Below, piece after piece: positions 1 to 36,658 of a stretch of DNA of 36,658 nucleotides. Position 1 is the first letter of the stretch. Every line of letters begins with the position of its first letter. The notes under the pieces are model-generated. The model was given only the letters and a program-made list of their open reading frames with translations, made no database searches and had not been told where the DNA came from. Source of the stretch: Acidimicrobiaceae bacterium (GTDB lineage Bacteria > Actinomycetota > Acidimicrobiia > Acidimicrobiales > Ilumatobacteraceae); contig CANNMD010000007.1 in assembly GCA_947505655.1 (NCBI GenBank), positions 1 to 36,658 of the forward strand. Reading direction: 5' to 3'. The translations under genes and the position numbers were made by a program.

Positions 1-9
1 AGCAGGGCA

Positions 10-1731
10 ATGTTCGATCTCATCGTTTCAGGTGGCACGGTGATCGATGGCACCGGTGCCGCAGCAGTGGTTGCCGACATCGGTGTGCGCGATGGCCGCA
101 TCGTTGCGATCGGAACAATCACCGACTCAGCCGCCGAAGTGTTCGATGCCACTGGCCTCGTTGTTGCTCCGGGCATCGTCGATCCGAACACGCACTACGA
201 CGCTCAGTTGCTGTGGGATCCCACCGCAAGCCCATCGAGCAACCATGGCGCCACCACAGTCATCGGTGGCAACTGTGGTTTCACGCTGGCGCCCTTGCTT
301 CCGGGTGATGCCGACTATCTGCGCAAGATGATGGCCAAGGTCGAGGGCATGCCGCTCGCTGCGCTCGAACACGGCACCGACTGGAGCTGGGAAACCTTCG
401 CCGACTATCTCGGTCGCCTTGAGGGCAACATCTCCGTGAACGCAGGGTTCCTTGTTGGACACTGCGCGATCCGTCGCTACGTGATGGGTGGCGAAGCCGT
501 TGGCAGCGCTGCCGACCCCGCCCAGGTCGAGGCCATGCGCGCCGAGTTGGCTGCCGCAATTCGCGCTGGTGCGCTCGGGTTTTCGTTTACCAACAGCACG
601 TCGCACAGCGACGGCGAGGGCGAGCCTGTCGCCAGTCGTTGGGCAACCCCCGACGAACTCATTGCGCTCTGCGAAGAGACAGGCATGCATGAGGGCACCA
701 CGCTCGAGGGCATCGTGCCCGGCTGCCTCGATCAGTTTGCCGACGACGAAATCGAACTGCTTGCGCGGATGAGCGCCGCTGCCAATCGTCCGATGAACTG
801 GAACGTGCTGTCAGTCGACTCGCGTGTTCCCGAGCGCGTGCCACGCCAGGTGCTTGCCAGCGATCGCGCCGCCGAACTTGGCGGTCGTGTGGTGGCGCTC
901 ACCATGCCGGTGCAGGTTCCCATGAACATGAGCTTCGCAACGTTCTGCGGTCTGTGGCTCATCCCGGGTTGGCAGCAGGTGCTCGGTGTTCCCGTGGCCG
1001 AGCGCGTCGCTCGGCTCAACGATGCCGATACCCGCGTGCGTCTACTCGAGCTCTCGCAGTCGCCGGCTGCGGGCGTGTTCCGTCGTCTCGCCGACTGGAG
1101 CGAGTACGTCATCGGCGATACCTACTCAGCGGCCAACGAGGGTCTCAAGGGTCGCATCGTCAAAGACATCGCGGCCGAGCGCGGGTGCAGCAACTTCGGC
1201 ACCTTGCTCGACATCGTGTGCGCCGACGACTGCCGCACCGTGTTGTGGCCAACCCCGCAAGACGACGACGACGAGTCATGGCGGATGCGTGCCGAGCTCT
1301 GGAATGACCCGCGGGCCATGATCGGCGGCAGCGATGCTGGCGCCCATCTCGACCGTATGTGCGGAGCGCCGTATCCCACTCGCTTCCTGGCCGACTGCAT
1401 TCGCGGGCGTCAGTTGATCTCGGTCGAGCGGGCGGTGCAGTTGATGACATCGGCGCCAGCCGAGTTGTTTGGTCTACGCGATCGCGGCGTGCTGCGCGAG
1501 GGCGCACTCGCCGACATCTTCATCTTCGACCCCGCCACCGTCGATAGCGATCAGGCTGCGTTGGTCGTCGACCTGCCGGGCGACTCTGCTCGACTCACTG
1601 CAGGCTCGCAGGGCGTGGCCCGCGTGTTTGTGAACGGCGTGTCGATCATCGAGAATGGTCAACCCACCGGGGCAACTCCCGGAACCGTGCTGCACAGTGG
1701 GCGCGACACACAAACCGTTACTGCACGCTGA
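10..1731 (+). CDS. N-acyl-D-amino-acid deacylase / D-aminoacylase-type amidohydrolase
   Basis: 573 aa ORF; motifs GTGAAAVVADIGVRDGRI, VDPNTHYDAQLLWDP, GGNCGFTLAPL and GGSDAGAHLDRMCGAPYPTRFL typical of the D-aminoacylase amidohydrolase family. Confidence 0.85.
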   Translation: MFDLIVSGGTVIDGTGAAAVVADIGVRDGRIVAIGTITDSAAEVFDATGLVVAPGIVDPNTHYDAQLLWDPTASPSSNHGATTVIGGNCGFTLAPLLPGDADYLRKMMAKVEGMPLAALEHGTDWSWETFADYLGRLEGNISVNAGFLVGHCAIRRYVMGGEAVGSAADPAQVEAMRAELAAAIRAGALGFSFTNSTSHSDGEGEPVASRWATPDELIALCEETGMHEGTTLEGIVPGCLDQFADDEIELLARMSAAANRPMNWNVLSVDSRVPERVPRQVLASDRAAELGGRVVALTMPVQVPMNMSFATFCGLWLIPGWQQVLGVPVAERVARLNDADTRVRLLELSQSPAAGVFRRLADWSEYVIGDTYSAANEGLKGRIVKDIAAERGCSNFGTLLDIVCADDCRTVLWPTPQDDDDESWRMRAELWNDPRAMIGGSDAGAHLDRMCGAPYPTRFLADCIRGRQLISVERAVQLMTSAPAELFGLRDRGVLREGALADIFIFDPATVDSDQAALVVDLPGDSARLTAGSQGVARVFVNGVSIIENGQPTGATPGTVLHSGRDTQTVTAR

Positions 1732-1738
1732 AGGGCGC

Positions 1739-2560
1739 ATGATGACCGATACCGATGACCTCCTGTACAGCTGCGAAGACGGCATTGCCCGCATCACGCT
1801 CAACCGTCCCGATGCCGCCAACGCGCTCACGCCCGATCAGCGCAACCATCTGATCGAACTCTTCGAAGCGGCCAGCGGCGATCTCAATGTGCGAGTCGTT
1901 GTGCTCACCGCAAACGGCAAGCACTTTTGCACCGGCGCCGATTTGCGTGTCTCACGCATCCCCGAGTCGCCACGCCCCGAAGGTGCGCCAGAGCGAACAA
2001 TGGGCGATGTCGGTCGCAACATCAAGCGCGGCGCACAGCGTCTCGTGAGCAGCATTCTCGATTGCGAGAAGCCGGTCATTTGTGCTGTCAACGGAACCGC
2101 TGCGGGCATTGGTGCTCACATCGCGCTGGCGTGCGACCTCATCATTGCGGCCGATACCAGCCGCTTCATCGAGGTCTTCGTGCGTCGTGGCATTACGCCC
2201 GATGGCGGCGGCGCCTACTTGCTCCCGCGCATGATTGGTTTAGCCAAGGCCAAAGAGTTGATCTTCCTCGGCGACGATCTTTCGGCCACCGACGCCGAGC
2301 GCATTGGCTTGATCAACAAAGTGGTGCCCGCTGCCGACCTCGCCGATGCTGCCACCGAGTGGGCAGCACGTTTGGCAAATGGCCCTACCAAGGCCGTGTC
2401 GTTGGCGAAGTGGTTGCTCAACCGTTCGCTCGACAGCGACCGCAAGGCTGCGTTCGAAGACGAAGCGTGGGCGCAAGAGTTGGCCAGTCAGACCGAAGAC
2501 TTCAAAGAAGGCGTCGCGGCGTTTATCGAACGCCGTGAGGTTCAGTTCCGCGGCTGGTAG
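1739..2560 (+). CDS. Enoyl-CoA hydratase/isomerase family protein
   Basis: ORF track starts at 1655 but overlaps the upstream gene; ATG at 1739 gives MMTDTDDLLYSCEDGIARITLNRPDAANAL, then GKHFCTGADL and GIGAHIALACDLIIA (crotonase fold motifs). Confidence 0.88.
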   Translation: MMTDTDDLLYSCEDGIARITLNRPDAANALTPDQRNHLIELFEAASGDLNVRVVVLTANGKHFCTGADLRVSRIPESPRPEGAPERTMGDVGRNIKRGAQRLVSSILDCEKPVICAVNGTAAGIGAHIALACDLIIAADTSRFIEVFVRRGITPDGGGAYLLPRMIGLAKAKELIFLGDDLSATDAERIGLINKVVPAADLADAATEWAARLANGPTKAVSLAKWLLNRSLDSDRKAAFEDEAWAQELASQTEDFKEGVAAFIERREVQFRGW

Positions 2561-4635
2561 GCGCTGATCCGCACGCGGTTGTCGTGATACACGGCGCCGG
2601 CGCCCATATCGCTGTCGCGTTCGGCCACGGTGACATTCACTGAGTGGCCATCGCTAAACACTTTGGTCCATGCGCCTTTGGCGGTGACCGCAACTCCGGG
2701 GCGAGCCGCAGGGCCAACGGCGAGACGAGCAACGAACGAGCCGCGCCCGTTGCTCACCGACACGAGCTCGCCATGCACGAGTTCTTGCCGCCTTGCGTCG
2801 TGCTCGCACACGGTGACTGTGGGTTCGCCGCTGCGCTCGATGTTGCGGTCGATGCCAGCGAAGACCGAGTTCACATAGAAGTGGCTGGCTGGCGAAACGA
2901 GGGCGAAGGTTCCGGGCTCGTCGGTTGCTGCCTCGCTGGGTGGCCGAAAATTTGGAAGGCGTCCGTGGCCGTCGCGCTCGGCGCGATCTGACGCGAACTC
3001 GAACCGACCCGATGCAGTAGCGAAGCGTGTTGCGAACGGCGAGTAGGCCTCGGTGCCAGGAATGCGGAGCCAACCCGCGGCGCGCAATTCGGCCACGCCA
3101 ATGCCGGCCTCGCGCCACAGCGGAGCATCCAACAGATCGGCCGCCAGCTCAAGATCGGTAGCAAACAGTGCGGGTTCGGTGAGACCCATTGCCGTAGCGA
3201 GGCGACGCATAAACTCGGTCTTGCTGAGGCACTCGCCGGGTGGCTGAACCGCTGGTTCGTTCCAGTTGAGATACAGGTGCCCGAACGACTCCATGATCTC
3301 GGTGTGTTCGGTCTGCAAGGTAGATGGCAGCAGGAGATCGGCGTAGGCCGCGGTGTCGGTCTGATACGCATCGAACACCACGGTGAACAGGTCGTCGCGT
3401 GACAGTTGCTCGCGCACCAAGCGTTGGTCGGGGTTCGACACCATTGGGTTAGCGCCCATCACGAACAACGCCTTCACGTTCGCGTCGGTTCGCTGCAGCT
3501 CGCGGCCCAATCGGGTCATCACCAAGGTCTGACGTTCGCCGGTGCGCAGGTCGGGTCGAGACAGCTTGTAGCCGTTGAGCATGTACGCATCAGACGTGCT
3601 GTAGACGAGCCCGCCGCCGGGTCGCCCGTAGTCGCCGGTGAGTGCGGGCAGGCACGAGATCACCCGCGCGGTCTGGCCGCCATGCCTGTGGCGTTGCATG
3701 CCCTGGCCGAGCTTGATGGCCATTGGCCGCGTGGTCGCCATGCGCTTACCGAGATCGATAATGACCTCGGCAGGTATGTCGCAGATCTCGGCGACGCGAC
3801 TGGGTGAGTAGTCGACCAGCGAGTCCTCAAACGCTGCCCAACCCGAAGTGCGGTCAGCGAGAAAGTGACTATCGACGCCTTCGTTGGCGATCACATGGCA
3901 CAGGCCCAGCGCGAGCGCTGCGTCGGTACCGACGCGCGGAGCGATGTGTTGATCGGACCGCTCGGCTGTGCGGTGCCGTACAGGGTCGATAGCCACCACG
4001 TATGCGCCGTCGACGCGGGCTTGCTCGATGAACGGCCAGAGGTGCTGATTCGAGGTAAGTGTGTTTGAGCCCCACAAGACAATGAGCTTCGAGCGCACGA
4101 TGTCTTCGGGGTCCATGCCGGCGGCCGACCCCGAGCTATAGCTCATCCCGAGGTGACCCGAGATCGAGCAGATGCTGGTGTGGTGACGTGCCGCACCGAT
4201 GGCGTTCCAGAAGCGGTGTGGTGCCCCGCAACCCTGCAGGTAGCCAACGGTGCCGGTGCCGTCGAACGGCCAGATCGAGTCGCCGCCGTGCTCGGCGATA
4301 ATGCCACTGAGCTTGGTAGCCATCGTGGTGAGCGCTTCGTCCCACGAGATGCGTTCGAACTGCGCCGAGCCCTTGGGACCCACCCGTTTCATTGGGTGCA
4401 ACAGCCGCGAAGGGTCGTTGCTGAACTCGAGATACGGGTTCACCTTCACGCACAGCCCGCCGCGGGTGTGTGGATGATCGGCGTTGCCGCGCAGTTTCAC
4501 TGCTTGACCGTTGTCGTCCACCGTGACGACCCAGCTGCACGCATCTGGGCAATCGAGGGGACAGGCTCCAATGACGTCGGTTGGCACGCAGTCATCGTTG
4601 CTCGGGCATCGCTGAATTGCAACCGTATTCGCCAC
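2542..4635 (-). CDS. Molybdopterin-dependent oxidoreductase (DMSO reductase superfamily) with N-terminal 4Fe-4S motif
   Basis: 697 aa; CPLDCPDAC...GLCVK Fe-S cysteine pattern, KLIVLWGSNTLTSNQH, VMGANPMVSNPDQ, and C-terminal molydopterin dinucleotide-binding-like region; GTG start. Confidence 0.88.
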   Translation of the reverse strand: MANTVAIQRCPSNDDCVPTDVIGACPLDCPDACSWVVTVDDNGQAVKLRGNADHPHTRGGLCVKVNPYLEFSNDPSRLLHPMKRVGPKGSAQFERISWDEALTTMATKLSGIIAEHGGDSIWPFDGTGTVGYLQGCGAPHRFWNAIGAARHHTSICSISGHLGMSYSSGSAAGMDPEDIVRSKLIVLWGSNTLTSNQHLWPFIEQARVDGAYVVAIDPVRHRTAERSDQHIAPRVGTDAALALGLCHVIANEGVDSHFLADRTSGWAAFEDSLVDYSPSRVAEICDIPAEVIIDLGKRMATTRPMAIKLGQGMQRHRHGGQTARVISCLPALTGDYGRPGGGLVYSTSDAYMLNGYKLSRPDLRTGERQTLVMTRLGRELQRTDANVKALFVMGANPMVSNPDQRLVREQLSRDDLFTVVFDAYQTDTAAYADLLLPSTLQTEHTEIMESFGHLYLNWNEPAVQPPGECLSKTEFMRRLATAMGLTEPALFATDLELAADLLDAPLWREAGIGVAELRAAGWLRIPGTEAYSPFATRFATASGRFEFASDRAERDGHGRLPNFRPPSEAATDEPGTFALVSPASHFYVNSVFAGIDRNIERSGEPTVTVCEHDARRQELVHGELVSVSNGRGSFVARLAVGPAARPGVAVTAKGAWTKVFSDGHSVNVTVAERDSDMGAGAVYHDNRVRISAYQPRN

Positions 4636-4656
4636 GCTGACGTAACATCACTCATC

Positions 4657-6300
4657 GTGCCAACGTTTGCCGATCACGTTCTTGCCCGCGCCGACGACGA
4701 CCGTCCGGCGGTGTTGTTCGAGGACACGGTTATCACCTACCGAGAGTGGGTCGCACAATGTGCGGCTCGGGCCGCGCTGTTCACACAGATGCGCCAAGAC
4801 GGTCCGCCACACATTGGGGTGTTGCTCGAAAACGTTCCCGACTTCACAATGTGGCTCGGTGCAGCAGCGCTCGTTGGCGCCACTGTGGTGGGTATCAACC
4901 CCACCCGACGCGGCGCCGAACTCGCTCGCGACATCACGTTCACGGGGTGTCAGATCGTGATCACCGAACCGAGCCAAGTGCATCTGCTCGATGGCCTCGA
5001 TCTTGGGGCAGCGAATAATCGTGTGCTCGTGGTCGACACCCCCGAGTACGCCGCAGCGCTGGCGCCTCATCGCGGCGCCGATGCAGTTGCCGCCGACTAT
5101 CCACCCGAGACGCAGTTCTTGTTGCTGTTCACCAGTGGCACCAGCGGCGCGCCCAAAGCAGTCATCACCTCGCACGGGCGCTTGCACAATGTTGCGGGTT
5201 CGATGATGGGGCTTACGGCACTCTGTGAAACCGACGTCACCTACATCTCGATGCCGTTGTTTCACAGCAACGCATTGTTCACAGCGTGGGCGCCCAGCCT
5301 GGTTTCCGGTGCCGCGGTGGCGCTGCGGCGCACCTTTAGCGCCAGCGGTTTCCTGCCCGACGTGCGCCGATTCAACGCCACGTACTTCAACTATGTGGGC
5401 AAGCCGTTGGCCTATGTGTTGGCCACGCCAGAACTGCCCGACGACGCCGACAATCCATTGGTGCGCGGCTACGGCAATGAAGCCGCCGAGAGCGATCTGG
5501 CGCGGTTCGCCGAGCGCTTTGGCTGCCGGCTCAGCGATGGCTACGGCCAAACCGAAACCGGTGCTTCTATCATTCGCGTTCCTGGCATGCCCCAAGGTGC
5601 GCTCGGTGTTGGTGCGCCCACTATTCGGGTGCTCAATGCCGACACTGGTCTCGAGTGCCCGCGCGCCGAGTTCGACGACAGCGGCAAGCTACTGAACTCC
5701 GATGAGGCAATTGGCGAGATCGTCAACGGAACCCGCGGCACGTTTGAGGGCTACTGGAATAACCCTGAGGCCGACGCCGAGCGCCTGCGCGACGGCGCGT
5801 ACTGGACAGGCGACTTGGCTTACCGCGACGCCGAAGGATTCTTCTATTTCGCGGGCCGCAGCGCCGATTGGATTCGCGTCGATGGCGAGAACTTCTCGGG
5901 CGCCCCCATCGAACGAATCTTGATGCGTTACCCCGGCGTGGTGCTGGCGGCGGCCTACGGAGTGCCCGATGCCGAGATCGGTGACCGGGTGATGATCGCC
6001 CTGCAACTCACCGACGCAACAGCGTTCGATCCAGTTGCATTTGCAACTTTCTTGTCAGAGCAATCTGATCTGGGCTCGAAGTGGGCGCCTACCTATGTGC
6101 GTATCGTCACCGATTTCCCGATGACGCAGACCAATAAGATCCTCAAGCGCGAACTCGTGAAAGAGCAGTGGCGGGTGAACGACGAATTGTGGTTCAGGCC
6201 CGGCAAAGAACTCGCGTATCGGCGTTTCGCGGTGGCCGATGCCGACGCGTTGCGTGAAGCGGTGCATCGTGCCGGTCGCGGTCATCTCATCGGCGAGTAG
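4657..6300 (+). CDS. Acyl-CoA synthetase / AMP-dependent ligase (FadD-like)
   Basis: ORF track extends to 4153 antisense to the molybdoenzyme; GTG at 4657 (VPTFADHVLARADDDRPAVLFEDTVITYREW) is the plausible start. LLFTSGTSGAPKAVI, YGQTETGA, WTGDLAYRDAEGFFYFAGR motifs. Confidence 0.85.
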   Translation: MPTFADHVLARADDDRPAVLFEDTVITYREWVAQCAARAALFTQMRQDGPPHIGVLLENVPDFTMWLGAAALVGATVVGINPTRRGAELARDITFTGCQIVITEPSQVHLLDGLDLGAANNRVLVVDTPEYAAALAPHRGADAVAADYPPETQFLLLFTSGTSGAPKAVITSHGRLHNVAGSMMGLTALCETDVTYISMPLFHSNALFTAWAPSLVSGAAVALRRTFSASGFLPDVRRFNATYFNYVGKPLAYVLATPELPDDADNPLVRGYGNEAAESDLARFAERFGCRLSDGYGQTETGASIIRVPGMPQGALGVGAPTIRVLNADTGLECPRAEFDDSGKLLNSDEAIGEIVNGTRGTFEGYWNNPEADAERLRDGAYWTGDLAYRDAEGFFYFAGRSADWIRVDGENFSGAPIERILMRYPGVVLAAAYGVPDAEIGDRVMIALQLTDATAFDPVAFATFLSEQSDLGSKWAPTYVRIVTDFPMTQTNKILKRELVKEQWRVNDELWFRPGKELAYRRFAVADADALREAVHRAGRGHLIGE

Positions 6301-6318
6301 CACCCGCTGTAGGTGGCC

Positions 6319-7995
6319 TTAGCTGATCGGGTTCGGGCGAGGCAAGAACTCTGACCGGCCATGCTCGGCGAATTCGGCGGTCAGCGCAGCTGCGTCTGTA
6401 ACGGTGAACCTGCGATATGCCTGCCCTCGTTCGGGTTGCCACCAGACATCGTCGGTGGTTGCCCAGCCAACAGAACGCAACGGTTGCTTGTTGACCTTGT
6501 TGTTCGCTGTAAGCGGCATATCGGTGACGAGTCGCACGAAACGCGGCGCCCATTTCGTGCCGAGGTCGCGTTGCTCGGACAGGAAAGTTGCAAATGCAAC
6601 TGGATCAAATATGGCGCCGGGCTTCATCTCGATTGCGGCGGCCACTTGATCGCCGGTGCGTGGATCGGCAGTGGCGTATACGGCCACCATCACCACGCCA
6701 TCGAAGCGATGCAGAATGTTCTCGATGGGTGCTGCCGCGAAGTTCTCGCTGTCTACCCGCAACCAGTCGCTGCTGCGGCCGGCGAAATAGTAGAAGCCGT
6801 CGGCGTCAACGTAGGCAAGGTCACCGGTGAAGTACCAGCCATTGCGCAGACGATCGGAGGTGGCCTCGGTGTTGTTGTAATAGCCCTCGAAGATGCCGCC
6901 ACCAGCGCGGTTCACGATCTCGCCGATTGCTGTGTCGGCATTGATCAACATGCCGTGCTCGTCGAACCGAGCGAGCTCGCAGGGCAGGTGCGTGTTGGGG
7001 TCAACCACGGCGATATCGGCGCCGCCGTCGAGACGGGGAACGCCCAACGCGTTTGCTGGCGTGTCGGGAGTGCGCATGATGACAACCACGCTTTCGCTCG
7101 AGCCGTAGCCCTCGATGAGCGGGCACCCAAACCGTTCGAGAAAGCGCTGTCGATCTTGGGCGCTGGCCTCGGTGCCGAAACCGAGGCGCAGCTTGTGGCC
7201 ACGGTCGAATTCTGATGGCGGCTGGGCCAGCACGTAGGCCACTGTGCGGCCAACGTAGGTGAAATAGGTGCAGCCGTATTCGTGCGCGTCGCGCATGAAC
7301 TGGCTGGCCGAGAACCGACGGCGCAGCACCACGGTGGCACCCACCGCAAGCGACGGGGACCAACACGCCATCAGCGCGTTGCCGTGAAATAACGGCATCG
7401 AGCAATAGCTGATGTCGTCGCGGGTCACGCCGTAGCCGGCCGCTGCGCGAACCCCTGCCATGGCCATCCGTTCGGTGCTACAGACCACAGCTTTTGGTGC
7501 GCTGGTTGAGCCACTGGTGAAGAGCAAGAACAATGACGTCTCGCCGGACGGGTCGTGCTGGGGAAGATCGACCGTACCGAGAGAGGAGATGTTGCTCTGG
7601 TACTCGTTGCTATCGACAAGCCAAACCCGACCCGCGGCCGCGCCGAGATCGAGGCCATCGAGCAGCGACTGTTGCGCCGAGTCGGTGATGATCAGTTGGC
7701 AATCGGTATGGCGAATATCGCGAGCCAATTCGTCGCCGCGTCGGGTGGGGTTGATACCCACCAACGTGGCGCCCGCAAACGCGGCGCCTCCGGTGAGAAA
7801 CAGATACTCGGGAATGTTCTCAAGCAACACGCCGATGTGAAAGGGGCCCGACTGGCGCGATTTGAGCAACATCTCGCAGCGCACCGCACTGGCTTGTACG
7901 ACCTCGCGCCAGGTCCATGACGACTGCTCGAAGATGTAGCCCTGATGGTCGTCGTCGGCGCGTTCGCGTAGCAGCGAAGCAACCGTTGAGGTCAC
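6319..7995 (-). CDS. Acyl-CoA synthetase / AMP-dependent ligase (FadD-like), paralogue of 4657..6300
   Basis: LLFTSGSTSAPKAVV, GYGSSESVVV, FTGDLAYVDADGFYYFAGRSSDW; clearly alignable to the neighbouring convergent ligase; GTG start overlaps upstream stop by 4 bp. Confidence 0.88.
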   Translation of the reverse strand: MTSTVASLLRERADDDHQGYIFEQSSWTWREVVQASAVRCEMLLKSRQSGPFHIGVLLENIPEYLFLTGGAAFAGATLVGINPTRRGDELARDIRHTDCQLIITDSAQQSLLDGLDLGAAAGRVWLVDSNEYQSNISSLGTVDLPQHDPSGETSLFLLFTSGSTSAPKAVVCSTERMAMAGVRAAAGYGVTRDDISYCSMPLFHGNALMACWSPSLAVGATVVLRRRFSASQFMRDAHEYGCTYFTYVGRTVAYVLAQPPSEFDRGHKLRLGFGTEASAQDRQRFLERFGCPLIEGYGSSESVVVIMRTPDTPANALGVPRLDGGADIAVVDPNTHLPCELARFDEHGMLINADTAIGEIVNRAGGGIFEGYYNNTEATSDRLRNGWYFTGDLAYVDADGFYYFAGRSSDWLRVDSENFAAAPIENILHRFDGVVMVAVYATADPRTGDQVAAAIEMKPGAIFDPVAFATFLSEQRDLGTKWAPRFVRLVTDMPLTANNKVNKQPLRSVGWATTDDVWWQPERGQAYRRFTVTDAAALTAEFAEHGRSEFLPRPNPIS

Positions 7996-9188
7996 GGCAA
8001 CACCACGGCGGGCAGCGGATGGCGATAGAGAGCAGCCGCGTTAAGGCTGCACATCTTGCGAACTTCGTCGTCGGGAATATGGCCCCAGGTGTCGCCGATA
8101 GTGCGTTGCACATTGGGCCAGATGCTGTCGCCGTGTGGGTAATCGACCTCGACCATGATGTGGTCGATGCCGATGACATGGCGCAGATCGATGGTGGAGG
8201 GATCGTCGAACGTGCAGAACCAGAAGTTGCGGCGCAGCACCTCAGATGGCGGTGTGGACCAATCGCCTGCGTAGCCGTTGCGGTGGCCCATGATGTCGAG
8301 ACGGTCGATGAGCATCGGCACCCACCCAATGCCGCCCTCGCTCATCGCGATCTTGAGTTCGGGATGCTTCAGCGCATAACCGCTCCAGAGCCATTCTGCG
8401 CACGCACCGAGCGAGAGTTGGCCGAACAGCGTCGCGCCCAGTTGCACCGCTGGAGCGCCCTCTGGCGGGGGATAGGTGCCCGATGAACCCACGTGCAGGT
8501 TGATGACGGTGCCGGTTTCGACGCAAGCCTCGATGATGGGGTCCCACCATCCGGTGAAGATTGAGGGAAAGCCAATGGCGTGGGGCCGTTCGGGCAGGGT
8601 GACGCTGGTGAATCCGCGCGCAGCATTGCGACGAATCTCTTGCGCCCCGAGTTCGGCATCGGCGAGATAGGTAATACCCATCGGGATGATGCGTTCGGGA
8701 TAGGGCAGGTACCACTCTTCGTAGAGCCAGTCATTCCATGCGCGCGTGACAGCCAAGCCGAGTTCGGGATCGGATGCGGTGCTGAAGACTCGGCCGCAGA
8801 AACCGGTGATCTGCGAGGGGAAGTTGAGCGAGGCCCAGATGCCACAGGCGTCCATGTCGGCGATACGCGCGTGAATGTCCCAGCAGCCCTTGCGCATGTC
8901 TTCGAACCGCGCTGGCTCGAGGCTGTGCAGCTCGCGCTTGCGGCCAGCCACCGCGTTGAGACCCACTTGGCTGAACTGACGATTGTCGAATTCCCAAATC
9001 TGATGGCCCTTGGCATTCTCGACGAGTTGAGGTGCGGCGTGCTGCAGGTGCTTGGGCAGGCGACCAACGAACATGTCGGGTGGCTCGACAAGGTGATCAT
9101 CGACTGAGATCACGGTGTAACGAACCACTTCGGGTTCGGGGTCCGGCATGAGCACGTCGTAGTTGGTTGGCCCGATGAGGTAGGTCAT
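7992..9188 (-). CDS. Amidohydrolase family 2 (ACMSD-like) protein
   Basis: ORF track is N-terminally overextended; ATG at 9188 gives MTYLIGPTNYDVLMPDPEPEVVRYTVISVDDHLVEPPDMFV...MVEVDYPHGDSIWP; ATGA overlap with the upstream SDR. Confidence 0.85.
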   Translation of the reverse strand: MTYLIGPTNYDVLMPDPEPEVVRYTVISVDDHLVEPPDMFVGRLPKHLQHAAPQLVENAKGHQIWEFDNRQFSQVGLNAVAGRKRELHSLEPARFEDMRKGCWDIHARIADMDACGIWASLNFPSQITGFCGRVFSTASDPELGLAVTRAWNDWLYEEWYLPYPERIIPMGITYLADAELGAQEIRRNAARGFTSVTLPERPHAIGFPSIFTGWWDPIIEACVETGTVINLHVGSSGTYPPPEGAPAVQLGATLFGQLSLGACAEWLWSGYALKHPELKIAMSEGGIGWVPMLIDRLDIMGHRNGYAGDWSTPPSEVLRRNFWFCTFDDPSTIDLRHVIGIDHIMVEVDYPHGDSIWPNVQRTIGDTWGHIPDDEVRKMCSLNAAALYRHPLPAVVLP

Positions 9189-10006
9189 GGCAACAAGTGA
9201 AGTGTTCGGGCCGCATCGACGGCTTGCAGATAGCTGCCGTTGATCACAGACGGGTCGTCGACGAGATGAGCGATGGCGGCACCGACAATTTCGGGAGTGA
9301 CGGCGTGCTTGGCCACGAACGCGAGTTGGGAGCCAGCAGCGAGCACGCGCTCTGTCGCAACGAAGCCGGGGTTCACGTTGAAGGCGCGAATGCCGCGGCT
9401 CGCATATTCGACCGCGAGCATGTCGGCGATGCGATGGAAGCCGCCTTTGGTGACCGAGTACACCAGCGGCCATCCGCCTTCGCCAACGGGTGCGTGTGGG
9501 GTGACCTGACCGGCGCCTGAGGTGACGCCCACAACGGTGCCACTGCCCGCCGCGAGCATGTAATGCAACGCTCGATGGGTAATCAGCAATTGGGCCGTGA
9601 TGTTGCCGGTGATGCGCCGGATGATGTTGTCGGGCTCGCAATCGGCGAACAGCCGATCGTTGCCAGGGCCCACATAGATGGCGTTGTTCACGAGCACATC
9701 GAGTTGTCCGCCGAGTAGATCGACCGCCTGATCGACGATGTCGGCCAAGGTGTGCAGCTCGAGCAAATCGAGTTGTAGCGGCACGGCGCGACTGCCAACA
9801 GCGGCTATCTCGGCCGCGGTGGTCTCGAGGCTTCCTGGCAACATGACGCCGGTCTCGGGAGACAACGCCGTTGGGTCGCCCTCGCGCATCGTGCGCGCGG
9901 TGATTGCGACGTCGTAGCCAGCGCGGGCCAACGCAATGGCGATGCCTCTGCCGATGCCGCGACTCGCGCCCGTGACGAGCGCGGTCGGTCGGCGATGTGC
10001 AGTCAT
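9185..10006 (-). CDS. Short-chain dehydrogenase/reductase (SDR)
   Basis: TGASRGIGRGIAIALARAG Rossmann motif, NNAIYVG, Y-x3-K motif (YSVTKGG). Confidence 0.9.
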   Translation of the reverse strand: MTAHRRPTALVTGASRGIGRGIAIALARAGYDVAITARTMREGDPTALSPETGVMLPGSLETTAAEIAAVGSRAVPLQLDLLELHTLADIVDQAVDLLGGQLDVLVNNAIYVGPGNDRLFADCEPDNIIRRITGNITAQLLITHRALHYMLAAGSGTVVGVTSGAGQVTPHAPVGEGGWPLVYSVTKGGFHRIADMLAVEYASRGIRAFNVNPGFVATERVLAAGSQLAFVAKHAVTPEIVGAAIAHLVDDPSVINGSYLQAVDAARTLHLLP

Positions 10007-10026
10007 CTCAGAGTGCGATCGTTGCC

Positions 10027-11235
10027 CTAGTAGGGGAGGTCGAGGCGCAGCATGCGAATGGCATTGCCGCGAGCGATCTTGTAGACCGTTTCATCGTCGA
10101 GGTCGACGATCTGGTCGCGGAAGATCTGCTGCGTATCGGGCCACGTGGAGTCGGTGTGCGGGTAGTCGGTCTCGAAGGTGACGTTGTTGACGCCGATGCG
10201 GTGCAGGCTTTCGAGGCCGTGACGATCGCGGTAGAAGCAGCCGTAGATCTGACGGAACCAGTAGGTGCTCGGTGGCTCAGGAACCAGATCGCGAACGCCG
10301 CCCCATGCGCGGTGCTCGTTCCACACGTCGTCGACGCGCTCGAGGATGTAGGGGATCCAGCCGATCTGACCCTCGCTGTAGGCCAGGCGAAGGCCGGGGT
10401 AGCGAACGAGCAAGCCGCTGAACAAGAAGTCGCTCAGTGAGCTCATTGCGTTGCCGAAGCTGAGGGTGGCGGCAACGGCCGGAGGCGCATCGGACGAAGT
10501 GGCTGGCATCTGCGACGAGGAACCAATGTGCATGCACACGATGGTGTCGGTCTCGGCGCACGCCTGGAAGAAGGGCTCCCAGTATCCGCTGTGCAGCGAT
10601 GGCAGGCCGAGCTTGGCTGGGATCTCGCTGAACGCTACGGCAGTGACGCCGCGTGCAGCATTGCGGCGAATTTCGCGTGCTGCTGCCTCAACATCCCAGA
10701 GCGGAACGATTGGCAACGGGATGAGACGCCCGCCCGAATCGCCACACCACTCTTCGACCATCCAGTCGTTGTAGGCGGTGACGCAAGCGGCAGCGAGGTC
10801 TTTGTCGCGTGCCTCGGCAAAGGTCTGCCCGCAAAAGCGCGGCATGGTTGGAAAGCACAACGAGGCTTCGACACCGTCGATGTCCATGTCGGCGAGACGA
10901 GCCTTGGGGTCGTAGCAACCGGGGCGCATTTCGTCGTAGGTGATGGGCGACATCGTCATGTCGTCGCGGGCGAAACCAACAGCAGCCACGTGGCGCTTGT
11001 GGGGTGCAATGAGGTCTTCGTAGAACCAGCAATCGGACTTCGGTGCGTCGTCGTCCCACTGGAAGTCGTACTTGGTGCCGCCGAGGTACTTCATGCCGGC
11101 GATGCCACGTCGCTCAACGCGAGGTGCGTCGGGGTGATTGCGGAACTTTGCGGGGAGCCACCGCTCGAACAGATGGGTCGGCTCGACAACATGATCGTCG
11201 ACGCTGATGATCTTGGGAATTACGCGCTCGCTCAT
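10027..11235 (-). CDS. Amidohydrolase family 2 (ACMSD-like) protein
   Basis: 402 aa; PKIISVDDHVVEPTHLFERWLPAKF, ADMDIDGVEASLCFPTMPRFCGQ, FETDYPHTDSTWPDTQ. Confidence 0.87.
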   Translation of the reverse strand: MSERVIPKIISVDDHVVEPTHLFERWLPAKFRNHPDAPRVERRGIAGMKYLGGTKYDFQWDDDAPKSDCWFYEDLIAPHKRHVAAVGFARDDMTMSPITYDEMRPGCYDPKARLADMDIDGVEASLCFPTMPRFCGQTFAEARDKDLAAACVTAYNDWMVEEWCGDSGGRLIPLPIVPLWDVEAAAREIRRNAARGVTAVAFSEIPAKLGLPSLHSGYWEPFFQACAETDTIVCMHIGSSSQMPATSSDAPPAVAATLSFGNAMSSLSDFLFSGLLVRYPGLRLAYSEGQIGWIPYILERVDDVWNEHRAWGGVRDLVPEPPSTYWFRQIYGCFYRDRHGLESLHRIGVNNVTFETDYPHTDSTWPDTQQIFRDQIVDLDDETVYKIARGNAIRMLRLDLPY

Positions 11236-11286
11236 CGTGCTGTGTTTCCTGACTGCAATGCGTGCTAACCGTTGCGGTTACTGGTT

Positions 11287-11303
11287 TCTGACACCGTATC
11301 AGA
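11287..11303. promoter_or_regulatory. Inverted repeat TCTGAC-ACCGT-ATCAGA, putative TetR-type operator (site 1)
   Basis: One-mismatch palindrome 52 bp upstream of the start at 11235; same motif occurs at 17050, 23290 and 30852. Confidence 0.7.
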
Positions 11304-11357
11304 TTTATTTCACGGACCCATTTGCGGAGCGACAATGGGTTACGTCGTTGGCAGCGC

Positions 11358-12269
11358 TCAGCTCAGGATTCCGGCCGCAAATGTGTCGAGAGATCGCGAG
11401 AAATCGGCCACGGTGTTACCGGGCAAGCTCACCGTGAGACCCATCACACCGAGCGCTTCGAGTTGGGCGATTTCGTCGCGGAGTTTGCTGGCGTCCCATG
11501 CCGCGAGATCGAAGCCAGACAGCCCCCACGGGGTGAACCAGATCTGCAGAGGCTCGGTTCGACCATGCTCGGCCGCGAGGTGATGAGCGATATCGATTCG
11601 GCCGCTGAGATCGGCCAACGATTCGATGCCGGGTGTGCGCAACAACCGCGATGCTGCGGCTGGACTTGGCATTGGCACCCAGCCGTCGGCCGACGTGACA
11701 GCGCGGCGGATAGCGGCGGTGGAGTTGCCTCCGATGAGGATGGGTGGACGAGGGCGCTGCACGGGTAGGGGAGCGAGCACGTTGTCGGTGGCCGCGAAGC
11801 CAGAGCCGGTGAGCGCTACGGGTGATCCCTGCCATGCGGTGTACATGGCAGCCAAGGCCTCGTCGGTGCGCGGCCCGCGGTCGTCGAAGGTGGCGCCCAA
11901 CGCAGCGAACTCAGATTCGAGATAGCCAGCGCCGACGCCAACGATGAGGCGACCGTTGCTCAGCGAGTCGAGCGTGGCCAAGCCGTGGGCCGACAGAAAC
12001 GGATTGCGATACGCAAGGATGAGCAGATTGGTCTGCAAGCGCAAGGTGGTTGTGGCCGCTGCGGCGAACGACAGAGCCACGAAGGGATCGAGCGAGTGGT
12101 GGCCGCCGCGGCTGAGCCACTTGGCTGATGGAAACGGGTGGTCGGTGACGAACACTGCGTGGAAGCCGGCAGCCTCGGCGCTCTGGCTCATTTTGGTGAT
12201 GGCCGCGGCCGTGGCCAATTCGGGGTGCGCCGGCAGGCGGTCGGTCGGCAGACCAAGAGAGATGAGCAT
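11358..12269 (-). CDS. LLM-class (probably F420-dependent) flavin oxidoreductase
   Basis: MSQSAEAAGFHAVFVTDHPFP, LRLQTNLLILAYRNPFLSAHGLATLDSLSNGRLIVGVGAGYLESEF. Confidence 0.87.
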   Translation of the reverse strand: MLISLGLPTDRLPAHPELATAAAITKMSQSAEAAGFHAVFVTDHPFPSAKWLSRGGHHSLDPFVALSFAAAATTTLRLQTNLLILAYRNPFLSAHGLATLDSLSNGRLIVGVGAGYLESEFAALGATFDDRGPRTDEALAAMYTAWQGSPVALTGSGFAATDNVLAPLPVQRPRPPILIGGNSTAAIRRAVTSADGWVPMPSPAAASRLLRTPGIESLADLSGRIDIAHHLAAEHGRTEPLQIWFTPWGLSGFDLAAWDASKLRDEIAQLEALGVMGLTVSLPGNTVADFSRSLDTFAAGILS

Positions 12270-12377
12270 CGTCGGAGCATAGAATCCGAGAGCTGTCAGG
12301 GTTCACTTGGTAGACATTGCTGAACACAAATTTGTTGATCGAGCGCAGCCGATGCGTCGATGAGAAGGAGACAAGTC

Positions 12378-13268
12378 ATGGGTGCACTCACCGGCAAGGT
12401 TGCCATCGTCACTGGAGCCGGGCAGGGCGTTGGCCGTTGCCATGCTGAGTTTCTTGCCTCCGAAGGTGCAGCGGTCGTTATCAACGACATCACCGATCGC
12501 GCCGAAATCGTGGCAGCTGCAATCGTGGCCGCTGGCGGTCGCGCCGTTGCTCACCGCGGCAGTGCAAGCAGCTGGACCGATGCCGAAGCGCTCATTCAGC
12601 GTGCCGTCTCTACGTTTGGCGACCTGCACATCTTGGTCAACAACGCCGGCTTCTTGCGCGACGCCATGGTGTTCTCGATGGACGAATCGCAGTGGGACGC
12701 CGTGGTCGATGTGCACCTCAAGGGTCACTTTGCGCCGAGCCATTTCGCGGCTGTGTATTGGCGGGCCCAATCGAAGTTGCTTGGCGAGGGCGCGGTGCTG
12801 CCACAACGACGCATCATCAATACCACCAGTGAGAGCGGCCTGTTTGGTGGCCCCGGCCAGAGCAACTACGGCAGCGCGAAGGGTGGCATCATCACGATGA
12901 CCCTCGTGCATGCACGCGAACTGCAGCGGCTCAATGTCACGGTCAACGTGATCGCCCCTCGAGCACGCACACCAATGACCGAGGTCAATCCCAAGTTCAC
13001 CAAGCCCGAAACCGGCTTCGACAAATACGACCCTGCCAACGTGAGCCCAATGGTCGCGTTCCTTGCCAGCGATGCGGCGAGCGATGTCAGCGGCCAAGCG
13101 TTCATAGTGCTCGGCGATCAGGTGCACCGCATCCAGCCCACCACCATCCTCGCCTCGGTTACGGCCGGCGCTACTCAGTGGAGTGTCGATGGGCTCATTG
13201 CCGCCAAGGACCAACTGTTTGCAGGCGCCCCAAGCGGCGTGCCTGTGTGGGGTGGCCCGCCGATGTAG
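12378..13268 (+). CDS. SDR family oxidoreductase with C-terminal extension (MFE-2/17beta-HSD4-like)
   Basis: ATG at 12378 preceded by AGAAGGAGA ribosome-binding site; VTGAGQGVGRCHAEFLASEGA, NNAGFLRDAMVF, NYGSAKGG; C-terminal tail VPVWGG. Confidence 0.88.
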   Translation: MGALTGKVAIVTGAGQGVGRCHAEFLASEGAAVVINDITDRAEIVAAAIVAAGGRAVAHRGSASSWTDAEALIQRAVSTFGDLHILVNNAGFLRDAMVFSMDESQWDAVVDVHLKGHFAPSHFAAVYWRAQSKLLGEGAVLPQRRIINTTSESGLFGGPGQSNYGSAKGGIITMTLVHARELQRLNVTVNVIAPRARTPMTEVNPKFTKPETGFDKYDPANVSPMVAFLASDAASDVSGQAFIVLGDQVHRIQPTTILASVTAGATQWSVDGLIAAKDQLFAGAPSGVPVWGGPPM

Positions 13269-13289
13269 GCAGGCGCGCTGCTGGGGTTC

Positions 13290-13931
13290 TCAGCGGCCAG
13301 TGAGCGAGCGATACACAAGCATTGCCAGCGTGTCGCGCATCGAGCTTGAGGGTGCTCCGCGTCGGGCGATCTCGTTGCGATACGGAAGCAGTCGCTCGAT
13401 CATCGCAATCATCGCGGTGGCGGTAACAAACGGGTGCATCTCGGCGGGCAGACGTCCGGCCGCTTGGGCCTGCTCGACCATGTGACCCATCGAGGGGATG
13501 AGCACGAGGTTGGCGCGTGAGCGGGCCTCGCGAAACGCAGCGTTGCCTTCTTCGGCTTTCAGGTTGCGCACTCGCAGCACGGCGCTGTGGTCGTCCCAAA
13601 ACGTGATGTAGGCATCGACAAACGCTTGAGCGCGCTGCAACCCGTCGCCGTCTTGCCACGGATCGGACAGGTGTGAAACCAGCGGCGCTTCGTCGAGAGT
13701 TGCCAACTCGGTGAGGGCCAAGATGGCGGCGTCGACATCGACGAAGTATTGGTAAAACGTGGCAGGCGACGAGCCGATTTCGCGGGTGATGTCGACGATA
13801 CGCAACTCCAGCACGCCGGCCTCGGACAGCAACTTTGCCGTGGCCTCAAGCAGCTTGGTTCGAGTGCTTTCGGCCCGTGAGCCAAGTACGCGCCCGTCGG
13901 CACCCAAAATGGTCTTGTTCGGACGTGCCAC
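13290..13931 (-). CDS. TetR family transcriptional regulator
   Basis: 213 aa; N-terminal HTH STRTKLLEATAKLLSEAGVLELRIVDITREIGSSPATFYQYFVDVDAAI; GTG start with GGGAGAAG RBS. Confidence 0.88.
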   Translation of the reverse strand: MARPNKTILGADGRVLGSRAESTRTKLLEATAKLLSEAGVLELRIVDITREIGSSPATFYQYFVDVDAAILALTELATLDEAPLVSHLSDPWQDGDGLQRAQAFVDAYITFWDDHSAVLRVRNLKAEEGNAAFREARSRANLVLIPSMGHMVEQAQAAGRLPAEMHPFVTATAMIAMIERLLPYRNEIARRGAPSSSMRDTLAMLVYRSLTGR

Positions 13932-13949
13932 GCTTCTCCCTCGAAAGTT

Positions 13950-14849
13950 CTATGAACCGTACACGGGAGTGGGGTCGGGAGCCGACTGCAGCAGATCGCT
14001 GACCAGCGGTCCGATCTCGGCGGGCTCGAATCGGGCGCCCTTGTCGAACACCGCGCCGTGGTGCCAGCCATCGGCAACGCTGAGTTGGCCGCCAGCGATC
14101 TCGAACATGCGACCCGACACGCCGCACATCTCGGAACCGAGCCACACCACCAATGGGCTGATGTTGGCGGGGTCCATTGAGTCGAAGCCTTCTTCGGGTT
14201 TGCGCATCATGTCGGCAAAGGCTTCTTCGGTCATGCGGCTGCGCGCCGAAGGGGCGATGCCGTTGACGAGAATGCCGTAGCGGCCGAGTTCTTGCGCTGC
14301 CACGATGGTGAACCCAGCGATGCCAGCCTTGGCAGCCGAGTAGTTGCCTTGCGAGACGCTGCCAAAGAGACCAGCGCCCGACGATGTGGTGACGACGCGG
14401 GCCTGCACTGGAGACCCAGCTTTGACCTGTGCGCGCCAGTAGTCGATGGCGTGACGAACTGGGCAGAACATGCCGCGCAGGTGCACCTTCATTACGGCGT
14501 CCCACTCGTCGACCGACATATTGACGATCATGCGGTCGCGCACGATGCCGGCGTTACACACCACGGTGTCGAGACGACCGTAGACCTCGATGGTCTGGGC
14601 GATGAGGTGACCAGCTTGGTCCCAATCGCTGATGTCGTCGCCGTTCACGATGGCGTCTCCGCCAAGCGAGCGAATCTCTTCGACCACTTCTTGCGCAGGC
14701 GACAAGCTGCCGCCGCTGCCATCGAGTTCGGCACCCACGTCGTTGACCACGACCTTGGCGCCCTCGGCCGCAAACGCCATTGCGTGAGCGCGGCCAAGGC
14801 CACGTCCGGCTCCGGTGATGATGACAACTCGGTTGTCGCAAATACCCAT
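13950..14849 (-). CDS. SDR family oxidoreductase with C-terminal extension (MFE-2/17beta-HSD4-like)
   Basis: ITGAGRGLGRAHAMAFAAEGAKVVVNDVGAELDGSGG, NAGIVRDRMIVNMS, NYSAAKAGIAG, C-terminal PTPVYGS. Confidence 0.9.
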   Translation of the reverse strand: MGICDNRVVIITGAGRGLGRAHAMAFAAEGAKVVVNDVGAELDGSGGSLSPAQEVVEEIRSLGGDAIVNGDDISDWDQAGHLIAQTIEVYGRLDTVVCNAGIVRDRMIVNMSVDEWDAVMKVHLRGMFCPVRHAIDYWRAQVKAGSPVQARVVTTSSGAGLFGSVSQGNYSAAKAGIAGFTIVAAQELGRYGILVNGIAPSARSRMTEEAFADMMRKPEEGFDSMDPANISPLVVWLGSEMCGVSGRMFEIAGGQLSVADGWHHGAVFDKGARFEPAEIGPLVSDLLQSAPDPTPVYGS

Positions 14850-14858
14850 GATGGCCTC

Positions 14859-15809
14859 CTACAACGCTGCCGAAAATGCGGCAGCGTGTTCGTCGCTGTT
14901 TCCGAAGTGGGTGTCGAGCACACACGCGCGTTTCCAGTAGCGCTGTGCGTCGACCTCCCAAGTAAAGCCCATACCGCCGTGCACCTGAATGCCGGTCTTG
15001 CCGCAGAACAGGGCGCTGTCGCCAGCAAGCATCTTGGCCATGCGCGCGGTTTGCATCAGGTCGGTGCTGTCGCCGCGGCCGTCGATGTTTACCGCTGCGG
15101 CGTACACCGCTGCGCGAGTGACCTCGGCCTTGGTGAGCATGTCGGCGAGCAGATGCTTCACGGCCTGGAACGAACCAATGGGCCGACCGAATTGCTCGCG
15201 CTGCATCGCGTATTGCTTGGCGAGGTCGATGCTGGCGAGGCACAGACCCAGTTGCAGCGCGGCGGTGAGCACCATGCCGTCGCGGTGCCAGACGTGCGCA
15301 GCGGCCGCATCGGCGATGAGCTTGCCCTGCGGCAGGTGGCTGACCGCAGTGATGGGCGTGAGCGCGTCGAGCGGCCGCTCGGCATGCACGCCGATGACCT
15401 CGGCGGGATCCACCACGAAGAGACCTTCGGGGCGCACCACGATGAGATCGTCGAGCGATGCGAGGTGCTCGGCAACATTCACTGGCTCGCTGGGCTCAAT
15501 GAGACCAACGATGCGTGAGCCGTTGGCGGCCGCTGGCATCAGCGTTGCGGCGAGGTGCGAGGCCACGAGCGGACCAGCGACTAGCGACCGGCCAAGCTCT
15601 TCGAAAGCGAGCACAGATTCGGTCATGCCGAAGCCATCGGCGCGCAGGCTGAACACACCCACGGCGCCAAGTTCTTGCCACAGCGCACGATCGAGTGCGC
15701 CGCCGGTTTCTTCGTTGGCGCGCACCACATCGATGGTGCAGCGGCCGGTGAGGAACGAACGGATGCCCTCTTGTAGTGAGCGTTCGTCGTCGTTGAGTTC
15801 GAAGTCCAT
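14859..15809 (-). CDS. Acyl-CoA dehydrogenase, short subunit
   Basis: ORF track overextended; ATG at 15809 gives MDFELNDDERSLQEGIRSFL...QREQFGRPIGSFQAVKHLLADM...QVHGGMGFTWE (316 aa). Confidence 0.85.
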   Translation of the reverse strand: MDFELNDDERSLQEGIRSFLTGRCTIDVVRANEETGGALDRALWQELGAVGVFSLRADGFGMTESVLAFEELGRSLVAGPLVASHLAATLMPAAANGSRIVGLIEPSEPVNVAEHLASLDDLIVVRPEGLFVVDPAEVIGVHAERPLDALTPITAVSHLPQGKLIADAAAAHVWHRDGMVLTAALQLGLCLASIDLAKQYAMQREQFGRPIGSFQAVKHLLADMLTKAEVTRAAVYAAAVNIDGRGDSTDLMQTARMAKMLAGDSALFCGKTGIQVHGGMGFTWEVDAQRYWKRACVLDTHFGNSDEHAAAFSAAL

Positions 15810-15814
15810 TCGCG

Positions 15815-17002
15815 TCAGCGCTCCTTCGGAAGGCCAAGAATGCGCTCGGCCACAATGTTGCGCTGCACCTGAGAGGTGCCCGCAGCAATGCCGAGCGAAA
15901 GGGCATGAATGCGCCCGTGCACATGAGCGTGCGTGGGTAGGTCGGCGATGTCGTCGATACTCAACGACGCGCGGTCGAGTAGATGCATCGCGAGTTCGCC
16001 AAGGCGTGAACGAAGCTCGGCGTAGGCCAGCTTGAACACGTTGCCACCAGGCCCCACGAGGCCGGTGCGCTGAGCTTGGCTGATGTTGCGCTTGGTCAGC
16101 GCCCACAGTGCATCGAGCTCGGCGCAGATACGGCCAATGTCGCGGCGCAAACCGGCGTCGTCCCAAGCGGTGACACCGTTGCGGGTCACCCGCTTGGCGA
16201 GCTGGGCGAGATCTCGGGCGAGTTCCATCGACTGCAACATCTCGCTCACAAACGCGGTGCCGCGCTCGAAGCTCAGCGTGACCATCGCGACGCGCCAGCC
16301 GTCGTTTTCGTCGCCAACGCGGTTGGCTACTGGCACACGCACTTCGTCGAAGAACACCTCACAGAATTCGGTGCTGCCCTCGAGCGTGCGCAGCGGACGC
16401 ACGTCCATTCCGGGCAATCCCATCGGCACGATGAGCCACGTGATGCCGCGGTGCTTGGGCACGTCGGTGTCGGTGCGCACGAGCATCTCGCAGTAGTCGG
16501 CGGTGTGGCCGAAGCTGGTCCAAATCTTTTGTCCGCTAATGACGTAATCGTCGCCATCGCGAATGGCTCGGCAACTGAGGCTGGCCAAGTCGCTGCCAGC
16601 ACCCGGCTCGCTGAAACCCTGACACCAGATGTGCTCGCCTTTGAGAATTGCGGGCAGGTGGAATGCTTTCTGCTCGGCTGAGGCCTCGGTGATGAGGGTG
16701 GGGCCGGCGTGCAGCAGACCAACGAAGTTCTGGCCGACGTATGGGGCGCGGGCGCGCTCGGTCTCTTCGAGAAAGATGAGGTGCTCGGTTGGGGTGGCGC
16801 CAAGACCGCCGTATTCACGGGGCCAGTTGATGCCAGCGAAGCCCGCATCGAACAGCATGCGTTGCCACATCGAGTCGTACTCGCGGCGACCGATCCAGTC
16901 GTTGCGATGCGGCTCGTGAGGCAGCTGTGGAATGACCGAGCTCAGCCAGTCGCGAAGCTTCAGACGGAACGAGTTTTCGGCATCGGTAAATTGCAGATCC
17001 AC
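15815..17002 (-). CDS. Acyl-CoA dehydrogenase, long subunit
   Basis: 395 aa; NWPREYGGLGATPTEHLIFLEE, CQGFSEPGAGSDLASL, SGQKIWTSFGHTADYCEMLVRT, SFERG. Confidence 0.9.
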   Translation of the reverse strand: MDLQFTDAENSFRLKLRDWLSSVIPQLPHEPHRNDWIGRREYDSMWQRMLFDAGFAGINWPREYGGLGATPTEHLIFLEETERARAPYVGQNFVGLLHAGPTLITEASAEQKAFHLPAILKGEHIWCQGFSEPGAGSDLASLSCRAIRDGDDYVISGQKIWTSFGHTADYCEMLVRTDTDVPKHRGITWLIVPMGLPGMDVRPLRTLEGSTEFCEVFFDEVRVPVANRVGDENDGWRVAMVTLSFERGTAFVSEMLQSMELARDLAQLAKRVTRNGVTAWDDAGLRRDIGRICAELDALWALTKRNISQAQRTGLVGPGGNVFKLAYAELRSRLGELAMHLLDRASLSIDDIADLPTHAHVHGRIHALSLGIAAGTSQVQRNIVAERILGLPKER

Positions 17003-17049
17003 GCAGAGTTCTCACTTCGATCGGGTCATCAAGAACGTGGGCGAGCGTA

Positions 17050-17066
17050 TCTGACGATGCGTCAGA
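17050..17066. promoter_or_regulatory. Inverted repeat TCTGACG-ATG-CGTCAGA, putative TetR-type operator (site 2)
   Basis: Perfect 7-bp arms, 48 bp upstream of the start at 17002. Confidence 0.78.
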
Positions 17067-17114
17067 AAGCCGTACTGTTGGGGCTGAGCGGGTGTTGGCG
17101 CAGCCACTGATTTG

Positions 17115-17864
17115 CTAGCAGGCGAGGCCGCCATCGACGCTCACGATGGAGCCAGTCATGAATCGTGCCTGCTGAGAAGCAATGAAGGCGAATGCCTCGG
17201 CCATTTCGGATGGCTCGGCTTGGCCCATTGGCGACATCATCTTCGACATCTCGCGGAAGTCGGCGCCTTCGGGCAAGGTGGTAAACGAGTTGACAATGTT
17301 GGTGTTGGTGCCGCCGGGGGCAACAGCGTTGACGCGCACGTTCTTGCCGCGGTACTCGAATGCCAAGGCCCGGGTGAGTTGCACAACGCCACCCTTGCTT
17401 GAGCAGTAGGCGGCGCTCCAGGGCAGGCCCATCAGGCCGGCGTTTGAAGCCGTGTTCACGATGACGCCGTTACCGGTTTCGAGCAGATACGGCAGTGCGT
17501 AGCGGCACATGTAGAACGTGCCGTTGAGGTTCACGCCAACGATGCGGTCGAACCAGTCGGGGTCTTCTTCGTGGGTCCAAGCGAAGTGGCCGATGCCCGC
17601 AATGTTGAGCAGGATGTCGATGCCGCCCATTGCTGCTGCAGCGGTGTCGACTACTGACTTCACGGTGGCTGAGTTCGATACGTCGCACACATATGCGTAC
17701 GCAGTGCCGCCATCGGCAGTGATGGTGGCGGCGGTCTCGTCGGCACCCTTGAGATCGAGGCATGCCACGGTTGCGCCTTCGGCGGCAAACAGCAGTGCGG
17801 TGGCGCGGCCAATGCCCGAGCCAGTGCCAGTGATGATGACGCGCTTACCTGTGAAACGACTCAT
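17115..17864 (-). CDS. Short-chain dehydrogenase/reductase (SDR)
   Basis: ITGTGSGIGRATALLFAAEGATVACLD, LNIAGIGHF, YCSSKGGVVQLTRA, PGGTNTNIV. Confidence 0.9.
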   Translation of the reverse strand: MSRFTGKRVIITGTGSGIGRATALLFAAEGATVACLDLKGADETAATITADGGTAYAYVCDVSNSATVKSVVDTAAAAMGGIDILLNIAGIGHFAWTHEEDPDWFDRIVGVNLNGTFYMCRYALPYLLETGNGVIVNTASNAGLMGLPWSAAYCSSKGGVVQLTRALAFEYRGKNVRVNAVAPGGTNTNIVNSFTTLPEGADFREMSKMMSPMGQAEPSEMAEAFAFIASQQARFMTGSIVSVDGGLAC

Positions 17865-19411
17865 GCCGTGCCTCCGTAAATGGTTCGTAGATCTTTCTTC
17901 AATACCTTGCCGCTGGGATTACGTGGCAGCGACTCCACAATCTCGAGCTGCTCAGGAACCTTGTGCATCGAGAGTTGTTGCTCGCGTAGGTAGCTCACCA
18001 TGTCGGGCAATGCCAACGTGGTGCCTGGCTTGCAGACCACAACCGCACAGGCCCGCTCGCCGCTGGCGGCATCGGGCAAACCAATGACCGCCGCATCGAG
18101 CACGCTGGGGTGCGCATACAGCAGGTCTTCGATTTCTTTGGCCGAGATGTTCTCGCCCTTGCGAATGATGATGTCTTTGAGACGGCCGGTGATACTGACC
18201 CAACCGCCCTCGTCGATGACGCCGAGGTCTCCGGTGCGGAACCAACCATCGGGGTCGAACGCTTCGTCGTCGAGAGAGCTATCGAGGTAGCCGAGGCACA
18301 CCTGCGGGCCGCGTACTTGCAGTTCGCCTTCTTCGTTGGCGCCACACACGTGACCGTCGATGATCGCGCGGATCTCAACATCGGGACACGCCCGCCCGTC
18401 GGTGGTTGCCTTCTTGTCGTCGGGATCATCGACATGCACCATCGTGTTGATTGGAGCTTCGGTGAGTCCCCAGCCGCCGATAAGCGGTGCACCCATTTCG
18501 GCCATCATCTCGGCGTGCAAGGTCTTTGGCTTAGGGGCGCCGCCACCGTTGAAGATGCGCACAGTAGGCATGAGCGTTTCGCCAGCAGGCAACTGCCGTT
18601 GGGCATTGAGGTAGGCCAACCAGAACACGGTGCCGGCGCCAGCGCACGTGACGCCGTGCTCGCCCAACCAGCGTGGTGTGTCGGCGGGACTGAAGGTCTC
18701 GACCATCAGCAACTCGACGCCGGTTTGCATGGCGTTGAAGAGCCAGACCAAGCCACCCACATGGGTGATGGGGAAGACCACGGCGGCCTTATCGAGGGGG
18801 CCTACTTGCATGCTCCATTGCATGCCGTTGTTGGCCGCCGACATGCTGCGGTCGCTGTGCTTGGCGCCCTTGGGGTCGGCCGTGGTGCCCGACGAATAGA
18901 ACAGCCACCGAAGCTCACCGAACGCTGCAACGTAAGCGGGCAACGTAGAGGGGTCGCCTTCGGCAAGGGATGGGTCGGCGACGATGATTTCAACACCGCG
19001 ATCGGCGGTGGCTTCGGTAACCATCGGCACGTAATCGAAGCCGCGAAACGTGCCCGGCACGATCATCACTTTGCAGTCGCTTTGGCGGGTGATGAACGCC
19101 ACTTCGCGAGTGCGGTAGATGGGCAGAATCGGGTTCTGGATCGCGCCGAGTCGCGATAACGCGGCAGCGAGCACCAGCGACTCGAATCGTGACGGAAGAA
19201 TCCACGACACGTTGGTGCCGATGCCAATGCCGTGCGCGGCCAAACCGGCGGCAACGCGCTCGCTCCATGCTCGGTATTCGCCGAACGTGAGGGTGCGGCC
19301 CTTTTCGTCGATAGCCATCCGCTTGTTGGGCGTGGCCTCGGCGCGTTCGCAGATGAGCTGCCACAGAGTCTTGCCCGTGGTGTCGATGAGTGCGTTGGTC
19401 AAGGTGTCCAT
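17861..19411 (-). CDS. AMP-dependent acyl-CoA synthetase/ligase
   Basis: ORF track overextended; ATG at 19411 (MDTLTNALIDTTGKTLWQLICERAE). LFYSSGTTADPKGAKHSD, GWGLTEAP, WFRTGDLGVIDEGGWVSITGRLKDIIIRKGENIS, PRNPSGKVLKKDLR. Confidence 0.88.
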   Translation of the reverse strand: MDTLTNALIDTTGKTLWQLICERAEATPNKRMAIDEKGRTLTFGEYRAWSERVAAGLAAHGIGIGTNVSWILPSRFESLVLAAALSRLGAIQNPILPIYRTREVAFITRQSDCKVMIVPGTFRGFDYVPMVTEATADRGVEIIVADPSLAEGDPSTLPAYVAAFGELRWLFYSSGTTADPKGAKHSDRSMSAANNGMQWSMQVGPLDKAAVVFPITHVGGLVWLFNAMQTGVELLMVETFSPADTPRWLGEHGVTCAGAGTVFWLAYLNAQRQLPAGETLMPTVRIFNGGGAPKPKTLHAEMMAEMGAPLIGGWGLTEAPINTMVHVDDPDDKKATTDGRACPDVEIRAIIDGHVCGANEEGELQVRGPQVCLGYLDSSLDDEAFDPDGWFRTGDLGVIDEGGWVSITGRLKDIIIRKGENISAKEIEDLLYAHPSVLDAAVIGLPDAASGERACAVVVCKPGTTLALPDMVSYLREQQLSMHKVPEQLEIVESLPRNPSGKVLKKDLRTIYGGTA

Positions 19412-20874
19412 TGTGCGGCCTCCTCTTGGGCGCGTGATTGCAGAGCGAGTTTGTCGATCTTGCCGATGGAGGTGAGTGGCAACTCGTCGAGCACCACCAG
19501 ACAATCGGGCGCCTTGTAGGCCGCAAGATGCTTCTTCACGAACTTGCGCAAATCGCTGAGGTTCAGCTCGGCCGAACCGCGAGGCACTGCGAACAACACG
19601 CCGATCTCGCCGAGGCGGCCCTTCACCGGAACGCCAACCACCGCGACGCCAGCGAGTTTGCGGTACGCGCCAAGACAGTTCTCGATCTCGATGGGATACA
19701 CGTTGTTGCCGCCGCGGATGTACATCTCGGTATTGCGGCCGACCAAGCGAAGGTTGCCGTCGGCGCCCATCCAGCCAAGGTCGCCAGTGTGCAGCCATCC
19801 GTCGCTGTCGATGGCTTCGGCGGTGCGCTCGGGGTCGTTCCAGTAGCCGCGCATCATTGCCCGGCTGCGCAGACACACGGTGCCGATGTGGTCGACGCCG
19901 CGGCCGGTGAGTTCGGTGCCGAGTTCGTCGACCAGCTTCAGGTGCACGCCGCCGTTAGGGCGACCAACGGTGTTGCAGATGACTTCGTCGGTGTCTTTGA
20001 GGCGTGTGCCGGTAGCAACGCATGATTCGGTGCTGGCGTAACGCACAACGACCGGGCAGCCCAACTTGGTGCGCATCTCGGCCACTAACTCGGGAGGAAT
20101 GCGTGCCGCGCCAATGCCAGCGATGCGCAGACTCGACACGTCGGTGGCGGCGAAGTCGGGATGATCGAACATCATCCGGTATTGCGTGGGCACGCCCTGG
20201 CACACCGTGACGTGCTCGGTGCTGATGAGCGCAAGGGCCTCGGCTGCGGTCCACGGTGACGGCACCACGATGGTGGTGATGAGGTGCATCAGTTCGTCCC
20301 AGATGCGGGTCATTGCGCCAACGTGGGCAAAGGGCAGCGGTGACAAGCGGCGATCGCCAGCCTCGCTGAGTGGGGCGGCGCCGTGGGTCATTGAGCGCAG
20401 GCACGAATGGTCGAACCATGCGCCTTTTGGAAAGCCGGTGGTGCCGCCTGTCCACACAATGGCCACCGGATCGGTTGCCTCAAGCGCTACTCGTCGACGA
20501 AGTGGATCTCCGCCCGATGCGGAGGGCAGGGGACCATCGAACGTGAAGCGGGGCGAGCACTGCGCCGTGATGTGTTCGATCTCGGCGGTGCCCAGCCGTG
20601 GATTGATGCCGGTGGCAACGCCGCCTGCGCGAACGATTGCTTGATACGCAATCGCGTAGTCGATGCCGCTGGCCAACTTGATGCCGACGACATCGCCCTT
20701 GGAAATGCCGTGGGTATCGATGAGCCAGCCCGCCAGTGCGTCGGCCTCGGTGGCCCATTGGGCAAACGTCAGCCGTCGACCTTCGTGCACATACGCTTCT
20801 CGGTCGCCGTGTTTGGCAACGACTTCGTCGAACAGATCGACAATGGTGGCAAAGTCGCCGGTAATTGGGTCCAT
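19399..20874 (-). CDS. AMP-dependent acyl-CoA synthetase/ligase
   Basis: ATG at 20874 (MDPITGDFATIVDLFDEVVAKHGDREAYVHEGRRL); IVWTGGTTGFPKGAWF, WLHTGDLGWMGADGNLRLVGRNTEMYIRGGNNVYPIEIE, SIGKIDKLAL. Confidence 0.88.
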   Translation of the reverse strand: MDPITGDFATIVDLFDEVVAKHGDREAYVHEGRRLTFAQWATEADALAGWLIDTHGISKGDVVGIKLASGIDYAIAYQAIVRAGGVATGINPRLGTAEIEHITAQCSPRFTFDGPLPSASGGDPLRRRVALEATDPVAIVWTGGTTGFPKGAWFDHSCLRSMTHGAAPLSEAGDRRLSPLPFAHVGAMTRIWDELMHLITTIVVPSPWTAAEALALISTEHVTVCQGVPTQYRMMFDHPDFAATDVSSLRIAGIGAARIPPELVAEMRTKLGCPVVVRYASTESCVATGTRLKDTDEVICNTVGRPNGGVHLKLVDELGTELTGRGVDHIGTVCLRSRAMMRGYWNDPERTAEAIDSDGWLHTGDLGWMGADGNLRLVGRNTEMYIRGGNNVYPIEIENCLGAYRKLAGVAVVGVPVKGRLGEIGVLFAVPRGSAELNLSDLRKFVKKHLAAYKAPDCLVVLDELPLTSIGKIDKLALQSRAQEEAAQWTP

Positions 20875-21977
20875 CAGAAGGTGAGCACGCCTCGCGCGAT
20901 CGTGCCGCTCTCGAGGCCATGAACGGCGTCTTGCCACTGCTCTACAGGGAAGGTCTGCGACACGAGTTCGTCGAGCAAGATTTCGCCGCGGCGGTAGAGC
21001 TCGATGATGCGTGGGATATCGCGGTGCGGCGAGATGGTGCCGTAGCGGCAACCGATGATGCCGCGGTCCACCTGAGTGAGGCGGCCGTAGAGACCATGGA
21101 ACTCGGTGGTCTGGCCCGACACGCCGATGACCACGACGGTGCCTTCCCAGTCGAGCGATTCGAGTGCGTTGTAGGTGACTGCTGGGTGAGCGACACAGTC
21201 GAACGCCCAGTTCACGCCGCCGCCGTTGAATGGGCCGCGGGGCATCTCGCTGTTCCACGGCACCAACGCGCCAATGGCGGCAACCACATCGTCGCGCTTG
21301 CCATCAATGAAGTGCGTTGCGCCGAACTGCTTGGCGAGCGCCTCCTTCTCGGGCACGGTGTCGATAGCGATGATGGTGGTTGCGCCCTGCACCTTGAGGG
21401 CTTGAATCACGTTGAGGCCGACGCCGCCAACACCAAACACGGCGGCGGTTTGGCCGCGCTGCACATTGGCACGGTTGAACACTGCACCCATGCCGGTGAC
21501 CACACCGCAGCCCACAAGGGCAGCCGATGTGAGAGGAACATCGTCGGGGATCTTCACGCACTGAATGTCGCGAACCACGGTGCGCTCGGCGAACGCGCTG
21601 GTTGCAGCGAAGTTGTAGATGGGCTGGCCATCAAGGGTGAACGGCTGGCTCCAGTTGGCCAAGGTTTGGCGGCAACCGGTGGGGCGGCCACTGGCGCACG
21701 GTGCGCAGAATCCGCACGCAGCAAGTGTGGCGATGATGACGTGGTCGCCTGGCTTCACGTGGGTGACAGCGTCGCCCACCTGCGCCACGATGCCTGCGCC
21801 CTCGTGCCCGCACACACCGGGTGACGGCACCGGATAGAGGCCGCTCATGTACGACAGGTCGCTGTGGCACAGGCCAGCAGCACCAATTTCGACGACAACA
21901 TCGCGTGGCCCGGGAGCGCGCAGCGTGAGCCCGTCGACAAATTCGGTCGTGGTGCCGTTAAAGACAATGCCGCGCAT
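20874..21977 (-). CDS. Zinc-dependent alcohol dehydrogenase (MDR superfamily)
   Basis: ATG at 21977 (MRGIVFNGTTTEFVDGL); GHEGAGIVAQVGDAVTHVKPGDHV, structural-zinc cysteines CGFCAPCASGRPTGC, GVGGVGLNVIQ. Confidence 0.9.
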   Translation of the reverse strand: MRGIVFNGTTTEFVDGLTLRAPGPRDVVVEIGAAGLCHSDLSYMSGLYPVPSPGVCGHEGAGIVAQVGDAVTHVKPGDHVIIATLAACGFCAPCASGRPTGCRQTLANWSQPFTLDGQPIYNFAATSAFAERTVVRDIQCVKIPDDVPLTSAALVGCGVVTGMGAVFNRANVQRGQTAAVFGVGGVGLNVIQALKVQGATTIIAIDTVPEKEALAKQFGATHFIDGKRDDVVAAIGALVPWNSEMPRGPFNGGGVNWAFDCVAHPAVTYNALESLDWEGTVVVIGVSGQTTEFHGLYGRLTQVDRGIIGCRYGTISPHRDIPRIIELYRRGEILLDELVSQTFPVEQWQDAVHGLESGTIARGVLTF

Positions 21978-22058
21978 AAGAACCCCCAAGAGTGAGCGGT
22001 GAGACCGCAACGATAGTCGTACCCAATTCGGCGGCCGCACACGGACCGGCCGAGTGCA

Positions 22059-23267
22059 TTACTTCAGATGATCGATGTGCAGCATCTTGATGGCGTTGCC
22101 GCGCACCAACTTGTAGACCACTTCATCGGAAAGGTGCGACATCTGCTCAGTTGCGATCTTGGCGGTGTTCGGCCAGGTGCTGTCGCTGTGCGGGTAATCG
22201 CTCTCGTAGGTCACGTTGTCGACGCCAATGGCATCGAGGTTCTGGAGCCCGTGTGGATCGTCGAAGAAGCAACCGTAGACGTGACGCTTGAACAACTCGC
22301 TCGGTGGCTCAAGCACCTTGTCGGCGATGCCGCCCCAGCCGCGGTTCTCTTCCCACACCGTGTCGGCGCGCTCGAGAATGTATGGGATCCAGCCGATCTG
22401 GCCTTCGCTGTAGGCGATGGTGAGATCGGGGAACTTTGTGAAGATGCCACTCATCAACCAGTCGACCATGCTGAAACAGCAGTTCGCGAACGTGAGCGTT
22501 GAGCCAACTGCCGCGGGTGCGTCGGGCGAGGTAGACGGCATCTTTGAGCCGCTACCGATGTGCATGTTGATGGTGGTCTGCGTTTCGTTGCAGGCCTCAA
22601 AGAACGGCAGCCAGTAACCATCGGCGTCGTGGATGCTGGGCAGACCGAGGTTGGCCGGAATCTCGCTGAAGCACACGGCGTGCACACCGCGTGCAGCGTT
22701 GCGGCGAACTTCGCGTGCTGCTTCAACTGGGTCCCACAAAGGAATCAAGGTGAGGGGCAGCAAACGCCCGCCCGAAAGCCCGCACCATTCTTCGACCATC
22801 CAGTCGTTGTATGCCTGCACGCACAACAACCCGAGTTCTTTGTCGGCAGCCTCGGTGAAGGTCTGGCCACAAAAGCGAGGGAAGGTGGGGAAGCACAACG
22901 ACGCTTCGATGCCGTTGATGTCCATGTCGGCGAGTCGCTCGGGCAACAGGTAGGAACCCTGGCGCATCTCGTCGTAGGTGATGCCCTTGAGCGTGACTTC
23001 GTCGCGCGAGAAACCAACGGCAGTGTCGAGGCGGGTGAGTGGACGACGAAGATCTTCGTAGAACCACCAGTCGACGAGTTCGCCTGGATCGCCCTTGTCT
23101 CCGGGGATCGCAGTGAACTTGCCGCCAATGAAGGTCATTTCTTTGACGGGACGGCGTTCGATTCGGGGACCGATGTCTCGGTACTTCGATGGTAAACGGT
23201 CGGACCACACTGTGGCTGGCTCGATGACGTGGTCATCGACCGAGATGATCTTGGGCAACTCGCGCAT
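22059..23267 (-). CDS. Amidohydrolase family 2 (ACMSD-like) protein
   Basis: ATG at 23267 (MRELPKIISVDDHVIEPATVWSDRLPSKY); MDINGIEASLCFPTFPRFCGQTF; YESDYPHSDSTWPNT; close paralogue of 10027..11235. Confidence 0.87.
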   Translation of the reverse strand: MRELPKIISVDDHVIEPATVWSDRLPSKYRDIGPRIERRPVKEMTFIGGKFTAIPGDKGDPGELVDWWFYEDLRRPLTRLDTAVGFSRDEVTLKGITYDEMRQGSYLLPERLADMDINGIEASLCFPTFPRFCGQTFTEAADKELGLLCVQAYNDWMVEEWCGLSGGRLLPLTLIPLWDPVEAAREVRRNAARGVHAVCFSEIPANLGLPSIHDADGYWLPFFEACNETQTTINMHIGSGSKMPSTSPDAPAAVGSTLTFANCCFSMVDWLMSGIFTKFPDLTIAYSEGQIGWIPYILERADTVWEENRGWGGIADKVLEPPSELFKRHVYGCFFDDPHGLQNLDAIGVDNVTYESDYPHSDSTWPNTAKIATEQMSHLSDEVVYKLVRGNAIKMLHIDHLK

Positions 23268-23289
23268 GCTCGGCACTGTAGCATCGGTT

Positions 23290-23306
23290 TCTGACGGTCT
23301 GTCAGA
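23290..23306. promoter_or_regulatory. Inverted repeat TCTGAC-GGTCT-GTCAGA, putative TetR-type operator (site 3)
   Basis: Perfect 6-bp arms, 23 bp upstream of the start at 23267, in the intergenic region shared with the divergent SDR at 23430. Confidence 0.78.
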
Positions 23307-23429
23307 TTCGAGCAAACAGTGGCTCGAACGGTGTTTCTTGGGGGTTTGTTGATGGGTGTGCCGACGAGTTTCGAGAACCAAGCCGCGCTGGTCATGCGCA
23401 TCGATCCTTCGACGCGATAGGACCGAGCC

Positions 23430-24206
23430 ATGTTGTCTCCTGATGCATTCCGTCTCGACTCGAAAGTGGCCCTCATTACTGGCGCCGCACAGGGCCTTGG
23501 GCGCTCGATGGCCCTCGCGTTCGCGCAGTACGGCGCAGACCTGTTGTTATGCGACCGCAAGGTTGACGAACTCGCCGATACAGCGCAGGCGGCCCGCGAG
23601 CTTGGAGCCAACGTGGTCACCGAGATACTCGACGTTCGCGATACCGCTGCGGTGAACCAATGGGTCAGTGGCCTCGATCGCATTGATGTGCTCGTCAACA
23701 ACGCGGGCGGCACCTTCCACGGAGCGTTCCTCGATGCCAGCGACAAGGGTCAGCGATCGTTGGTCGACGAGAACTTCACCAGCGTCACCAACTTCGTGCG
23801 AGCCGCCGTGCCGCGCATGGGTGCGGGCTCGTCGATTATCAACATCACCTCGGTCGAGGCCTATCGGGCGGCTCCCGGATTCGGTATCTACGGAGCAATG
23901 AAGGCAGCGGTCGAGCATCTCAGCCGCACGTTGGCTCTCGAACTCAGCGTGCAAGGCATTCGGGTGAACACTATTGCTCCCGACGGTCTGCCAACGCCAG
24001 GCGATGCAGGGCTCATTGTTGGCGACGACGATTACGGCAAGAAGCTTGCGCTCGGCTGGGGAACTAGCGACGACATCAGCGGGGCAGCGGTGTTCTTGGC
24101 CTCGACAGCGAGTCGTTACATCACGGGAACAACGGTTCATGTCGATGGTGGTTCCGATGCATCCCGCGGTTGGCATCTCGACTCCAAGGGAAATTGGGTG
24201 CCATGA
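23430..24206 (+). CDS. Short-chain dehydrogenase/reductase (SDR)
   Basis: ITGAAQGLGRSMALAFAQYGADLLLCDR, NNAGGTFHGAF, YGAMKAAVEHLSRTLALE. Confidence 0.9.
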   Translation: MLSPDAFRLDSKVALITGAAQGLGRSMALAFAQYGADLLLCDRKVDELADTAQAARELGANVVTEILDVRDTAAVNQWVSGLDRIDVLVNNAGGTFHGAFLDASDKGQRSLVDENFTSVTNFVRAAVPRMGAGSSIINITSVEAYRAAPGFGIYGAMKAAVEHLSRTLALELSVQGIRVNTIAPDGLPTPGDAGLIVGDDDYGKKLALGWGTSDDISGAAVFLASTASRYITGTTVHVDGGSDASRGWHLDSKGNWVP

Positions 24207-25054
24207 GAATCACACGAGTAACTGCAGACCTCGGAGCCGACATCACCGACGTCGATGTCTCGCTCGCCAACGACTCAATCATCGAGGCCATTCGCTCCGC
24301 AGTGATTGAGCACTCGGTGGTGATGATCCGCGATCAGCATCAGCTCGGTCTCGATGGCCTCGAGGCGTTCACCCAACGCCTTGGCACTCCAATCGACACG
24401 CCCTACGTGCAGCCGATGGCCGATCGACCCAATGTGGTTCGCGTGGTCAAAGAGGCGGGCGAGCGTGCGCTCAACTTCGGCGGCGGCTGGCACACCGATC
24501 TCAGCTATCTGGCCGCGCCGCCAAGCTTTACCTTGCTGTATGCCACCGATGTGCCTCCCTACGGCGGCGACACGGTGTGGTCGAACCAAGTGCGTGCCTT
24601 TCAAACACTGTCGGCCGGCATGCAAAAGACCTTGCTCGGAATGCGTGCAGTGCACTCCGCTGGCCGCCCGTATGGCACCGGTGGTGTCTACGACATCACC
24701 CAGCGCGGACGCACGATGACCATCCTGCCGAGTCCCGATGCGTATGCCGAACAAGAGCATCCGGTGGTCACGGCTCATCCGGTCACTGGCTTACCGGTGT
24801 TGTTCTTGAACAGCGGCTATGTCACTCGGTTCGCCGATTGGGCCGCGCACGAGTCGCAGCCGTTGCTCACGTATCTCTACATGCAGAGCCAGCGCGAATC
24901 GAATGTGTGTCGCATGCGTTGGACCAATGGCACGTTGGCCATTTGGGACAACCGAGCCACGCAGCACAACGCCATCGACGACTACGCCGGATTCCGTCGC
25001 GAGTTGTATCGCACCACCGTTGGCGGCGACGAGCCGATCGCGTATCGGGGTTAG
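24203..25054 (+). CDS. TauD/TfdA family Fe(II)/2-oxoglutarate-dependent dioxygenase
   Basis: ATG at 24203 overlaps the SDR stop (ATGA); HTDLSY metal motif, distal His in ATQHNAIDDY, Arg in RRELYRTTV. Confidence 0.9.
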   Translation: MRITRVTADLGADITDVDVSLANDSIIEAIRSAVIEHSVVMIRDQHQLGLDGLEAFTQRLGTPIDTPYVQPMADRPNVVRVVKEAGERALNFGGGWHTDLSYLAAPPSFTLLYATDVPPYGGDTVWSNQVRAFQTLSAGMQKTLLGMRAVHSAGRPYGTGGVYDITQRGRTMTILPSPDAYAEQEHPVVTAHPVTGLPVLFLNSGYVTRFADWAAHESQPLLTYLYMQSQRESNVCRMRWTNGTLAIWDNRATQHNAIDDYAGFRRELYRTTVGGDEPIAYRG

Positions 25055-25061
25055 CCCAAGC

Positions 25062-25937
25062 TCAGGCGTCGACAACCGCGGTGATCAGATCGAGCATCGC
25101 AGGGTCGGCGGATGCCGGCACCAAGATCAGTTCGTCGCAGCCGATGGCGGCCATTGCGTCGATGGTGTCGCGTAGGCGTTGCTCGGAATGCATGGTCAAC
25201 GAGTCGGCCACCATGCGAGCAATGTTGCTGCCGAACACGTCGAGGTATTGCAACGCAAAGTTCTTGAGTGTCTGTTCGGCTTCGTCGCCGAGCGACACGA
25301 ATACTCCGGTGGTGAGGCGAGGCCGATCGGTGCGGCCAGCATCGAGCCACGCCTGCTCGGCTATGCGGAACTGACGCGACGACTCGTCGGCATCGCCGCC
25401 GAGGGAGAACCCGCTGATTCCGTCGGCCCACTGTGCCGCGCGCTTCAACGATTTGGGACCCATGCCGCTGCACAGAATTGGTGGTCCGCCCGCTTGCACC
25501 GGGGTGGGCCCGATGGGGTTACCGTCGGATGCGACGCCGCCCGCCCACAAGCGACGCAGTTCGGCCACGGCCGAGTCGAGCCGGCTGTGGCGTCGATCGA
25601 ATGGCGCTCCGAGTGCGTCGTAATCTTGCTGGCGCCCGCCAACGCCGACGGCAATGTCGACTCGACCGTCAGACAACACGTCGATGGTGGCTAACTGCTT
25701 GGCCAACATTGCGGGAGCGTGCCACGGCGCGACTGCGAGGTTGAAGAACACACGCACCCGCTCGGTGAGCATGGCTGCGGCGGTGCACAGCGTGATGCCC
25801 TCGAGGTTATGGAACGTGATTCGCTCGCCAGCCGAGATCGATGAGTACGGGCCGTCGTCGATGCCCTTGCACCATGCGGTAACCGTGTCGCGGTTGAGCC
25901 CGCGTGCCATCTGGGGGAGTGCTACGCCGATGTCCAT
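25062..25937 (-). CDS. LLM-class (probably F420-dependent) flavin oxidoreductase
   Basis: ATG at 25937 (MDIGVALPQMARGLNRDTV); RVRVFFNLAVAPWHAPAMLAKQLATIDVLSDGRVDIAVGVGG. Confidence 0.87.
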   Translation of the reverse strand: MDIGVALPQMARGLNRDTVTAWCKGIDDGPYSSISAGERITFHNLEGITLCTAAAMLTERVRVFFNLAVAPWHAPAMLAKQLATIDVLSDGRVDIAVGVGGRQQDYDALGAPFDRRHSRLDSAVAELRRLWAGGVASDGNPIGPTPVQAGGPPILCSGMGPKSLKRAAQWADGISGFSLGGDADESSRQFRIAEQAWLDAGRTDRPRLTTGVFVSLGDEAEQTLKNFALQYLDVFGSNIARMVADSLTMHSEQRLRDTIDAMAAIGCDELILVPASADPAMLDLITAVVDA

Positions 25938-26005
25938 GACCCCTGACTCTATGATCTTCCAGTGGCATACCAGCGATTCGAATCGTCGTCGTACGAGTTG
26001 CCGAT

Positions 26006-26833
26006 TCACGACACGGCCGCGCTGCGTGCGCATCGAAACCCGGTGTGGCAGGCGGGTTCAGATCGTGGTTGTGCGTGTCGTGCTGCTGGTCGATACCGAG
26101 CGCAGTAGTTGGCGGCGCACAGAAATGATCCGCCCTTGGTGGTTGCCGAATCGGTAGATGTTGTCGAGCAACACGGCGAAGCGGCGGACGTTGAATCGTG
26201 ACGCTCGGCCCATGTGTCGCTGGTCCATTCCCACACGTTGCCCAGCATGTCGAACAGTCCGCGGCTGTTGGCCGCAAAGCTGCCGACAGGCATGGTCGAT
26301 GGCTGGCTCCTGCGAATGTGCTTCCACGGAAACTCGCCCAACCACACGTTGGCTAACAGCATGCCGTCGGCTGCGAGCGGCCATGTGGCCGGTAGCTGAG
26401 TGCCATCGTTGGCTGCCCACTCCCACTCGACCTCGGTGGGTAGGCGACGGCCAGCCCAACGTGAATACGCAATGGCATCGCGCTGCGACACCTGCACCAC
26501 CGGGTGATCGTGATGCTCGGCCGTGAGTTCGTCGGTGCCGCGCGGTCGTCGCCAAGAGGCCGCAGGTTCGTGCCGCCACCACAAAGAAGGCTGGCTCAGA
26601 TCGACCGCGGCGCTGGCCGGCACAAAGACGTTGCCGCCGTGCTGCTCGCCATCGGTGATGTAGCCGGTGGCAGTCACAAACTCAGCGAATTGTGCGTTTG
26701 TCACTGGGTGCTGATCGATGAAGAAGCCGTCGACGTTCGCCGTGCGCGACGGCCGCTCTTCGGGATAGTGATGATCGTCGCCAATGGTGGCGAGGCCCGA
26801 CGGAACCCACAGCTCGGGTGCCGCCAGGGTCAT
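26006..26833 (-). CDS. Formylglycine-generating enzyme / sulfatase-modifying factor family protein
   Basis: PVTNAQFAEFVTATGY, RLPTEVEWEWAAN, GLFDMLGNVWEWTSD, KGGSFLCAANYCARYRPAARH...TGFRCA. Confidence 0.92.
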   Translation of the reverse strand: MTLAAPELWVPSGLATIGDDHHYPEERPSRTANVDGFFIDQHPVTNAQFAEFVTATGYITDGEQHGGNVFVPASAAVDLSQPSLWWRHEPAASWRRPRGTDELTAEHHDHPVVQVSQRDAIAYSRWAGRRLPTEVEWEWAANDGTQLPATWPLAADGMLLANVWLGEFPWKHIRRSQPSTMPVGSFAANSRGLFDMLGNVWEWTSDTWAERHDSTSAASPCCSTTSTDSATTKGGSFLCAANYCARYRPAARHAQPRSEPACHTGFRCARSAAVS

Positions 26834-27462
26834 TGCTTGAGCAGTGTGGACGGCGCTTTGAGTGCGCCAACGCTCATGTCGATCAAGTTCACGATGAACT
26901 GCTCAGTAGACACGGGCAGCGGCTTCGCCAGGTCGATCTGACGAGCGCGCAGCGCCAAGGCATCGGAGACCAACATCAAGAATGTGGTCACGCGCTCGTG
27001 GCGCAGTTCGGCAGGGAGTTCGCCAAGTGCACCGGTGAGCATAAAGAACGCTGCTTGCGCCTGCGTCGGGGTGTTGGGCGTGGCGAGTTCCCATGCATCG
27101 AACAGGTCTGACAGTTGGGCGACGATGCGCAAGAACTCGCGGCCATCGCTGGTGTCGAGTTTGCGGGCGAACGGCAGCACCACTGCGCGGGTGATGGCTG
27201 CGACATCGTCGGTGATCCCAAGCGTTCGAATCTCGGCGAGCATCTGAGCGCGTTCGGACTCGATGCTTTCGTTGTGGAGTTCGATGATCGCCTGCAGAAG
27301 CCCGTCGCGTCCACCGAAGTGATAGTGCAGAGCAGACGAGTTCTTCTGGCCGGCCTGATCGACCACGAGGCGCAGCGGCACGCGGAACACACCTTGTTCG
27401 GCGAACAAGCGCTGCCCGTGCAGGATCAGCTTGTCTCGCGTGTCGTTGGCCGTTCGGGTCAC
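26830..27462 (-). CDS. TetR family transcriptional regulator
   Basis: TRDKLILHGQRLFAEQGVFRVPLRLVVDQAGQKNSSALHYHFGGRDGLLQAII HTH region; 4-bp overlap with the FGE-like gene. Confidence 0.88.
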   Translation of the reverse strand: MTRTANDTRDKLILHGQRLFAEQGVFRVPLRLVVDQAGQKNSSALHYHFGGRDGLLQAIIELHNESIESERAQMLAEIRTLGITDDVAAITRAVVLPFARKLDTSDGREFLRIVAQLSDLFDAWELATPNTPTQAQAAFFMLTGALGELPAELRHERVTTFLMLVSDALALRARQIDLAKPLPVSTEQFIVNLIDMSVGALKAPSTLLKQ

Positions 27463-27471
27463 GCTGTCACC

Positions 27472-27951
27472 CTACGCGCCGTTGAACGACGGAGCCGTCT
27501 TGCCCTGCATCTCGCACAGCATTCGATAGGCGGCCGCAATGCTGCCGGCGTCGGTGATCGACACGATGTTGTCGTCGTCATCGAGGTTGAGGTTGGCGCC
27601 GTTCATCACGAAGAAGACCTCGGTGGTCTCGGTGTTGTCGGCCGGCACCACAAGGGTGTGCATCGAGCCGGCTGGCTCGTGCACAAAGCTGCCGGCTTCG
27701 TAGCGCACGCCGTACTCGCTGTACATCCAGCATCCAGCAGTGGTCCACGCGAACACCGGGCCGGTGTGCAGGTGGCGCTGTGCGGCCATACCTGGCTCGA
27801 ATCGATTGGCGATGACCCAGATACCTGCAGCGATATCGACGTGAACAAGACGAAGCTCGCCTCCGGGTATGGAAACCCAGGGCGAGCTTGTCTCATTCAA
27901 GTGGCTGATCGCGAGGCCCAGATGCCCCGGACCGAGATTGGCGTTTGACAT
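27472..27951 (-). CDS. Cupin-domain protein (2,4'-dihydroxyacetophenone dioxygenase-like)
   Basis: 159 aa; RHLHTGPVFAWTTAGCWMY...YEAGSFVHEPAGSMHTLVVP cupin pattern. Confidence 0.75.
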   Translation of the reverse strand: MSNANLGPGHLGLAISHLNETSSPWVSIPGGELRLVHVDIAAGIWVIANRFEPGMAAQRHLHTGPVFAWTTAGCWMYSEYGVRYEAGSFVHEPAGSMHTLVVPADNTETTEVFFVMNGANLNLDDDDNIVSITDAGSIAAAYRMLCEMQGKTAPSFNGA

Positions 27952-27986
27952 GACGGACCTTTCAAAGAGTGACCGTCATTATTGTG

Positions 27987-28931
27987 TCATCCGTTGCTGT
28001 CGGTGCTCGTGCCGTTCTTGTTCTTGTTGCTGTTTGAGCCGCCTTTGTTTGAGCCGCTTTCGTCGACGATGCTTGTCGATGGGACGGTGACCTGGCCGGG
28101 GACCGTGACTTGAGCAACGGTGCTCTCGGTCGAATCGTCGGAATCGTCGTCGTCGCTTGAGTCGTCGATGCTGCTCGAGGTGACTGAGTCGTCTGAGCCG
28201 TGGCCGCCGATGATGCCGCCATTGTCGTCGCCGTCATCGCTTGAGTCGTCGCCAACACCGTTGCTCGAGTCATCGTCGACCGAAGCACAGAAGTCGGTGA
28301 CGGTCATGCCCGCTGCTGCAGCGACATCGTCGAGGCTCTGCGAAGGAGTGGCTGAATCATCGGTTGATGAGGTGGTTGAATCATCGGTTGATGAGGTGGT
28401 GCCGAGGTCCTCACAGAGATCGTGGTTCACCTTGCTGACGCGGCTGGCGCTGTCGCCGCCGTTGTCGTCGAACGAGTTGTCGGTGGAGTTGTCGTCGGCC
28501 GAGTTGTCAGTGGCGGTGTCGTCACTGGCGAGTGCCGAGTTGTCGTCGGCGCTCTTTTCGGGGTTCGAGATCTCGATGCCGATGTGCGACACGGCCCGAG
28601 ACACGGCTGATTGAGCTGAGTCGGGCAACACGCCACCGGCGGCTGCGGCGGTGGCCGAGAAAAGGACAACACCGGAAATGATGGCGGCCTTGGTGGCGGC
28701 CTTGGAAGTGGCGAAACGCTGACGCATGGAATTGCTCCTGAAAGAGATGACGTTGGATGGAACTGGGGTCATCGCTTGCTGCATCGCCAAAACGATGCTG
28801 CCCTCGGCAGCGAGTTCCTCTGTGGTTGCGTCGGCCCGTGCGGCGTTGAAAAGATCGATCAGGTGTTGATCGATTGGATCGTTGCTGTCTGTGAGGTCGA
28901 ACACGTTGAAGAGATCGTCTGAGCCGTCCAT
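27987..28931 (-). CDS. Membrane protein, putative anti-sigma-like partner of the adjacent sigma factor, with Asp/Ser/Thr-rich exported tail
   Basis: Single hydrophobic segment AAIISGVVLFSATAAAAGG after a ~90 aa N-terminal region; long low-complexity D/S tail; starts 4 nt after the sigma gene stop. Confidence 0.6.
   Translation of the reverse strand: MDGSDDLFNVFDLTDSNDPIDQHLIDLFNAARADATTEELAAEGSIVLAMQQAMTPVPSNVISFRSNSMRQRFATSKAATKAAIISGVVLFSATAAAAGGVLPDSAQSAVSRAVSHIGIEISNPEKSADDNSALASDDTATDNSADDNSTDNSFDDNGGDSASRVSKVNHDLCEDLGTTSSTDDSTTSSTDDSATPSQSLDDVAAAAGMTVTDFCASVDDDSSNGVGDDSSDDGDDNGGIIGGHGSDDSVTSSSIDDSSDDDDSDDSTESTVAQVTVPGQVTVPSTSIVDESGSNKGGSNSNKNKNGTSTDSNG
28353..28400. repeat. Two perfect tandem copies of a 24-bp unit (TGAATCATCGGTTGATGAGGTGGT)
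   Basis: Read directly; encodes TTSSTDDS-TTSSTDDS within the D/S-rich tail. Confidence 0.95.
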
Positions 28932-28935
28932 CGCG

Positions 28936-29520
28936 TTACAACAATCTTTCGGAATATCTCTCCGCTAGCCGGCGAGTGGCCCGATGCTGGGTCACTCGAA
29001 CCCAGCCAGCGTCGTGTCCGAGCAGCTCAGCGACCTGATCGACGCTGAGATCGCCCAATGTGCGCAGCAACATAACTTCGGCCTGGTCGTCGGTAAGGGC
29101 GCTGGTAATCAGGTTCACAGCGTCTTGCGCCGACAGTTTGTCGATGGCCACTTGCTCGGTAGAGGCCGAGCTACCGTCGTCGATATCGGCGGTTGGGTCG
29201 GTGCGTCGACGCGTGGCCGTGCGGCGCGCATCGATCATTCGCAAGCGCGCGATGGTGAACAACCACGAGGCGAACTCTGAGGTGTTGCCCTCAAAGGTTG
29301 CGAGGCGTTGAGCCACAGCCAACCATGTTTCGCTGGCGAGATCGTCGGCCAACCGGGGCTCGCGGGCGCGTAGGTAACGCAGCAGTCGTGGTTGATAGGT
29401 GCGAAACAGCGCGCTGAGGCCTGCTGCTTCGCCGCGTTGAGCGGCGCGCAGAGACAACTCATCGGGTGACGCGACGGGATCCGCAGCCACCTCGGGCTCG
29501 ACGCCCGCTGGTCTCCACAC
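28936..29520 (-). CDS. RNA polymerase sigma factor, ECF type
   Basis: LFRTYQPRLLRYLRAREPRLADDLASETWLAVAQRL (region 2), DDQAEVMLLRTLGDLSVDQVAELLGHDAGWVRVTQHRATRRLAE (region 4). Confidence 0.88.
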   Translation of the reverse strand: MWRPAGVEPEVAADPVASPDELSLRAAQRGEAAGLSALFRTYQPRLLRYLRAREPRLADDLASETWLAVAQRLATFEGNTSEFASWLFTIARLRMIDARRTATRRRTDPTADIDDGSSASTEQVAIDKLSAQDAVNLITSALTDDQAEVMLLRTLGDLSVDQVAELLGHDAGWVRVTQHRATRRLAERYSERLL

Positions 29521-29579
29521 TGAAGTACTGATTCGGCGAGGTTACCCCTAGGTGGCGGCTCGGTGGTGCTGGCTTGAGG

Positions 29580-29612
29580 CCCTCTTGACGCCCTCTTGAC
29601 GCCCTCTTGACG
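29580..29612. repeat. Three perfect tandem copies of an 11-bp unit (CCCTCTTGACG on +; CGTCAAGAGGG on -)
   Basis: Read directly between the thiolase stop (29626) and the sigma-factor start (29520). Confidence 0.95.
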
Positions 29613-29625
29613 AAGGTCTTGAGGG

Positions 29626-30873
<1,248 letters not shown>

Positions 30874-30964
30874 TCACGTTAGCGGTTGCAGCCAGCTAAC
30901 TCACGATGTTGCGCACCGCAGGTGAGGTGAGCCGCGCGACCGCCACGCGTGCTCTACTTGCAAC

Positions 30965-31741
30965 ATGGACGCATGGGATCTCAGCCATCAAGTGGCGCTC
31001 GTTACTGGGGCCGGTAGCGAAAGTGGTATCGGCTTTGCGATTGCGCGGTCGCTCATCGACATGGGTGCCCGTGTGGCGATCACCGCGACAACCGAACGAA
31101 TCCACGAACGTGCTCACGAGTTGGGGCCGCGCGCTCACGGATTTGTTATCGACCTCACCCACGCCGAGGCCGTATCGGCATTGGTTGGCACCATCGCCGG
31201 ATGGAGCAGCCGTGTCGACATTGTGGTGAACAACGCAGGAATGTCGTCGATTGCTGCTGGCCCCGACGCCGACCGCCGCCTCGACGCACTGTCGCCTCGC
31301 GAGTGGGACGACACGCTTGCCCGCAATCTCACCACGGCCTTCTTGGTGTGCCGTTCGGTGGTGCCACACATGCGCGCTGCTGGCTATGGGCGCATCGTGA
31401 ACGTTGCATCTACATCGGGGCCTCTCGCCGCGTTTGTCGATGGCAGCGCGTATGCCGCAGCGAAGGCGGGCATGGTTGGCATGAGCCGAGCGCTGGCGCT
31501 TGAGGTTGCCCCCTACAAGATCACGGTCAATGCGGTTGCGCCCGGATGGATCGATACGCCGTCTGTGAGCGACCGCGAGCGTGAGGCCGGCGCCGCATCG
31601 CCGATGCATCGCAGTGGCACGCCTGCCGAGGTGGCCGCTGCGGTCGCCTTTCTTGCGACTCCGGCAGCGTCGTATATCACTGGCACGATGCTGGTTGTCG
31701 ACGGTGGCAATGCAATCGCCGAGGACCACAGCCATGTCTGA
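30965..31741 (+). CDS. Short-chain dehydrogenase/reductase (SDR)
   Basis: VTGAGSESGIGFAIARSLIDMGARVAIT, NNAGMSSIA, YAAAKAGMVGMSRALALE. Confidence 0.9.
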   Translation: MDAWDLSHQVALVTGAGSESGIGFAIARSLIDMGARVAITATTERIHERAHELGPRAHGFVIDLTHAEAVSALVGTIAGWSSRVDIVVNNAGMSSIAAGPDADRRLDALSPREWDDTLARNLTTAFLVCRSVVPHMRAAGYGRIVNVASTSGPLAAFVDGSAYAAAKAGMVGMSRALALEVAPYKITVNAVAPGWIDTPSVSDREREAGAASPMHRSGTPAEVAAAVAFLATPAASYITGTMLVVDGGNAIAEDHSHV

Positions 31742-32501
31742 TCGTTCTGTGGTGTTCATCACCGGCGGCGCCGGCGGCATTGGTTTAGCAACGGCGTCGC
31801 GGTTCATCCGCGATGGATGGCGCGCTGCCATCGTCGACATCGATCCGGTCCGTCTGGCTGCTGCTGTTGAAGCGCTCGGCGACTCGGCATTTGCTATTCA
31901 ATGCGACGTCACCAAGCCCGAGGCGTGTCATCAGGCTGCTGCGCAAACACTCAGCATCGCGGGACGAATCGATCACGTCGTTGCGGCGGCCGGACTCTGG
32001 ACCGAAGGCGACATCGACTCGGTCACCGAAGCCGAGTTCGACCGCGTGATGGCAGTGAACGTGAAGGGTGTGTTCTTCACGTGCCAGGCAGTGGTGAAGG
32101 CGCTGCGCGAGTCACGTGGTTCGGCCACGCTGATCAGCAGCGATGCGGGCCTGCAGGCCAACAAGGGAGCCGCGGTCTACTGCGCCTCAAAGGCTGCCGT
32201 TGTGCTGCTGGCAAAGACACTCGCACTCGACCTTGCAGCCGACGGCGTGCGCGTGAATGCCGTGTGCCCAGGCGACGTGATGTCGCCGATGCTGCAGTAC
32301 CAAGCCGACACGTATGGCGGTGGCGACACGCCCGCATATCTCAACACCCTGCTCAGCAAGTATCCGCAAGGCGCATCAGCGCGTTTCACCGAACCGAGTG
32401 AGGTGGCCGAGCTGCTGTGGTTCCTGGCCCAGTCAGCAGCCCGGCCGATTACCGGAGCAGCCCTCAGTATCGACTTCGGACTCAGCTCCGGCGTTCAATA
32501 G
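31734..32501 (+). CDS. Short-chain dehydrogenase/reductase (SDR)
   Basis: ATG at 31734 overlaps the previous stop by 8 bp; ITGGAGGIGLATASRFIRDGW, AAAGLWTEGD, YCASKAAVVLLAKTLALD. Confidence 0.9.
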   Translation: MSDRSVVFITGGAGGIGLATASRFIRDGWRAAIVDIDPVRLAAAVEALGDSAFAIQCDVTKPEACHQAAAQTLSIAGRIDHVVAAAGLWTEGDIDSVTEAEFDRVMAVNVKGVFFTCQAVVKALRESRGSATLISSDAGLQANKGAAVYCASKAAVVLLAKTLALDLAADGVRVNAVCPGDVMSPMLQYQADTYGGGDTPAYLNTLLSKYPQGASARFTEPSEVAELLWFLAQSAARPITGAALSIDFGLSSGVQ

Positions 32502-32539
32502 CGGTCTCACCGCGAACAATCGGCACCTTCGTGCCCTCC

Positions 32540-32776
32540 TTAGGGGTATTCGTTGTCGTCGTCGTAGAGGTCGATTTCGAGTTCAGCTCCGGCTGGATCG
32601 GCGGTCATCAGATCGACGACTTCGATCTCCACTCCGTCCATGTCGGCCCACTCTCGGCTGAGGTCGTTCACCTGCGACACCGCTTCGCAGTACTCGTGGT
32701 GAATGAGGTTTCCGTGACGAACGACGCGTACATCGAACGCAGGGGCACTCTCTCGCTCGGTCCAAAAGTCGGTCAT
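32540..32776 (-). CDS. Small acidic protein of unknown function (78 aa)
   Basis: ATG at 32776 preceded by purine-rich GAGAGGAG; MTDFWTERESAPAFDVRVVRHGNLIHHEYCEAVSQVNDL...LEIDLYDDDNEYP. Confidence 0.5.
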   Translation of the reverse strand: MTDFWTERESAPAFDVRVVRHGNLIHHEYCEAVSQVNDLSREWADMDGVEIEVVDLMTADPAGAELEIDLYDDDNEYP

Positions 32777-32981
32777 CGCCCGCTCCTCTCTTCCCTCGGG
32801 AGAGCGCAGTCGCTCCCGCGATCTCCTCGGTTCATCCTTACCTAATTGGAGCGTTTCGCAACAGGGCCGAACGTCACAAATCGTGCGTTCGCCGTCGTCG
32901 CCGTCGTCGCCCGAGGCGTGCGTTGTGCCGCATCTCGACATGTTGGGCGTTTGGAACTGCAACCCGTGAAGGTTGAGCGGT

Positions 32982-35366
32982 TTAGGCGGTGGTGAAGAGC
33001 CACCAAGTGCCGCCATTGGCCAACGTGGTGCCGCCAGCGCCAATCGCACGCACCTGCCAGTAGTGCCGCGTTCTGGCGGTGAGGCCGGTGATCGCTGCGG
33101 TGCGGGTTGTTCCGGTGGAGACCCACGCTGTGTCGCACAGGTTGTTGTTCACTGTGTCGACGCAGTACTGGTACGAAGTGGACGAGGTGCTTGCGCCCCA
33201 TGACAACGTGAGCGCAAGTGGCCGACCAGTTTGGTTGCGGGATGGGCTGGTCTTTGCGAACGCCCCGGGCAACGGTGGTGCAAGGGTTGTGAAGGTCCAC
33301 GCGACGTTGGCGTTGGCCGTTACGACACCAATGGTGTTGCGTGCTCGCACCTGCCACTCGTAGCGAGTGCTCCCCAAGAGTGGGCCGACTGTGGCGGATC
33401 GGGTAACGCCGGTGCTGACCCATGTGGCGTCGCAGGCGTTGTTGACTACAAGGTCGACACAGTATTCATACGACGTTGCTCCGGTTGACGCACCCCATGT
33501 GAGCGAGCGGGTGGTGGCGATACCGATGGCAGCGTTTGCTGGCGCAGATTTGGCGAATGCACCAGCAGCGGCACCTGTGGTGAACGTGTAGCGCAACGAA
33601 ACGTTGGCCTCGGCGGTTGCCGTGCCCGCTGCATCGGTGGCCCGCACCTGCCACGAGTACAACGTGTTCGAGCCGAGTCCGCTGAGAGCGACGCTTGTCG
33701 CTGCGCCGGTGGAGATCCATGTGGCGCACGGCGTCGCAACGCCGGCGACCACGCAGTATTCGTAGCTGCTTGCGCCGGTGCTGGGTGCCCATGTGAGAGT
33801 AGGGGCGAGCGCTGCGCCAGTGGTTCCGGCTGCTGGCGAGGTCTTGCTGAACGCGCCAAGGGTTCGAGGCCCTACGGCGGCAGCCGCAGTAACAGCATTG
33901 GCGGCGTCGAGGATGCCGGTGCCACACAACGCCGTCGTGCATGTGCTGCCCGCAACGAACGGTGTAGAAGTGCTGCGCAGCAGGGCGGTGAGTGCGGCCG
34001 GAGTGATCGACGGCTGAACCGACTTGACCAACGCGGCAACACCAGAAACGTGCGGTGTCGCCATGCTGGTGCCTTGGTAGTAGGCGTAGATATCGGTCGA
34101 TGGAGCGGTGAGCCCGGAGTTCAATGTCGATGCGATCTCCCCCGTGAGGTCACCGGCGGCTGCCACCGTGCCGTTGCTTGCGACGTTCTTGTCGCCACCC
34201 GGTGCTGCAATCTCAACGCTGGTTCCGAAGTTGCTGTAGTAGGACCGATTGCCGGTGGCGCCGGTGGCGGCAACCGTAATCACGCCAGCGCAGTTGGCTG
34301 GGCTAAATGAGGCCGCATCGGCGTTTGAGTTACCTGCGGCCACTACTACCGATGCGCCGACGGCGATCGCGTCGTTGATTGCGTTCTGATAGGTGACCGG
34401 GCATGCGCCGACGCCTCCCAAGCTGATGCTGAGCACCGCTGCAGGATTGGGGTTCGTGGGTACACCGGTAACTGCAAGGCCTGCGGCCCAGCGGATGGCG
34501 TCGGCGATGTCGCTGGTGGAGCCGCCGCACTTACCGAGTACTCGAATCGGCAAAATCTTGGCGCCCGATGCAATGCCGGCAACGCCAATGGCGTTGTCGG
34601 ACTTGGCGGCGACGGTGCCCGCCACGTGCGTGCCATGCCACGAACTGTCGCTTGCTCCGCAGCCAGCGAACGTTCCAAAGATGTTCTCTGTGGCGGTGAC
34701 CCAGTCGCCGGGGTCGCTTGGGTTGGCATCGCGTCCGCCGCCGTCGTTAGCGATTGAGGTATTGGTGATGAAGTCGTAGCCCGGAACCGTTTGGCCGGCG
34801 AGATCGGCGTGAGCAGTAATGCCGGTGTCGATGACGGCCACGACCACGTCAGAGGTGCCGCTGGTAATGTCCCATGCTGCAGGCGTGTTGATGCCGCTGA
34901 GGGTTGCCGTTGGAGCAAAGAGCTCCCATTGCACCGGGAACAGCGGATCGTTAGGCGTTGCGGCGGCGAACATCTTCAAGTCGGGCTCGGCATAGGCCAC
35001 ATTTGGCAATGCCGCGATGCGACCGGCGATCGCAGCGAGAGTGGCGGGAGAGCGGCGGCCGCTCAACTTCGACACCCATCCGCCATCACGCATTTTGCGG
35101 TTCAGGCTGACTGTTTCGCGAGCCTCGCGTGTGAGCTCAGCGATGTTTGGCGTGCTGCCATCGCGCATGCGAACAATGATCTGGTCGGTGCCCCGCGGAT
35201 CTCGGCTTTCGATGGGCGAGGCCACGACCGCGGCCCGTGAGGTGGCGCCTGCAGATGCGGCGCTATTCGTTGATGCGACTGCGAGACCGGCAATCAGCAA
35301 CGAGGACAATGCAAGGGCGCGTTTGTTGGATCGAGCTTTGTTCAGGGGCACCGGGACATTGGACAT
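32982..35366 (-). CDS. Secreted subtilisin-like serine protease (S8) with three C-terminal fibronectin-III-like repeats
   Basis: Signal peptide-like N-terminus, I9-like propeptide, catalytic DTGI / HGTHVAGT / GTSMATPH; ATG at 35366 preferred over TTG at 35372. Confidence 0.92.
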   Translation of the reverse strand: MSNVPVPLNKARSNKRALALSSLLIAGLAVASTNSAASAGATSRAAVVASPIESRDPRGTDQIIVRMRDGSTPNIAELTREARETVSLNRKMRDGGWVSKLSGRRSPATLAAIAGRIAALPNVAYAEPDLKMFAAATPNDPLFPVQWELFAPTATLSGINTPAAWDITSGTSDVVVAVIDTGITAHADLAGQTVPGYDFITNTSIANDGGGRDANPSDPGDWVTATENIFGTFAGCGASDSSWHGTHVAGTVAAKSDNAIGVAGIASGAKILPIRVLGKCGGSTSDIADAIRWAAGLAVTGVPTNPNPAAVLSISLGGVGACPVTYQNAINDAIAVGASVVVAAGNSNADAASFSPANCAGVITVAATGATGNRSYYSNFGTSVEIAAPGGDKNVASNGTVAAAGDLTGEIASTLNSGLTAPSTDIYAYYQGTSMATPHVSGVAALVKSVQPSITPAALTALLRSTSTPFVAGSTCTTALCGTGILDAANAVTAAAAVGPRTLGAFSKTSPAAGTTGAALAPTLTWAPSTGASSYEYCVVAGVATPCATWISTGAATSVALSGLGSNTLYSWQVRATDAAGTATAEANVSLRYTFTTGAAAGAFAKSAPANAAIGIATTRSLTWGASTGATSYEYCVDLVVNNACDATWVSTGVTRSATVGPLLGSTRYEWQVRARNTIGVVTANANVAWTFTTLAPPLPGAFAKTSPSRNQTGRPLALTLSWGASTSSTSYQYCVDTVNNNLCDTAWVSTGTTRTAAITGLTARTRHYWQVRAIGAGGTTLANGGTWWLFTTA

Positions 35367-35438
35367 GAGCAATCTCGCAGAGTCAAGGCCAACGCGTGAT
35401 GTTGTTGCCGTGTTGTCACGGTTTTCATCAAGGAACGG

Positions 35439-36653
35439 TCAAGACAGGCTTGCTGATGCGGCCATGCCGGCGACAAATCGTTGCATGCCCGCGGCCAAGA
35501 TCGCCTCGCTGGTAGCAAAGCAGAGGCGCACGTGGCCCTCGGCCCCAGCGCCGAACCAACGGGCGCTTCCTGGCACCACGGCAACGCGGTGCTCGGCGCG
35601 CAACATGTCGGTGAGCGCTTCTATCGACACGCCCTCGCGCTGAATGCGGGCGAACGCAACGTAGGTGGCGTCGGGGGAGTGCACCTCGACCCCAGGGATC
35701 GATCGCAACGCCGTGACACATTGGTCCCGGCGGTCACGGAGGTGCGCGACAAAGCTCTCGAGCCATGGCAGCGCAAGGTCATACGCCGCGGCGGCAGCGA
35801 TCTGGCTCAGGGTTGACGTGCCGTCAACAGTGGATGGGTGCTCGCTGCGCTCGAGCATGAGTGACCGTTGGTCTGGATCGATCATTGCGATGTAGCCCAC
35901 TCGAAGGCCCGCTAGGCCAAACGATTTCGAGAAGCCATGCACCACGACGACGTTGGCTGCGATGTCATCGTCGAGCGACAGCATGCTCGTGAAGTGAGCC
36001 GGTGCGTACACGATCTCGCTCCAGATCTCGTCGCTCAAGATACGGATGCCGCGTTCGGTGCAAAAGCGACCGAGAGCGGTGAGTTCCTCGCGTGTGAAGC
36101 ATCGCCCCAGTGGATTGTGAGGGTTGCAGATGCAGATCATGCGCGTGCGCGAAGTGACGAGCGTTGTGAGGTAATCAAGGTCGAGTGCGTCGTTGCGTCC
36201 GAACGACCACGACACCGGTACGCCGCCAGCGGCGCGTACCGTATGGGCGAACAAGAAGTCGACCGGATCGAAAATGATCGCTTCGTCGCCCGGAGTGAGC
36301 CACTGCGAAGCGACGATCGCCAAACCACTCGCGGCGCTGTTGACAGCGATGACTCCGTCGGCGGTTACAGGGCTATCGCGTTGGTCGCGCAGATACCGCG
36401 CCACGCTCTCGCGAAACGTTGGTAAGCCACCCGCTTGGCCGTAGCTGAATACACCGCTTGACGCGTACTCGGTGATGGCGTTGCGGATTGCGGGAGCGGC
36501 GGGGAAGTCGGGGTCTGCGGCCGTGAGCGGAATCACGCCGTGTGGGAGTTCGGCCCAGCGAAGGTTGAACGCTCGCTCGCGCAATAGGTCGAGCCGCACG
36601 TTGTCGTCGGCGAAGGCGTTGCCCGTGTCGTTTTCGGTGTCGTTTTGAGCCAT
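35439..36653 (-). CDS. PLP-dependent aminotransferase class I/II (MalY/PatB-like)
   Basis: CNPHNPLGRCFTREEL, LSDEIWSEIVY, HGFSKSFGLAGLRVGY (PLP lysine). Confidence 0.88.
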   Translation of the reverse strand: MAQNDTENDTGNAFADDNVRLDLLRERAFNLRWAELPHGVIPLTAADPDFPAAPAIRNAITEYASSGVFSYGQAGGLPTFRESVARYLRDQRDSPVTADGVIAVNSAASGLAIVASQWLTPGDEAIIFDPVDFLFAHTVRAAGGVPVSWSFGRNDALDLDYLTTLVTSRTRMICICNPHNPLGRCFTREELTALGRFCTERGIRILSDEIWSEIVYAPAHFTSMLSLDDDIAANVVVVHGFSKSFGLAGLRVGYIAMIDPDQRSLMLERSEHPSTVDGTSTLSQIAAAAAYDLALPWLESFVAHLRDRRDQCVTALRSIPGVEVHSPDATYVAFARIQREGVSIEALTDMLRAEHRVAVVPGSARWFGAGAEGHVRLCFATSEAILAAGMQRFVAGMAASASLS

Positions 36654-36658
36654 CAGAT

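Follow-up and report, generated by a model that had tools for sequence, protein, structure and literature searches.

Gene layout and features of the window

The window (the whole stretch of 36,658 nucleotides of Acidimicrobiaceae DNA analysed here) includes a run of four minus-strand genes in the order ACAD-ACAD-SDR-TetR, in which two acyl-CoA dehydrogenases (ACADs) are followed by an SDR and, as the last gene, by a TetR-type regulator (13290–13931, referred to below as TetR 13290). The gaps within the run are 5 bp (ACAD-ACAD), 9 bp (SDR-ACAD) and 18 bp (SDR-TetR). The features that bear on its regulation are the following.

13290–13931, minus strand: TetR regulator (TetR_N + TetR_C_38), the proposed reader of the motif (based on the ORF, domain matches and cross-genome co-occurrence)
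13950–14849, minus strand: SDR of the NCBIfam PRK07791 subfamily (463 bits, cut-off 373)
14859–15809, minus strand: acyl-CoA dehydrogenase, small subunit type, IpdE2/PimD-like (under the equivalog cut-offs)
15815–17002, minus strand: acyl-CoA dehydrogenase, large subunit type, PimC-like (under the equivalog cut-off)
17050–17066, unstranded: perfect predicted operator TCTGACGATGCGTCAGA, fronting the ACAD-ACAD-SDR-TetR run, 47 bp before the ACAD start
23290–23306, unstranded: perfect predicted operator, 22 bp upstream of an amidohydrolase (22059–23267, minus strand)
30852–30868, unstranded: perfect predicted operator, 53 bp upstream of a thiolase (29626–30798, minus strand)
11287–11303, unstranded: one-mismatch predicted operator, 51 bp upstream of an amidohydrolase (10027–11235, minus strand)
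26830–27462, minus strand: the other TetR of the window, a rival candidate that is not favoured

The coordinates and the minus-strand orientation bear out the preliminary description, which had placed TetR 13290 18 bp downstream of the SDR at 13950, in the same direction as the ACAD-ACAD-SDR genes, with a perfect site at 17050 upstream of them all. A longer same-strand run ending in TetR 13290 starts at the amidohydrolase 22059–23267 (minus strand) with site 23290 before it, so that TetR 13290 may be served by two predicted operators (17050 and 23290).

The ORF 13290–13931 (minus strand) starts with a GTG codon and encodes 213 aa. The protein combines a TetR_N helix-turn-helix (27.1 bits, above the curated cut-off of 24) with TetR_C_38, an all-helical C-terminal ligand/dimer domain (74.5 bits vs. 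a cut-off of 23.9). AlphaFold predicts a confident TetR fold (pLDDT 92.5, pTM 0.84), to which EthR is the nearest solved one (TM 0.77, 21% identity). The predicted recognition helix (SPATFYQYF) shows no variation in 20 orthologues sharing 32–45% identity with TetR 13290, and the N-terminal arm (DGR..G.R...TR) is likewise invariant across them, as expected if all orthologues read one common operator; the residues of these two elements would touch DNA.

The palindrome in the genome and across relatives

The core of the motif, TCTGAC-N5-GTCAGA, is a 17-bp inverted repeat (extended consensus WTCTGACRNNNYGTCAGAW). Its exact form occurs 15 times in the whole assembly (2.76 Mb in 282 contigs, 85% complete), while the reversed, uncomplemented control gave 0 occurrences. 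Nearly all of these sites are intergenic and lie a short way upstream of genes for acyl-CoA catabolism; only one falls inside a called gene (L026 4066), whose start has probably been misplaced in the gene call. The genes at or soon behind the sites encode acyl-CoA dehydrogenases, SDRs, thiolases, AMP-binding CoA ligases, Amidohydro_2 proteins, an enoyl-CoA hydratase, OB-fold/ChsH2-like proteins, an aldehyde dehydrogenase, a P450, a Rieske oxygenase, luciferase-like enzymes and a periplasmic substrate-binding protein. A common motif thus stands before many catabolic operons, as in a KstR-like control of a dispersed acyl-CoA catabolic regulon, and comparison over some 100 related genomes indicates that TetR 13290 reads this palindrome before at least 15 operons of lipid- or steroid-like breakdown. 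Two contigs (C164 and C181; L030 174, L031 4136) carry near-identical Rieske oxygenase starts with identical operators, representing either a recent duplication or two strains within the assembly.

Co-occurrence of orthologues with the motif, suggested as a check in the preliminary description, was assessed in 99 genomes of the order (orthologues of TetR 13290 being defined by E at most 1e-12) and favours this TetR. Exact sites are present in 32 of the 99 genomes (reversed control in 2/99) and an orthologue in 30. The orthologue is found in 19 of the 21 genomes with at least two sites vs. 11 of the 78 others (OR 58, Fisher p 8e-11), an association that is partly phylogenetic; counted by family with the genome under study left out, it gave p 1e-5, albeit from family-level counts that are not fully independent. 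Orthologues occurring where the motif is absent, which would have told against the assignment, were also sought. Eight of the 30 orthologue-bearing genomes have no exact core site, yet seven of these (G012, G028, G038, G045, G062, G078 and G094) revealed sites in a search with the extended motif allowing one mismatch, vs. 0 of 12 orthologue-free control genomes. The remaining genome, G069, matches TetR 13290 only weakly (26% identity), and the extended-motif search found no site in it. Conversely, two genomes (G004 and G077) contain 3 and 5 perfect sites, respectively, before the usual kinds of target genes, with no TetR 13290 orthologue in either assembly (a profile search brought up no more than distant TetRs whose helices differ); since both drafts are 90–93% complete, this absence may reflect missing sequence.

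The same pairing was observed at the level of individual loci. Orthologue loci were picked blind to the motif, a site being defined by a score of 12 or more of 14. We found 32 sites in 432 kb of orthologue loci from the order set, 54 sites in 515 kb from the non-Streptomyces loci of the genome_contigs set and 36 sites in 280 kb from Streptomyces (0 for the reversed consensus in each case), that is, 122 sites vs. 0 over all orthologue loci together. In 15 loci of other TetRs (49 kb) no such site was found. A site stands directly upstream of the orthologous TetR gene itself in G001 (perfect, 17 bp away), G019, G045, G095, G096, L167, L169, L177, L183 and others, and upstream of the TetR operon in G016, G053, G061, G023, G072, L154, L159, L166, L176 and L180. 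By sequence placement, an operator before the regulator's own gene or operon is therefore kept in relatives, as in autoregulated TetRs, and the placement directly before the TetR gene in distant relatives agrees with the earlier suggestion of a (putative) repressor encoded in its own target operon. TetR-bearing units have a site in 49% of cases vs. 22% for neighbouring units (p 9e-5), a test that is only moderate and biased because the neighbours are often regulon members themselves.

In Streptomyces coeruleorubidus we counted 35 sites (up to one mismatch) vs. 0 in the control, about 10 of them within 87 kb around the orthologue, which lies near 4.205 Mb; gene calls in Streptomyces are unreliable (high GC, wrong frames), and only site positions and clear protein starts were used there. 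Overall, the motif occurs in or near orthologue loci of Acidimicrobiia, Streptomyces, Frankia-type and Myxococcota/gammaproteobacterial assemblies. The pairing also appears in loci labelled Myxococcota, Deltaproteobacteria and Pseudomonadales, which could be misbinned as they are metagenome-assembled. Four loci titled Bifidobacterium breve (L148, L149, L157 and L174) encode orthologues 44–59% identical to TetR 13290, and these titles are probably wrong.

Which protein reads the motif

Position alone is indecisive between the two TetRs of the window, because both lie behind perfect sites. The preliminary description had seen no copy of the motif in the operon of TetR 26830, which has to be corrected: the run from 30798 back to 26006 (all minus strand, gaps at most 106 bp) includes TetR 26830, and its first gene, the thiolase 29626–30798, is preceded at 53 bp by the perfect site 30852. 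This run may be split by an ECF sigma factor and a ChrR-type cupin; together with an unmatched 314-aa protein these genes (28936–29520, 27472–27951 and 27987–28931) stand between the thiolase and TetR 26830 and are a possible separate stress-response unit. It is very improbable that TetR 26830 (26830–27462) reads the motif. Its place behind site 30852 and a weak co-occurrence with genomes of at least two sites (OR 2.9, p 0.04, compared with p 8e-11 for TetR 13290, the regulator proposed in the preliminary description and supported as such by the genome comparison) speak for it, but it was not found in 12 of the 21 motif-rich genomes, seven of its orthologue loci (L224–L230) are free of sites scoring 12 or higher, and the ECF sigma factor and ChrR-type cupin in its run suggest separate control.

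The genome has 26 TetR_N matches in total, and the motif could in principle be read by one of the other 24, or by a DNA-binding protein of another family, with TetR 13290 being only a passenger of the regulon. The regulon of G004 and G077, present without a TetR 13290 orthologue in the draft assemblies, would fit such a scheme. We nevertheless consider it unlikely, as the association of the TetR 13290 type with the motif holds across phyla, and among the other-type TetR genes fetched only one has a credible upstream site, located in an intergenic region shared with a TetR 13290 orthologue. It is hardly conceivable that the palindrome arose by chance and that its arrangement is coincidental: isolated sites in several genomes without an orthologue may be accidental, but neither the 15 exact sites of the genome under study nor the 122 sites of the orthologue loci have a single counterpart among the reversed controls. 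There is, finally, a small chance that TetR 13290 binds the motif as an activator or in a mixed role. Some TetR regulators act as activators, and the sequence evidence is compatible with activation; on the other hand, sites close to start codons, some of them over the presumed -35/spacer region, suit occlusion.

Taken together, these comparisons make TetR 13290 very probably the autoregulated repressor of a genome-wide catabolic regulon, with TCTGAC-N5-GTCAGA as its presumed binding site. A TetR 13290 dimer would bind the 17-bp inverted repeat upstream of catabolic genes and repress them by occlusion. As TetR 13290 is located in its own target operon, it would also control its own synthesis through site 17050. 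Its release from DNA may be triggered by one of the pathway's acyl-CoA intermediates, as happens with other TetRs that control acyl-CoA catabolism. In 221 oriented sites the operator stands a median of 38 bp from the start codon, and TAnnnT hexamers are over-represented 16–18 bp behind the left half-site (CTGACR), with 25 cases vs. about 3 expected. In some promoters the operator thus appears to extend over the -35 region. The hexamer enrichment also suggests that the left half-site serves some promoters as their -35 element.

Relation to known regulators

In mycobacteria, a large regulon for lipid/cholesterol degradation is controlled by KstR (Rv3574; PMC1995591). Both KstR and TetR 13290 are TetR regulators associated with a dispersed lipid-degradation regulon and a palindromic operator, although repression by TetR 13290 is presumed here. 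Their identity was rejected, TetR 13290 having no match to the NCBIfam KstR equivalog NF033703. The core of the KstR operator, AAC-N2-GTT, is unlike TCTGAC-N5-GTCAGA. EthR of M. tuberculosis (PDB 1t56, 3tp3), the closest solved fold, is only a weak sequence match, and an assignment of TetR 13290 as EthR was likewise rejected (EthR C-terminal domain 20.0 bits, below the cut-off of 27). The EthR operator is described as larger and as no simple palindrome (PMC4482099), unlike the one proposed for TetR 13290. BkaR, KstR2 and other mycobacterial TetRs, some of which control acyl-CoA catabolism, have inverted-repeat operators (PMC4482099, PMC3920632), as proposed for TetR 13290.

The literature search returned no paper with this motif string (a comparison of text strings, the published logos in Table 2 of PMC4482099 being images), and short fragments of the motif gave only incidental matches in unrelated papers. 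Neither PF19352 nor TetR regulons of Acidimicrobiia turned up in any relevant paper, with most subscription journals lying outside the search and earlier work being possible. The arrangement as such is ordinary, whereas no description of the regulator, operator and regulon of TetR 13290 was found in the literature searched. We see an even chance that they represent an undescribed master regulator with the reach of KstR and an operator of its own, governing a regulon for steroid- or terpenoid-type acyl-CoA catabolism in Acidimicrobiia, Streptomyces and certain lineages of proteobacteria, and disseminated across phyla along with its operators. The substrate class is only weakly indicated as steroid- or terpenoid-type compounds, by the ChsH2-like and IpdE2-like proteins and by a KstR-like neighbour in three relatives.

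The pair offers a testable regulator and operator for a catabolic regulon of the largely uncultured Acidimicrobiia, and genetically tractable Streptomyces, which have both orthologues and sites, make binding, deletion and ligand accessible. Through the common operator, genes without a known role, such as those for amidohydrolases, luciferase-like enzymes and OB-fold proteins, could also be placed in a single pathway.

In the three relatives just mentioned (L120, L123 and L127, from G045, G088 and G043, respectively) the KstR-like TetR is encoded divergently beside the TetR 13290 orthologue and scores 139–148 bits, below the equivalog cut-off of 280. In G045 a near-perfect site lies in the intergenic region between the two genes.
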